DNA of 64,000 nucleotides. Origin: a bacterium BMS3Bbin05 (GTDB lineage Bacteria; Nitrospirota; Thermodesulfovibrionia; Thermodesulfovibrionales; BMS3Bbin05). Made by a program: the position numbers and the translations under genes. The DNA lies in contig BDTO01000036.1 of the NCBI GenBank assembly GCA_002897855.1, positions 1 through 64,000 of the forward strand, in the 5' to 3' direction. Below, in pieces: positions 1 to 64,000 of this stretch (within the stretch, counting starts at the first letter, position 1; each line of letters opens with the position of its first letter). The notes beneath the pieces were generated by a model that was not told the origin of the DNA, ran no database searches, and was given only the letters and a program-made list of their open reading frames with translations.

Positions 1-334
1 AGACGAAGAGGAATTGAAGAAACAGCTTGCACTGCAAGCACTTAGAGAGATTGAGAGAGAGCGTTCAGACGACTATATGCACCGTGTAGAGGACTTCTTG
101 GTGGGGTATCAGCCCAACAAGAAAAGCCTCAATTGTTATGAGCAAAAACAGGTGCTGGGGCTGCTTTTTAAAAACATCAAAATCGCCCGAAAAGAGATTC
201 TTTCTTTTGAATTTTTTGCCCCCTTTAATTCTCTTTTTTTGGAACAGGAGAAAAACGAAAAATGCCTGAAAAATCAAAGACTTATGAAAAATCTGCGCCC
301 AGAGTCTATATCCGGACTTTTGGATGCCAGATGA
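1..334 (+). CDS. C-terminal fragment of a possible serine site-specific recombinase (5' end outside window)
   Basis: Frame is open from the window start; the end (YEQKQVLGLLFKNIKIARKEILSFEFFAPF) resembles the C-terminal region of large serine recombinases; overlaps the miaB start in another frame. Confidence 0.4.
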   Translation, partial: DEEELKKQLALQALREIERERSDDYMHRVEDFLVGYQPNKKSLNCYEQKQVLGLLFKNIKIARKEILSFEFFAPFNSLFLEQEKNEKCLKNQRLMKNLRPESISGLLDAR

Positions 335-1578
335 ACGTCCATGATTCCGAGAGGATGCTCGGCACTCTCAGGAAGGAAGGACATGTCCCTGTGAATGATC
401 CCGGGGAAGCCGATCTCATTATTTTCAATACCTGCAGCATAAGGCAGAAGGCGGAACAGAAGTTTTACAGTGCACTCGGCAGGACAAAACATCTGAAAAA
501 GAGGAATCCGTCGTTAAAGATAGCCGTGGCCGGCTGTATTGCACAGCAGGAAGGCGAGGGCATGATGAAAAGAGTGCCTTACGTTGACTTTGTGATAGGT
601 CCGCAGAATATCGACAGGGTTTCCGATACCGTTATGCAGGGTTTCGGTATATTTACAGATGAAAACCCTGACCTTGCCCTGGCGGATGATACCGCTGAAA
701 GGGACAATGCGGTTCGCGGCTGGGTAAACATTATGTATGGATGCAATAATTTCTGCTCGTATTGCGTAGTCCCATATACCCGGGGCAGGGAAAAATCAAG
801 ACCGGTAGCCAACATTATCAATGAAATCAGCGAACTTTCAGCGAAGGGTTACAGGGAAGTCACTCTTCTGGGACAAAATGTAAACTCATACAGCGGAGAG
901 GTGTCATTCCCTGATCTTTTAAACAGAATAAGTGCCATAGGCAGGATCGAAAGGATAAGATTTGTTACTTCACATCCCAAAGACCTCGGGGAAAAGCTTG
1001 TTTCAGCAATAAAAAATGTCGGCAAAGTTTGCGAGCATATTCATCTGCCCATGCAGTCCGGATCAACGAAGATATTAAATCTTATGAACAGGAAGTATAC
1101 AATTGATTCTTATATGGATAAAATCCGGATGCTGCGGCATGAAATACCCGGTATCGCAATAACCTCGGATATTATTGTTGGATTTCCCGGTGAAACGGAA
1201 GATGATCATCAGGCTACGTTATCTGCGATCAAAGAGATTGAATTTGACGGGATTTTTGCCTTTAAATATTCTCCCCGTCCCATGACCGGCGCTGCAGGGA
1301 TGCAGGGACATATCGGAGAAGATGTTAAATCGAAGAGACTGGCACAGGTTTTCGAATTACAGGACGTTATTACGCTTAAAAAAAATAAGGCACTGGAAGG
1401 AAGAGAGATGGAGGTGCTTGTTGAAGATGCAGATGAAGGAAATAAATATAGCGGCAGAACCAGAACAAATAAAATTGTGAATTTCAGTTCCGAAAGAGAT
1501 ATAAGTCCCGGGGCGATAATAACTATAAGGATTGAAAAGAGCTTCAGGCATTCCCTGTCCGGCATAATCGTAGAATGA
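262..1578 (+). CDS. miaB: tRNA-2-methylthio-N6-dimethylallyladenosine synthase MiaB
   Basis: FGCQMNVHDSERM, radical SAM motif CNNFCSYCVVPYTRG, C-terminal TRAM-like region. Confidence 0.95.
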   Translation: MPEKSKTYEKSAPRVYIRTFGCQMNVHDSERMLGTLRKEGHVPVNDPGEADLIIFNTCSIRQKAEQKFYSALGRTKHLKKRNPSLKIAVAGCIAQQEGEGMMKRVPYVDFVIGPQNIDRVSDTVMQGFGIFTDENPDLALADDTAERDNAVRGWVNIMYGCNNFCSYCVVPYTRGREKSRPVANIINEISELSAKGYREVTLLGQNVNSYSGEVSFPDLLNRISAIGRIERIRFVTSHPKDLGEKLVSAIKNVGKVCEHIHLPMQSGSTKILNLMNRKYTIDSYMDKIRMLRHEIPGIAITSDIIVGFPGETEDDHQATLSAIKEIEFDGIFAFKYSPRPMTGAAGMQGHIGEDVKSKRLAQVFELQDVITLKKNKALEGREMEVLVEDADEGNKYSGRTRTNKIVNFSSERDISPGAIITIRIEKSFRHSLSGIIVE

Positions 1579-2816
1579 ATTTCTCCATATTAACACTCGG
1601 ATGCAAGGTAAATCAGTCGGAGTCAAATTCCATAGGGTCAGACCTTATTAATTCAGGACATAAATTGATACCATTGTCCCGCTCAACCGATGTATGCATT
1701 ATTAATACATGTACCGTTACTGCAAAAAGTGATTACCAGTCCAGACAGTATATAAGAAGGGCATTAAGCAACGGCTCAAAAGTCCTTGTAACGGGGTGCT
1801 ATTCAGAACTTAACTTGAAGGATATAAAAAAGATATCCCCGGAAATAGAAATAATAAATAATAAGAATAAAATATTCGATATTAAAGAGTTATGTGGTAT
1901 TAGAGAATATAATACATTAGGATATAATACCGGCAGAAGCAGGGCATTTGTAAAGATACAGGATGGATGTGATTTTGGATGTACGTATTGCGCTGTTCGC
2001 CTGGCACGTGGTAAGTCTATAAGCGTAGATAAAGACATCATATCCGATGAAATTAATAGAATATATAATTCAGGGGTGAATGAAGTAGTCCTGACAGGCA
2101 TTCATATAGGATTATATGGCAAAGACCTTGGTCATGATGAAAACCTCAATAATCTTTTGAAATTTCTATTGATTAATACCGGTATACCGAGGATTCGCCT
2201 GAGTTCACTGGAGGTTAACGAGATTGATGATGAATTCCTTGATACCATTGCTGATAATAGAATATGCAGGCATCTGCACATTCCGCTCCAGTCAGGAGAC
2301 GATAACATATTAAAAAGCATGGCAAGGAGGTATACCACCCGTGAATATCATAAAAAGTTGGCAATGATATTCAATAAATATCCTGACATATCAATAGGTT
2401 CTGATATAATAGTTGGATTTCCCGGTGAAGATAAAAAAGAATTTGATAATACCCTGAACTTTGTTAAAGATGAAGATTTTTCATACCTTCACATATTTCC
2501 ATACTCAATGAGAAATCATACGCCTGCTGCAGCATTGCCGGGACATGCCGGTCCAGGGGTTAAACGTGACAGGGTCAATATCCTGAGAGAAATTTCAAAA
2601 GAGAAAAAAAAGTTATATATGAATAAATTTGCCGGAAGAACACTTGATGTAATCATTGAATCTAAAATTGACGACTCATTCTATACCTCCACATCGGGGA
2701 ATTACCTGAAGGTACATGTCAAGGCAACTGATGTTGGACATGGCACGCTGATTTCAGTGAATGTTACGGGACTGTCAGAAGGTTACCTTGCCGGTATCCC
2801 TATAGTATCTTCATAA
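1575..2816 (+). CDS. mtaB: tRNA t6A37 methylthiotransferase MtaB
   Basis: TLGCKVNQSES, CDFGCTYCAVRLARG; 4-nt ATGA overlap with miaB. Confidence 0.9.
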   Translation: MNFSILTLGCKVNQSESNSIGSDLINSGHKLIPLSRSTDVCIINTCTVTAKSDYQSRQYIRRALSNGSKVLVTGCYSELNLKDIKKISPEIEIINNKNKIFDIKELCGIREYNTLGYNTGRSRAFVKIQDGCDFGCTYCAVRLARGKSISVDKDIISDEINRIYNSGVNEVVLTGIHIGLYGKDLGHDENLNNLLKFLLINTGIPRIRLSSLEVNEIDDEFLDTIADNRICRHLHIPLQSGDDNILKSMARRYTTREYHKKLAMIFNKYPDISIGSDIIVGFPGEDKKEFDNTLNFVKDEDFSYLHIFPYSMRNHTPAAALPGHAGPGVKRDRVNILREISKEKKKLYMNKFAGRTLDVIIESKIDDSFYTSTSGNYLKVHVKATDVGHGTLISVNVTGLSEGYLAGIPIVSS

Positions 2817-2918
2817 CATATTGAAATTTTACGAAATATTGATTGCCTATCTTATATGCAGTAATGGTGATATGCTGAATAATTGAGGGGTTTGTGAGGT
2901 ATTTAACAGAATAAGTAA

Positions 2919-2949
2919 CAGTTTGTTAACATATATTGTTAACAGACTG
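2919..2949. repeat. Inverted repeat with 13-bp arms (cagtttgttaaca-tatat-tgttaacagactg) between convergent genes
   Basis: Read directly; one arm mismatch; lies between mtaB and cca 3' ends. Confidence 0.6.
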
Positions 2950-2986
2950 TGTCCGATAAGATATATTATGTTAAATAATTAGAAAG

Positions 2987-4147
2987 TCATAGATTTCTTA
3001 TAAACTCTTCTGCCTGCTTTTTTGTCGTCACCCTTCCATAAAACCTTTCCCTGTTCAATTCATACAGTATCCGGCCAAAACTTTTTCCCCTCAAATTCGT
3101 AAGTTCCATAATTTTATCCGATGACAATAATCTATTGCTATGAATTCGGATGTATCGTTCTGCGGCAGTAAGAATATCCCTTCTTCCTGAAAGACATACG
3201 AGGTCATATATCATATCTTTTGAAGAAAAAAATGTCTCATAAAGATCAAGCCTATCAACATTATTCAAAAAAAAGTCGGCCTTGATAATACGCCTGGAGA
3301 TTTTATTGCTGAGTTTAAGGTTCAGCTTACGAATGTCACATCCGGAAACGATCTGCTCAAGTCTGATCATTCCATTATTTGTCAAATTACCGGAACAGTT
3401 TAATCTCAGGTATTTCCTTATTTTATGAGGTGATTTCTCGATGAATCCATCAATATCATGTAATTTCTCGATATTATGCCTTAATATATTGATATTATTA
3501 GATATTATATAATAAATAACTCCATCTGATAGGCACTGTGTCAAGGCATTAATATAATAATCTCCATTCAATAGTTTAAAGAATTCTAAAGTAATCCTTT
3601 CAGGTGCGATGTCTTTCAGACCGTCTTTATATTTAATTATTGAAGATATTGTATAACAATCGATGTTATACCCCAGTTCGCTCTTCATCCTGTATGCCCT
3701 GAGGCATCTAAGCGGGTCATTGGACATGTTATTTTCAGAGACTGTCCGGATTATGGAATTATTTAAATCTGAAATCCCGTTATAATAATCAATAAGCCCG
3801 CTTTCTGGATTAAAGGCAATGGAGTTGATAGTGAAATCCCTGCGGCCGAGATCGGTCGGAATGTTTTTTTCTATTTTGGAAAAATCAAGCGTGGTGCCAT
3901 CTTTCAGGGCAAGCCGGACAGTTGAATCTTCTTTAAATCTAACGATCCTGCCTCCTATGGATTCCGATAGCTCTTTTGCTGTAATTTGTGGCTTGTTTTT
4001 TACGATGTAATCCCTGTCTTTTGATTTTTTCCCGGCATACAAATCCCGTATGAAACCACCGACAAGGTATACATCTTTAAAGCGATTAAATATAAAACGG
4101 TTATACCTGTCAGCCTTCAATTTTCTTATAATATGTTTTTTATTCAC
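2987..4147 (-). CDS. CCA tRNA nucleotidyltransferase / poly(A) polymerase family protein
   Basis: VYLVGGFIRDLYAGKKSKDRDYIV, GRRDFTINSIAFNP, NDPLRCLRAYRM motifs; GTG start. Confidence 0.85.
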   Translation of the reverse strand: MNKKHIIRKLKADRYNRFIFNRFKDVYLVGGFIRDLYAGKKSKDRDYIVKNKPQITAKELSESIGGRIVRFKEDSTVRLALKDGTTLDFSKIEKNIPTDLGRRDFTINSIAFNPESGLIDYYNGISDLNNSIIRTVSENNMSNDPLRCLRAYRMKSELGYNIDCYTISSIIKYKDGLKDIAPERITLEFFKLLNGDYYINALTQCLSDGVIYYIISNNINILRHNIEKLHDIDGFIEKSPHKIRKYLRLNCSGNLTNNGMIRLEQIVSGCDIRKLNLKLSNKISRRIIKADFFLNNVDRLDLYETFFSSKDMIYDLVCLSGRRDILTAAERYIRIHSNRLLSSDKIMELTNLRGKSFGRILYELNRERFYGRVTTKKQAEEFIRNL

Positions 4148-4155
4148 TTCATAAT

Positions 4156-4161
4156 ATTATA
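4156..4161 (-). promoter_or_regulatory. Perfect TATAAT -10 hexamer 8 nt upstream of the cca GTG start
   Basis: Minus strand: TATAATattatgaaGTG; weak -35 TGAAGA at 17-nt spacing. Confidence 0.5.
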
Positions 4162-4211
4162 CTTTTTTGTTGATATGTTCTTCATTATGGAATAATAACT
4201 TCTGATTTTGA

Positions 4212-4348
4212 TCTGTGTATAAATTGCCGTTTTTTATTTTTGTCATGCCCGAAGTCTGTAATCCGGCATTCAGAACTTATTGAAAGGAATAGATTCCGGC
4301 TTAAGGACTGCCGGAATGACAGATAGAGAGACTTACTTTATACACAGA
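4212..4348 (+). repeat. Structured palindromic repeat family 1, copy 1
   Basis: Termini tctgtgtataaa ... tttatacacaga; internal hairpins; same family as 59501-59946 and 63839-63990. Confidence 0.85.
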
Positions 4349-4432
4349 CCCTGAATAAGGACGGGGCTATCCCGTTCAGGGAGAGAATTCACGACTTTTT
4401 GCGACGCCATTAATTATGTTATTATTTATGCT

Positions 4433-5503
4433 ATGAATGACACAAAATTTATGAAGAGAGCAATTGTACTGGCAAGGAAGGCAGAAGGATTTACCAGTCC
4501 AAACCCTATGGTGGGCGCTGTTCTTGTAAAAAACAATAAAATTATCGCTGAAGGTTACCATGAAAAGGCCGGATTGCCTCATGCCGAGGCAATTGCCATA
4601 ATGAAGGCCGGGGATAAAGCAGGGGGTTCGACGTTATATGTAAATCTTGAACCTTGTTGCCACAGGGATAAAAGGACACCGCCATGTACTGATGCCATTA
4701 TATCTTCGGGTATAAAGAAGGTTGTGGTATCCATGAGAGACCCCAATCCAAAGGTATCAGGCAAAGGAATACTTAAATTAAAAAGAAACGGGATAGAAAC
4801 CGAAGTAGGGATTCTTGAGAATGAATCCGCCAAACTGAACAGGTTTTATACTAAATATATGAAAACCGGGCGACCCTACGTAATACTTAAGACCGCCATG
4901 ACGCTTGACGGTAAAATTGCTACTCCCGAGGGTGAGTCAAAATGGATTACGTCTGAAAGATCGAGAAGATATGTACATAAATTAAGGGGTCATGTTGATG
5001 CCGTCCTGAGTGCGATTGGGACGGTCAAGGCGGACAATCCATTATTCACCTCAAGGATCAAAGGGACCAATGACCCAACGAGGGTGATCATCGATCCCGA
5101 ACTTGTGGTTCCCGAAGGATATAATATATTGAACTGCCCGCCACGAACTGTTATGGTTACGAAAAAACGAAATAGGAGAGCAAGAGAATTAAGTAATAGA
5201 GGTATAGTAATAATTAACTACTCAGGCAGGCTTGATCTTAACGAACTAATGGAGAAGCTTGGCGCAATGGAGATCACTTCCTTATTGATAGAGGGAGGGG
5301 CTTCGCTTGCTTCCCATGCATTTGAGGACGGAGTTGTCGATAGAATCATGTACTTTATTGCTCCAAAGATTATCGGAGGCCGAAAATCATATCCTGCAGT
5401 AGGCGGTGATAAACACAGGAGAATTGAAGATGCGATTAAAGTGAAGGATATTTCGATCAGGCGCTTCGGCGAAGACATCTTAATCGAAGGGGAATTAAGA
5501 TGA
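4433..5503 (+). CDS. ribD: Bifunctional diaminohydroxyphosphoribosylaminopyrimidine deaminase/reductase RibD
   Basis: HAEAIAI...NLEPCCHRDKRTPPCTDAI deaminase motif; reductase domain LKTAMTLDGKIATPEGESKWIT. Confidence 0.95.
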   Translation: MNDTKFMKRAIVLARKAEGFTSPNPMVGAVLVKNNKIIAEGYHEKAGLPHAEAIAIMKAGDKAGGSTLYVNLEPCCHRDKRTPPCTDAIISSGIKKVVVSMRDPNPKVSGKGILKLKRNGIETEVGILENESAKLNRFYTKYMKTGRPYVILKTAMTLDGKIATPEGESKWITSERSRRYVHKLRGHVDAVLSAIGTVKADNPLFTSRIKGTNDPTRVIIDPELVVPEGYNILNCPPRTVMVTKKRNRRARELSNRGIVIINYSGRLDLNELMEKLGAMEITSLLIEGGASLASHAFEDGVVDRIMYFIAPKIIGGRKSYPAVGGDKHRRIEDAIKVKDISIRRFGEDILIEGELR

Positions 5504-6832
5504 TTTTTCGGGACAGGGCAGTATTATCCTGAAAACCGTACCATCCGGTTTGCTGTCAAAAGAGATATCTCCTCCGTGTGCAATGACTATCTTGTGAACT
5601 ATGGCCAAACCCAGGCCCGTTCCTTTCTCTTTCGTAGTATAGAACGGCAGAAAGACTTTGTCTTTGATCTTCCCGGAAATACCGTGACCGGAGTCGGCAA
5701 TTTTAATAATTACCGATGAAGCGGACTTGCCTATATCTATTGAAAGCTTCCCCCTATCCTTCATGGCTTCAATAGCGTTCTGTATCAGGTTGGTAAAGAC
5801 CTGTCTCAGGAGGGTCTCATCTCCTTCTATCAGACATCTGTCAAAAGAAAGACTTAAATTTATTTTACTATCTTCGGATATTGCAGTTCTTGCCAGTTCT
5901 TCAACCATGGAAGAAATATCGAAAACAGTCCTGTTTACGTTGAGGGGATGTGCAAAAGACATAAAATCCGTTATTATCCTGTCCATCATGCCGATTTCCC
6001 TGTTTATTGCATCAATATTTCCCGCGAGTTCCTCAGGTGCCTTTTTTGAGAGTATCCTGGTATGTCCGGCAATGACACCCATCGGATTTCTTAATTCGTG
6101 GGCAATACCTGCTGACATTTCGCCAAGACTGCTCAGATTTTCCCTGAGCCTTATCTGTGACTCCAGGGCTTTCAGATCCGTCAGGTCGGTAAATATGATA
6201 ATTTTACCTATGGGCGATCCTGATTTATCCTTTAATGGAGAGATATTCAGGCCAAGCCAGAGACGTTTGTGCCTGGGCGATTCATAGACCACCTCTTCCC
6301 TCGCCAGTCGATCATTCCTGAGTATCATATCCGAGATATGATCGTGGAAAATATCGTTATAAGGTTTACCGATGCATTGATCTGCCTTGATAGCCAGTAT
6401 CCTCTCTGCCGCAGTATTCACACTCGTAACCCTTAAATCGTTATCGAAGCTTATAACTCCGCTTGGAACACTCTGCAGAATGTTTTCGTTATAGTTTTCT
6501 ACATGTTCCGCTCTCTCTTCAGCACATCTCTTGAGTTCATGTAATTCATTCTCCTTTTCTTTTAACTTGCGGACGAGATCATGAAAGGTGTTGACCATGA
6601 AGTCCATCCGGGTATTCTTCTCAGCGCCTTTTTCTTTTCCGGTCCTGTATGTTTTAAAAATAAGACGCATAATATAGAGAAATACAAAAATTATTAGAAT
6701 AATCGTTAGAATAAAGATAATGTCGATCCTGTTATTCAATAGGGGAAAACCATGTCCCTCTGCACTTAAGACAGAATGTACAGAGAGAAGTGTCGAGGAT
6801 AATAATGAGAGCAGAATTATTTTATATTTCAT
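5495..6832 (-). CDS. Membrane-anchored PAS sensor histidine kinase
   Basis: TM segment, PAS domain, HisKA AHELRNPMGVIAGH, HATPase GTGLGLAIVHKI. Confidence 0.85.
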   Translation of the reverse strand: MKYKIILLSLLSSTLLSVHSVLSAEGHGFPLLNNRIDIIFILTIILIIFVFLYIMRLIFKTYRTGKEKGAEKNTRMDFMVNTFHDLVRKLKEKENELHELKRCAEERAEHVENYNENILQSVPSGVISFDNDLRVTSVNTAAERILAIKADQCIGKPYNDIFHDHISDMILRNDRLAREEVVYESPRHKRLWLGLNISPLKDKSGSPIGKIIIFTDLTDLKALESQIRLRENLSSLGEMSAGIAHELRNPMGVIAGHTRILSKKAPEELAGNIDAINREIGMMDRIITDFMSFAHPLNVNRTVFDISSMVEELARTAISEDSKINLSLSFDRCLIEGDETLLRQVFTNLIQNAIEAMKDRGKLSIDIGKSASSVIIKIADSGHGISGKIKDKVFLPFYTTKEKGTGLGLAIVHKIVIAHGGDISFDSKPDGTVFRIILPCPEKSS

Positions 6833-6860
6833 TTCTTTAACCCGTTCACCAAAATCCGGT

Positions 6861-7631
6861 TTATGGAATATTAAGGTAAATATTAATCAACTCCCGTCCG
6901 AAAAAAAGCGACAGCAATGAACCAAAAGCGAGGAATGGGCCAAAGGGGATCTTGGTTTTTCTTCCCTTTCCCTTAAAGATCATAAGAAAGATACCAATCA
7001 GGGCGCCTGTAAGACTTGCAGAAAAGGTCGTCATTAATACGCCCTTCCACCCGAGGAATGATCCAACCATACCCATCATCTTGATGTCGCCACCGCCCAT
7101 TCCCCCGCGACTCAGAACAGCTATCAGGTAGAAGATGCCGCCTCCACATAACATACCCGTCAAACTGTTTATTATACCGATACTCTTACCCCTGGAATAT
7201 GGATCTATGAGAACAACGAAACTGAATATGAGACCGGCAAATATCCCCGGCAGTGTAATGGAGTCGGGGATGATCTGGAAATCAAGGTCAATGAATGTAA
7301 TCACGATCATTGCAGAAACAAATGCCATGTAAACAAAGGAATAAACATGGATACCGAATCTCCAGAGTACTGCGACATAAAGCATGGCATTGAGAAATTC
7401 TACAAACGGGTAACGGATTGAAATGGCACCCTTGCATTCCCTGCATCTGCCGAAAAGTATGATGTAACTCAGTATTGGTATGTTGTCAAGTACATTAATG
7501 GGAGAATTGCATTTTGGGCACCTCGAAGAAGGAAAGACAATCGATTTCTTGCGCGGAACCCTGTAAATACAGACATTCAGAAATGATCCGATTACAGAAC
7601 CGAAAATAAATGTGATTAGGTATTCGGGCAC
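6861..7631 (-). CDS. Prepilin peptidase (A24 family)
   Basis: GSVIGSFLNVCIYRVP, two CxxC pairs, GGGDIKMMG motif. Confidence 0.9.
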   Translation of the reverse strand: MPEYLITFIFGSVIGSFLNVCIYRVPRKKSIVFPSSRCPKCNSPINVLDNIPILSYIILFGRCRECKGAISIRYPFVEFLNAMLYVAVLWRFGIHVYSFVYMAFVSAMIVITFIDLDFQIIPDSITLPGIFAGLIFSFVVLIDPYSRGKSIGIINSLTGMLCGGGIFYLIAVLSRGGMGGGDIKMMGMVGSFLGWKGVLMTTFSASLTGALIGIFLMIFKGKGRKTKIPFGPFLAFGSLLSLFFGRELINIYLNIP

Positions 7632-7946
7632 TTAAACCTCCAGGGCGCTTATCTCTTCGGCTTCTTTTCTGAGCCGGGATATTTCCTCTTCAAGCTGATC
7701 AAGCCTCTTTAACAAATCACGAATCGCCCCGTCTTCATATACATTTATCCCCTGCTTATTTTTCAGATCATAAATCCTTTCGCCTATTGAGGTAAGCAGC
7801 TTCCTTCGTTCCGATTCATATTTCTCACTTCTTCCCATGAGTTTGATCACGGCAATTTCGATTTTTATTCTTTCTGCGATGAGATAAGAATACCACTTTA
7901 TCTTCTTGATTCCTGTTTTAATAGCCGAGTTAATTCTTTCCAGCAT
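7632..7946 (-). CDS. Coiled-coil protein of unknown function (similar to the 52642 ORF)
   Basis: IGERIYDLKNKQ...IRDLLKRLDQLEEEISRLRKE. Confidence 0.75.
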   Translation of the reverse strand: MLERINSAIKTGIKKIKWYSYLIAERIKIEIAVIKLMGRSEKYESERRKLLTSIGERIYDLKNKQGINVYEDGAIRDLLKRLDQLEEEISRLRKEAEEISALEV

Positions 7947-7958
7947 TGCTTCCTCCTC

Positions 7959-10034
7959 TTAAACGGTTTTATAGAATTCCACCCTGCCTTTCCACATACT
8001 ATTTACCCTGCTTCTCAATCCTGGGCACTTTTCAAGAAGAGGGTCCCTGTCCAGTAATGCCGAAGCTTCTTTCTTTGCAATCTCGAGTATGTGAGAGTCC
8101 CGAATAATATCTGCAACCCTGAGTTCCGGAAATCCGGACTGGGCTGTTCCGAAGAAATCGCCGGGCCCTCTTATCATAAGATCTTCTTCAGCAATCCTGA
8201 ACCCATCGGATATCTTTTCCATTGCCATAAGGCGTTTTTCGGCGACTTCAGCGATATTGCCGTAAACAAGCAATACGCAAAAGGACTTTCTTTTGCCGCG
8301 CCCCACCCTGCCCCTCAACTGGTGCAACTGGGACAGGCCAAAACGTTCGGCATGTACTATTATCATAACATTTGCATTCGGTACATCAACACCTACCTCT
8401 ATTACAGTCGTACTGACGAGGATATCTATTTTCCCGGAATTGAAGTCATCCATTACTTCCTGTCTGTTTTCGGGTTTCATTTTTCCATGTACAAGGCCTA
8501 TCCTGAATTCAGGGAGCTGCTGCTTTAATGCCTTGCACCCCAATTCGGCGGAATGGAGGGCATCGTTTCCGTCTTCTTCTATGAGAGGGTATACCACATA
8601 TACCTGTCCGCCGGACATTACCTCCCTTTTTATTAAATCATAAAGCTTCTGTTTTTCGGATTCAGTAATGACATGCGTTTCAACCGGTGTTCTCCCTGGT
8701 GGCAACTCGTTTATCCGCGAATGATCCAGATCGCCATAGAGTGTCATTGCAAGCGTCCTCGGAATGGGGGTTGCCGTCATTACAAGGACGTCAGGATTTC
8801 TGCCTTTTTTCCGCAACAAAGCTCTTTGCCTGACCCCGAATCTGTGCTGTTCGTCAATTACAACAAGACCGAGCCTGTCGAAAGCAACCCCCTCCTGTAT
8901 GAGTGCATGTGTACCTATCAGTATGTCCGGAGAGCCGTTTCCCTCTTTGGTCCTGGAAGTCACAAGCATACAATTTACATTTATATCTTTAAGTAAACAG
9001 GTTATATTGAAATAGTGTTGCTGTGCCAGTATTTCCGTGGGTACCATCAGTACAGCCTGATATCCGCATTCCACAGCTTTAAGCATCGCCAAAACAGCTA
9101 CTACTGTCTTGCCGCTTCCGACATCTCCCTGAAGTAATCTGTTCATCGGCCCGGAATCTTCCATGTCATTGAATATATCGCTCATAACCTTCTGCTGAGA
9201 AGCAGTTAATTTAAATGGCAGGGAATCGATAAGATTTGTTGTTAATGAAGGCCTTGAGACAAAACTGATCCCTCTCCGTTCAGATATACTTCTCTTAATC
9301 CCGGCAACTCCAAGCTGAAAAATAAACAGCTCATCAAATGCAAGACGCCTGTGAAATTCACTCCTGCCCGAGTTTAAGGATTCGATACCGGCCCCTTCTG
9401 TTTCCGGGAAATGTGCGTTCATTACGGCTTTGTCAAGCCTTACCAATGCATTTCTCTCAAGGATATCATCGGGCATAAATTCATGAATTATTGATAAAGA
9501 CTCGTGAAGAACGGCATACATAATCGTCCGAAGAGTTTTCTGCCCAAGCCCCGAGGTCGTCCTGTAGAACGGGACTATTCTGGTTGTATGAATGAAAGAA
9601 TCGGCGTTATCGGTAATAAACTCATATTCGGGACTCTCCATCTCATAACCGACGCCATGGTATTTGTTTATCTTTACAATCCCGTTAAGAAAAAGCTCCT
9701 GCCCTCTCTTAAATATCTTTTTCATGAATGGCTGATTGAACCACTTTGCCTTTACTATGCCGGTACCATCGGTCAGGGTCAACTCGAATATGCTGAATTT
9801 CCTGTTGCGGACATTGATAAGCTCCAGTGAAGCGATCCTGCCTCTTACGCTAACACGCTGGTTGACGGCAAGGCGACTGATATTTTTGATGGAACTTCGA
9901 TCTTCATACCGGTAGGGCAGGTAATACAATGAATCTTCAACTGATGTAATACCCAGTTTTTTAAGCAGTTTTGCCCTCTGAGGCCCGACCCCTTTTAAAT
10001 ACTGCACCGAGTCGCTTAAAGAGCCGATAGGCAT
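7959..10034 (-). CDS. recG: ATP-dependent DNA helicase RecG
   Basis: GDVGSGKTVVA, DEQHRFGVRQR, TATPIPRTLA, QLRGRVGRG. Confidence 0.95.
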   Translation of the reverse strand: MPIGSLSDSVQYLKGVGPQRAKLLKKLGITSVEDSLYYLPYRYEDRSSIKNISRLAVNQRVSVRGRIASLELINVRNRKFSIFELTLTDGTGIVKAKWFNQPFMKKIFKRGQELFLNGIVKINKYHGVGYEMESPEYEFITDNADSFIHTTRIVPFYRTTSGLGQKTLRTIMYAVLHESLSIIHEFMPDDILERNALVRLDKAVMNAHFPETEGAGIESLNSGRSEFHRRLAFDELFIFQLGVAGIKRSISERRGISFVSRPSLTTNLIDSLPFKLTASQQKVMSDIFNDMEDSGPMNRLLQGDVGSGKTVVAVLAMLKAVECGYQAVLMVPTEILAQQHYFNITCLLKDINVNCMLVTSRTKEGNGSPDILIGTHALIQEGVAFDRLGLVVIDEQHRFGVRQRALLRKKGRNPDVLVMTATPIPRTLAMTLYGDLDHSRINELPPGRTPVETHVITESEKQKLYDLIKREVMSGGQVYVVYPLIEEDGNDALHSAELGCKALKQQLPEFRIGLVHGKMKPENRQEVMDDFNSGKIDILVSTTVIEVGVDVPNANVMIIVHAERFGLSQLHQLRGRVGRGKRKSFCVLLVYGNIAEVAEKRLMAMEKISDGFRIAEEDLMIRGPGDFFGTAQSGFPELRVADIIRDSHILEIAKKEASALLDRDPLLEKCPGLRSRVNSMWKGRVEFYKTV

Positions 10035-10042
10035 ATGCTGAA

Positions 10043-11176
10043 CTATTCCTGGGTTCCCTGATCTTCCAAGTCTTCCTGTTCTTCTTTGTCTTCCCTTAAT
10101 GATTTCTCAAGGGCACGCTCAGTTTCATCATGCTTTATATCAGAGTATTCACTCTCACTTATTATATCTATATCCCATCCCGTTAATTTCATGGCAAGCC
10201 GGACGTTCTGGCCTCTTTTCCCGATTGCTAGAGACAGATACTGATCATTAACCACAACCATTGCGGTCCTGTCTTCTTCATTAACTCCGATTCTTTCTAC
10301 GGTGGCCGGGCTTAAAGCCCTTGAGATCAGTATGCGTGGGTCATCGGTCCATGGTATGATATCAATCCTCTCACCTCTTAATTCCCGCACTATGCTCTGT
10401 ACTCTTGTCCCTTTCATGCCAACACAGGCCCCTACAGGATCAATTGATCTGTCATTTGATATAACAGCGATTTTCGTTCTTTCACCCGGTGCCCTTACTA
10501 TGGTCTTTATCTCTACGATCCCATCATTAATCTCAGGGACTTCAAGTTTGAAAAGCTCAATAACAAAATTGGGATTATTTCTTGAAACAATGATCTCCGG
10601 TCCCCTGGAGGTATCCCTGACGTTTTCAACATAAGCCCTGACAGCATCCCCCCTCTTCAGGTTTTCACCCGGAAGCGTTTCCTTTCTGGTAAGCATGCCT
10701 TCGACTCTGCCCAGGTCAATATAGTAAACACCACCTTTGTCCTTTCTGATTACAAGACCCGAGACTACCTGTCCAACCTTATCCTTGTATTCCTTGAGAA
10801 TTACTTCTCTTTCAGCTTCCCTCACCCTTTGGAAAATTACCTGCTTTGCCGTTTGTGCCGAAATCCTTCCCATACCCTCCATAGGCAAAGATATTTCGAC
10901 GATATCACCCTCGGAAGGGTTTTCCATGTACTCTCTGGCATCCTCAACAGTTATCTCATTTTCAGGATTTTCGACACTGTCGACAACATGCCTGATCTCA
11001 AAAAGACCGATGTTATACTGTTCAGCGTCAACTTTTGAGATTATTTCCTTTTCAGGCCCGTATTTCTTCCTGGCAGCAGAGAGCATGGCATACTCAATTG
11101 CCTTAAGGACAATGTCCTTCGATACGCCTTTTTCCCGGCTTATCTGGTCAATCAGATAATAGATTTGCTTATTCAT
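10043..11176 (-). CDS. nusA: Transcription termination/antitermination factor NusA
   Basis: S1/KH organisation; GACVGMKGTRVQSIVRELRGERIDIIPW, AIGKRGQNVRLA; start trimmed to MNKQIYYLID. Confidence 0.95.
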   Translation of the reverse strand: MNKQIYYLIDQISREKGVSKDIVLKAIEYAMLSAARKKYGPEKEIISKVDAEQYNIGLFEIRHVVDSVENPENEITVEDAREYMENPSEGDIVEISLPMEGMGRISAQTAKQVIFQRVREAEREVILKEYKDKVGQVVSGLVIRKDKGGVYYIDLGRVEGMLTRKETLPGENLKRGDAVRAYVENVRDTSRGPEIIVSRNNPNFVIELFKLEVPEINDGIVEIKTIVRAPGERTKIAVISNDRSIDPVGACVGMKGTRVQSIVRELRGERIDIIPWTDDPRILISRALSPATVERIGVNEEDRTAMVVVNDQYLSLAIGKRGQNVRLAMKLTGWDIDIISESEYSDIKHDETERALEKSLREDKEEQEDLEDQGTQE

Positions 11177-11177
11177 A

Positions 11178-11639
11178 TTAAAATTCAATCTCCAGCGACG
11201 CCTTTTTAATAGATTCAAAAGGTATAGTAACAGTCTTTCCGTTTATTTCAACCAATATATCTTGGCCCTCTATTCCCCTTATATAACCCTGAAAAAAGGA
11301 CTGATTTTCTATTTTATCCCTGCACACAATTCTGACCTTCTTACCATTATATTTTACAAAATCCTCAATCTTTTTAAGTGGTCTGTCAATCCCGGGTGAA
11401 GTTACTTCAAGGGTATAGTTGCCGGGTATCGGGTCTTCGACATCGAGTAAAGATTCAAAGTCCCTGCTGAACGACTGACAATCTTTGAGACTTACACCAC
11501 TTTCCTTATCTATGGTAACCCTCAGTATTGTCCTCCTGCCACTTCCCAGGAGTTCTACATCAACTGCTTCTACACCGTTATCTTCCGCAACGCTTTCAGC
11601 AAGCAGCATCAGTTTATTAATCAACTCCTTTTTCGGCAT
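11178..11639 (-). CDS. rimP: Ribosome maturation factor RimP
   Basis: DPIPGNYTLEVTSPGIDRPL; start trimmed to MPKKEL. Confidence 0.9.
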   Translation of the reverse strand: MPKKELINKLMLLAESVAEDNGVEAVDVELLGSGRRTILRVTIDKESGVSLKDCQSFSRDFESLLDVEDPIPGNYTLEVTSPGIDRPLKKIEDFVKYNGKKVRIVCRDKIENQSFFQGYIRGIEGQDILVEINGKTVTIPFESIKKASLEIEF

Positions 11640-11726
11640 TATATCAAAAAAAAGAGCGGGTACTCCCACTCTCAGGGTAAAGTATTTATTTAATTTATCA
11701 ATTCTCGTATATAAATGTCAATTTAT

Positions 11727-11771
11727 CCCGACAGGCCCCGACTTGTCCCGACAGGTCGGGGCTTTGTCGGG
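11727..11771. repeat. GC-rich hairpin, about 15-bp stem (cccgaca-gccccgac / gtcggggc-tgtcggg)
   Basis: Read directly, intergenic between rimP and the M50 gene. Confidence 0.6.
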
Positions 11772-11835
11772 AGGGGTTTACATCGGCACCAGGGGCTTGC
11801 CCGTGGGGCTCCTCGGGGCATCAGATGATATTTTA

Positions 11836-12687
11836 TTATATTTTGAGACTGAATGGCACAGGTGTAATGGTCAGGATAAAAATAATAAGACACAATATGC
11901 CGATATATTTTCTTTTCCTGTCAAGCTGAACCTCATCCTGAATAACCGGAGGATGATTTATGCCGAGGATAATCAGGAGGATGGACCAGACCAGCCATCC
12001 AGGCCAGAAGAACGCACCGGCCGTAATCAGAATCAGCATAAGCAATATGGAAAGACCTCTATGCCGGTTCCCGAGCATGGCATATGCAATGTGTCCGCCG
12101 TCAAGCTGGCCGACAGGTATAAGATTTATCGCTGTAACGAAAAAACCTATCCATCCCGCAAATGCTATGGGGTTAAGCACTACATCGTAGCCATCGGGTA
12201 TATGGCCGAGAGTAATATAAGAGAGAGCATGGAAGATTAATGATTCACCAAGGTTTATGCCACCTGTTGCACCGGAAACAGATACGACATCGGATAACCG
12301 TAAACCGATGATGGTTGCAATCAGTGAAACAATGAACCCCCCTATTGGACCTGAAGCCCCTATGTCTATAAGCGCCTTTTTGGAAAGGATGGGAGATTTC
12401 ATCTTGATGAATGCGCCGAAAGTCCCGAATATCACAGGTGGAGGTGCCGGAATAAAAAGAGGAAGGGTCGCAGTTATACCATGTGATCGTGAAGCAAAAT
12501 AATGCGATAATTCGTGGGCAAGAAGAATACATATCAAAGAAATCGAAAAAGGCAGGCCTTCAAAGATTTTAACCGGATATTTAATAAAATCGGCCCCCTG
12601 CTGCCACGCACCCGCCAAAAGGATCGTAAAAAAGGTAAATACAAACATGATGATATGAAGGTAGGGAATCTTTGTTTTTTTATTCAA
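11836..12687 (-). CDS. Site-2 protease-like M50 membrane metalloprotease
   Basis: HELSHYF zinc motif, NLIPVGQLDGGH motif, multiple TM; TTG start inferred because the longer ORF overlaps rimO. Confidence 0.85.
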   Translation of the reverse strand: MNKKTKIPYLHIIMFVFTFFTILLAGAWQQGADFIKYPVKIFEGLPFSISLICILLAHELSHYFASRSHGITATLPLFIPAPPPVIFGTFGAFIKMKSPILSKKALIDIGASGPIGGFIVSLIATIIGLRLSDVVSVSGATGGINLGESLIFHALSYITLGHIPDGYDVVLNPIAFAGWIGFFVTAINLIPVGQLDGGHIAYAMLGNRHRGLSILLMLILITAGAFFWPGWLVWSILLIILGINHPPVIQDEVQLDRKRKYIGILCLIIFILTITPVPFSLKI

Positions 12688-13963
12688 CGATAATTTCTCC
12701 TGCGAGATCATAATCATACGCATCCGTAATCCTGACCTCGATAAAGTCGGATTCGTTAATTTTTTTACTATCCCTGATAAGAACTGCCCCATCGATCTCC
12801 GGGGCATGACTGTACATCCGGGCTATAGCTCCTCTGCCATCGATCTCATCTGCCAATGCGCGGAATTTACGCCCGACAAGGTCCATATTTTTTTCAAGTG
12901 AAATCCCGGATTGTATTCTCATAATTTCATCATAACGCCTGTCTCTGATTTTTTGCGGTATATTACCACGATTATTATAAGACAAAGTACCTTCCTGACG
13001 TGAATATTTGAAAACCCCCAGCCTGTCGAACGAAAACTCATTAAGAGAATGCTTCAGGTTTCTAAACTGCCTTTCCGTCTCACCCGGGAATCCTACGATG
13101 AGAGTTGTCCTGAGGACTGCGTCGGGAATCCTTTTTCTGATATAAGCAACCGTTTCTCTGAAATCCCTTAAGGAGTATCCTCTCTTCATGGAGATCAGGA
13201 TATCGTCGTCAGAGTGCTGGAGCGGCATATCAAAATAGTTGCAGATCTTCTCTTCATCAGCAATCAGATCTATTAATTCCGTGGTTATCCCTGTGGGATA
13301 CATATACAGAAGCCGAATCCGGAAATCGCCATTTAAGCCGGCTATATCACGGACGAGGCTGGAGAGATTATAATTCCCATCGATATCATTCCCGTAACCG
13401 GTTATGTCCTGCGCAACAAGAATCAACTCTTTAACTCCGTTGCCGAGATGGTTCTTTGCCTCGTTTATGACTTTCTCCGGCCTGATACTTCTGAACCCGC
13501 CCCGGATGTAAGGTATAACACAGAAACTGCAGGACCTGTTGCATCCATCGGCGATCTTGATATATGCGTATGAACTGCACCTGACCGGACCTGGTTGTTC
13601 AGGACGGGATGAAGGTTTCAGGATTGTCCTGATATGCCGAAGAATATCGTCATCATCTCCAATGCCGAAAACCGCATCGATTTCAGGGATTTCCTTTTTC
13701 AGGTCATGCCTGTATCTTTCGCCCATGCACCCCATAACAATCAGCTTCGAGTCTTTTTTCCTCTGCTGAGAAAGCTTCAGTATAATATCAATGGATTCCC
13801 TCTTTGCATCGTCAATGAAACAGCATGTGTTAACAATGAATAAATCAGCATCATCCATCTCTTCAGTATAGCCGAACCCCGAATCGTTGATCTTTGCAAT
13901 CAAGTGGTCGGTATCAACCTGGTTCTTCGGACAACCCAGCGTGATATATGCTACCTTATGCAT
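12680..13963 (-). CDS. rimO: Ribosomal protein uS12 methylthiotransferase RimO
   Basis: TLGCPKNQVDTDHL, CNRSCSFCVIPYIRGGFRSI, MPLQHSDDDIL. Confidence 0.95.
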   Translation of the reverse strand: MHKVAYITLGCPKNQVDTDHLIAKINDSGFGYTEEMDDADLFIVNTCCFIDDAKRESIDIILKLSQQRKKDSKLIVMGCMGERYRHDLKKEIPEIDAVFGIGDDDDILRHIRTILKPSSRPEQPGPVRCSSYAYIKIADGCNRSCSFCVIPYIRGGFRSIRPEKVINEAKNHLGNGVKELILVAQDITGYGNDIDGNYNLSSLVRDIAGLNGDFRIRLLYMYPTGITTELIDLIADEEKICNYFDMPLQHSDDDILISMKRGYSLRDFRETVAYIRKRIPDAVLRTTLIVGFPGETERQFRNLKHSLNEFSFDRLGVFKYSRQEGTLSYNNRGNIPQKIRDRRYDEIMRIQSGISLEKNMDLVGRKFRALADEIDGRGAIARMYSHAPEIDGAVLIRDSKKINESDFIEVRITDAYDYDLAGEIIVE

Positions 13964-14411
13964 CCTGTTTCTTCCTTAACAGAAAATAAATGGCGAGATA
14001 TCCGAGTATGCAGGATATAGTCCCGATGAAAAATGTGCCGACTATGAAGGGTATCAGGAGTTCTTTCAATTGTAGTACCACATTCGCTATTGATATGTAT
14101 TCCCACTGTATATTGGTAACGATTCCGCTGACCCCAAGGAGCTTCATGCCCGCCCATGTACTGAACGTATAAATCGGGATTATCGTCCATGGATTTGTAA
14201 TATATACTCCGATAATAGTAACAACCCTGTTTAACCTGAAAACCGATGATACGATCAGGCCGAGTACAGTATGCAAACCCAGCAATGGGGACATGCCTAT
14301 AAAAACACCCACACTGAAAGATGCGGCAATATGGTGAGGTTTCTCTCTCAGGCTGAGGATTATTCTGAATCTTTCACGTATCTTAAAAATGGGTATATCC
14401 TTTCGGGACAA
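13956..14411 (-). CDS. DUF2062-family membrane protein
   Basis: SFSVGVFIGMSPLLGLHT ... NPWTIIPIYTFS. Confidence 0.75.
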   Translation of the reverse strand: MSRKDIPIFKIRERFRIILSLREKPHHIAASFSVGVFIGMSPLLGLHTVLGLIVSSVFRLNRVVTIIGVYITNPWTIIPIYTFSTWAGMKLLGVSGIVTNIQWEYISIANVVLQLKELLIPFIVGTFFIGTISCILGYLAIYFLLRKKQDA

Positions 14412-15378
14412 ATTTTTCTCTTATGCCGTCTGAATCCACAAAAAAGAAACCATCCTTTATTATCTTACCGATAAGAATGCAATCGTCAAGATGATCACTA
14501 TCAGAAGTAATAATAAGCTCATAATCTTCTCCGCCGGAAAGGACAAAATCCATATAGTCCATTTCAAGCATGGAAGCAATTGCCCTTACACCGTCTGAGA
14601 CGGGAATGTTATCCCTGTATATAAGAGCCCCCGCCCTGCTCTCAGCACATATTCTATACAGATCAAGGAGCAGGCCGTCACTTATATCAATCATTGCTTT
14701 AATTTTATCTATGAATGTTTCAGGATTACAGGCACAAGGGATAAGATGCCGTCTGACTGTATCGAGAATAGTTCCATCGATCTCTCTGGATGTATATTCC
14801 ATGTTTTTTTCCATCGGTATCCGCTTTTTAACATACTTTAAATATGCAAGACCCGCAGCCGAATCCCCTGTATTTCCGGTTATAAATATATTGTGGCCGG
14901 GTTTCGCTCCACTTCGTGTCTTTACACGATCAGCAAAACCTATAAGGGTTGCTGAATAAAAATCTCCTTTAATACTCAAAGAAAGGTCGCCGCCAAGAAC
15001 CTTCGCATTATAATGTTCACAGGCTTCCCTGACCCCCTTAAGGAAATCATCAAACTCCTCTTCGGATCTTTTTCCGGTCAAGGCCATATTTAGAAACAGA
15101 TATGACGGCACAGCCCCCATTGCATATATATCGCTGACATTGGAAATTACAAGCCTGAATCCAACCTGATAAAATGTAGTGTATGTATAATCGAAGTGCA
15201 CACCTTCCGACATCAGGTCGGATGTAGTTACTATGTTTTTTTTGTCAGCGCTGAATACGGCAGCATCATCACCTATGGCTATTAAAACCCCGCTGTCGCC
15301 GATACTGAAATATCCCCTGATTTTTTCTATTAACGCAAGCTCTCCCAATTCAGATATCAGCATAATGTCCTTTATCAC
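14383..15378 (-). CDS. thiL: Thiamine-monophosphate kinase
   Basis: AIGDDAAVF, TSDLMSEGVHFD, SDIYAMGAVP, IDISDGLLLDL, LSGGEDYEL. Confidence 0.92.
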   Translation of the reverse strand: MIKDIMLISELGELALIEKIRGYFSIGDSGVLIAIGDDAAVFSADKKNIVTTSDLMSEGVHFDYTYTTFYQVGFRLVISNVSDIYAMGAVPSYLFLNMALTGKRSEEEFDDFLKGVREACEHYNAKVLGGDLSLSIKGDFYSATLIGFADRVKTRSGAKPGHNIFITGNTGDSAAGLAYLKYVKKRIPMEKNMEYTSREIDGTILDTVRRHLIPCACNPETFIDKIKAMIDISDGLLLDLYRICAESRAGALIYRDNIPVSDGVRAIASMLEMDYMDFVLSGGEDYELIITSDSDHLDDCILIGKIIKDGFFFVDSDGIREKFVPKGYTHF

Positions 15379-15529
15379 AATTCACTCACCCTGATAATCC
15401 ATAAACTTTGCTGCGGGCAAAGCGCCCAATTCATGAATGCTGCGGGTTAACTGTTCGCTCATCTATTTTGGCATAGTCCGTCTTTTAAACAAAAGCATGC
15501 TGGCAATCCCGAAACTGCTTTATCTGATA

Positions 15530-17974
15530 TTAGTTACGTCTGGAGGACTTTGGGGCAGTCTTTTTCTTTTTGTACGGCTTTTTCTTTAATCCCTTTAATG
15601 AAGTTTTAAGAACATCATCCATCGTCTCGGCAAATACAAATTCCATTTTTTTTCTGATATATTTAGGGAGATCTTCAAGATCCTTGTAATTCCTCTTCGG
15701 GATGATTACAGTTTTTATCCCCAGCCTCTTGGCCGCAAGAGTCTTCTCTTTGAGTCCGCCAATCGGCAATACCCTGCCTCTAAGTGTAACTTCGCCCGTC
15801 ATAGCAACATTTTTATTAACCTTCCTTCCGGTCAATACAGAGGCTATGGCAACAGCCATTGTGATTCCGGCCGATGGGCCGTCTTTCGGTATTGCTCCCG
15901 CAGGTACATGTATATGAATATCGTGCTTGGAAAACATATCCTCGTTTATACCGAGTGATTTTGCTATAGACTTTATATAGCTCAGGGCTGCCTGCGCCGA
16001 TTCCTTCATGACATCTCCGAGTTGCCCGGTCAGTGTGAGATTCCCCCTCCCCTTCATCAGGATTGCTTCAATATATATAATTTCTCCGCCTGTCTCCGTC
16101 CAGGCCAAACCGGTAGCCACACCCACTTCGTCTTTTTCAATTTCCTCTTCAGGCAGGAACTTCGGTGATCCAAGAAATTTTGAAATATTCTTTGATGTAA
16201 TGGTAAAAGTCTTCTTTTTACCCTCAGCTATCTGCCTGGCTACTTTCCTGCAAAGATTGGCTATTTCCCTCTCAAGATTTCTTACGCCTGATTCCCTGGT
16301 ATATTGTGAAATCAAACACTGCAAGGCAGGGTCGGTTATATTAAGAATCTTTTTGGTAATACCATGCTCTTCAAGTTGTTTGGGAATAAGATACTTTCTG
16401 GCGATGCCCATTTTTTCTTCGGTGGAATATCCGGAAAGATAGATAATCTCCATTCTATCTCTTAATGGTCCGGGGATAGTGTCCACGATGTTGCCGGTAG
16501 TAATAAACATCACTTTACTGAGATCAAAAGGAACCGAAAGGTAGTGGTCAACGAAGGAATTATTCTGTTCAGGATCCAGTACTTCAAGAAGTGCTGAAGA
16601 AGGATCTCCCCTGAAATCCATGCCTATCTTGTCCACTTCATCAAGCATAAATACAGGGTTATTGGTTCCAGCCTGTTTAATTCCCTGGATGATCCGACCG
16701 GGAAGAGCTCCCACATAAGTCCTTCTATGGCCCCTGATCTCTGCCTCATCCCTTACTCCGCCAAGAGACATACGGAAAAATTCTCTTCCAAGCGCCCTTG
16801 CTATGGACCTGCCAAGCGATGTCTTGCCCACACCGGGAGGTCCTATAAAACAGAGTATGGGACCTTTCATCTTTGACTTCAATTTTCTTACACTAAGGTA
16901 CTCGAGTATCCTTTCTTTAACCTTTTCAAGGTCAAAATGATCTTCGTTCAGTACTTTCTTTGCGCTTTTTATATTAAGATTGTCGTTTGTGCTTTTAGAC
17001 CATGGTATCTCGACAAGCCAGTCAAGATAGGTCCTGACAGTGGCGGCCTCGGCACTGTCAGGGTGCATTTTCCCCAGCCTGCTTAGCTGTTTTTCCGCTT
17101 CCCTGAATACCTTTTCCGGCATCTTTGCCTCTTCTATCTTATTTCTGAACTCATTTATCTCTTCTGAACGTTCGTCGATATCTCCAAGCTCCTTCTGGAT
17201 AGCCTTAAGCTGTTCACGCAGAAAATACTCGCGTTGGGTTTTATCAATTTCACCCCGTGCCTCTGACTGTATCCTTTGCTGAACTATAAGAAGTTCTATT
17301 TCGTGATTCAGTAAATCACTCACTCTTTTTAACCGGTCTACAGGGTGTTCGATTTCAAGAATTTCCTGGGCCTGTTCGGTCTTGAGTCCCAGATTGGATG
17401 TAATAAGATCTGCAAGCCTGCCCGGCTCGTCAAGGTTTTCTATAACTACCATCACATCCGGCAAAACCGTCTTTCCAAGGGATACAGCCTTATCAAGCTG
17501 CTCTTTCACGTTTCTGATCAGGGCTTCAATTTCAATCGTCATCTCCTCAGGTTTCTTATCATCGAGTTTTTCAATCTCAGCCTTAAAGTGGTCCCCCGAC
17601 TCATCAATCTTTAATATCCTTGCCTTGCTGAGTCCCTGTACAAGTATTTTTACCCTGCCGTCGGGAAGTTTCAGCATCCTCATAATAACGCCGACAGTGC
17701 CGATTCTATGAAGGTCATTTGTCGTCGGGTTTTCAGTATCCATCTCTTTCTGTGTTACAAGAAGTATCAATCTGTTGGAACTCAGGGCCTTATCTATTGC
17801 CTTTATCGAAACATCCCGTCCGACAAAGAGGGGAAGAATCATATAAGGGAACACTACAATGTCTCTGACAGGCAGTATGGGCAGCCGGTCCGGGATTTCT
17901 ACATCCTTACCTTCTTCAATCTGTTCATGTTCTTCTGTCTTAATTTCCTTACTCTTTTTCTTATTCTTTTTCAA
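15530..17974 (-). CDS. lon: ATP-dependent protease Lon
   Basis: [32 protein letters not shown] catalytic Ser, substrate-binding N domain. Confidence 0.97.
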
Positions 17975-18338
17975 TTTTTATCTTAACCACCTTTTCCTGT
18001 ATTTTGGGAAACTCAATTCTGATTACGCCATTTGAGTACATGGCTGTTCCGCCGGAGATGTTAACTCTGACGGGGAGCTTGATTATCCTCCTGAAATGCC
18101 CCCTGTTCCTTTCAAGGCATAAGTACCTGAGTATATCATTCTCCTGTTTATAACCGCTCTTTATCCCCTCTATCATCAGAATATCGTTAAAAGCCTTAAT
18201 GAAAATCTCATCAGGATCGATGCCCGGCAGATCGATCTCAAGAATCAGGTCATCATCAGTCTCGTATATATCGGCAAGAGGCTCTTCGGATGTCTGCTGA
18301 GAATAAATAAATTTTAACTCTTTTAAAGCACTCTGCAT
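17961..18338 (-). CDS. Hsp20/alpha-crystallin family small heat-shock protein
   Basis: [26 protein letters not shown]; 14-nt overlap with lon. Confidence 0.85.
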
Positions 18339-18345
18339 ACAAATA

Positions 18346-19227
18346 TCAATCCTTCATTAATTTTTTTGATATATCTATTATAAATTCTCTGAATCCTTCG
18401 GAGATATGATCGGATTTCAATGCAAGTTCGACAGTTGCCTTGAGAAAACCCAGCTTGTCTCCGGCATCATATCGTTTGCCTTCAAATACATAACCGTAAA
18501 GCGGTCTATGCTGAATTATCATATTAAGCGCGTCGGTCAGTTGATATTCCCCTCCCTTTCCAGGGGACATATCCTCGAACACATCAAAAATATCCGGCGT
18601 CAGTATATATCTCCCTATTATTGCGAGATCGCTCGGTGCGCCTTCAGTATCCGGTTTTTCGACAAGGCCGTTTATCCTGTACAGTTTATCACTCTCTCTT
18701 GCACCGTCTATAACACCATACCTGTGGATTTCCGCTCTCGGCACCCTTTCCAATGCAATTACGGGACATTCGTAATCATAATATATGTTCATCATATCCT
18801 GCAATAATGATTCATCAGGATCAATTATGTCATCACTGAGAAGCACGGCAAAAGATTCATCCTTCACAAAGGGCCGGGCCCTCATGATTGCGTGAGCCAG
18901 CCCCAGGGCCTTCCCCTGTCTTATATAGGCAAAATCAAGATGCTTGAGACTGTTGATTTCATTCAAAAGTTTTTTCTTGCCTTTTTGCTTAAGATTCTCC
19001 TCAAGTTCAAATGCAGAATCAAAATGGTCCTCAATCGATCTCTTATTTTTGCCGGTTATTATAATGAACTGCTCTATTCCGCACTTTTCGGATTCCTCTA
19101 TTGCATACTGTATCATGGGTTTATCTACAATTGGGAGCATCTCTTTTGGAGACGCCTTTGTGGCCGGCAGAAACCTTGTCCCAAGCCCTGCTGCGGGCAA
19201 AATCGCCTTAACAATCTTTTTCTTCAA
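18346..19227 (-). CDS. galU: UTP-glucose-1-phosphate uridylyltransferase
   Basis: AILPAAGLGTRFLPATKASPKEMLPIVDKP. Confidence 0.95.
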   Translation of the reverse strand: MKKKIVKAILPAAGLGTRFLPATKASPKEMLPIVDKPMIQYAIEESEKCGIEQFIIITGKNKRSIEDHFDSAFELEENLKQKGKKKLLNEINSLKHLDFAYIRQGKALGLAHAIMRARPFVKDESFAVLLSDDIIDPDESLLQDMMNIYYDYECPVIALERVPRAEIHRYGVIDGARESDKLYRINGLVEKPDTEGAPSDLAIIGRYILTPDIFDVFEDMSPGKGGEYQLTDALNMIIQHRPLYGYVFEGKRYDAGDKLGFLKATVELALKSDHISEGFREFIIDISKKLMKD

Positions 19228-19253
19228 TAGAACCCTCCATCTTCATCAGTTAT

Positions 19254-19341
19254 TGGTGCCGGAGACCGGACTCGAACCGGTACGGAGCAACGCCCCGAGG
19301 GATTTTAAGTCCCTTGCGTCTACCAATTCCGCCACTCCGGC
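19254..19341 (-). tRNA. tRNA-Leu (anticodon UAA), CCA encoded
   Basis: Minus strand GCCGGAGTGGCGGAATTGGTAGACGCAAGGGACTTAAAATCCCT...GGTTCGAGTCC...CTCCGGCACCA. Confidence 0.95.
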
Positions 19342-19398
19342 TATAAAACTCTAAACTCTTAGAATACTAAAAATTCAAACAAAAGTTCAAACGGAGCC

Positions 19399-20109
19399 TT
19401 ACATGTGCTGGATATCGTCCTGTTTTTCTTCTGTTTTTTTAGTAAGTTTCTTTTCAAGATAGTCCTTTGCCATATCCTTCCCGGCCAGACCAAAAGAGAT
19501 AGCAAGCGCAAGGGTAATGCCCCCCAGTATGATGCCAAATGCTATTATAACGGTAGCCCTGCCGATACCGAGCTGGTCCATCGCCATCGTAACCGACATA
19601 AGAAACACTACAAGCTTGACAGCTTTGCCCAAATGTCTTGCAAATGCCAGATCGGCATTTACCGAAGCTATGAGAGTCGCCCTGCCCAGAAAATTTCCTA
19701 TTAAATAACCAAAAATAATTATTATCATAGCCACAAACACGTTGGGAAGATAAAGAAGAAATTTAGTCATGAGATCTTCTACTGACGGGACTCGAAGGCT
19801 GTTCAGGGCGATTATTATAAATATAGAAACAAACAGCCAGTAAATAATCCTGCCCGTAATATGTGAAGGTGTATTTCTTATACCGCCCTTTTGCAATATC
19901 TGGTTTACCCCCACTCTCTCACAAAACTTGTCAAAATGAATAATTCTCAGAAATCTTATGAAAAGGTATTTAACAATATATGCACAGATAAGCCCGGTTA
20001 TAATTATGATCAGAGAACTCAGCATGTTTGGAAGGAAATCAATCAGTTTTTTGAAAAACTCCCTTGCAGGCTCCATTAATAGCCTTTCAAAAGAAATATC
20101 CATAGTCAC
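19399..20109 (-). CDS. MscS-like / TM-helix-repeat mechanosensitive channel family protein, short form
   Basis: Hydrophobic helices, ALAISFGLAGKDMAKDYLEKK; ends before a beta-domain. Confidence 0.7.
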   Translation of the reverse strand: MTMDISFERLLMEPAREFFKKLIDFLPNMLSSLIIIITGLICAYIVKYLFIRFLRIIHFDKFCERVGVNQILQKGGIRNTPSHITGRIIYWLFVSIFIIIALNSLRVPSVEDLMTKFLLYLPNVFVAMIIIIFGYLIGNFLGRATLIASVNADLAFARHLGKAVKLVVFLMSVTMAMDQLGIGRATVIIAFGIILGGITLALAISFGLAGKDMAKDYLEKKLTKKTEEKQDDIQHM

Positions 20110-20117
20110 CTCCTAAT

Positions 20118-21377
20118 TTATTGCCATCTTTCAATTAAATAATCCTTGAATTGCATAAACACCTTGCATAATGATTCAAGTCTTTCCTCTACCTCGCCGG
20201 AGCTCATTTCCCATGTCTCCAGCACAAATGCGGCAACCTTTCCTATGTAAAGTGGAGTAAGAGATTTTATTATGTGTTCATGGTGCATAACCTTCTGATG
20301 ATAAGCAAGGGCAAAGTTGCAGATGGTCTCAACCCAGATCTCATCAGGAAAACGGAATTTGTTTTTCCCGTTTTCCGACATTGATGTCAGAAACCATATA
20401 ACCCCCTCAGGAAGAAATGCTTCCCACAGGGGACCCAACTGTTTGACTCCAAGTACAAATTTTTCTATCATTGCGTCTGTGTTTACATTGACAGGTTCGA
20501 GCCCGACAGCATATCTGAAACCGAACGTCGGAACGTCCTCAACAGTTTTAACATCCCTCCACCGGTCATAATATTCATCCATCAGAGTGAAAACAGAACT
20601 GCATACCTGGTGGAGCATTGAACTGAGATCTGTTCCAGGATCTTTTGTATCGTGAATCTTGGCCCCCAGGAATGACTGGCATATCTTAAAACCATTTGCG
20701 ATAGCCGTGGTTGTCATCCATATATCAATCCCATACCGTGCCACATCGGTATCCCATACATCTTTTTTCAGATAAAAAGAGGCAATCGAGCCGGAAAAAC
20801 CGAAATCACCTCCTATAGGCTGCCTGATTTTACGGCCATAAAGAACCGAGGTCAGAGGATAGACTATCATGTTGGTAATGGTGCCGTCATATTTATGCCT
20901 GAGATAGTAAGGAGCGACATAATCATAACCATCATCAAGAATGGGGCTGATTAGCAGATCGATCCATTCGGGGGTAATACTTCTCAGGTCCGAATCAACG
21001 ACTGCGCAAGCCTTGACCTTCAGTGCGTCTGCAATCTCGAAAATGGTTCTGAAGGCGCTCCCCTTACCCGGCAAGCCGTGGTAAGGGGTCACGATCTTGT
21101 GAAATGATTTAACCCTGTGGGAAAGAAGTATGGATCTGTAATTGTCAATGGTGGTGCTGTCAACGATCTCACGTGTGTTATCGTTTGATCCACCGTCGGA
21201 GTTGACCAGTATAGATTTTTTGTCCGGGAAATATTTATTGAGACCGGCCTGTACAGCCTGGACAACATGTCCTATAGTTTTCCCATTGTTATAACTGGGA
21301 ATACCGATTAATATATCCGTTTCACCAATCTCTTTTATCTTCTCCTGAACATCCTGCCTTAGGACTACTGAATCCAT
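20118..21377 (-). CDS. Glycosyltransferase (GT-A fold), candidate glucosylglycerate/mannosylglucosylglycerate-type synthase
   Basis: ILIGIPSYNNGKTIGHVV, NSDGGSNDNT, AVVDSDLRSITPEW. Confidence 0.7.
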   Translation of the reverse strand: MDSVVLRQDVQEKIKEIGETDILIGIPSYNNGKTIGHVVQAVQAGLNKYFPDKKSILVNSDGGSNDNTREIVDSTTIDNYRSILLSHRVKSFHKIVTPYHGLPGKGSAFRTIFEIADALKVKACAVVDSDLRSITPEWIDLLISPILDDGYDYVAPYYLRHKYDGTITNMIVYPLTSVLYGRKIRQPIGGDFGFSGSIASFYLKKDVWDTDVARYGIDIWMTTTAIANGFKICQSFLGAKIHDTKDPGTDLSSMLHQVCSSVFTLMDEYYDRWRDVKTVEDVPTFGFRYAVGLEPVNVNTDAMIEKFVLGVKQLGPLWEAFLPEGVIWFLTSMSENGKNKFRFPDEIWVETICNFALAYHQKVMHHEHIIKSLTPLYIGKVAAFVLETWEMSSGEVEERLESLCKVFMQFKDYLIERWQ

Positions 21378-21450
21378 ACCCGGCTATGCTCCTGACAAAC
21401 ATGATAACGACAATCTAATAATGTCATGAAAGCGGTTTTTATATCCAGGA

Positions 21451-22662
21451 TTACTCATTATTGTCTTCTTCAACCGCTTCCTTCAGATGTCCGAATATAT
21501 CCGGTATGGCTGACGCAACCCTGTCCCAGCCGGGAATAAGTGGAACACCTAAGGGGTCTTCTGTAATTATCTCTGACGCAATTTTGATACCTTCCTTAAA
21601 TGACTCAACTGCAAGGCTTTCCATATGCCTGTCAAATACAAGGCTGTTTATCGCAGCATCGTCTTCATATCTCTTCAGGTGGTCCTGGGCAGTCCTTACA
21701 TAGGTCGCAACCAATGTCTGAAAAAATCCTGATGTAAATACAACGCCTTCAGAAGCAAGTGTCCTGAAGATGGATTTGCATATGTCGATTCCCATCTTCA
21801 TCAAACCTTTTGATGCATCGTCAGGTGACAATTCCTGGTGTTTATGCTCATAATTTTCTGCAATATCTACCTGACATATCCTTCTCAGGGCGGAATTTCT
21901 GTAAACCTCGGCGAGTACACCAACCTCAAGCCCCCAGTCCCCGGGTATCCTCATTACTCTGGCAAGTTCGGTGCTCATTGAAAATTCCCCTGCAAGCGGA
22001 TATCTGAAGCTGTCAAAATATACCAGCATCGGCAAGTGGCCGACAATCTTTATGAGCGCCCTTACAAGCGGTATAACCAGAAGCCTTGTAACCCTACCAT
22101 GCATTCTGTCCGTTACCCGGCTGTAATACCCTTTACAGAAATCATAATCAAGGTTAGGGTTTGTCACCGGATAGCAGAGCCGTGCGAGTAATTCCCGACT
22201 ATACGTAATTATATCGCAATCATGGAGCGTTATTACTCGGAACTCTTTTCTCGAAAGGACATAACCATAAGCTATCCAGGCGGACATCCCCTTGCCGGCA
22301 TCCCCAAGCTTGAGACCGGAATCCTCTATGGCTCGATATATCTCTGAAATCCTCTTGCCCGAGTTCCATATAATAGTCTTCTTTTGCGGCAGCACCGAAA
22401 AAAAGTCCCTGGCGAAAAGGAATTCTTCTTTTGTACAGGGGCCAAGGGTAATGACAATCTCTTTCAGATACTTGACCTCTGTAAGCTGTTCTATAATCCC
22501 CTTTAGCGCTTCCCCTGAGAGTTCGGCGAAAAGAGAGGGCAGTATGAGTGCTATAGGTCTGTCCTGGGAATACCAGAGCAATTCAGCTTCAATCTTGTCG
22601 AGATTTCGTTTATTAAGGTTATGAAGCGTTGCAATCAACCCGCTCTGGTACAGATCAGACAT
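21451..22662 (-). CDS. Glucosyl-3-phosphoglycerate synthase-like glycosyltransferase
   Basis: GKGMSAWIAYGYVLSR, ITLHDCDIITYSRELLARLCYPV, YPLAGEFSM. Confidence 0.7.
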   Translation of the reverse strand: MSDLYQSGLIATLHNLNKRNLDKIEAELLWYSQDRPIALILPSLFAELSGEALKGIIEQLTEVKYLKEIVITLGPCTKEEFLFARDFFSVLPQKKTIIWNSGKRISEIYRAIEDSGLKLGDAGKGMSAWIAYGYVLSRKEFRVITLHDCDIITYSRELLARLCYPVTNPNLDYDFCKGYYSRVTDRMHGRVTRLLVIPLVRALIKIVGHLPMLVYFDSFRYPLAGEFSMSTELARVMRIPGDWGLEVGVLAEVYRNSALRRICQVDIAENYEHKHQELSPDDASKGLMKMGIDICKSIFRTLASEGVVFTSGFFQTLVATYVRTAQDHLKRYEDDAAINSLVFDRHMESLAVESFKEGIKIASEIITEDPLGVPLIPGWDRVASAIPDIFGHLKEAVEEDNNE

Positions 22663-22679
22663 AAAAACTCCCTATCAGT

Positions 22680-22852
22680 CTAAATAGATTCTCTCCATAA
22701 AGCCAGTCTCTCTATCGGTCATTCCCCGACTTGCCTGTCCCGACATTTTCGGGGGTAGAGGAATGCAGTCTTTTCAATAAGTTCCAGGCGTCCCGAACGC
22801 TTCCGGGGCACGACAGGAATAAAAAACAGCAATTTTACACGGTCTCTAAATA
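22680..22852 (-). repeat. Structured repeat family 1, diverged solitary copy flanked by ctaaata on both sides
   Basis: Reverse complement reads tatttagagaccgtgtaaaattgctg...aacttattgaaaagac...gaccgatagagagactggctttatggagagaatctatttag. Confidence 0.7.
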
Positions 22853-22921
22853 TGTATTAAAGTATAAAGCGTTGTAAATGATTGGTCAAGTGTTTGACTA
22901 AGAAACAAATTAGAATAATAT

Positions 22922-22980
22922 GGTGTGGGCTATCCCGCCCCTCAGGAGGGGTTGAGAGACGGGATGGGGAATCCCACACC
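22922..22980. repeat. Large composite hairpin (ggtgtggg...cccacacc with inner atcccg/cgggat and cccctc/gagggg stems)
   Basis: Read directly. Confidence 0.6.
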
Positions 22981-23054
22981 AATATATTATACCCAATACA
23001 TATCAAAAAAGTGAAGAAAATATGAAAATCGGCTTTAAGGATTCACGGAAAAAA

Positions 23055-23131
23055 TGGCGCGCCTGGAGGGATTCGAACCCCCGACCTGCGGATTCGTAGT
23101 CCGTCGCTCTATCCAGCTGAGCTACAGGCGC
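23055..23131 (-). tRNA. tRNA-Arg (anticodon ACG), CCA encoded
   Basis: Minus strand GCGCCTGTAGCTCAGCTGGATAGAGCGACGGACTACGAATCCGCAGGTCGGGGGTTCGAATCCCTCCAGGCGCGCCA. Confidence 0.96.
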
Positions 23132-23170
23132 ATGATATATCTTATCTATTATTTATTATATTTTAATGTC

Positions 23171-23680
23171 TTATCCCTTTTTGCCGGATGTAACCGCTTC
23201 TTTTAAAGTAAGGCCGTACTTATCATGCTGAAACGGATGGATTGTCGGGAACTTTGAGTAGAGCCATCCTTTAAAGATTTCCCTGCCTCCATCCAATACA
23301 GTGACATGAACAGCCGGGTTATTTAATTTATCGGAAGCTGACGTTATGGTCAGTCCGTCCATTCTGAAATCCGGCAGAAAATCACTGACCTTAAGTGTCA
23401 ACCTGGAGTTCGGTATGGTATATTCGCTACCGAGCTTGATCTTAACATCCTCGGTCTTCTTTTTCACCTTGTCCTGCACAGTAATAATTACCGCATTCCA
23501 CTTTGCCTTCACACTATCAGGCACTACCACCTTTGTTTCGCCCTTCGGCAGCACAATACCCTGCCCGGCCGGAGTATTCGGAGTCTGAACAGAGGCTTTT
23601 TCTTCAACCTTCTGCTTGCATGCTCCAAATGCAATCAGTAGTGAAAGAACCGCCAAAAGAACCAAGACTTTTTTCATCAT
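23171..23680 (-). CDS. Lipoprotein with DUF2155-like domain
   Basis: Lipobox LIAFGAC; GLTITSASDKLNNPAVHVTVLDGGREIFKGWLYSKFPTIHPFQHDKYGLTL. Confidence 0.75.
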   Translation of the reverse strand: MMKKVLVLLAVLSLLIAFGACKQKVEEKASVQTPNTPAGQGIVLPKGETKVVVPDSVKAKWNAVIITVQDKVKKKTEDVKIKLGSEYTIPNSRLTLKVSDFLPDFRMDGLTITSASDKLNNPAVHVTVLDGGREIFKGWLYSKFPTIHPFQHDKYGLTLKEAVTSGKKG

Positions 23681-23732
23681 AGTTTCCTCCTTTTATATTT
23701 TATTTTTGAATTAATAGCGCACGCACCTCTTA

Positions 23733-23824
23733 TGGCGGAGAGGCAGGGATTCGAACCCTGGGTCCCGATTTCTCGAGACAACCGCTTAGCAGGCGGCTGC
23801 CTTCAACCACTCGGCCACCTCTCC
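23733..23824 (-). tRNA. tRNA-Ser (anticodon GCU), CCA encoded
   Basis: Minus strand GGAGAGGTGGCCGAGTGGTTGAAGGCAGCCGCCTGCTAAGCGG...CTCTCCGCCA with long variable arm. Confidence 0.95.
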
Positions 23825-24007
23825 CCTGAAACTATGTATACTAACAGCTGAAATTGCAAATTGTAAAGGATGCAATAAGACAACAGAAGGTGAATCCAAT
23901 GTGCCCGAAGATTCTGAATTACTTCTCCAAAAGACTTATGTCAAGAAAACAATAAAGCGTGAATTCGCTGTAATGTCTTTCAGTAAATCAGGAATATAGG
24001 TTTTTTA

Positions 24008-24127
24008 ATTGATCTTCCCGGCGGCTCCGCCTGTCTGCGTGCGGCACGCACAGGCAGGCCGCCGGTAATCTAATGCAGGGAGTTTTGCATTATTATATTC
24101 GCTCACATCCGCTCGCTATCCATTTAA
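24008..24127 (+). repeat. Dispersed repeat family 2, copy a
   Basis: attgatcttccc...hairpin...ccgctcgctatccatttaa; overlaps the iscU stop codon. Confidence 0.65.
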
Positions 24128-24498
24128 CTGCCTGTCTTCTTTGCATTATAATCATCTATGGCCTTGTGCAGAGCATCGGCACCAAGATTTGAACAATGCA
24201 TCTTCTGCGCAGGAAGCCCATCAAGCGCATCCGCTACAGATTGCTTGGTAATGGCCCGGGCCTCTTCGAGCGTTTTCCCTTTTGCCATCTCTGTAATCAT
24301 GCTGCTTACGGCTATAGCCGCTCCGCAACCGAATGTCTGAAATTTTGCATCAACGATCTTGCCGCTATCTACTTTTATGAACAGTTTCATGACATCCCCG
24401 CATACCGGATTGCCTTCAACGCCTACACCATCTGCATCAGGTATTTCACCAACATTTCTCGGATTTTGAAAATGATCCATCAATTTTTTGCTGTACAT
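24124..24498 (-). CDS. iscU: Fe-S cluster scaffold IscU/NifU-like
   Basis: MYSKKLMDHFQNPRNVGEIPDADGVG, GNPVCGD, FQTFGCGAAIA, HCSNLGADAL. Confidence 0.92.
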   Translation of the reverse strand: MYSKKLMDHFQNPRNVGEIPDADGVGVEGNPVCGDVMKLFIKVDSGKIVDAKFQTFGCGAAIAVSSMITEMAKGKTLEEARAITKQSVADALDGLPAQKMHCSNLGADALHKAIDDYNAKKTGS

Positions 24499-25682
24499 GA
24501 TCCACCTTCCTCCATGTCTGCCCATCCTTTGGCTGCAAAAGGGGACATGGCTCTGAGTTTTTCAATTATCTGAGGGAATTCCTCCAATAGATAGTCTATA
24601 TCATCTTCCGTATTGTCAATTCCAAGACTGAATACAATAGATCCATGTGCCAGTGACGAGGGAATCCCCATTGAAAGCAGAACGGGCGAAGCCTTCAGGG
24701 CCTTTGATGTACAGGCGGAGCCGCTTGCTGCGCATATCCCCTTTGAAGCCAACAGAAGCAGCATACCCTCGCCTTCGATGTATTCAACACACATGCTCGC
24801 ATGGCCGGGCAGACGCTTTTCAAGGTCCCCCGTATAATGAATATTGGGTACTTTTTTTAAACCTTTAATCAGTTTGTTCCTGAGAACGCTGACATGATTC
24901 ATCCTGTTGACAATCTGCTCCCCGGTAATCACGGCAGCCTTACCCATACCTACTATTGCAGGCACATTTTCAGTGCCTGCCCTCCTGCCTCCTTCCTGGA
25001 TGCCGCCGTAGATGAGCGGGGTAATCCTCTGGCCTTTTTTAAGATAAAGGGCCGCCGCTCCTTTTGGTCCGTAAAACTGATGGGCAGCCATTGAAAGCAG
25101 GTCAACGCCCAGGTATTTGATATCAACCGGTATGTTGCCTACTGTGGCAACTGCATCTGAATGAAATACAATTCCTTTTTCATGAGCTATTTCAGCAATT
25201 TCCTTTATTGGCTCGATTGTTCCTACCTCGCTGCTGGCGTGAGTTATGGAAATTATTGTCGTCTCATCAGTAATTGCCCTTCTTACCGTTTCAGGATCAA
25301 TAGTGCCGTATTTATCCGGAGTGAGATATGTTACGGCGAAATCCATCTTCTCAAGTACCCGCGCTGAATTTAATATCGAGTGGTGTTCCATCCTGCTGAC
25401 TATCGCGTGTTTCCCTTCATGCTGTCTTGCCAGCGCTATTCCCCTTAAAGCGAAGTTGTTCGCCTCGGCCCCACTTGAGGTAAAGATAATTTCCGACGGT
25501 TCTGCATTAATCAGTGCTGCTACCTGTTGCCTCGAATTCTCGATCGCCTCTCTTGCATTCATTCCGAGATCATAAACGCTCAATGGATTACCATATTCCT
25601 CCCTGAAATAGGGCATCATGGCATCCAGCACTTCAGGTAAAATTGGATTTGTGGCTACATGATCAAAATACCTTCTTTTCAT
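24480..25682 (-). CDS. iscS: Cysteine desulfurase IscS/NifS
   Basis: YFDHVATNPILPEVLDAM, HSDAVATVGNIPV, GSACTSKALKASPVL. Confidence 0.94.
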   Translation of the reverse strand: MKRRYFDHVATNPILPEVLDAMMPYFREEYGNPLSVYDLGMNAREAIENSRQQVAALINAEPSEIIFTSSGAEANNFALRGIALARQHEGKHAIVSRMEHHSILNSARVLEKMDFAVTYLTPDKYGTIDPETVRRAITDETTIISITHASSEVGTIEPIKEIAEIAHEKGIVFHSDAVATVGNIPVDIKYLGVDLLSMAAHQFYGPKGAAALYLKKGQRITPLIYGGIQEGGRRAGTENVPAIVGMGKAAVITGEQIVNRMNHVSVLRNKLIKGLKKVPNIHYTGDLEKRLPGHASMCVEYIEGEGMLLLLASKGICAASGSACTSKALKASPVLLSMGIPSSLAHGSIVFSLGIDNTEDDIDYLLEEFPQIIEKLRAMSPFAAKGWADMEEGGSCTAKN

Positions 25683-25685
25683 ATT

Positions 25686-25943
25686 TTACCTCGCATTCTT
25701 TTTTATATAGAACTTATAATATCCCGTCGTCTCATCTATTCCAAGAAAATCATTGCCGGTTTTCTCGCACCAATCCGGAATGTCTTCAAGCGCTCCGTCA
25801 TAATCGGTGAGTATTTCAAGTATCTGTCCCGGCTGAAGGTCTTTTATCTTTTCTTCCAGTTTAAGAAGATGCATGGGACACATCATGTATACTATATCAG
25901 TCGTAACGTCCGGTTTGACATTTTCAACAAATTTAATTGTCAT
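25686..25943 (-). CDS. TusA-like sulfur carrier protein
   Basis: VYMMCPMHLLKLEEKIKDLQPGQILEILTDYDGALEDIPDWCEKTGNDFLGI. Confidence 0.75.
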   Translation of the reverse strand: MTIKFVENVKPDVTTDIVYMMCPMHLLKLEEKIKDLQPGQILEILTDYDGALEDIPDWCEKTGNDFLGIDETTGYYKFYIKKNAR

Positions 25944-26404
25944 GCCTGAGCATCTCCGGAATCGGTTTTTTGCGCCGGCTGGGCGAAATCTTCAAATGAA
26001 GTTCCTTTCAGAAGGTCTGAAAGCGTTATGGAGTCAAGGAAAGTTACTATCTGTTGCCCCAGGGCCTTCCATAACAGGTGAATTACACAGCTTTCAGCCC
26101 TTATGCATCCTTCACTGGGATCGAGACATGATGTTATCGCAACAGGACCCTCAAGTTCACTCACAATCGAACCTATAGTGATTTTCTCCGGTGCTTTATT
26201 TAAGAGATAACCTCCCCCGGGGCCCTTAATGCTCCTGATAAGACCCGCTTTCTTGAGCTTATTCAGGATTTGCTCAAGATACGGTACAGAAACATCCTGT
26301 TTCTCGGATACCTTTTTGATGTTCACAACATTATCCGGATATCCCAGGGCAATTTCATACATAGCCCTTACTCCGTATTGGCCTTTTGCCGATAATCTCA
26401 ACAT
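25940..26404 (-). CDS. iscR: Rrf2-family regulator, IscR-like
   Basis: MLRLSAKGQYGVRAMYEIA, QDVSVPYLEQILNKLKKAGLI, three-Cys CLDPSEGCIRAESC. Confidence 0.88.
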   Translation of the reverse strand: MLRLSAKGQYGVRAMYEIALGYPDNVVNIKKVSEKQDVSVPYLEQILNKLKKAGLIRSIKGPGGGYLLNKAPEKITIGSIVSELEGPVAITSCLDPSEGCIRAESCVIHLLWKALGQQIVTFLDSITLSDLLKGTSFEDFAQPAQKTDSGDAQA

Positions 26405-26411
26405 ATTCTAT

Positions 26412-26444
26412 ATATAATAATACTTTACCAATTTTGTCAAGTAT
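26412..26444 (-). promoter_or_regulatory. iscR promoter with overlapping IscR-type palindrome
   Basis: Minus strand ATACTTGACAAAATTGGTAAAGTAT (26444-26420) contains -35 TTGACA (26440-26435), 17-nt spacer, -10 TTATAT (26417-26412). Confidence 0.65.
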
Positions 26445-26491
26445 TATTTTACCTGGTTCCCGTCGAAAAAAAAACGTTACAATACGGATAA

Positions 26492-27292
26492 TTATTCCTG
26501 GAGGATCAGGCTTACTATATCGCCTGTTTTAAGTCCGAATTGTGACGCCGCATTGCCCCTGTAGATAAAAAGTTCAAGCAGATCGTTGCTGTTGAAAACG
26601 GCATACAATTCTTTATTGGTAACATCCGAATAGGAATGTTTCAATCGGACCTGTCTGCCCTTGCAGATGACTCTGCACTTCGGGATGAGTTCACTTACTG
26701 ATAAAGCGGAAAAATCTTTTGCGGAAACATTTGTTAATGCATTTCCAAAACGGTCTATATGGACAATTTCGCCCTCAATAATGTTTTTAGCCTTCCTGCG
26801 TGGGACGGGAAGTTCCAGCTTGACATAGTCGCTTATTTCATCACCAAATTTTGTTATTTCGACTCCTTTGGTCAACCACGCAGCGACCGGAGCAAATATA
26901 TCCCTGGCCTGAAAAGTAGAACTGCCTTTCCTGAGAAAATAGTGTTCAGCTTTAATATGTATAACAGTAATTTCTTTATTGATATTATAGATGTATGAAA
27001 AGATTCCGTTATCAGGACCTATAAAGTAATAATTGCCGCTTGCCACTATTATGGGCCGCCGTTCCGAACCGACCCCGGGATCTATAACGCATACATGTAC
27101 GGTCAGCCTGGGGAAATACTCATAACACATTCCGAGTGCGATTGCTGCTTCCCTTATCATATGAGGCTGGATATCATGTGTAATGTCGACAATATTTACT
27201 TCATCGTTTATACTGTAAATAACCCCCTTCATCTGCCCGGCAAAGGTATCCCTGGCGCCGAAATCGGTAAGCAGTGTTATCGTCCTCTTCAT
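26492..27292 (-). CDS. SAM hydroxide adenosyltransferase (DUF62 family)
   Basis: TLLTDFGARDTFAGQMKGV, CVIDPGVGSERRPI, GPDNGIFSY. Confidence 0.88.
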   Translation of the reverse strand: MKRTITLLTDFGARDTFAGQMKGVIYSINDEVNIVDITHDIQPHMIREAAIALGMCYEYFPRLTVHVCVIDPGVGSERRPIIVASGNYYFIGPDNGIFSYIYNINKEITVIHIKAEHYFLRKGSSTFQARDIFAPVAAWLTKGVEITKFGDEISDYVKLELPVPRRKAKNIIEGEIVHIDRFGNALTNVSAKDFSALSVSELIPKCRVICKGRQVRLKHSYSDVTNKELYAVFNSNDLLELFIYRGNAASQFGLKTGDIVSLILQE

Positions 27293-28197
27293 TCATTAAC
27301 ACCTCCGATAAGATCATGGATATCCGCGACATTATTTATAGACATATATTCTCTCATACCATTAATTATATTCAATGAACTTATTGGGTCAATAAAATTA
27401 GCTGTGCCGACTGCAACGGATGTGGCGCCCGCAAGTATAAATTCCAATGCATCTTCATATGTCATTATCCCGCCCATTCCTATTATGGGAATCTTTACGG
27501 CATTATGAACCTCCCATACCATCCTGACTGCAACGGGTCTTATGGCCGGTCCGGACAAGCCGCCAATCATACTGGCTATCCTCGACTTTCTTGTTTTAAC
27601 ATTGATCGACATGGCCATAACTGTATTTATCATTGAAACGGCATCCGCTCCTTCATCTTCGGCCGTCCTCGCAAATATCCTGATGTCCGTTACATTGGGG
27701 GAAAGCTTAACTATAAGGGTCTTTTTTTTGACTACCGATCTCACAGCCATAAGGAGCTTTCTGAGCTGCAGGAAATCGACGCCAAAGCTTATTCCGCCCT
27801 GCTTTACATTGGGACAGGAGACGTTGAGTTCTATTGCATCTATATCTTCGCTATCCAGCCGTTCCGATATTTCAATATATTCATCGATGGTATTGCCCAG
27901 CACGTTTGCAACAATGTTTGTCCTGAAATTTCTCAGATAAGGCAATTTTTCTGAAAGGAAACCCTCAAGCCCGACGTTTTGAAGACCTATTGAATTGATC
28001 ATGCCGCATGGAGTCTCGCAGATACGCGGCGCTGGATTGCCGGCCATGGGATTCAAGGATATCCCCTTGACATTAATGGCGCCCAGTTCGCTGAGGTCAA
28101 AGAATTCCGCATATTCCTGACCGTAACCAAAAGTACCGGAAGCGGTCATTACGGGATTCTTCATCTGCATTTTGCCGATTTTTACATCAAGTTTCAT
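27289..28197 (-). CDS. pyrD: Dihydroorotate dehydrogenase, class 1B catalytic subunit
   Basis: MTASGTFGYGQEYAEFFDLSELGAINVKG, NVSCPNVKQGG. Confidence 0.93.
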   Translation of the reverse strand: MKLDVKIGKMQMKNPVMTASGTFGYGQEYAEFFDLSELGAINVKGISLNPMAGNPAPRICETPCGMINSIGLQNVGLEGFLSEKLPYLRNFRTNIVANVLGNTIDEYIEISERLDSEDIDAIELNVSCPNVKQGGISFGVDFLQLRKLLMAVRSVVKKKTLIVKLSPNVTDIRIFARTAEDEGADAVSMINTVMAMSINVKTRKSRIASMIGGLSGPAIRPVAVRMVWEVHNAVKIPIIGMGGIMTYEDALEFILAGATSVAVGTANFIDPISSLNIINGMREYMSINNVADIHDLIGGVNE

Positions 28198-28226
28198 ATG
28201 ATAATTCCCGGTTCATGACAGTTTAT

Positions 28227-28982
28227 TCAATCCCATATAATATCCGAAGCCGAAAATACAGGCCCCTCTTTACACACCCTCTGATAGCCGTTCTTCGTTC
28301 TGACAACACAACCAAGACATGAGCCAAGCCCGCAAGCCATATTCTGTTCAAGTGAAACATAACATTCTATTCCCTTACGAATACAAAATTCTGCTACCTT
28401 TTTGAGCATAACTCCAGGGCCGCATGTATATACAGTAACATCCTCTTCCCCGTTCATAAATTCATTTATAAAATCCATTACGTTCCCTTTCCTTCCTGCA
28501 GAACCGTCATCCGTAGAAATAATCAAATCCCCTGCAGTCGACTCGATTTCATCTCTATACACGATATCCTGCGCTGTTCCGGCTCCATATATTACCTTTG
28601 CTCTTTCACTAAATCTTTTTATTAGTGAAAAAAGAGAGGCAATACCCATTCCGCCGGCAATGATAACGGGCTGTTTTTGACAAATTGGATAAGACATACC
28701 AAGAGGACCGATTACATCAATAATGTTTCCCGCAGACTTATGGCTCAGTATGGCGGTACCCCTGCCCGTTTCTCTTACAAGAAACGATAATTCGTTCAGA
28801 TCGGCATCGAATATACTAAAAGGTCTTTTGAGCAGAGGGTCATAAAATTGTCCGGTCTGAAGCATGTAGAACTGCCCTGGCTCAGGATTCATTGCCGGGG
28901 TAAGGAAATGAATCCTGAACAGCTTGATATTTCTGGCAACTTCCCGGTTATAAATAATTTCTGCCTTAAATGACCTACTCAA
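28227..28982 (-). CDS. pyrK: Dihydroorotate dehydrogenase electron transfer subunit PyrK
   Basis: KRPFSIFD, AGGMGIASL, CGLGSCLGCVVRT 2Fe-2S motif. Confidence 0.9.
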   Translation of the reverse strand: MSRSFKAEIIYNREVARNIKLFRIHFLTPAMNPEPGQFYMLQTGQFYDPLLKRPFSIFDADLNELSFLVRETGRGTAILSHKSAGNIIDVIGPLGMSYPICQKQPVIIAGGMGIASLFSLIKRFSERAKVIYGAGTAQDIVYRDEIESTAGDLIISTDDGSAGRKGNVMDFINEFMNGEEDVTVYTCGPGVMLKKVAEFCIRKGIECYVSLEQNMACGLGSCLGCVVRTKNGYQRVCKEGPVFSASDIIWD

Positions 28983-29448
28983 AGCAGATCTCTAAAACTT
29001 CGTATTCTACAGTCCGGGCGGGAGCCTTTATTGTTACACAATCCCCGACTTCCTTCCCTATCAGGGACTTCCCGACAGGTGATGTCACAGAAATCCTTCC
29101 ATTTTTTACATCGGCCTCATCCGCCCCCACAAGCACAAATTTCCTTTCCTCATCTGTGTTCAGGTCGTAGACTTTAACCGTAGCGCCCCAGGCGATTCTT
29201 GACTGATTGATGCTGGACGGATCTATAACATTTGCCCTTGCGATCTTGTCCTGAAGCTCCTGGATCCTGCCTGAAATAAATGACTGCTTTTCCTTTGCAG
29301 CATGGTATTCGGCATTCTCGGACAGGTCACCGTGAGCACGCGCCTCTTCGATATCCTTCACATTTTTTGGTCTTTCAACCTTTATAAGCCTTTCAAGTTC
29401 TTTCCTGAGCTTTTCGTAGCCCGCTCTTGTCATTGGTATTCTCTGCAT
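28975..29448 (-). CDS. greA: Transcription elongation factor GreA
   Basis: PMTRAGYEKLRKELERL, EARAHGDLSENAEYHAAKE, SPVGKSLIGKEVGD. Confidence 0.95.
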   Translation of the reverse strand: MQRIPMTRAGYEKLRKELERLIKVERPKNVKDIEEARAHGDLSENAEYHAAKEKQSFISGRIQELQDKIARANVIDPSSINQSRIAWGATVKVYDLNTDEERKFVLVGADEADVKNGRISVTSPVGKSLIGKEVGDCVTIKAPARTVEYEVLEICFE

Positions 29449-29520
29449 ACTATAACCTCTTTATAAACTCCGGAATATTCATAATTTAACATTTTGAGCC
29501 GGATATTAGTCAACAATCTA

Positions 29521-29548
29521 TTGAACTTTCCATCTGCAATAGTATTTA
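29521..29548 (+). promoter_or_regulatory. Candidate sigma-70 promoter of mutS (TTGAAC-16-TATTTA) ending 10 nt before the ATG
   Basis: Read directly; no Shine-Dalgarno between it and the ATG. Confidence 0.45.
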
Positions 29549-29558
29549 ATATCAATTA

Positions 29559-32177
29559 ATGGATGTCAATAAAAAAACCATAAACTCTTCAGTTGCCCTC
29601 ACCTCTTCAACCCCGTTGATGAAGCAATATGCCTCGATTAAAGAGGATCATAAAGATGCGATTTTGTTCTTCAGGCTCGGGGACTTCTATGAGATGTTCG
29701 GCGAAGATGCCGTTATTGCATCAAAAATTCTCCAGATAACACTTACCACCAGGGATAAAAACAGTGAAACCCCCATCCCTATGTGTGGAATACCTCATTT
29801 TTCCGCTGCGGGTTATATTACAAAACTTATCAATAGTGGCCGAAAGGTTGCCGTATGTGAGCAGATGGAAGATACTGAAGATTCAAGCGGTATCGTCAGG
29901 CGCGAAGTGGTAAGAGTTATAACCCCGGGGACACATGAACCTGAAAATCCAAAAGAAAGTTCTTATATAATGTCGGTATTTCCGCACGGAAACAGGCATA
30001 GCATCTCAATGGCCGAAATATCTACCGGTGAATTCCTTGTATATGAAAGCGATGGTTCTCTTGAAGATGAAATATCTCTTGCAGAGCCGAGGGAAATACT
30101 CTGTCCTGAAAGTCTCAGACAAAGAATCGGATATTCCTCGATATTGAAAGGTCAATATGTAACATATATCGATGACTGGTTCTTTGATCAGGCCGAATCA
30201 TATAAAAGACTGCTTGAATATTTCAGAGTTACATCTCTGGAAGGATACGGGTGTGAAACAATGCCTGAAGGAATATCAGCGGCCGGCGCCCTCCTTTATT
30301 ATCTCATTGAAACGCAGGGAAACGCATTCGGGTTTAAACGGATCACAACTCTCAACAAGGCATCATTCATGCTGCTGGATGCCTCTACCAAGAAGAACCT
30401 CGAACTCCTTGTAAATCTTAAAGACGGTACTCAAAATGAATCTCTTTTAAATGTTCTCGATCAAACTCTTACTTCAATGGGTGGAAGGCTGCTTAGAACC
30501 GCCATAGTTAAACCCCTGACCCATTCAGATGAGATCGGAAAGAGGCATGATGCAGTTGAATCGCTCGTGAATGATTTCGAGTCTCTGGAAAATATCAGAC
30601 AGGTACTCAGAAATGTCCATGATCTGGAAAGGCTTGCCGTCAGACTTTCCACGTTAAGGGTAAATGCGAGGGACCTGGCGGCAATAAAAAACTCAATCGC
30701 TCTTATCCCGAAATTGAGGAATATCACGTCAAAATTGAGGAGTAATCTGATTGAAAATATCAACGATGAGCTGGATGATTTCACTGAACTCAAAGAGTTA
30801 CTCGGGGAATCAATAGTCGACAGCCCCCCTCCGGGCATAAGAGAAGGTGGAATTATTAAAAAGGGATATAGCAGGGAAGTGGATGAACTCAGAGATCTGT
30901 CGAGCAATAGCAGGGAATTCCTTGCGCGATTTGAGGCGGAGGAAAGGAAATCGACAGGCATAGGTTCATTAAAAGTCGGATACAACAAGGTTCATGGCTA
31001 TTATATCGAAGTAACCAGAACAAACCTTTCGCATGTACCGGAACATTACATCAGAAAGCAGACCCTCATAAATTCTGAGAGATTTATTACCCCGGAGCTG
31101 AAAGATTATGAATCAAAAATTTTAGGTTCGGAGGAAAAATTAAAAAATCTTGAATACCACATTTTCAGGAACATAATCGATAAAATATCCGTCTATGCCG
31201 ATAGAATCCAGGCAACTGCATCTGCCATAGCCCTGCTTGATCTCATTGTTTCACTCGCAACGGCAGCTCGAAGGTATAATTATGTCAAGCCTCAGATCAC
31301 GGATTCCGGAAGGATTGAGATTATTGAAGGCAGGCATCCCGTGCTTGAAAGGATCGAGAGCGACGAAAGATTCATACCGAACAATTCTATAATAGATACT
31401 GATGAAGATTTCCTCCTGATAATAACCGGACCTAACATGGCCGGGAAGTCAACTTATATGAGGCAGGCAGCCCTGATTGTCCTCATGGCTCAGATGGGCT
31501 CTTTTGTGCCTGCGGAAAAAGCTGCCATAGGAGTAGCAGACAGGATATTTACGAGGATCGGGGCTTCGGATTTCCTTTCACGGGGGCAGAGTACTTTCAT
31601 GGTTGAAATGATCGAGACGGCGAATATCATAAATAATGCTACTGAAAAAAGCCTTATCCTGCTTGATGAGGTGGGAAGGGGAACCAGTACCTTTGATGGT
31701 ATAAGCATTGCATGGGCGGTTGCGGAATACATTGCAACCAAAATCAGGGCAAGGACCATGTTTGCCACTCATTATAATGAGCTTACGGAGTTGTCCCTGT
31801 CTCTTGAAGGGGTAAGGAATCTTAATATAGCTGTCAAGGAGTGGGGAGATGAAATCATATTTCTCAGAAAAATAGAAAAAGGTCCTGCCGACAAGAGTTA
31901 CGGCATACAGGTTGCCAGGCTCGCAGGCTTGCCCGTGGCAGTACTTGAGAGGGCAAGAGAGGTGCTCCGCAGCCTTGAAGAAGAAGACATAAACGAAACC
32001 GGGGAATCAAGGTTTGCAGGAAGAAAGGGGAAAAAGAAATCAGTACAACTTGACCTTTTCGGTCTGAAGGCCCATCCGGCAATAAAAGAATTAAATAACG
32101 CCAGTCCGGAATCCATGACCCCCGAAGAAGCGCTGCAATTTATATTCAAATTAAAAGAATTATCAAGTCATAGTTAA
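29559..32177 (+). CDS. mutS: DNA mismatch repair protein MutS
   Basis: FFRLGDFYEMFGEDA, GPNMAGKSTYMRQ, DEVGRGTSTFDGIS. Confidence 0.97.
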   Translation: MDVNKKTINSSVALTSSTPLMKQYASIKEDHKDAILFFRLGDFYEMFGEDAVIASKILQITLTTRDKNSETPIPMCGIPHFSAAGYITKLINSGRKVAVCEQMEDTEDSSGIVRREVVRVITPGTHEPENPKESSYIMSVFPHGNRHSISMAEISTGEFLVYESDGSLEDEISLAEPREILCPESLRQRIGYSSILKGQYVTYIDDWFFDQAESYKRLLEYFRVTSLEGYGCETMPEGISAAGALLYYLIETQGNAFGFKRITTLNKASFMLLDASTKKNLELLVNLKDGTQNESLLNVLDQTLTSMGGRLLRTAIVKPLTHSDEIGKRHDAVESLVNDFESLENIRQVLRNVHDLERLAVRLSTLRVNARDLAAIKNSIALIPKLRNITSKLRSNLIENINDELDDFTELKELLGESIVDSPPPGIREGGIIKKGYSREVDELRDLSSNSREFLARFEAEERKSTGIGSLKVGYNKVHGYYIEVTRTNLSHVPEHYIRKQTLINSERFITPELKDYESKILGSEEKLKNLEYHIFRNIIDKISVYADRIQATASAIALLDLIVSLATAARRYNYVKPQITDSGRIEIIEGRHPVLERIESDERFIPNNSIIDTDEDFLLIITGPNMAGKSTYMRQAALIVLMAQMGSFVPAEKAAIGVADRIFTRIGASDFLSRGQSTFMVEMIETANIINNATEKSLILLDEVGRGTSTFDGISIAWAVAEYIATKIRARTMFATHYNELTELSLSLEGVRNLNIAVKEWGDEIIFLRKIEKGPADKSYGIQVARLAGLPVAVLERAREVLRSLEEEDINETGESRFAGRKGKKKSVQLDLFGLKAHPAIKELNNASPESMTPEEALQFIFKLKELSSHS

Positions 32178-32181
32178 AGAT

Positions 32182-32763
32182 ATGCTTGTAGGATTAACAG
32201 GCAATTTCGGTGCAGGTAAAAGCACAGTCCTTAAGATGTTCGGCAGGAGCGGCGCAATTACCGCCGATGCTGACGAGATTGTATCAGGGTTATACAAAAG
32301 AGATGATATTAAAAGGAGTGTCATTAATCTGCTTGGCAATGTCCGGAAAGACAATGGGAATATTGATAAGGATAAAATTTCTAAAATTATATTTAATAAT
32401 AAAGAGTTAAAAGGGCAACTTGAAGCATTACTTCATCCATACGTATTTTCTGAGATAGTCTCTCTAAACAAGAAATACCCGGGCAATACGGTCGTTGTCG
32501 AGATACCTCTCCTCTTCGAGACCGGATATAGGACCAAGGTTGATGTTGTAATTTTGGTTCATTGCAGGCGAAGTACTATATTCGGCAGATTAAGAAAAAA
32601 AGGTTATTCTGATTCTGAGATTGAAGAAAGGCTATCCCGGCAAATGCCTGATTCTGAAAAGACAGACCACGCAGATTATATAATCAACACTGATAAAAAT
32701 ATCGAAGCTATTGAAGAAGAAGTGAAGATGATATATAATTCATTAAAAGAAAAAAAGAAATAA
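32182..32763 (+). CDS. coaE: Dephospho-CoA kinase
   Basis: VGLTGNFGAGKSTVLKMF, DADEIV, VVVEIPLLFETG. Confidence 0.9.
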   Translation: MLVGLTGNFGAGKSTVLKMFGRSGAITADADEIVSGLYKRDDIKRSVINLLGNVRKDNGNIDKDKISKIIFNNKELKGQLEALLHPYVFSEIVSLNKKYPGNTVVVEIPLLFETGYRTKVDVVILVHCRRSTIFGRLRKKGYSDSEIEERLSRQMPDSEKTDHADYIINTDKNIEAIEEEVKMIYNSLKEKKK

Positions 32764-32777
32764 TCGAGGATGCTTCT

Positions 32778-34745
32778 TTGCATTTCCTGAAAAAATTATC
32801 CCTAACAAAAAAGTTTTTTTTGGGTATCGGTATCATCTTAGTATTGTTCTGGGCTTTATTCAGTTATTCTACGTATGTATATCTAAGGGAAATCTATAAA
32901 ACCGAAGCTTTCAGCAAAACCAATCTTCTGTATCAGCAAATCCAGTCAACAATAAAATATATCAGAGATGACCTCAGGCCTACAATGTTTCATATCCTTC
33001 CTCACAACCAGTTTATTATAGAAGCAATGTCCGTATCGTTCATTACAAAAAGTATTATGAGCGATTTCAGAAAGAAACATCCTAATGTTATATACAGGAG
33101 GGTTTCCGACAATCCATTGAATGGGGAAAATATGGCGAACAGGAGAGAAAATAAATTCATTAATTATTTCCGCGATAACAGAAAGAGTGTTTTCTGGAAA
33201 GGCATCATCAAAGACAATAATATGAAATTCGCCGTTCATGCCAAGCCTGTTATTATGGAAAGCGAGTGTCTGCCATGCCACGGCAAACCCGCAGATGCTC
33301 CTGATATGCTGAAAAAAATATATGGAACTACGAGCGGATTTAATAAAAAAGTAGGCGATATAATAGGCATTGAATACCTTGCATTGCCTCTTGATAAAAC
33401 ATTTACGCAGATAAAAGACCTCTCCTTTTCGATATTTATTGCAGGTATAATCGGTATGATGCTCATGTTTATCGCTATCAACTCATTAATCAATATTGTT
33501 GCAGTCCGGCCTATTGGCAAGATCAGATCATTCTTTAAATCAGTAGTAGATGGGAATAAAGGTTTTGATTCCAAGATCGCCATCAGAAGCAAGGATGAAA
33601 TTGGTGAACTGGCGAATTCTTTCAACACGATGATGGAATACCTTAAAAAGTCAAAGAATGAACTGATCAGCTCCGAAAAAAAATACCGCCAGATATTTGA
33701 AGGCTCCAAAGATGCAATAATCGTTGCCGATTGCCTTGGTTACGTTCAGGAAGCTAATAAGGCGGGCAGAGAACTTCTTGGCTGGAAAGAAACGGATATT
33801 GCTGATAACTCAAGATACCTCTTTGATGTGTTTTTGAACAGCAGTGATTATGATAAATTCATGTCGGATATGGAAAATAACGGGTATATAAAGGATTTTG
33901 AAGTGCGGCTTTTATCTGCCGAAGGTAATGTTGCCGATGTCCTGATGAGCGCAAATTACAGGGAAGACGAAAGCAGGCAGATTTGTGGTTTTGAGACGAT
34001 GATAAAGGACATCACAGAAAGGAAGAGATTAATAAGGCAGGTCTATGAAGCAGAGAGGCTTGCTGCTATGGGTCAGCTTGCAGCGGGTGTTGCACATGAG
34101 ATCAACAATCCGCTGAGCATAATTCTCGGATATACATCCCTTCTTCTCGAGAATGATTCTATAAATGGGCTTGTCAGGAAAGACCTGCAAACTATATATG
34201 GCAACGCAAATTCCTGCAAAAAAATCATTGAAGACCTTCTGAGTTTTTCCCGGGTTACAGAAACAAGACTCGGATATGATAATATTAATTGCCTTATTGA
34301 CTCAGTACTGGATATGCTTACCTATGAGTTTGAAAAAAAGAAAATAAGTATTGTCAGAAATTATTGTCCTGATATTCCTCCCCTATTAATTGACAGTGAC
34401 AAGATCAGGCAGGTTATTCTTAACTTATTGATAAATGCATGCCAGGCAATAGACGAAAATGGCACAATCAGTGTCTTGACATCTTATGACACAGTGAACA
34501 ATATGGAGGTTATTAAGATTTCCGATGACGGGTGCGGCATTGGCGAAGAAATAAGAGAGAAGATATTTGAGCCTTTTTTTACTACCAAGCCTGTTGGAGA
34601 AGGAACCGGACTCGGGTTATCGGTCAGTTATGGATTGATAAAGGAACATGGTGGAGATATCATTTCCGAAGATACAGGAGATAAAGGCGCTGCTTTTACT
34701 ATCAGGCTTCCTTTGAACGCTCAAAATATTAATAATAAGGATTAA
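32778..34745 (+). CDS. Sensor histidine kinase with periplasmic DUF3365/Tll0287-like domain carrying CxxCH, HAMP, PAS, HisKA, HATPase
   Basis: N-terminal [21 protein letters not shown] region, [26 protein letters not shown]. Confidence 0.85.
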
Positions 34746-34747
34746 GA

Positions 34748-36148
34748 ATGAAAGAATCAATACTTCTGGTTGATGACAATATCGATATGCTTAATCTGTT
34801 AGAGAGGGTTATCCGGCAGAAGCTTGACGTGGAAGTCAAAGAAGTTTGCACAGGAAGTAATGCATTGGGGCTGCTTGCCGGTAATGGAATAGATGTGGTT
34901 GTAGCAGATATAAACATGCCGGAAATGGATGGCATGACACTCCTCAAAAAAACCAGGGAATTTAACAGTGAAACCGTTTTTATAATTCTTACGGCCTTTG
35001 GAACTGTCGAGATGGCGGTGGAGGCGCTGAAGATTGGAGCCTATGACTTCCTTACAAAACCTATCAACAATGAAAGATTCATCCATACCATAAAAAAGGC
35101 GATCGAACTCAGAAGAGTAATAAAGGAAAAGAAACTGCTTGAGGACAAACTCAGGCAATCCAGGCCTGTGTGTTCAATCATTGGTAACAGTAATGTTATA
35201 AAAAGGTTGCTGGACAGAATCAGAACGATAGCAGAAACGGACGAGACGGTGCTCATAAGCGGCGAAACAGGAACGGGAAAAGAGCTTGCAGCGAGGACAA
35301 TCCACTCTCTCGGCAAAAGGTTTAATAAAAAGTTCGTAGCGGTCAACTGCCCCGCCATACCCGAATCTATTCTCGAAAGCGAACTTTTTGGTTATAAGAA
35401 AGGCGCTTTCACTTCAGCAGTTTCCGACAAGAAAGGTCTCTTTGAATCTGCCGATGGCGGTACAATATTCCTTGACGAGATAGGTGATATACCAAGAAGC
35501 ACACAGACAAAATTATTAAGGGTCTTGCAGGAGAGAGAATTCAAACCCCTTGGGGATACCGATAATGTCAAGGTTAATGTAAGGGTCATTGCCTCAACTA
35601 ACCAGAATCTTGAAAAAAAGATAGAGGAAGGGTCATTCAGGGAAGACCTTTATTACAGATTAAATGTCATAAATGTTAACATGCCCTCTCTTCGTGAACG
35701 TGAAGAGGACATTCTTCTACTCGCAGAATATTTTTTGATAGAATATTCAGTAGAGTTTAAAAAAAATATTGAAGGATTTTCTGATGATGCCCTTTCATAT
35801 CTTACACGCAGAACATGGCATGGGAATGTCAGAGAACTCCAGAATGTTATCAAGAGGGCTGTAATATTTGAAAAGGGAAAGATAATTACAAGGGCGACCC
35901 TTGATAGCCCGATCAGGACAGATAATATTAATAAAATAATCCCCGGGGATCTATTTTTACTCGACTATAAAACCGCCCGACATATGGCTATTGAAAACTT
36001 CACAGTCAACTATGTAAAAAATCTGCTTGGTGAGACTGATGGCAATGTTACCCGTGCAGCAAAAAAGGCCGGTATTATAAGACAGTCACTTCAACAGATT
36101 ATGAAAAAATATAAGATTAACCCTCGTGAATATAAAAATGATTTCTGA
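34748..36148 (+). CDS. Sigma-54-dependent response regulator (NtrC family)
   Basis: REC (VVVADINMPEMDG), AAA+ GETGTGKELAARTIH, KKGAFTSA, C-terminal Fis-type HTH GNVTRAAKKAGI. Confidence 0.93.
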   Translation: MKESILLVDDNIDMLNLLERVIRQKLDVEVKEVCTGSNALGLLAGNGIDVVVADINMPEMDGMTLLKKTREFNSETVFIILTAFGTVEMAVEALKIGAYDFLTKPINNERFIHTIKKAIELRRVIKEKKLLEDKLRQSRPVCSIIGNSNVIKRLLDRIRTIAETDETVLISGETGTGKELAARTIHSLGKRFNKKFVAVNCPAIPESILESELFGYKKGAFTSAVSDKKGLFESADGGTIFLDEIGDIPRSTQTKLLRVLQEREFKPLGDTDNVKVNVRVIASTNQNLEKKIEEGSFREDLYYRLNVINVNMPSLREREEDILLLAEYFLIEYSVEFKKNIEGFSDDALSYLTRRTWHGNVRELQNVIKRAVIFEKGKIITRATLDSPIRTDNINKIIPGDLFLLDYKTARHMAIENFTVNYVKNLLGETDGNVTRAAKKAGIIRQSLQQIMKKYKINPREYKNDF

Positions 36149-36245
36149 ATAATTTCACCTCGATGACCACAATAAAACTGCATGTCAATTTATGCACTGC
36201 AACCTTATTATTGCGCCTGATATTATCGTTGTCCTGTCTCCAATA

Positions 36246-36259
36246 AAGTAAGCTTACTT
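36246..36259. promoter_or_regulatory. Perfect 14-bp palindrome AAGTAAGCTTACTT, candidate activator site
   Basis: Lies 54 bp upstream of the sigma-54 -24 element. Confidence 0.45.
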
Positions 36260-36313
36260 CAAATTCAATATGTTATATCTCCAGCCATTATGATATTTTC
36301 TATCTCACCCGCA

Positions 36314-36329
36314 TGGCACAATGATTGCT
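36314..36329 (+). promoter_or_regulatory. Sigma-54 promoter TGGCAC-AATGA-TTGCT
   Basis: Exact match to TGGCACN5TTGCW. Confidence 0.85.
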
Positions 36330-36356
36330 ATTAAATATAAAAAAAGGGGGTGATAT

Positions 36357-36398
36357 ATGAACAAAGACAGAACAAAGACACAAGGATGTTATCTTTAA
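36357..36398 (+). CDS. Possible 13-aa leader peptide MNKDRTKTQGCYL
   Basis: Preceded by GGGGG SD-like tract; between the sigma-54 promoter and the first operon gene. Confidence 0.3.
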   Translation: MNKDRTKTQGCYL

Positions 36399-36425
36399 TT
36401 TTAAATCCTGAATGGAGGTAAATGT

Positions 36426-36620
36426 ATGGCTGAAGAAGAGAAAAAAGAAATGTCAGGGACAGGAACCTTGACAGGTGCAGCATTGGAGGCAGAGGATGTT
36501 CTTGCGGACGCCGAGCCCTGGGAGCCTATCGAGACAAAACTCGTCGTCTGGTCCCTTGTAGTAGCCGTCATAGCATTGTTAATAGGTCTGGTAGTAGTGC
36601 CAACCTCTATCTTACATTGA
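36426..36620 (+). CDS. Small single-TM membrane protein
   Basis: SD ggaggt; acidic N-term plus hydrophobic LVVWSLVVAVIALLIGLVVVP. Confidence 0.7.
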   Translation: MAEEEKKEMSGTGTLTGAALEAEDVLADAEPWEPIETKLVVWSLVVAVIALLIGLVVVPTSILH

Positions 36621-36880
36621 TCATGATGAATATCATGATGGATATGGTGATAAGACATGACGGTAAAAACTGGGTTGTTGAGAATGATAAGTTGACCTTA
36701 AGCGCTCCCACAATTGACGGGATTGACGAAAAAGTCAGGACCTTCATGAGGCAAAACGAACTGGTCAAAAAGGGGGATAAATCAAAGGTGCGCATGCTGT
36801 TTGACAACTCAACGATACCTCAGTGGATCCGTCAATATGGTCAACATTATTTCAACAGGGTGATAGAGGTTGAAGGTTAG
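36617..36880 (+). CDS. Small conserved-looking soluble protein (tentatively DUF5395-like)
   Basis: HDGKNWVVENDKLTLSAPTIDGIDEKVRTFMRQ; start codon uncertain. Confidence 0.6.
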   Translation: MIMMNIMMDMVIRHDGKNWVVENDKLTLSAPTIDGIDEKVRTFMRQNELVKKGDKSKVRMLFDNSTIPQWIRQYGQHYFNRVIEVEG

Positions 36881-36938
36881 CAGATAGTTAAATATAAATG
36901 CCTGTCAATTATTATTAAACCTTAAAAGGGAGGATTTA

Positions 36939-38534
36939 ATGGCAGATCTAACAAACAGGAGATGGTATACAGGGATGCTGACACAGGAGGACTGGTGGGC
37001 GGTATGGCTCGGTGTCGGTTTTTTCTTCCTGGGACTCCTGAATTTAGCCGGAATCGACATTGTAGGCTTTCTGACTTATCCGACAAAGTGGGTCTTTAAT
37101 GTACCCGAAGGGGGTAAAGGAGCTATCGGTCACGCCTTTTATGCAATCGGCAAGAAAACCAGTATGGTTTCAAAAGAATTTTACAAAGGGATGGGCTGGT
37201 GGAGCATAATCTGGACGTATGTGGCATTTACCATTGCAACCTGTACAGGCGCTGCGTTTATGAGATGGAATCTGAAGAGATTTTTTATCGGCTGGACTAT
37301 AATTTATTTCATGACAATCGCCACCTGGTTTATAGGCCACCACGGTTTCATCGCAGCCAACAAGATAAATATGCACAAATATGGATTGAACTTCGCCCTT
37401 TCGCTTGGGGGAGGCGGTTCGTTTATTCTTGCCCTGATTGTGGGGCTGATTATAGGAAATTTCTTCAAGCCCTTTGCAATCTACCTGAGTGAGGCCGCCA
37501 AACCGGAATGGTACATCAAAACGGCAATTGTTACTCTTGGTGTCAAGCTCGGTTATCTGCCCATCAAGCTGGCAGGCTTCTCGCACAAGTTGGGCAAGGA
37601 GGCAGCAGGTCTTACCTTTGACCTTTTTATTGCAGGTGCTGCAGCGACCATTGTTGCATACATGATTTTCTGGCCGATAACATATCTCATAGCCAGAAAG
37701 ATGTTTAATCTGCCGCGGAAGACAGCAGCCGTTCTTGGATCGGGTATTTCCATATGCGGTGTTTCTGCTGCAGTGGCTACGGGTGGTGCCGTCAGGGCTA
37801 AACCGGTGGTTTCAATAATGGTTTCAGCCCTCGTTGTTGTATGGGCGGTTATCGAACTTGTAGTTCTTCCCGGATTCTTTACTCACGTCTGGCCCAAAAC
37901 GGCTGATCCTATAGTGGCAGGCGCTGCGATGGGCATGTCTGTTAAAACTGACGGCGCTGACGCAGCTGCCGGCGAATTGCTGGACGAATTCATGCGAAAC
38001 AAGATAGCAGTCGAAAGCAATGGGACAGTTATATGGCCTGAAGGCATTATAACTGCAAGTGCGGTTATGACCAAGGTATGGATTGACATGTTCATAGGCA
38101 TCTGGGCATTTGTGCTTGCCATGGTTTGGGTTTACCGTATAGACCGGAGGCCGGGGGAGACAGTACTCGCATCTGAGATCTGGCACAGATTCCCGAAGTT
38201 CGTTCTTGGCTATTTCTTCTGCTGGTTCTTTCTGCTTGCTATTTACTTTGGTCCCGGGCAAGGTGGATCAGCCGATGCCATGCCGTATCTAAAGACCGTA
38301 AAGGCAGGCGCTGTGCCGATTGAAGGACCTATGAGGAAGCTCTTTTTTATGCTGACCTTTATGAGTCTCGGCATAATTACAGATTTCAAGAAGCTCAAGG
38401 AGGCGCAATTCGGTAAGATGGTATGGGTATACTTCGTAGCACTTTTCATCTTCATAATACCGATCGCCATGATAGTCGCGTATCTCTTCCATCATGGTAT
38501 GCAGATACCAAATATTGCGGGATATGTACAATAG
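36939..38534 (+). CDS. YeiH-family putative anion (sulfate) exporter, long form
   Basis: GSGISICGVSAAVATGGAVRAKPV, GMSVKTDGADAA, FMSLGIITDFKKL; many TM; SD gggagga. Confidence 0.8.
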   Translation: MADLTNRRWYTGMLTQEDWWAVWLGVGFFFLGLLNLAGIDIVGFLTYPTKWVFNVPEGGKGAIGHAFYAIGKKTSMVSKEFYKGMGWWSIIWTYVAFTIATCTGAAFMRWNLKRFFIGWTIIYFMTIATWFIGHHGFIAANKINMHKYGLNFALSLGGGGSFILALIVGLIIGNFFKPFAIYLSEAAKPEWYIKTAIVTLGVKLGYLPIKLAGFSHKLGKEAAGLTFDLFIAGAAATIVAYMIFWPITYLIARKMFNLPRKTAAVLGSGISICGVSAAVATGGAVRAKPVVSIMVSALVVVWAVIELVVLPGFFTHVWPKTADPIVAGAAMGMSVKTDGADAAAGELLDEFMRNKIAVESNGTVIWPEGIITASAVMTKVWIDMFIGIWAFVLAMVWVYRIDRRPGETVLASEIWHRFPKFVLGYFFCWFFLLAIYFGPGQGGSADAMPYLKTVKAGAVPIEGPMRKLFFMLTFMSLGIITDFKKLKEAQFGKMVWVYFVALFIFIIPIAMIVAYLFHHGMQIPNIAGYVQ

Positions 38535-38548
38535 TTTTTTCACTAACC

Positions 38549-38572
38549 GGGCAGGGTATGCTTACCCTGCCC
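38549..38572. promoter_or_regulatory. Perfect 10-bp hairpin gggcagggta-tgct-taccctgccc
   Basis: Intergenic, not followed by a T tract. Confidence 0.6.
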
Positions 38573-38620
38573 CTCTGTTCCCTGATTGAATGATTATAAT
38601 TAATCAAAAAGGAGAGAGAG

Positions 38621-38797
38621 ATGGGAAACAAGCCTGAAATAACAGAATCTACCGCAACGGAGTTTGTCCTCGTTAAAGACAAATCCGGAAAAGAATATGT
38701 ATGTAAGCTTTCAGATCTCCAGGATGCATCCGGACTTACAGACGAAGTCAAAAAGAAATGCATCGAAAATATTGAAGAAGCATCAAAAGATCTATAG
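38621..38797 (+). CDS. 58-aa acidic protein MGNKPEITESTATEFVLVKDKSGKEYVCKLSDLQDASGLTDEVKKKCIENIEEASKDL
   Basis: SD ggagagagag directly upstream; too short for the ORF track in this frame. Confidence 0.65.
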   Translation: MGNKPEITESTATEFVLVKDKSGKEYVCKLSDLQDASGLTDEVKKKCIENIEEASKDL

Positions 38798-38817
38798 GAT
38801 ACAGGACAAGACAGCTC

Positions 38818-38862
38818 GCTTCCCGGATTATGAGTTTTCTATAGTCCAGGAAGCTTTTTTTT
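38818..38862 (+). terminator. Rho-independent terminator
   Basis: gcttcc...ggaagc stem followed by eight T. Confidence 0.6.
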
Positions 38863-38931
38863 ACACTGAGTTCATAAAAGAATCTTTTATTTCCAATTGT
38901 TGTGATATAATAAATTCACGAAGAATTGTCT

Positions 38932-39291
38932 ATGCCCGCTGCATACAAATCCCATAAGGTTTCAAAGGCTGACGTTGTCAGAGAACTGCTAATGAAGGCA
39001 CGTTTTCTCGGCAAAGTAGGTATTTTCTCATTTGTCATCTTTTCCATCCTTATCTACAAATTATCCTCCAACTGGGATAATACGAAGACATATGTACTAC
39101 TTTCGTCAGGCCTGGCAGCAGCTTCTCTGATATTCTTTTTCTTAATGAGGCGAATCGTCTCTGCTTTAGATAAGAACCCTTCCAATGATGTTATCATCAA
39201 GTGGAGTGATTTTCTCGAACCGTACTATGTACCAAAATTTGTCCTTAAAAAGAAGCGCAACCCCTTTATTGTCGAAGACAATGAAGATTGA
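38932..39291 (+). CDS. Hypothetical membrane protein with two TM segments
   Basis: VGIFSFVIFSILIY and VLLSSGLAAASLIFFFLM. Confidence 0.6.
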   Translation: MPAAYKSHKVSKADVVRELLMKARFLGKVGIFSFVIFSILIYKLSSNWDNTKTYVLLSSGLAAASLIFFFLMRRIVSALDKNPSNDVIIKWSDFLEPYYVPKFVLKKKRNPFIVEDNED

Positions 39292-39325
39292 TGTCGTCGC
39301 AAAAACTTACCGGCTACTGTGTTGC

Positions 39326-39377
39326 ATTAAATGAATAGCAAGCGTATTCCCCGTGGGCTTGCCACAGGGAAGATCAA
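39326..39377 (-). repeat. Dispersed repeat family 2, copy b
   Basis: ttaaatgaatagcaagcgtattccccgtgggcttgccacagggaagatcaat. Confidence 0.65.
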
Positions 39378-39617
39378 TTATCTCCTCACTGCAGAGTACG
39401 TAAACACGCCTCGTTGCCTGGAAATTTATGCGCCTTGTATCTGACGATTTTTGCTTGGCCGTCCCTGTTCTGAACTTTTTTGCGAGTCTATCAGTTCAAA
39501 TCTTTCACCACTGTAATCTATAGCTTCTTTTTTGTAAAATAGAGCCTGCATTGCATATAATAAGCGTCAATCAATTTATTAATTATCTCTACACTTTATT
39601 AAAAAAAAGAGGTTTTA

Positions 39618-40715
39618 TTGAGAAAAATCCTTGTATCTTCATTGGCATTCATATTTATATACCTGATGCTTCACTTCTCAGGCTATTTCTCGCATAATGA
39701 AACAAGCAGCTATCTCACAGTAATTTCTTTCCTGCTTATTTCAATAGCCGTAATCCTTTCAGGCTGTGAATTATTCGCAAACGGGGTCGAATGCATAGGA
39801 GACAGGCTTAATCTCTCACATGCAACAGCCGGTAGTCTACTGGCGGCAGTAGGCACAGCTATGCCTGAAACATTGATCCCCATACTTGCACTTATATTCG
39901 GGAAAGGTATCCACAGAGAATCAATTGCAGTAGGGGCAATCCTTGGTGCACCCTTTATGCTTGCCACCCTTGCCTTTTTTTTTACAGGGTTAACTTCACT
40001 GATTCTTTATTTAATGAAAAAGAGGGATAAGGCCGTACACTACGTAAATCTTTCGGCCCTTAAAACCGAACTCCTTTTTTTTATTATTGCAATGATCGTG
40101 ATTCTAATCATTTCATATATCAATAATAGTCTAACAGATCATATAACTGCTGTTTTACTTCTTCTTACTTATGCACTCTTTGTCAAGATAACTCTGAACC
40201 ATAGGTCGGAGGATGGAGAGGAATATACAGAACACCTGCATTTCAGCTATATAATGTCATGTCCTGCAAATAATTTCTGGATAACGTTGCAGACACTGAC
40301 GGGCCTGGCCCTGATTGTAGTGGGGGCACATATATTTATTAATTTTCTTACCCTGCTTTCAATCAAATCCGGATTGTCATCTCTTGTACTCGCCCTTCTG
40401 TTAGCTCCGGTAGCATCCGAACTGCCGGAAAAATTCAATTCTGTAATATGGACCATTAAGGGAAAAGATACTCTTGCCCTGTCCAATGTCACAGGGGCGA
40501 TGGTTTTCCAGTCGACAATCCCCGTATCAATAGGGCTGATATTTACACAATGGCATCTCGGACACACAGAGTTACTGAATATAGCCTTTTCCCTTTCCAT
40601 GGCAGTAATCGTGTATATTACAATCCTTACACGAAAAAAACTCCCTTCATTTATGCTGATGACGGGCGGGATTTTCTATCTGATATATATTCTGAGGATT
40701 TTTGTTTTTATGTAG
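39618..40715 (+). CDS. Sodium/calcium exchanger (CaCA) family protein
   Basis: ATAGSLLAAVGTAMPETLIP and LLAPVASELPEKFN alpha-repeat motifs. Confidence 0.85.
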   Translation: MRKILVSSLAFIFIYLMLHFSGYFSHNETSSYLTVISFLLISIAVILSGCELFANGVECIGDRLNLSHATAGSLLAAVGTAMPETLIPILALIFGKGIHRESIAVGAILGAPFMLATLAFFFTGLTSLILYLMKKRDKAVHYVNLSALKTELLFFIIAMIVILIISYINNSLTDHITAVLLLLTYALFVKITLNHRSEDGEEYTEHLHFSYIMSCPANNFWITLQTLTGLALIVVGAHIFINFLTLLSIKSGLSSLVLALLLAPVASELPEKFNSVIWTIKGKDTLALSNVTGAMVFQSTIPVSIGLIFTQWHLGHTELLNIAFSLSMAVIVYITILTRKKLPSFMLMTGGIFYLIYILRIFVFM

Positions 40716-40758
40716 AATCTCTTTCTTACAGGCAGGAGACTCTGCAGCGGGAAGTTAT

Positions 40759-40879
40759 ACGGATAGCGAGTGTATTCCCCACGGTCTTGCCACGCGGTCA
40801 AGCGAGCGAATATTATAAAAAAGTAAAAAAATTTTCCTTACATAAGATTCCCTGTGGTCTCGCCACAGGGAAGATCAAT
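40759..40879 (-). repeat. Dispersed repeat family 2, copy c
   Basis: acggatagcgag...ccctgtggtctcgccacagggaagatcaat; includes the U32 peptidase 3' end. Confidence 0.65.
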
Positions 40880-42082
40880 CATCTTTCTTATAATGTCCCC
40901 TTCCCTCGCCTGTTCAGGAACAGTCATCCATACAACTTCATCATTCCGTGCAGATTCCACAGACATATGTTCCTCATCCTCTATTGTCTCGATCCGGAAT
41001 ATCATACCTTCAAGTCCAGGCGTGAGGAATTCAATTTCTTCACCCAAAAACAGCCTGTTGCGCATCAATATCTTTGCCTTGCCCCCCTCTTTGTTTAAAA
41101 TTATGCCGGCAAGCGCATGACTCATACGATACACATAATCATCATCATGATTGTAATCATCGTCGCCCTGTTTGCCGAGATACATTCCGGTAGTATATCC
41201 CCTGCTTGAGAACATTTTGAGTTCATCCAGCCATCTTTTCCTGACAACATATCCATCACCCTCCTTTAGCTCGTCTATTGCCTCCCTGTAACTCTTCACA
41301 ACCCCCGCAATGTAATTTATTCCCTTCATTCTCCCTTCTATCTTAAAACTGTCAACACCTGCATCCCGCAGTTTGTCCAGATGCCTTATCATGCAAAGGT
41401 CACGAGAACTCATTACGTATGTTCCCCTGCCGGTTTCATATACGGGGAAATATTCTCCCGGTCTTTTCTCTTCCATGAGAGAATATTTCCATCTGCATGA
41501 ATTTGTGCACTCACCGCTATTTGCACTCCTGTTTGCAAGAAAAGCGCTCATATAGCACCTTCCCGAATATGAAATACAGAGGGCGCCATGCACAAAACAC
41601 TCAAGCTCGATATCAACTTTCTGCCGTATTTCCCCTATCTCGTCAATATTCAGTTCACGTGCAAGAATAAGCCTCACAGCGCCCATGCGCTCCCAGAATC
41701 GTGCAGACACGTAGTTGGTAATATTGGCCTGTGTGCTTACATGGATCGGGATTCCGGGCGCCTGTTCTCTAAATAACATGAATACCCCCGGATCAGAAAC
41801 GATTACTGCATCCGGCTTGATGTTATTCAGCAGATGGATATGGCCCTTTATCTTTTCAATATCCCTGTTATGAGGAAAGATGTTAACGGTAACATAACAC
41901 TTGATTCCGTTCGCACGTGCATACATAATTGCATTATTCAACTCATCCCGCCCGAAATTATCCGCTCTTGCTCTCAGGCTGAAATCAGAAATACCCAGAT
42001 ATACGGCATCTGCACCATAATGAATGGCCGTCTTTAATTTTTCCATATTCCCCGCAGGGGCAAGAAGCTCGGGTTTCTCCAT
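40838..42082 (-). CDS. Peptidase U32 family protein
   Basis: LLAPAGNMEKLKTAIHYGADAVYLG, ELECFVHGALCISYSGRCYMSA. Confidence 0.92.
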   Translation of the reverse strand: MEKPELLAPAGNMEKLKTAIHYGADAVYLGISDFSLRARADNFGRDELNNAIMYARANGIKCYVTVNIFPHNRDIEKIKGHIHLLNNIKPDAVIVSDPGVFMLFREQAPGIPIHVSTQANITNYVSARFWERMGAVRLILARELNIDEIGEIRQKVDIELECFVHGALCISYSGRCYMSAFLANRSANSGECTNSCRWKYSLMEEKRPGEYFPVYETGRGTYVMSSRDLCMIRHLDKLRDAGVDSFKIEGRMKGINYIAGVVKSYREAIDELKEGDGYVVRKRWLDELKMFSSRGYTTGMYLGKQGDDDYNHDDDYVYRMSHALAGIILNKEGGKAKILMRNRLFLGEEIEFLTPGLEGMIFRIETIEDEEHMSVESARNDEVVWMTVPEQAREGDIIRKMIDLPCGETTGNLM

Positions 42083-42118
42083 AATTAACTCTCTGATTGA
42101 GTCACAGATGAACTTATA

Positions 42119-42949
42119 TTATTCCCGGTTTTCACTTAAATCCCCGATTATTTTTATTACTGATTGATTGAATCCTTCAGGGCCCATTCCATTAGAAGGC
42201 TTAATATTGGGAACAGCTTCAAGAATTTCTATATCATGAGACCCGTTCTTCTTTTTAACAACAACAGGATGATCAACATTCATGAACATTGGAATATCAT
42301 TCAGATTATCTCCAAGTGCAACTGTGATAACTTCTCCATAGTTTACTTTATAAATATCCCTTATCATTCTTACTGCCCTGCCCTTGTCATTATCGCCAAT
42401 AAGATGGATAAATCTGCCCGAAGTATAATGCAGTCCCATATCCCTGATTGCCTGTTTAAGTGAATTAAGATTAACTGTGTCATCAACAATGATCGGCTCA
42501 TCATAATCTCTTTCTTTGGACATTTTGGCCTGATCTCTTGAAAGGCCTGTAACATGCATTATTTCATCGATGTTCATATCGGAAAAACCTTTGATGTTAA
42601 AACCCATAAGTCTGAGTTTGTGTAATGCATCAATCAAATCTTTGTATGGTGCTCCAAGCGATATCATGTCATACCCGTATTTTTTGGATGTCCTTATCCA
42701 GAAAGGCATCTCTCTCACATAACCAGCCGGTATAAAAATACCGCCCCCGTTCTCTGATACAAACGGGTGCCCGTTGTCCAGCAATTTCCTGTAATAAATG
42801 ATTTCTCCTGCAGTTTTACTGGATACTATTACGAGTGGTATCTGTTTTTCTCTGATAACTTCAAGGGCTTCCCTTGCGGGTTCAAAAGAGTATGTATCCT
42901 CTTCTAAAAGCGTACCGTCCAGATCTGTAAATATGATTATTTTCTTCAT
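42119..42949 (-). CDS. HAD phosphatase, mannosyl-/glucosyl-3-phosphoglycerate phosphatase-like
   Basis: IFTDLDGTLLEEDTYSFEPA, ALGDNLNDIPMF, GPEGFNQSV. Confidence 0.8.
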   Translation of the reverse strand: MKKIIIFTDLDGTLLEEDTYSFEPAREALEVIREKQIPLVIVSSKTAGEIIYYRKLLDNGHPFVSENGGGIFIPAGYVREMPFWIRTSKKYGYDMISLGAPYKDLIDALHKLRLMGFNIKGFSDMNIDEIMHVTGLSRDQAKMSKERDYDEPIIVDDTVNLNSLKQAIRDMGLHYTSGRFIHLIGDNDKGRAVRMIRDIYKVNYGEVITVALGDNLNDIPMFMNVDHPVVVKKKNGSHDIEILEAVPNIKPSNGMGPEGFNQSVIKIIGDLSENRE

Positions 42950-44226
42950 TTGATTATTACTATCTGTATATCCATAACATTAGTGCCTGTAGGGCCTGTA
43001 ACGAAAAGCCCTCCCTCTTTCCGGAAGAAATGGTACATATCGTTTTTGCCCAGATATTCATCCACATCCAGGCCTGACAATCGGGCCCTGCTTATCGTGT
43101 TTCCATCAACTATTGCGCCGGCTGCATCAGTGGGTCCGTCATTACCATCCGTACCCGCTGATAACATTGTAATATTTTCAAGCCCCTTTACTTCTTTTGC
43201 AAATCCTGCGGCAAGCTCCATGTTTCTTCCTCCTTTTCCGTTACCCTTTACGGTTACCGTCGTCTCTCCCCCGGATATTATGCATAAAGGTCTTTCATCC
43301 CGTTTTTTTATCATTTCCCTGACTCTTGCTCCTATAGATACCCCTGCATCTACAGCTTCACCTGTAATAAATTCGTCATAGACCAATACGGACATCCCTG
43401 CATCCCTTGCCTTCTCTTCGGCTGCCTTTATAGCAACACTCAAACTTCCTATAATTGTATTTTCTACTTTGTCAAGAATTGGATCGCCTTTCTTAAGAGT
43501 TTCCTGTATCACACCCTCAGAACCGTTACGAAGTACCTCTCTCACGTTTCTTGGAATTGAAGACTCAAGGCCATATTTATATACGACATCAACAGCTTCC
43601 GAGAAAGTTGAATCATCATAAGTCGTCGGCCCCGATGCTATCACATCCAGTCTGTCACCCATTACATCAGACAATATCAGAGATGCAATATTTCTCCCCC
43701 TGAAATGATACAGAAACCGTCCACCCTTTACATCGGATAGGTGTTTTCTGACAGCATTAAGCTCAAATATATCAGCACCGGCCCTCAAAAGCATATCAGT
43801 AGTAATCTGTTTGTCAATGAGAGTCAGTCCTTCATAAGGCTTGCAAAACAGAGAAGATCCGCCGCCTGATATCAGGCATATCAAATCATCATCAGACGTC
43901 AAATTATCTACAAAATCGACAAGCTCCGACGTATACTTAATGCTGTTCTCGTCGGGAACAGGATGCGCCGCCTCCTTCAGTGTCAGCATACCTGTTTTCT
44001 TGCCATGCCCGTACTTTGTAATCAAATATCCTCCCAGCAATTTTCCGCCGAGGACATCCTCGCAAGCCATTCCCATTTGTGACGCTGCCTTTCCGAAACC
44101 TACTACATATACCCCCTTCGACCATCTGCCGAAATGATCTTCAATAAACGATCTTACGGCATTATAAGGATTTACCGCTTTAACAGCTGCATCGAATATA
44201 TCCCTTAATAATTTCTTTGAATCCAC
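42946..44226 (-). CDS. Glycerate 2-kinase (MOFRL family)
   Basis: VVGFGKAASQMGMA, AAHPVPDENS, LISGGGSSLFCKP, SAGTDGNDGPTDAAGA. Confidence 0.9.
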   Translation of the reverse strand: MDSKKLLRDIFDAAVKAVNPYNAVRSFIEDHFGRWSKGVYVVGFGKAASQMGMACEDVLGGKLLGGYLITKYGHGKKTGMLTLKEAAHPVPDENSIKYTSELVDFVDNLTSDDDLICLISGGGSSLFCKPYEGLTLIDKQITTDMLLRAGADIFELNAVRKHLSDVKGGRFLYHFRGRNIASLILSDVMGDRLDVIASGPTTYDDSTFSEAVDVVYKYGLESSIPRNVREVLRNGSEGVIQETLKKGDPILDKVENTIIGSLSVAIKAAEEKARDAGMSVLVYDEFITGEAVDAGVSIGARVREMIKKRDERPLCIISGGETTVTVKGNGKGGRNMELAAGFAKEVKGLENITMLSAGTDGNDGPTDAAGAIVDGNTISRARLSGLDVDEYLGKNDMYHFFRKEGGLFVTGPTGTNVMDIQIVIIK

Positions 44227-44227
44227 A

Positions 44228-45379
44228 TCAAAGTCTCCTTTTGAACATAACGAAAAACTTTTCCATCAGTTTGACTAAAAACGGCCGCTTCACCCATTCA
44301 TAAAGCTCCACTTTCTTTGATTTTTCCAGATCTCTTTTGAATATCTTTTCCATCTGCATCGCAAATCTCTCATCAAAGACTCCCATATTGCCCTCATCAT
44401 TTTTACGAAGCGACTGGAAATCAAGATTTGCTGACCCTATAATGCTGAATACATTGTCAAACAAATAAGATTTTGCATGAAGTATACTCTCATTGTACAG
44501 ATATATTTTAATACCCCATTTAAGCAGTTTCGTAAAAGATGCCCTGCCTGCATACATAACCGACTTCATATCACTATAACGCGGCAGGAGCAGTTCGACC
44601 CCGACTCCTCTGTCAACAGCCTCTTTCAGCAGGAACATCATCCTTCTGCTCGGTGTAAAATATGCTGTTGTAAGGTGTATGCTTTGCCCGGTATTTCTTA
44701 TACACCAATACAGGAGTTTTCTCAACTTCTTTCTTCCGCGGGCTGAAGATGAAAATATAGGCAGGACATTCAGGCCGTCGCTATAAAGCAAAGGTTTTTC
44801 TGTCTGTATATCAGTTATAGGATTCCCTTTCCAGAATCTCCATGTTATCTTAAATATCTCATGAAGCCTGCGGGCGACCGGACCCTCTACCCTTATGGCC
44901 GTGTCTCTCCACCCTCTTTTTTTGTGCCTGAAAAAACCATACCCCCTGTATTCATCCGCTATGTTAAGTCCTCCGGTAAATACAATCTTGCCGTCTATAA
45001 CAATCAGTTTCCTGTGATCTCTGTGAATATAATCTCCTATTGACTTCCATTTGAGCGGCCTGGAAGCTTTGACCTCGATTCCCGCTGTTTCCATATCTTT
45101 CCAGAAACTTCGGGATGTTGTAAACGATCCGAAGTGGTCATATAGTATACATACCTTCAATCCGCTCCCGGCTTTTTTCTTCAAGAGTCTTGCAAGTTCT
45201 TCCCCGGTATCATCATTTTTGAAGATGTAGAATATCAAAAATATACTATTTTCGGCCTTTTCCATATCATGAAATATGATGTTGAACGCATCGTTGCCCT
45301 CATAAAAAACATTTACCCTGTTTTGACCGACAAATTTTTCTCCATACATACTTTCTATATCGGGAATATTGATTGGCAT
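44228..45379 (-). CDS. Cardiolipin synthase-like phospholipase D family protein
   Basis: Two HKD motifs: HRDHRKLIVIDGKIVFTGG and HAKSYLFDNVFSIIGSAN. Confidence 0.9.
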   Translation of the reverse strand: MPINIPDIESMYGEKFVGQNRVNVFYEGNDAFNIIFHDMEKAENSIFLIFYIFKNDDTGEELARLLKKKAGSGLKVCILYDHFGSFTTSRSFWKDMETAGIEVKASRPLKWKSIGDYIHRDHRKLIVIDGKIVFTGGLNIADEYRGYGFFRHKKRGWRDTAIRVEGPVARRLHEIFKITWRFWKGNPITDIQTEKPLLYSDGLNVLPIFSSSARGRKKLRKLLYWCIRNTGQSIHLTTAYFTPSRRMMFLLKEAVDRGVGVELLLPRYSDMKSVMYAGRASFTKLLKWGIKIYLYNESILHAKSYLFDNVFSIIGSANLDFQSLRKNDEGNMGVFDERFAMQMEKIFKRDLEKSKKVELYEWVKRPFLVKLMEKFFVMFKRRL

Positions 45380-45433
45380 AACTGTTACAAGCTAAGATAC
45401 TGCTAAATTATGTGGATGTAACTTCAGGAGCGA

Positions 45434-46174
45434 TTACCTCAATCCTGCCTTTGAAAAGAGTAACCCGAGATACTTGTTAACTATACTATCTCGTCGTATA
45501 AAGGGAATAGGCGGCTTTTTACGCATGCCAAGCCGTATAAGCATCTTTATCAATTCTTTATTGTTCTTATCATACTTAAGGCCATTTCTGACATATTGAA
45601 TAGCCATATTCTTCTTCCCGGCCGCAAGGTATGCCTTGCCGAGATTTAAATAGAAAAAATGCTCAAAATAATAGCCGCTGATTTTATGCCCTTTTTTGAA
45701 ATCCGACAAAGCCTTTTTGCAGATGGCAATGCCATTGTTGTACTGCTTAAATAAGACTGCCCGCAGGTATCCGCAATATGACATAATAAAAGGATCATCA
45801 GGAAATATCAGCATGGCATCTTCTACGAGGTCATATGCATCTTTCAATCTGTTTTTTTTGATGAGAGTTCCTATCCCCTTGATATAATCCGACTCGCTCC
45901 TCTTTGTTTCAAGATGTTTTTCCTGAATCATCTTAATCATTTCATTATGCTGACGATGCATTAACTCATGAAACTCGTTTTCCCCGATACTATCCTTCGA
46001 TAGACAGGCAGACTTGATCTTCTCTACAATTCTGCCCTCCAGGTAGGCTGTAGAAGTAATGAATGGATATCTTGATGTGGCTTCTTCTGTCTGTATAAAA
46101 TAATTTATGCCCTTTACAGAAATCGTGGTGCTATAATCAAAACGCTTACCGGTTTTAAGCCTTATCTTCTTCAT
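45434..46174 (-). CDS. TPR-repeat protein
   Basis: Helical repeat content (LGKAYLAAGKKNMAIQYVRNGLKYD); start set at MKKIRLKTGK because the upstream extension is repeat-derived. Confidence 0.65.
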   Translation of the reverse strand: MKKIRLKTGKRFDYSTTISVKGINYFIQTEEATSRYPFITSTAYLEGRIVEKIKSACLSKDSIGENEFHELMHRQHNEMIKMIQEKHLETKRSESDYIKGIGTLIKKNRLKDAYDLVEDAMLIFPDDPFIMSYCGYLRAVLFKQYNNGIAICKKALSDFKKGHKISGYYFEHFFYLNLGKAYLAAGKKNMAIQYVRNGLKYDKNNKELIKMLIRLGMRKKPPIPFIRRDSIVNKYLGLLFSKAGLR

Positions 46175-46197
46175 TAATATACTTTTTCCGTTAAAGA

Positions 46198-46302
46198 CTC
46201 CCTGAGACCTGTCTGCGTGCAACGGACAGGCAGGCAAGACCACGAAAAATTCTGATGTAAGGAGTCTTTTTTATTATTATATTTGTTTGCTACCCATTTA
46301 AT
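46198..46302 (+). repeat. Dispersed repeat family 2, degenerate copy d
   Basis: gacctgtctgcgtgcaacggacaggcaggc ... tttttattattatatttgtttgctacccatttaa. Confidence 0.5.
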
Positions 46303-46553
46303 AATCATTCAGATAGTCTCTTTATATAAAAAGTTTAAAGTTATACCTGATAAATGTCAAATCCATATTTCCATTTATAGTTGGTGAAGAATCGTATCTC
46401 CCATCTGTTATGAATTCCAAAGGCATACTAATACTGATATATTTTAACCCTGATAATTCATAAGCCCTTGCAGTGGAAGCCGAATAATGTAATAATCCGC
46501 AAGTCCCGGCCCGTTAAAACTCATGGAGGCAGGAAACAATTTATCATGCTCCA

Positions 46554-46588
46554 TAAAAAAACACCCCTTAAAAACACAGGGGTGTTTC
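46554..46588 (-). terminator. Rho-independent terminator of the atp operon
   Basis: Minus strand ACACCCCT-loop-AGGGGTGT followed by T7. Confidence 0.8.
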
Positions 46589-46608
46589 GATAAATAATAA
46601 CGATAATC

Positions 46609-47019
46609 TTATCTTGACGAGGCCTTCTCTGCGACCTGAATTCTCATTATAGCCCTTTGAAGCGCCGTCTGACTCCTTGTAAAATCGAGATCTTCTTCTT
46701 TCTTAAATCTTTCTTCAGCCCTTTTCATGGCTTCTCTCGCCCTTTCTATATCGATATCCTCAGATCTTTCAGCGCTGTCCGCAAGTACCATCATATTATC
46801 TGAAATAACTTCGGCATACCCCGAATTGATAAAGACATAATAATTCCTGCCGCCTTTTTTATAAATAAGCATGCCGATATTAAGCGTGGTTACAAAAGAA
46901 ACATGACCTGGTAATACACCAAATTCTCCTTCTGTACCGGATGCAACCACCTCATCTACATCTTCGGACAGAATACTGCCATACGGCGTAACTATTTCGA
47001 GAATCACTTTTTCTTCCAA
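46609..47019 (-). CDS. atpC: ATP synthase F1 epsilon subunit
   Basis: LEIVTPYGSILSEDVDEVVASGTEGEFGVLPGHVSFVTTL. Confidence 0.93.
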   Translation of the reverse strand: MEEKVILEIVTPYGSILSEDVDEVVASGTEGEFGVLPGHVSFVTTLNIGMLIYKKGGRNYYVFINSGYAEVISDNMMVLADSAERSEDIDIERAREAMKRAEERFKKEEDLDFTRSQTALQRAIMRIQVAEKASSR

Positions 47020-47037
47020 TTAATCACCCCTGTTTAG

Positions 47038-48486
<1,449 letters not shown>

Positions 48487-48508
48487 TTATATAAATTAAA
48501 TGATTCCA

Positions 48509-49384
48509 TCACTGTTTTATGGCCTCCGCTCCGCCGACGATGTCCATAAGCTCCGTGGTAATAGCAGCCTGTCTTGCCTTGTTGTATTGAAGAGTAAGTT
48601 TTTCCACCAGCTCGTTGGTATTTTTCGTGGCATTTTCCATAGCGGTCATTCTCGCCGCTTCCTCGGCTGCCTGTGATTCAAGCAAAGCCCTGTAAATCTG
48701 TATTTCTATATTCTTTGGAAGTAACCTGTTGAGGATTTCTTTCTCTGAAGGCTCGAATATGAAGTCTCCCGTAACCATTGCTCTGTTTTCCCCATCTTCT
48801 TCAAAAGGCTCAATAGGCAGAAGCTTTACTTTCGTAACATTCTGCATCATTACGGATTTAAACTCATTATATACCAGAAATACCTCGTCAATATCTTCAG
48901 CCGCATAGGCATCGATTACTTCCCTCGCAACCTTCTGTGCATTAGTATATACAATCTTGCCGGAAAGCCCTGTCCAGGACTTTCTCGTCTTAATATGCCT
49001 TCTCCTGAAATAGTCGCTCGCCTTTCTTCCTATAGTAGTCAGGGAAACCGTAAATCCTTCCGATGTGAGCCCGTTTACAAATTTAGACGCTTCTTTAATA
49101 ATATTGGCATTAAAGGCGCCGCAAAGCCCCTTATCACCGGTCATAACAATGACCTCTACAGTCCTCCGCGGCCTTACCGCAAGAAGCGGGTGAAGTTCTC
49201 TTTCGACTCCTGATGAAAGGCCCGTCAGAATAGATCGCATTTTATTTGAGTACGGTCTTACCCTCATCATTGCATCCTGAGCCTTGCGCAATTTTGCGGC
49301 AGCCACCATCTTCATGGCCTTCGTAATCTTCCCGGTATTCTTAACCGCCTGAATTCTATTCTTTATATCTCTTAAATTTGGCAT
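48509..49384 (-). CDS. atpG: ATP synthase F1 gamma subunit
   Basis: MPNLRDIKNRIQAVKNTGKITKAMKMVAAAKL, TGDKGLCGAFN. Confidence 0.96.
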   Translation of the reverse strand: MPNLRDIKNRIQAVKNTGKITKAMKMVAAAKLRKAQDAMMRVRPYSNKMRSILTGLSSGVERELHPLLAVRPRRTVEVIVMTGDKGLCGAFNANIIKEASKFVNGLTSEGFTVSLTTIGRKASDYFRRRHIKTRKSWTGLSGKIVYTNAQKVAREVIDAYAAEDIDEVFLVYNEFKSVMMQNVTKVKLLPIEPFEEDGENRAMVTGDFIFEPSEKEILNRLLPKNIEIQIYRALLESQAAEEAARMTAMENATKNTNELVEKLTLQYNKARQAAITTELMDIVGGAEAIKQ

Positions 49385-49399
49385 TAACGGAACCCCGGA

Positions 49400-50908
49400 T
49401 CAAGCCTGAAACGTGGCTTTAAACGCCTTTATCGTCTCATTCATTTTCTCTTTAAGTGACTCATCAAGAGCCTTCTTCTCAGTAATTTCATCCAATATTT
49501 CCTTATTCTGCGATTTCACATAACTCACAAGACCGCTCTCAAAATCGATGACCTTCTCAACCGGTACATCATCCACAAAACCCTGCGTTCCTGCATACAG
49601 CAAAAGTATCTGTTCAGCCATAGTCATCGGAACATATTGATCCTGTTTCAGCAGTTCTATCATTCTCTTGCCTCTTTCGATCTGGGCAAGGGTCGACTTG
49701 TCAAGGTCTGATCCGAACTGTGCAAATGCGGCAAGTTCCCTGAACTGCGCAAGATCAAGCCTCAACGTTCCTGCTACCTGTTTCATCGCCTTGGTCTGAG
49801 CAGCTCCACCGACACGACTTACAGACAGACCCACATTAACCGCAGGCCTTACACCTGCATAGAAAAGGTCAGGTTCAAGATAAATCTGGCCGTCTGTAAT
49901 CGATATAACATTGGTAGGTATGTATGCTGATACGTCACCTGCCTGTGTCTCAATAATAGGCAAGGCCGTAAGAGAACCGCCTCCAAGGTCGTCAGAAAGC
50001 TTCGAGGCCCTTTCGAGGAGTCTTGAATGCAGATAAAAAACATCACCGGGGTATGCCTCACGGCCAGGCGGGCGCCTCAAAAGAAGCGACAATTGCCTGT
50101 ATGCAGTTGCCTGCTTGCTGAGATCATCATATATAATAAGCGCATGTTTGCCGTTATCTCTGAAGTATTCTCCTATGGAACATCCGGTATAAGGAGCAAG
50201 GTACTGCAATGGAGCAGGCTCACTGGCCGTAGATGAGACTATAATTGTATGTTCAAGTGCCCCGTATTCTTCCAGAGTCTTAACAACGCGAACCACGTTG
50301 GCCCTCTTCTGCCCTATAGCAACATATATGCAGTAAACATCTTCGCCTTTCTGGTTGATAATTGCATCAACTCCTATAGCCGTCTTACCGGTCTGACGGT
50401 CTCCGATTATGAGTTCTCTCTGGCCTCTACCGATGGGTATCATGGAATCAATCGCCTTTATCCCGGTCTGCAGAGGCTCACGGACTGGCTGACGGTCAAC
50501 TATACCCGGCGCCACAACATCGACTATCCTGGTATCTTTTGTATTTATAGGCCCCTTCCCGTCAATAGGCTGCCCTATGGCGTTCACAACCCTCCCAAGC
50601 ATGGCATCACCGACCGGAACGGACATGATCCTGCCGGTTCTCTTGACTATGTCGCCTTCCTTGATGAATCTGTCCTCACCAAAAATAACGGCACCTACGG
50701 CATCTGCCTCCAGGTTCAGCGCCATACCAAAAACATTATGCGGGAATTCGAGAAGTTCGCTCGACATGCAGTTTTCAAGACCATATATCCTTGCAATCCC
50801 GTCACCTATGGTCATGACCGTGCCGACCTCACTTACATCGACCTTTTTTTCAAAATCCGTAATCTGTTTCTTGATAGCCTCACTAATTTCTGCTACATTG
50901 ATATCCAT
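49400..50908 (-). CDS. atpA: ATP synthase F1 alpha subunit
   Basis: [35 protein letters not shown]. Confidence 0.98.
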
Positions 50909-50912
50909 GATT

Positions 50913-51455
50913 TCACCCCTTTATAAGCTCATCTTCTAAAAGCTTAAGCTGGCCTTTCAGGCTGCTATCGTACATTGTACTACCCATTTTTATTATGAAC
51001 CCTCCAAGAAGCGAAGGGTCGTTATCATACTCGATCTCCACATCCTTTGATGTAAGCCTTCCAAGTATATCTTTCAGCCTTCGCCCGATATCTTCGCTTA
51101 TTTCCACGGCGCTTATTACTATTGCCTTTGTCTTTTTCTTCTTCTCACGATACATGTCAACTGCAAGCTTAAGTATCTCAGGCAAAATTGCGATCGCCCC
51201 GTTTGCAGCAAGATACTTCAGATATTTTTCAATATTCCCGGACAGATTGATTGCTCCGGATATAATACCTACGGTTCTTTCCTTTTCATTCAATGAGAAC
51301 AGAGGGCTTGTAAGAGATGAGAATATGTCCCTGCTCTTTTGCATTACTTCATTCACAAGGCTGAGCTGACCGAATGCCTCTTCAAACTTATCGATTTCAA
51401 CGGCATTGAAAAGAGTTTTGGCATATTTCCTGGCAATCTTAAAAGTATCAGCCAT
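50913..51455 (-). CDS. atpH: ATP synthase F1 delta subunit
   Basis: [21 protein letters not shown]-term [25 protein letters not shown]. Confidence 0.9.
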
Positions 51456-52026
51456 TGTGTTCCTCAATCTTTTTCAGTGATTCCTCAAGAATCTTTATCT
51501 GGTCTTCATGTGTCAATTTTTCCTTTATCTTCTTACCCGCTATCTCTATCGCCAGCCTGGCCGCATCCGCCTTCAGGCTGTCTTTGGCCTGTTTAAGCTC
51601 CTGTTCAATATTAACCCGTGCCTGCGCCTTTATCCTCTCGCTCATCCTTTTACCCTCTTCAAGGAGGGCATCCCTGTCGGATTCACCACTCTTTTTTGCA
51701 GCATCCATTATTCTTTCAATTTCCTGATCCTTGAGTTTAAGTTTATCTTCAACCTCTTTTAATGCCTTTTCAGCGGCGGCCTTTGCATCTGAAGCCTCTT
51801 TTATGGATTTCTCTATAAGCTCGGTTCTCTGCTTTAAATAGGACTTGACCGGCTTACCAAGAAACCAGACAAGCACCACCACGAGTATCGTGAAATTCAA
51901 TAATTTCCATACCCAGCCCAAAACAGATGGCGTATGTTCTGCAGAGCCTTCAGCCGCATATACAGCGGTCACTGTAAGGACAAGTACAAACAAGAGCATA
52001 ATTACAGTTAAAAAAGTTCTTTTCAT
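51448..52026 (-). CDS. atpF: ATP synthase F0 b subunit
   Basis: N-terminal TM then long coiled coil; position upstream of delta. Confidence 0.85.
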   Translation of the reverse strand: MKRTFLTVIMLLFVLVLTVTAVYAAEGSAEHTPSVLGWVWKLLNFTILVVVLVWFLGKPVKSYLKQRTELIEKSIKEASDAKAAAEKALKEVEDKLKLKDQEIERIMDAAKKSGESDRDALLEEGKRMSERIKAQARVNIEQELKQAKDSLKADAARLAIEIAGKKIKEKLTHEDQIKILEESLKKIEEHNG

Positions 52027-52027
52027 A

Positions 52028-52447
52028 TCAAACCGTTATAAGTTTATTCGTAATTTCTTCAGAATATTTTTCTGCCTCTTTCCTGAGCTCATCGCTGGCT
52101 CTTGATGCCTCTTCGAAAAGCTTTTTTCTTGCTTCTTGAATCATTCTCATGGCCTCTTCATGAGTTATTTCGAGCATCTCCCTCTGTTTTTCGAGCCCTT
52201 CGCCTTTTATGGAATTATAAATCTCGTTTGCCTTATCCCTTGCCTCCGAGAGTTCTTTTTTCAGTCTTTCCGCCGCCTCATCCTTTTTTGCCAGAAGCTC
52301 TTCAGCGATCTTTAATGAACCTTCAGTAGCATTTTTCCTTTCTCTGAATAAAGAAAGCAGGGGTTTATAAAGGATTATATTGAGTAAATAAACGAGAACC
52401 AGAAAATTGACAAGAAGAACAAAAAACCACCTATTAAGTTCAAGCAT
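52028..52447 (-). CDS. ATP synthase F0 b'-type subunit
   Basis: N-terminal TM FVLLVNFLVLVYLLNIILYKPLL then coiled coil; adjacent to atpF. Confidence 0.8.
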   Translation of the reverse strand: MLELNRWFFVLLVNFLVLVYLLNIILYKPLLSLFRERKNATEGSLKIAEELLAKKDEAAERLKKELSEARDKANEIYNSIKGEGLEKQREMLEITHEEAMRMIQEARKKLFEEASRASDELRKEAEKYSEEITNKLITV

Positions 52448-52485
52448 CTAACCTTCCTAAAGTTATAATTTTAAAAAAGTGTTCG

Positions 52486-52515
52486 ACTTTATCACATAAA
52501 TATTTTCTTTGTCAA
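52486..52515 (-). promoter_or_regulatory. Candidate atp operon promoter TTGACA-18-TAAAGT
   Basis: Minus strand of 52515-52486; followed by SD aggaagg before the b' gene. Confidence 0.55.
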
Positions 52516-52641
52516 GAAATCGGCAATAAATATTTTTATAGGTTTAAAAGTTTTTTAAATCGTTCCGGTTTCCCTGCGGCATATTGATTTAATTTTTCTC
52601 TTAAGTAGTATATACTATAATAAAAAAAAGGAGGTGGAAAG

Positions 52642-53079
52642 ATGGGGTTTTGGGACAGCATCAAGGCAGATATCAAGAAGGGAATAGATGAAGGGATTCA
52701 TGTAGTCAGGGAAAGTACTTCAAGTGTAATGGAAAGAGCGGAGGTACTTGCCGAAGAAGGGAAAAAAAAGATCAGGGCTTTTGAGATCAAGCAAAAAATA
52801 CAGGTACATTTTACTGAGCTGGGAGGCAAACTGTATGACCTGATCGACAAGAAATCCAAATCGCCCGCCTCTCATCCGTCCATTAAGTCCCTGCTGAAAA
52901 AAATTGACCAGTTGAAAGAACAACTTACCAAACTTGAAGAAAAGATAGAACCCGCAGACAAGAGAGAAAGCGTAAAACAAAGCAAAACCAAAAAAAGGGC
53001 TGCAAGGAAAATTACGGTTAAAAAAACTGCATCAAGGAAGGGAACCGCATCAAGGGAAAAGGCTCCGTCAAAGAAATGA
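52642..53079 (+). CDS. Coiled-coil protein with Lys/Arg-rich histone-H1-like tail
   Basis: SD ggaggtgg; LGGKLYDLIDKKSKS...LKKIDQLKEQLTKLEEK; tail KQSKTKKRAARKITVKKTASRKGTASREKAPSKK. Confidence 0.75.
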   Translation: MGFWDSIKADIKKGIDEGIHVVRESTSSVMERAEVLAEEGKKKIRAFEIKQKIQVHFTELGGKLYDLIDKKSKSPASHPSIKSLLKKIDQLKEQLTKLEEKIEPADKRESVKQSKTKKRAARKITVKKTASRKGTASREKAPSKK

Positions 53080-53175
53080 CATATTTTGTTTGAAGCGATA
53101 GTTGATTCGACTCTCAGCAAATCACGCTTCAACGAGTTCTCAAATAAGTATAAATTTCAAGTTGTATTTTATGTA

Positions 53176-53325
53176 ATTGGTCTTCCCTGTGACAAGGCCG
53201 CGGTAATCTAATGCAGGGAAGATTTTATTATTATATTTGATCCCCGATAAAAGACTCCCCGATAAAAATTTCCCCGACAAGGCCGGGACAGGCGGGACAG
53301 GCACATACGCTCGCTATCCATTTAA
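53176..53325 (+). repeat. Dispersed repeat family 2, copy e
   Basis: attggtcttccctgtgacaaggccgcggtaatctaatgcagggaagatttt...cgctcgctatccatttaa. Confidence 0.65.
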
Positions 53326-53475
53326 ATTGGTAAAGACTCCCTGATACTTTTCCCCTCTTTGGTAAAGAGGGGTTAGGGGAGATTTTTTTAATTACAATTG
53401 ATTCCATATCGCTCATATTTTTCCCTGATTCAAATCCCCCCTGCCCCCTTTTCTAAAGGGGGGTAAAAAAATATT

Positions 53476-53528
53476 ATTGATCTTCTCCGTGATAAGTCCA
53501 CGGGGAGTACGAGCGCTATCCATTTAAA
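53476..53528 (+). repeat. Dispersed repeat family 2, copy f
   Basis: attgatcttctccgtgataagtccacggggagtacgagcgctatccatttaaa. Confidence 0.6.
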
Positions 53529-53588
53529 CAAAGAGGAGAGAATATCATTCCGTCTCTCCTCTTTAATTAATAGAGTATTATGAAATGC

Positions 53589-53831
<243 letters not shown>

Positions 53832-53922
53832 TCATAATTATTTTCATAATTACTTCATAGTATTATAATAAAATTAAATATCAAAAAAGCAATCAGGATA
53901 ATAAATATCCAGGGAGAAGGGA

Positions 53923-56355
53923 ATGCCGGGTGCAAAGAACACAATAACAATCCCGTTAAAGGGTATGTCATGTGCAGCCTGCGTCGCAACTGTCGAGAAG
54001 GCCATTAATAATATCGATGGAGTCAGCAGCGCCACTGCAAACTTTGCATCTGAGAAGGCTACGGTAAATTTTGGCAGCCCGGTACAGATTGCAGAAATTA
54101 TAGAAGCGGTAAGGAGAGAAGGTTATGATGTATTAATTTCAAAAATAGAACTCTCTATTAAGGGGATGACCTGTGCATCATGTGTATCTGCTGTCGAAAA
54201 GGCCTTAATGTCATTGAACGGGGTTATGTCGGCATCAGTAAACCTTGCATCCGAAAAGGCCTCGGTAGAGTATGTTTCAACGGTTACAGGTGTAGAAGAC
54301 ATGAAAAAGGCCGTGAAGGATGCGGGATACGAAGCTGTAATCATCACCGGTGAATATGCGGACAGAGAAAAGATTGAAAGGGAGAAGGAATATTCCGGTC
54401 TTAAAAAAAGATTAATAACAAGCGCAGTGCTGTCTTCCCTGATAATAATCGGAACTCTGGCCGACATTCCCGTTCTTTCCAACTGGTATCTCCTTTTGGT
54501 GCTTGCGACTCCTGTACAGTTCTGGGCGGGCTTCAGGTTTTATAAAGCAGCCATCGCCGCACTCAGGCATTTTTCTACGAACATGAATACACTTATAGCC
54601 GTTGGAACATCTTCCGCCTATTTTTATAGCGTTACCGCTACATTTTTCCCTTCATTGTTTGTAAAGGGCGGAATAGAGCCACACATATATTTTGATACAT
54701 CTGCAGTCATCGTGACTCTTATTCTTCTGGGAAAACTCCTTGAGGCGCGTGCCAAAGGACATACGTCTGAAGCCATAAGGAAACTCATCGGGCTCCAGGC
54801 AAAAACTGCAAGGATTATAAGAAATGGCAGGGAAATGGAGGTCATGCTTGATGAGGTACTCACAGATGACATTGTTGTAGTAAGACCCGGAGAGAGGGTA
54901 CCGGTAGACGGGGAAATTATAGAGGGGTATTCTGTAGTAGACGAGTCGATGCTGACCGGTGAGAGTATGCCTGTTGACAAGACCACGGGTGACAATGTCT
55001 TCGGAGGCACCATCAATAAGGCAGGGAGCTTTAAAATAAAAGCAACCAAAATAGGAAAGGAATCAACTCTTGCCCGGATTATCGGGCTGGTGGAGGAAGC
55101 ACAGGGCAGCAAGGCGCCCATTCAGAGGCTGGCCGATAAAGTTGCATCCGTTTTTGTTCCTGCCGTCATATCGATCGCAATCATAACCTTTATTCTCTGG
55201 TATTTTCTTGGTCCCCAGCCTGCCTTTACACGCGCAATGATGAACTTTATCGCCGTACTTATCATAGCATGTCCATGCGCCCTCGGACTTGCTACACCTA
55301 CGGCCATTATGGTTGGTACGGGCAAGGGGGCTGAACATGGGATTCTCATAAGGGATGCGAAAGCCCTGGAAAATTCATATAAGATAAAATCTGTCCTGCT
55401 GGACAAGACAGGCACAATTACCAAAGGTAAACCTGCAGTGACCGATATAATAACGGACAGTCAATGGTCTGACCTTTCAGAAAATGAGGCTTTGAAAATT
55501 GCAGCATCCGCTGAAAAAAACTCCGAGCATCCGCTCGGCAGGGCTATAGTGAAAAAGGCACATGATGCAGGCATACAGCTCGATGATACCTCTTCATTTA
55601 CCTCGATAACAGGTGGCGGCATTAAGGCCACGGTTAGTGCTATCAGGGGAGAAATAATAATCGGCAATGCAAATCTCTTAGAAAGCGACGGGATCGATAT
55701 ATCCGCTCAAACTGCTCAAATCGAAAATTTGTCGGGCGAGGCAAAGACAGTCGTGCTCCTGGCCATTAACAGGGCAGTCAAGGCGATTTTCGGTATCGCT
55801 GATACGATTAAGGAAAATGCGGGCAATGCGATCAGGAAATTAAGGGATGAAGGAATAGAAACGGTGATGCTTACCGGTGATAACAGGAAAACCGCAGATA
55901 CGATTGCGAGACAGGCAGGTATTGACAGGGTATTTGCAGAAGTCCTGCCGCAGCAGAAGGTTGAAGCCGTCAAAAAGCTCAAGGCGGAAAACAGGGTGGT
56001 TGCAATGGTTGGGGACGGTATAAATGATGCACCGGCACTTGCAGAAGCGGATGTCGGCATCGCAATAGGGACAGGAACCGATATCGCCATGGAAGCATCC
56101 GATATAATACTGATAAAAGGTGATCTGATGAGTGTCTATGATGCTATAAAGCTGTCTCGGCTTACACTGAAAACTATAAAACAGAACCTCTTCTGGGCCT
56201 TCTTCTATAATATAATCGGTATTCCTGTAGCAGCAGGTGTGCTGTACATTTTTGGCGGCCCGTTGCTTAATCCCATGTTTGCCTCTGCCGCAATGGCATT
56301 CAGCTCAGTCTCTGTTGTAAGCAACTCCCTCCGGCTCAGGAACAAAGTGCTTTAG
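53923..56355 (+). CDS. copA: Copper-translocating P1B-type ATPase with two HMA domains
   Basis: [41 protein letters not shown]. Confidence 0.95.
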
Positions 56356-56383
56356 GCAGTATATATTATGATAATGCGAACAC

Positions 56384-57067
56384 TCATCTGTTTTCGGAAA
56401 TCTTCTCAAGTGCATCCTTTGCCGCCTCCGTTTCGGCCTTTTTCTTGCTGCCTCCCCTGCCTGAGCCGAAAACCTTCCCTTTTACCGAAACATTTACACT
56501 AAAAACCTTTTTATGTTCAAGACCATCTTCCTGCACAACGCTGTAATCCGGCAGAACACCAAACATTCTCTGGCTTATTTCCTGTAACTCTGTCTTATGA
56601 TCCAGATATTTTTTCCCCTGTATTGCGTCATGAATAACATTCCCAAATAACTTCAATATTACTTCTCTGGATTTTGTATATCCGCCATCAATAAATACGG
56701 CTCCGAACAACGCCTCCAAGCTGTCTGCAAGTATCGACCTCTTTGTCCTTCCACCGGTCTCTATTTCACCTTTTCCCAGGTTTAAATAAATGCCGAGATT
56801 CATGTTGTTGGCGATCATGGAGAGAACTCTGCCGGAAACAAGATAAGATTTGATTCGCGACATCTCGGATTCTGACAAAATAGGAGATTTCCTGTAAAGA
56901 AATTCGGATACAACAAGACCAAGAACTGTATCACCCAGAAATTCCAGTCTTTCATTGTAATATGTGCTGTTGTCCTGGTTCTCATGGTAAAATGACTTGT
57001 GAGTGAGCGCATCATTCAGGATATGTCTGTCTTTGAACCTGTATCCTAATTCTTTCTCAATCTCCAC
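56384..57067 (-). CDS. rnc: Ribonuclease III
   Basis: [28 protein letters not shown]-terminal dsRBD; GTG start assumed. Confidence 0.92.
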
Positions 57068-58304
57068 TGTACTTCCTGAATAAAAGACAGGCATTTGTAC
57101 CGCCAAAACCGAAGGAGTTCGAAAGCACACAGTTCACAGGCAATTCTCTCGCTTCGTTAGGGACATAATCCAGATCACACGCAGGATCCCGATTTTCATA
57201 GTTAATGGTTGGAGGTACAATGTCATTGACAATGCTCAATATGCTTATAACCGCCTCTACACCGCCGGCAGCACCGAGAAGATGACCTGTCATGGACTTG
57301 GTGGAACTTATCGGTATCCTGTATGCGTGGTCCGCAAACACCTTTTTTATTGCAGCAGTCTCATATTCATCATTAAATTTCGTGGAAGTCCCATGCGCGT
57401 TGATATAAGAAACATCGGAAGGATCAATGCCCGCATCATTAATTGCCGCAGTAATGCATCTTGCCTGCCCTTCTCCTCCCGGAGAAGGAGTGGTCATATG
57501 GTATGCATCCCCGGTCATACCATACCCTATAACCTCGGCATATATTCCGGCATTTCTCTCTAAGGCATTTTCAAGCAGATCAAGCACGACTATACCGGAA
57601 CCTTCACCCATTATAAACCCGTCTCTTTTACTGTCAAAGGGCCGGCTCGCCTTCTCAGGCTCATCGTTCCTGGTGGATAAAGCCTTCATGGATGCAAAAC
57701 CGGCAACGGCCAGAGGAGTAATAACAGCCTCAGTGCCGCCTGCAATAACGGTATCTGCAGCACCTCGCTGAATAAGCTTAAATGCATCTCCTATCGCATG
57801 AGTTCCGGTAGCACATGCTGTGGCAACTGCGCTGTTTGGTCCTTTTGCTCCATACCTCATTGATACATGTCCGGAAGCAAGATTAATGATAAGCATTGGA
57901 ATAAAAAAGGGGCTTATCCTTCTGGGGCCTTTTTCAAGAAGAACATTGTGATAATGTTCAATGGCAGGAAGACCTCCGATACCCGACCCTATAACAACAC
58001 CTACCCTTTCGGCATTATCCTCGTTTATGACCAGGCCCGAATCCTCAACTGCCATGTCGGAAGCAGCCAATGCCAAATGGATAAACCGGTCCATCTTTTT
58101 GATTTCCTTGAACTCTATGTATTGCTCGGGATTGAAATCCGGGACCTCACCTGCTATCCTTACAGGGAAATCCGATGCATCGAATTGTGTAATATTACCT
58201 ATCCCGGACTTACCTTCAAGCAGGGAGCGCCATGATTTTTCCACCCCAGTTCCAAGGGGCGTTGTTAACCCGAGTCCTGTTACAACAACTCTTCTATTAG
58301 CCAT
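57057..58304 (-). CDS. fabF: Beta-ketoacyl-ACP synthase II
   Basis: [55 protein letters not shown]. Confidence 0.96.
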
Positions 58305-58321
58305 TTATGACAACTTTTTGG

Positions 58322-58549
58322 TTATTTTTTATTATTGATATATTCTATGGCATCTTTGACTTTTGTTATTTTTTCAGCGTCTTCATCGGGAATCTCTATT
58401 TCGAATTCCTCCTCAAAAGCCATTACGAGCTCCACCGTATCAAGGGAGTCAGCGCCAAGGTCTTCGATAAAAGACGCATCAGGTGTAACTTCCGAAGCGT
58501 CTACTCCAAGCTGCTTTGAGATAATCTCCTTTACTTTTCCATCTACCAT
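58322..58549 (-). CDS. acpP: Acyl carrier protein
   Basis: [23 protein letters not shown]. Confidence 0.97.
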
Positions 58550-58617
58550 ATCAGTACCTCCAAATTAAATTTCGATATTTTGTGCACAACATTATACAAG
58601 TAATAAAGGGTTGAAAA

Positions 58618-59358
58618 TTACATATACATTCCGCCATTTACATGAACGACCTGACCGGTGATATATCCGGATTCAGGCAGAGACAAAAAAACAACGGCAT
58701 TGGCTACATCCTGTACAGTCCCGAACTCTCCTGCAGGGATCGCTTTTTTCATTTCCTGCTTTACATGGTCAGAAAGTGCATCGGTCATCGCCGTAACTAT
58801 AAAACCGGGAGCAACGGCGTTGGCAGTTATGCCCCTTGAAGCATATTCTTTGGCAGTAGTTTTTGTCAATCCTATTATGCCGGCCTTTGATGCTGAATAA
58901 TTAGCCTGACCGGGGTTTCCCATAAAAGCTACCACAGATGCTATATTGACTATTCTCCCGTATCTCTGTTTTGACATTATCCGTATAGCCTCTTTTGAAC
59001 AAAGAAACACCCCTTTCAGGTTTATATTCAGAACGGCATCCCAATCTTCTTCTTTCATCCTGATAATAACATTATCTTTTGTTATGCCTGCATTATTGAC
59101 AAGAATGTCAATCCTGCCGAATTTTTCCATAACCGATTTAAATGCCGATGAAACGCTTACCGAACTCGATACATCTATCTGAACCGCCAAAGAATCAACA
59201 CCGGCCTCCTTTATCTCGCCAGCGGTCCGGCTCGAGAGTTCAGGATCGATATCGGCAATCACAATATTACAGCCAAGTTCAGCAAATGCCCCGGCAATTG
59301 CCTTACCAATACCCCTTGCACCACCCGTAATGAATGCAACCTGACCTTTTATCTCCAT
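58618..59358 (-). CDS. fabG: 3-oxoacyl-ACP reductase
   Basis: TGGARGIGKAIA, NNAGITKDN, YSASKAGIIGLTK. Confidence 0.94.
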   Translation of the reverse strand: MEIKGQVAFITGGARGIGKAIAGAFAELGCNIVIADIDPELSSRTAGEIKEAGVDSLAVQIDVSSSVSVSSAFKSVMEKFGRIDILVNNAGITKDNVIIRMKEEDWDAVLNINLKGVFLCSKEAIRIMSKQRYGRIVNIASVVAFMGNPGQANYSASKAGIIGLTKTTAKEYASRGITANAVAPGFIVTAMTDALSDHVKQEMKKAIPAGEFGTVQDVANAVVFLSLPESGYITGQVVHVNGGMYM

Positions 59359-59500
59359 ATTGTCCGCCTCCCTGAATTAACCGATTTTAACAAACAGGAA
59401 TTATTTTTGTGTATTGTCTGCTGTTAATAATGAGTTAAAATAATACTAAAATGCCCCGAATTTATCAACGGTTTTTTTTGAAATAGAACCAAATTACAAC

Positions 59501-59649
59501 TATTTAGAGTCTGTGTATAAACTGCCATTTCTTGTTTTTGTCATGCCCGAAATCTGTAATCGGGTATCCAGAACTTATTGAAAAGAATAGATTCCGGCTT
59601 AAGGACTGCCGGAATGACAGATAGAGATGCTGACTTTATACACAGAGTC
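59501..59649 (+). repeat. Structured repeat family 1, copy 2 (149 bp)
   Basis: tatttagagtctgtgtataaa...tttatacacagagtc. Confidence 0.9.
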
Positions 59650-59798
59650 TATTTAGTGTCTGTGTATAAACTGCCGTTTTTTGTTTTTGTCATGCCCGAA
59701 GTCTGTAATCGGGCATCCGGAACTTATTGAAAAGAATAGATTCCGGCTTAAGGACTGCCGGAATGACAGATAGAGATGCTGACTTTATACACAGAGTC
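59650..59798 (+). repeat. Structured repeat family 1, copy 3 (149 bp)
   Basis: tatttagtgtctgtgtataaa...tttatacacagagtc; direct tandem with copy 2. Confidence 0.9.
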
Positions 59799-59946
59799 TA
59801 TTTAGTGTCCGTCCATAAATTGCCGTTTTTTATTTTTGTCATGCCCCGAAAGCGTTCGGGGCATCCTAAACTTATTGAAAAGAATGGATTCCGGCTCGAG
59901 GACTGCCGGAATGACAGATAGAGAGACTGACTTTATGGACAGACTC
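59799..59946 (+). repeat. Structured repeat family 1, copy 4 with compensatory arm changes
   Basis: tatttagtgtccgtccataaa...tttatggacagactc. Confidence 0.9.
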
Positions 59947-59949
59947 TAT

Positions 59950-61116
59950 TTATGACGCAGAATACCGGTTCAGAATTCTGAAAACTTCCTGCAAGGGGAT
60001 ACCATTCTTACGGGCGATTTTGCGGCAGTCGTCATATTCGGGATATATCCTGCATATACCGGAATCACTGAATACCTTCTTGAATTTAACATTTCCGAAT
60101 TCCGTCTTTATCCTGATCGGTTTTCTTTTCAATGCCACCCTGCCCCATTTTGAGAACCGCACTCCTATCGATGTCGTCTCATTCAGAACAATTTCAATAA
60201 TGTCCTTGAGAGAATCTTCACGGCACAGGGCGGTCAGCTTTGTACCCGGCCTCTGCTTTTTCATAATAACCGATGTGAGAAACACGTCAAGCGCTCCCGA
60301 TTTAAATAATATTTTCTCTACATGATGATACAACTGGGGGTTCATATCGTCTATATTCGCCTCAACTACAAATACTTCCTCGATATTCTCCTCTCTCTGT
60401 GTTTCACCTATTGTGATCCTCAGCACATTCGGCATTTTTTTGAGATCCCTGTGCCCCGCACCATACCCGTACCCCGTTATCTTCATATGGGGAATCCCTC
60501 TAAACTCCGTGACCAACCCTGAAATAAGCAGTGCCCCTGTCGGTGTAACGAGTTCGTATCGCGTATCTGTGGAAAAAACGGCAGCGCCTTTTAATAATGC
60601 CAGTGCGGCAGGCGCCGGAACGGGCATCTCTCCATGTTCTGTCTTTACGGTCCCGGTGCCCGTGTTGACAGGGGAAGAACAGATTTTTTTTATTCCAAGA
60701 TATTTCAATCCGGCAAGAACCGAAAATATGTCTATAATACAATCAACAGCGCCCAATTCATGAAGATGGATTCTTTCTGTCTTTCCTCCATGTACTTTCG
60801 CTTCGGTGTCAAACAGCTGTTTAAACAGCTCAAGGCCTTTTTCTTTTATTTCTTTATCGAGTTTCGAGGTTTTGATGATTTTCCCGATATCGGCCCATTT
60901 TCTCCATTTCGGGGACTCCTTCTCTATCTCTACCTCGAATTTTGTTGCCCTGATTCCGCATCTCTTTACATTTTTTTTACCGACCCTATATCCATCTAAA
61001 GGAATTTTAGACAGTTCACTTTCTATATGTTCAAGGGGAACTCCGGCATCTATAAGCGCCCCGACAAGCATGTCGCCGCTTATACCCGATGAGCAGTCAA
61101 GATATGCTATCTTCAT
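59950..61116 (-). CDS. larC: Nickel-pincer cofactor biosynthesis protein LarC, single-ORF form
   Basis: AYLDCSSGISGDMLVGALIDAGV, HLHELGAVDCIIDI, VVEANIDDMNPQLYHHV. Confidence 0.92.
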   Translation of the reverse strand: MKIAYLDCSSGISGDMLVGALIDAGVPLEHIESELSKIPLDGYRVGKKNVKRCGIRATKFEVEIEKESPKWRKWADIGKIIKTSKLDKEIKEKGLELFKQLFDTEAKVHGGKTERIHLHELGAVDCIIDIFSVLAGLKYLGIKKICSSPVNTGTGTVKTEHGEMPVPAPAALALLKGAAVFSTDTRYELVTPTGALLISGLVTEFRGIPHMKITGYGYGAGHRDLKKMPNVLRITIGETQREENIEEVFVVEANIDDMNPQLYHHVEKILFKSGALDVFLTSVIMKKQRPGTKLTALCREDSLKDIIEIVLNETTSIGVRFSKWGRVALKRKPIRIKTEFGNVKFKKVFSDSGICRIYPEYDDCRKIARKNGIPLQEVFRILNRYSAS

Positions 61117-61328
61117 TATTACCTATTGGTGCTATGTATTTGCTATCATGATAAATGTTTTATTTTAACAGTTTTCAGGCAAATTAACCCGGGTCTTGAC
61201 TTTTTTGCGGGTTTGTCAAGCCCATATTTGACTAAAATAAATATTTTGAGTAAGTATATCACAAGTCGAGTTATCATCCTGACTTCGTCTCATATAACTT
61301 ATATCAGTTATCAGGAGAAATTATTCAG

Positions 61329-62345
61329 TTGCTGTCAGCTTATCTGGTAAACCCCGGGGCCATTGAAATCAGAGAGGTGCCGATTCCGGAGCCCGGGCCT
61401 GCGGAGATTGTGGTAAAGATAATATCCGCACTGACCTGCGGGACCGACCTCAAGGCATACGTCAGGGGGCACAGTTTAATCCCTATGCCGGGACCGTTCG
61501 GACATGAATTCTCCGGCATTGTACATAGCGCCGGGAAAGGTGTGAAGAAATTCAAGGAATCCGATGAGATCATGCCGGTCCATAGCGCCCCCTGCAACAA
61601 TTGTTCATATTGCGACAGGGGCATTCACAATCTGTGCAGGGATATCATGAAAAACAAGGTTTTGGGGGCCTTTGCCGGGTACATCCGTATTCCCGGGCAT
61701 GTAGTCAGACAAAATTGCTATAAAAAACCCGGGGAACTTTCCTTTGATGAGGCCGCAATGCTCGAACCATTGTCGTGTATTGTTCATCCATACAGCAGGA
61801 TTAAACTCAGAGAAACAGAAAATGCAGTGATAATCGGTGCAGGCCCTGTCGGCCTCCTGCATCTGCTCTTCCTGAAAAGCCGGGGGATTAAGACAATAAT
61901 AAGTGATCTGAACGAGGACAGGCTGGAATTTGCAAATTCTATTGGTGCGGATATCCTGTCAGCTCCAGCCGGATTGGCGGATACCATTCACGACAATACC
62001 AAAGGTATGGGAGCGGATATTGTGGTGGAGTGTACGGGTCTCCCCGGAGTCTGGCAGGAGTCGGTCAATTATGTGAGACGCGGAGGCATTGTTATCCTGT
62101 TCGGGGGTTGTGCGGATGGGACCTCGGTAAGATTCGGCACGCATATGATGCATTATGACGAGATAACTCTCATGGGGTCGTTTCATTTTACGCCTTACGA
62201 TGTGAAAAATGCATATAGTCTCCTCCGTAACAGGACAATAAATGCCGGACCGCTCATTACGGATGTAATTGCACTGAAAGATATAAAAACCGCCTTTGAA
62301 AATCTCAAAAACGGAAAGGGCATCAAATATTCGGTAAGACCGTGA
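61329..62345 (+). CDS. Zinc-dependent MDR alcohol dehydrogenase family protein
   Basis: GHEFSGIV, CNNCSYCDRGIHNLC, GAGPVGLLHLLF; TTG start. Confidence 0.88.
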   Translation: MLSAYLVNPGAIEIREVPIPEPGPAEIVVKIISALTCGTDLKAYVRGHSLIPMPGPFGHEFSGIVHSAGKGVKKFKESDEIMPVHSAPCNNCSYCDRGIHNLCRDIMKNKVLGAFAGYIRIPGHVVRQNCYKKPGELSFDEAAMLEPLSCIVHPYSRIKLRETENAVIIGAGPVGLLHLLFLKSRGIKTIISDLNEDRLEFANSIGADILSAPAGLADTIHDNTKGMGADIVVECTGLPGVWQESVNYVRRGGIVILFGGCADGTSVRFGTHMMHYDEITLMGSFHFTPYDVKNAYSLLRNRTINAGPLITDVIALKDIKTAFENLKNGKGIKYSVRP

Positions 62346-63367
62346 AAGTTGCAAAACTTTACAGTTATAACGATATCAGGATAGAAGAACAGCCCATTCC
62401 TGAAATCGGGCCGGATGAGGCGCTTGTCAGGACGAGGGCAAGCGGTATCTGCACAGGGGATGTCATGAAGTGGTACATAGAAAAAAAGGCGCCCATGGTG
62501 CTTGGCCATGAACCTGCGGGAGAGATAACCGATACAGGCAGGGATGCCGGACATTTTAACATTGGAGACAGGGTCTTCATTCATCACCATGCGCCATGTT
62601 TTGTCTGCAATTACTGTAAAAGGGGGGATTATGTCCAGTGTGCTACGTGGAAAAAATCCCGCATAATCCCGGGCGGCATATCGGAATATATACTCGTACC
62701 CGGGGGCAATCTAAAAAACGATACACACAAACTGCCCGATCATGTCTCATTTGAAGCCGCAACACTTATCGAACCCACGGCATGTGTTGTCAAGTCCATT
62801 AAAAGAGCCGGGATGTGCCCGGGTGACACCGTGCTGGTCATGGGCCTCGGTGTAATGGGGCTTCTTCACGTAATGATTGCAAAGAAATCGGGCGCCGGAA
62901 GGATTATCGGCGCCGACCTTGTCGGTTACAGGCTTGAAAAGGCTATTGAAGCAGGAGCTGATAATGTAATAGACATCGGTAAAACAGACCTCTTTAATGC
63001 CTTAAAGGGCTTTACAGATGGCAGGATGGCCCATATTGTTATAGTAGGACCGAACAGCGCCGATGCAATGAAGAAGGGCCTGTCGTGTGTTGCGGCAGGC
63101 GGAACGGTTGTTTTCTTTACGCCGTCCATGCCGGGAGAATCGATAAATATCGATCCTAACCAGTTGTATTTTAATGACATCAGTATAGTCACGAGCTATT
63201 CCTGCGGCCCCACTGATACAGCCGATGCGCTGGAATTAATCGAAAGCGGGGCAATCAGCGCCGACCTGCTCATAACACACCGTTTTTTTATCAATGATAC
63301 GGCAAAGGCATTCGAATTGACTGCACGGGCAAAGGAATCACTGAAAAATATCATAGTCTTTGATTAG
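62342..63367 (+). CDS. Zinc-dependent MDR alcohol dehydrogenase family protein
   Basis: GHEPAGEI, CFVCNYCKRGDYVQC, GLGVMGLLHVMI. Confidence 0.88.
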   Translation: MKVAKLYSYNDIRIEEQPIPEIGPDEALVRTRASGICTGDVMKWYIEKKAPMVLGHEPAGEITDTGRDAGHFNIGDRVFIHHHAPCFVCNYCKRGDYVQCATWKKSRIIPGGISEYILVPGGNLKNDTHKLPDHVSFEAATLIEPTACVVKSIKRAGMCPGDTVLVMGLGVMGLLHVMIAKKSGAGRIIGADLVGYRLEKAIEAGADNVIDIGKTDLFNALKGFTDGRMAHIVIVGPNSADAMKKGLSCVAAGGTVVFFTPSMPGESINIDPNQLYFNDISIVTSYSCGPTDTADALELIESGAISADLLITHRFFINDTAKAFELTARAKESLKNIIVFD

Positions 63368-63376
63368 GAGAATTTT

Positions 63377-63832
63377 ATGTCAAAAAAAAATATGCCCTCA
63401 TGCGACTGTAAGCATCGGATAATTTCAAAAAAAGGCCCCGTCGAAAAGAATCATATCTACAGGCATAAAGGTGATTATTCCTGGGCCGGGATAAAAACTG
63501 AATTATACAAACCCGAAGGAAATGACTGGTCATCGATTATAAGGCGGGTACTTATCGGCAGCCATGGAGAGAAGACAGGGTTTCATATCAGATATTTCGA
63601 GATCGAACCCGGGGGCTGCAGCAGTTTCGAAAGACACAGGCATGAACATGCCGTCATTGTAGTCAGAGGCCGGGGGGAAGTAAGGATTGGTCGCAATAAT
63701 TATACAGTGGGATTTCTTGATACGGTTTATATCAAGCCGGATACACCCCACCGGTTAAAGAATCCCTTCAAAGAGCCGTTTGGATTCCTCTGCATAGTAA
63801 ATGCGAAACGTGATGCCCCAATTCCTCTATAA
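63377..63832 (+). CDS. Cupin-domain protein
   Basis: ERHRHEHAVIVVRGRGEVRIGRNNYTVGFLDTVYIKPDTPHRL. Confidence 0.8.
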   Translation: MSKKNMPSCDCKHRIISKKGPVEKNHIYRHKGDYSWAGIKTELYKPEGNDWSSIIRRVLIGSHGEKTGFHIRYFEIEPGGCSSFERHRHEHAVIVVRGRGEVRIGRNNYTVGFLDTVYIKPDTPHRLKNPFKEPFGFLCIVNAKRDAPIPL

Positions 63833-63838
63833 ACATGT

Positions 63839-63990
63839 TATTTAGTGTCTGTGTATAAATTCCCATTTTTTTATTTTTTATCATGTCCCGAAAGCGTTTT
63901 CGGGACACCCTAAACTTATTAAAAAGACTGGATTCCGGCTTAAGGACTGCCGGAATGACAGATAAAGAGACTGTCTTTATACACAGACTC
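63839..63990 (+). repeat. Structured repeat family 1, copy 5; another copy starts at 63991
   Basis: tatttagtgtctgtgtataaa...tttatacacagactc then tatttagagt. Confidence 0.85.
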
Positions 63991-64000
63991 TATTTAGAGT

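Follow-up and report, generated by a model that had tools for sequence, protein, structure and literature searches.

A conserved sigma-54 promoter, probably served by a heme-c Cache two-component system, ahead of a YeiH-like transporter operon in bacterium BMS3Bbin05

Overview

The motif TGGCACAATGATTGCT, which lies in the 64,000-nucleotide stretch of DNA analysed here (the window), is very probably a working sigma-54 promoter of an s1-DUF5395-YeiH operon driven by the two-component system encoded beside it. Judged from sequence comparison across orthologous loci, our confidence is high both for the promoter and for its linked regulator, moderate for the assignment of nearby palindromes as enhancers, and low for the signal, the substrate and the function of the leader. 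The features on which this reading is built are collected in Table 1.

Table 1. Features of the kinase-regulator-operon region, in window coordinates.
Feature	Position	Strand	Basis
Sensor histidine kinase: Tll0287-like (sCache_heme) domain with CLPCH, HAMP, PAS, HisKA, HATPase	32778..34745	+	PF11845, E 2.4e-30
NtrC-type response regulator: receiver, Sigma54_activat, Fis-like helix-turn-helix	34748..36148	+	Pfam
Enhancer (UAS) candidate 1, TGCATGTCAATTTATGCA	36179..36196	.	Paired palindrome, all 15 same-strand loci
Enhancer (UAS) candidate 2, TGCAACCTTATTATTGCG	36198..36215	.	Centre 19 bp from candidate 1
Predicted sigma-54 (-24/-12) promoter, TGGCACAATGATTGCT	36314..36329	+	Exact consensus, cross-locus conservation, rpoN in genome
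Leader element AAAAAGGGGGTGATA, extended Shine-Dalgarno-like	36341..36355	+	At predicted RNA 5' end, 70 nt before first gene
s1, 64-aa membrane protein: acidic N-terminus, one hydrophobic segment; first operon gene	36426..36620	+	Orthologues in place
DUF5395 protein, second gene	36617..36880	+	PF17373, E 3.4e-28; position conserved
Divergent YeiH-like (PSE, Cons_hypoth698) membrane transporter, 531 aa	36939..38534	+	PF03601
s2, 58 aa, often next after YeiH, same order	38621..38797	+	Orthologues 64-73% identical, several loci

The promoter motif and its genomic context

The first-pass annotation had described TGGCACAATGATTGCT as matching TGGCACN5TTGCW at all fixed positions, and the sequence was found in the window exactly as described. 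Its GG (36315-36316) and GC (36327-36328) are 10 bp apart, the spacing required by sigma-54, so that transcription is predicted to start at about 36340. It is the single zero-mismatch match in the 64 kb window, and the 26 matches with up to two mismatches are at chance level (25.6 expected). Base composition predicts 0.046 exact matches in a stretch of window length and 1.8 in the whole genome; hence, the exact match is by itself suggestive only, and it is conservation across orthologous loci that raises TGGCACAATGATTGCT above chance.

The first-pass annotation had also proposed a genome scan for rpoN and for further -24/-12 sites. Three exact matches to TGGCACN5TTGCW were found genome-wide and none to a reversed control pattern, while the relaxed pattern TGGCAYN5TTGCW gave 17 matches against 4.2 expected (control: 0), many of them outside long reading frames and immediately 5' of a gene. 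A nifB-like gene follows the second exact site, and the third precedes an lptC-lptA-lptB-rpoN cluster (all genes named by eye from their translations). The latter site falls between aroE and lptC (L076:7345-7360, equivalent to G000:C36:117344-117359), and rpoN may thus be under its own control. The rpoN gene, whose absence from the genome would have spoken against the promoter, is present on the same contig (G000:C36:120396-120869; PF04552, E 2.3e-60), and the genome encodes 21 full-length sigma-54 activator domains.

Conservation of the site across orthologous loci

Orthologous loci were drawn from genomes of the same order and from GTDB genomes including Desulfobacterota. The s1-DUF5395-YeiH module is conserved across these loci. 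In the Nitrospirota group and in Thermodesulfatator, the kinase and regulator genes precede it on the same strand; in several Desulfobacterota they are divergently oriented. Among 12 site-anchored loci (window included), mean pairwise identity is 0.92 at the fixed -24/-12 letters, 0.39 in the 5-base spacer of the promoter, and 0.28 and 0.29 in the DNA upstream and downstream of the site; whole-intergenic identity to the window ranges from 0.38 to 0.51. Since the fixed letters are kept at 0.92 next to flanks at roughly chance identity (0.28), conservation of the site is selective and not residual.

The site also follows the regulatory genes. A site before s1 (score >=13) is found in 20 of 23 loci with a linked kinase and regulator versus 1 of 12 without them (Fisher p 9e-6), although the loci share descent, so that this and the shuffle p values given below overstate independence and serve as guides only. 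Promoter and kinase/regulator pair co-occur across genera and phyla. Together with rpoN and the conservation of the site, this co-occurrence supports the earlier proposal of a sigma-54 promoter for the YeiH operon.

The exceptions are a weaker site (L046), a short contig that holds the kinase end only (L055), and L056, where a consensus-like site, TGGCATCATATTTGCT, lies 105 bp after the regulator gene and before an inserted gene ahead of s1. This inserted gene is rhodanese-like (named by eye) and would bring a sulfur-transfer gene into the operon. Conversely, two loci that lack a linked regulator, L048 and L075, have a site-like sequence. When L073, L036, L074 and L045 were scanned in operon orientation, only L074 was without a site.

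The YeiH proteins of the window and of L073 (genome G059, another family) are 91% identical, while their regulators share only 61% and their kinases 48% identity; in G001, from the same genus, only a distant homologue is present. The operon may have been transferred between families.

The regulator, the sensor kinase and the candidate enhancers

The adjacent regulator had been called NtrC-type in the first reading of the sequence, and Pfam agrees, finding receiver, AAA+ and Fis-like helix-turn-helix domains. PF00072 and PF00158 score over their cut-offs and HTH_8 just under its curated cut-off (E 8.8e-4). The protein reaches the cut-off of none of the NCBIfam models shown, among them the equivalog for NtrC proper (NR(I); 371.3 bits, cut-off 558.6). 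Its sigma-54 contact loop reads GAFTSA instead of GAFTGA, a reading shared by all 14 Nitrospirota-group regulators with the same-strand arrangement (window included); the loop is GAFTNA in Thermodesulfatator and GAFTGA in 5 of 6 loci with the divergent arrangement. A literature search found no single paper in which GAFTGA and GAFTSA appear together. In the kinase, the c-type heme motif CXXCH (CLPCH in the window) is kept in 16 of 16 sequences examined. As promoter and palindromes recur ahead of the corresponding transporter genes in many sulfur-bacterial relatives, this heme-containing sensor probably controls the sulfite-type exporter of the operon.

Between the regulator gene and the promoter lie TGCATGTCAATTTATGCA and TGCAACCTTATTATTGCG, centred ~126 and ~107 bp before the promoter. 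Paired 17-18-bp palindromes of the form TGCAA-N7/8-TTGCA occur upstream in 15 of 15 loci with a same-strand regulator, their centres 58-206 bp before the promoter and mostly 18-23 bp apart (p 0.003-0.03 across these loci against shuffles; p=0.007 in the window). The tandem TGCAN9-10TGCAN0-4TGCAA has one match in the 2.46 Mb genome, at the window site, with 0.7 expected. An 18-bp variant, TGCYAAC-N4-GTTRGCA, is found in Thermodesulfatator and several Desulfobacterota (L050, L053, L054 and L067; weaker in L040), and the regulators of the loci carrying it are 42-49% identical. Apart from L048, where the variant is present, no locus lacking a linked regulator has either type of palindrome. Because the palindrome changes with the diverged regulator and is absent from unlinked loci other than L048, the module's own regulator is the likely binder, and the TGCAA palindromes are probably its enhancer sites.

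A perfect 14-bp palindrome between the enhancers and the promoter, AAGTAAGCTTACTT (36246-36259), was rejected as an enhancer since it was not seen in relatives. In L039, the ~1 kb between regulator and promoter includes several hundred inserted bases, which lie between the regulator gene and the otherwise conserved enhancers and promoter.

The arrangement resembles the NtrBC, ZraSR and AtoSC types, in which a kinase is likewise paired with a receiver-AAA+-Fis regulator and paired palindromic enhancers lie upstream of a -24/-12 promoter. The NtrC box is TGCACC-N5-GGTGCA, and the TGCA-N9/10-TGCA spacing of the palindromes resembles it. Unlike NtrC, AtoC and ZraR, the regulator described here falls under the NCBIfam equivalog cut-offs, and the system differs from all three types in its heme-c Cache sensor, its transporter target and the GAFTSA loop of the Nitrospirota-group regulators.

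Proposed mechanism and alternatives

In the mechanism that we favour, a membrane kinase whose heme-c Cache domain faces the periplasm would respond to redox or NO and phosphorylate the NtrC-type regulator. The regulator would bind the tandem palindromes at 36179-36215 and, via DNA looping and ATP hydrolysis, open the sigma-54 polymerase complex, with RNA starting near 36340. The operon product would probably be a membrane complex exporting a sulfite-like anion. We counted against this reading the GAFTSA loop, the number of activators in the genome, the unlinked sites in L048 and L075, and the ~1.8 exact matches per genome expected by chance.

A second explanation holds that the promoter is real and answers to another activator of the genome, while the neighbouring kinase and regulator control something else. 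One of the other full-length activators could act at the promoter, and the site and palindrome in L048 imply that linkage is not obligatory. Nevertheless, linked regulator and site co-occur, palindromes stand between the two in every same-strand locus and are altered in sequence where the regulator has diverged, and the divergent Desulfobacterota arrangement still keeps regulator and site together, all of which makes this explanation quite improbable. That the motif is a chance match, with the operon transcribed either from a housekeeping promoter or by transcription continuing out of the regulator gene, is the least credible explanation: the expected number of chance matches (~0.05 per window) would allow it, as would the finding of no terminator-like site between regulator gene and operon, but the one sigma-70-like plus-strand site found upstream scores weakly (9/12) and the cross-locus comparison contradicts it, since the site is conserved at the same position while the sequence around it is randomised.

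The operon and the probable function of its transporter

Under the favoured reading of a promoter driven by the adjacent two-component system, the first gene transcribed would be s1. Its orthologues are mostly 60-80% identical and occupy the same position, and the protein has no Pfam or NCBIfam match. DUF5395, the family of the second gene, is not named in the literature searched. The transporter scores 56.8 bits with PF03601 (cut-off 24.5) and 31.6 bits with TIGR00698 (YeiH), far under the cut-off of 232.6; no solved structure was found for it by sequence. It is possible that s2 is the last gene of the operon.

Export of a sulfite-type anion is our best guess at what the operon does. Sulfite handling fits with the presence of dsrA, over cut-off, in 13 of the 15 genomes of this order that carry the operon. 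The genome from which the window comes gave no match over cut-off for dsrA or aprA; the assembly is 93% complete, and gaps in it or gene loss would account for this. The same-genus genome G001 has aprA.

In Salmonella, a YeiH-family membrane protein that confers sulfite resistance is controlled by the adjacent regulator YeiE (PMC12880088). YeiE is a sulfite-binding LysR-type protein, whereas the regulator here is a sigma-54 activator, and the transporter here is far under the YeiH cut-off and is accompanied by s1 and DUF5395. In the sigma-54 regulome of Desulfovibrio vulgaris Hildenborough, nine operons encode TSUP or PSE transporters of unknown substrate, PSE being the YeiH family, and two of the PSE operons are co-regulated with lactate genes (PMC4641369, main text). 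The main text of that paper contains none of the terms heme, DUF or TGCA, and the operon described here differs in being found in genomes of the Nitrospirota type and of other Desulfobacterota.

The sensor family has been treated in a 2026 preprint, which describes sCache_heme (DUF3365/Tll0287) as a heme-c Cache domain that has the properties of an NO sensor in fusions with signalling modules, and as enriched in Nitrospirota and Desulfobacterota (PMC12889525). Those sensors share with the present kinase the same Pfam domain and a conserved CXXCH; in the parts of the preprint consulted, there is no target operon of the s1-DUF5395-YeiH kind, and its text makes no mention of sulfite.

A Shine-Dalgarno-like element in the leader

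The first-pass annotation had placed an SD-like GGGGG just after the predicted start. The resemblance holds for GGGGG at 36346-36350, but it is not the ribosome site of the operon, as s1 (36426) uses GGAGG at 36414-36418. The GGGGG is part of AAAAAGGGGGTGATA, which makes 13 of 15 possible anti-SD pairings (G-U allowed; shuffle p=0.004) and is almost fully complementary to the 16S rRNA 3' end, for which the general consensus was used in place of this genome's own 16S. Scores of >=12/15 occur in 14 of 23 promoter-bearing loci, 44-90 nt before s1, and none of 41 control regions upstream of genes reaches 13. An alignment of seven sequences shows GGNGGTG to be invariant, no start codon is conserved 3' of the element, and no known RNA family was detected in the leader up to E=1. 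A leader peptide behind GGGGG (ATG at 36357, 13 codons, MNKDRTKTQGCYL) was rejected, as most relatives lack a well-placed start or a similar peptide (by eye).

The closest parallel is the STAB-SD of cry3A, a 5' mRNA stabiliser of Gram-positive bacteria that involves RNase J1 (reviewed in PMC4113751). STAB-SD is a Shine-Dalgarno-like leader sequence that does not initiate translation; the element described here is likewise Shine-Dalgarno-like and in most loci lies close to where the RNA is predicted to begin. Unlike STAB-SD, it is tied to the first gene and not to the 5' end in L038, L039 and L056, where it stays near s1 and away from the promoter; in L035, s1 itself uses a similar sequence as its ribosome site. 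Because the element tracks s1 in the former three loci, its role is ambiguous, and it could equally well be a standby ribosome site or act on translation in some other way.

Significance

That sigma-54 controls PSE and TSUP transporters is already known, as the main text on D. vulgaris documents (PMC4641369). The specific assignment of sensor, regulator, site and operon was not found in the literature searched. A more general model, in which a heme-c Cache (NO/redox) system drives sigma-54-dependent sulfite-type export in sulfur bacteria of at least two phyla, with a non-initiating ribosome-binding leader that protects the RNA or regulates translation, is tentative and, taken as a whole, doubtful. 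The leader element constitutes a separate small puzzle. The assignment would link a recently described family of heme-c Cache sensors to a defined target operon and DNA site, and would make testable the target of the sensor, the partners of DUF5395 and s1, and the regulation of YeiH-type transporters in sulfur bacteria.
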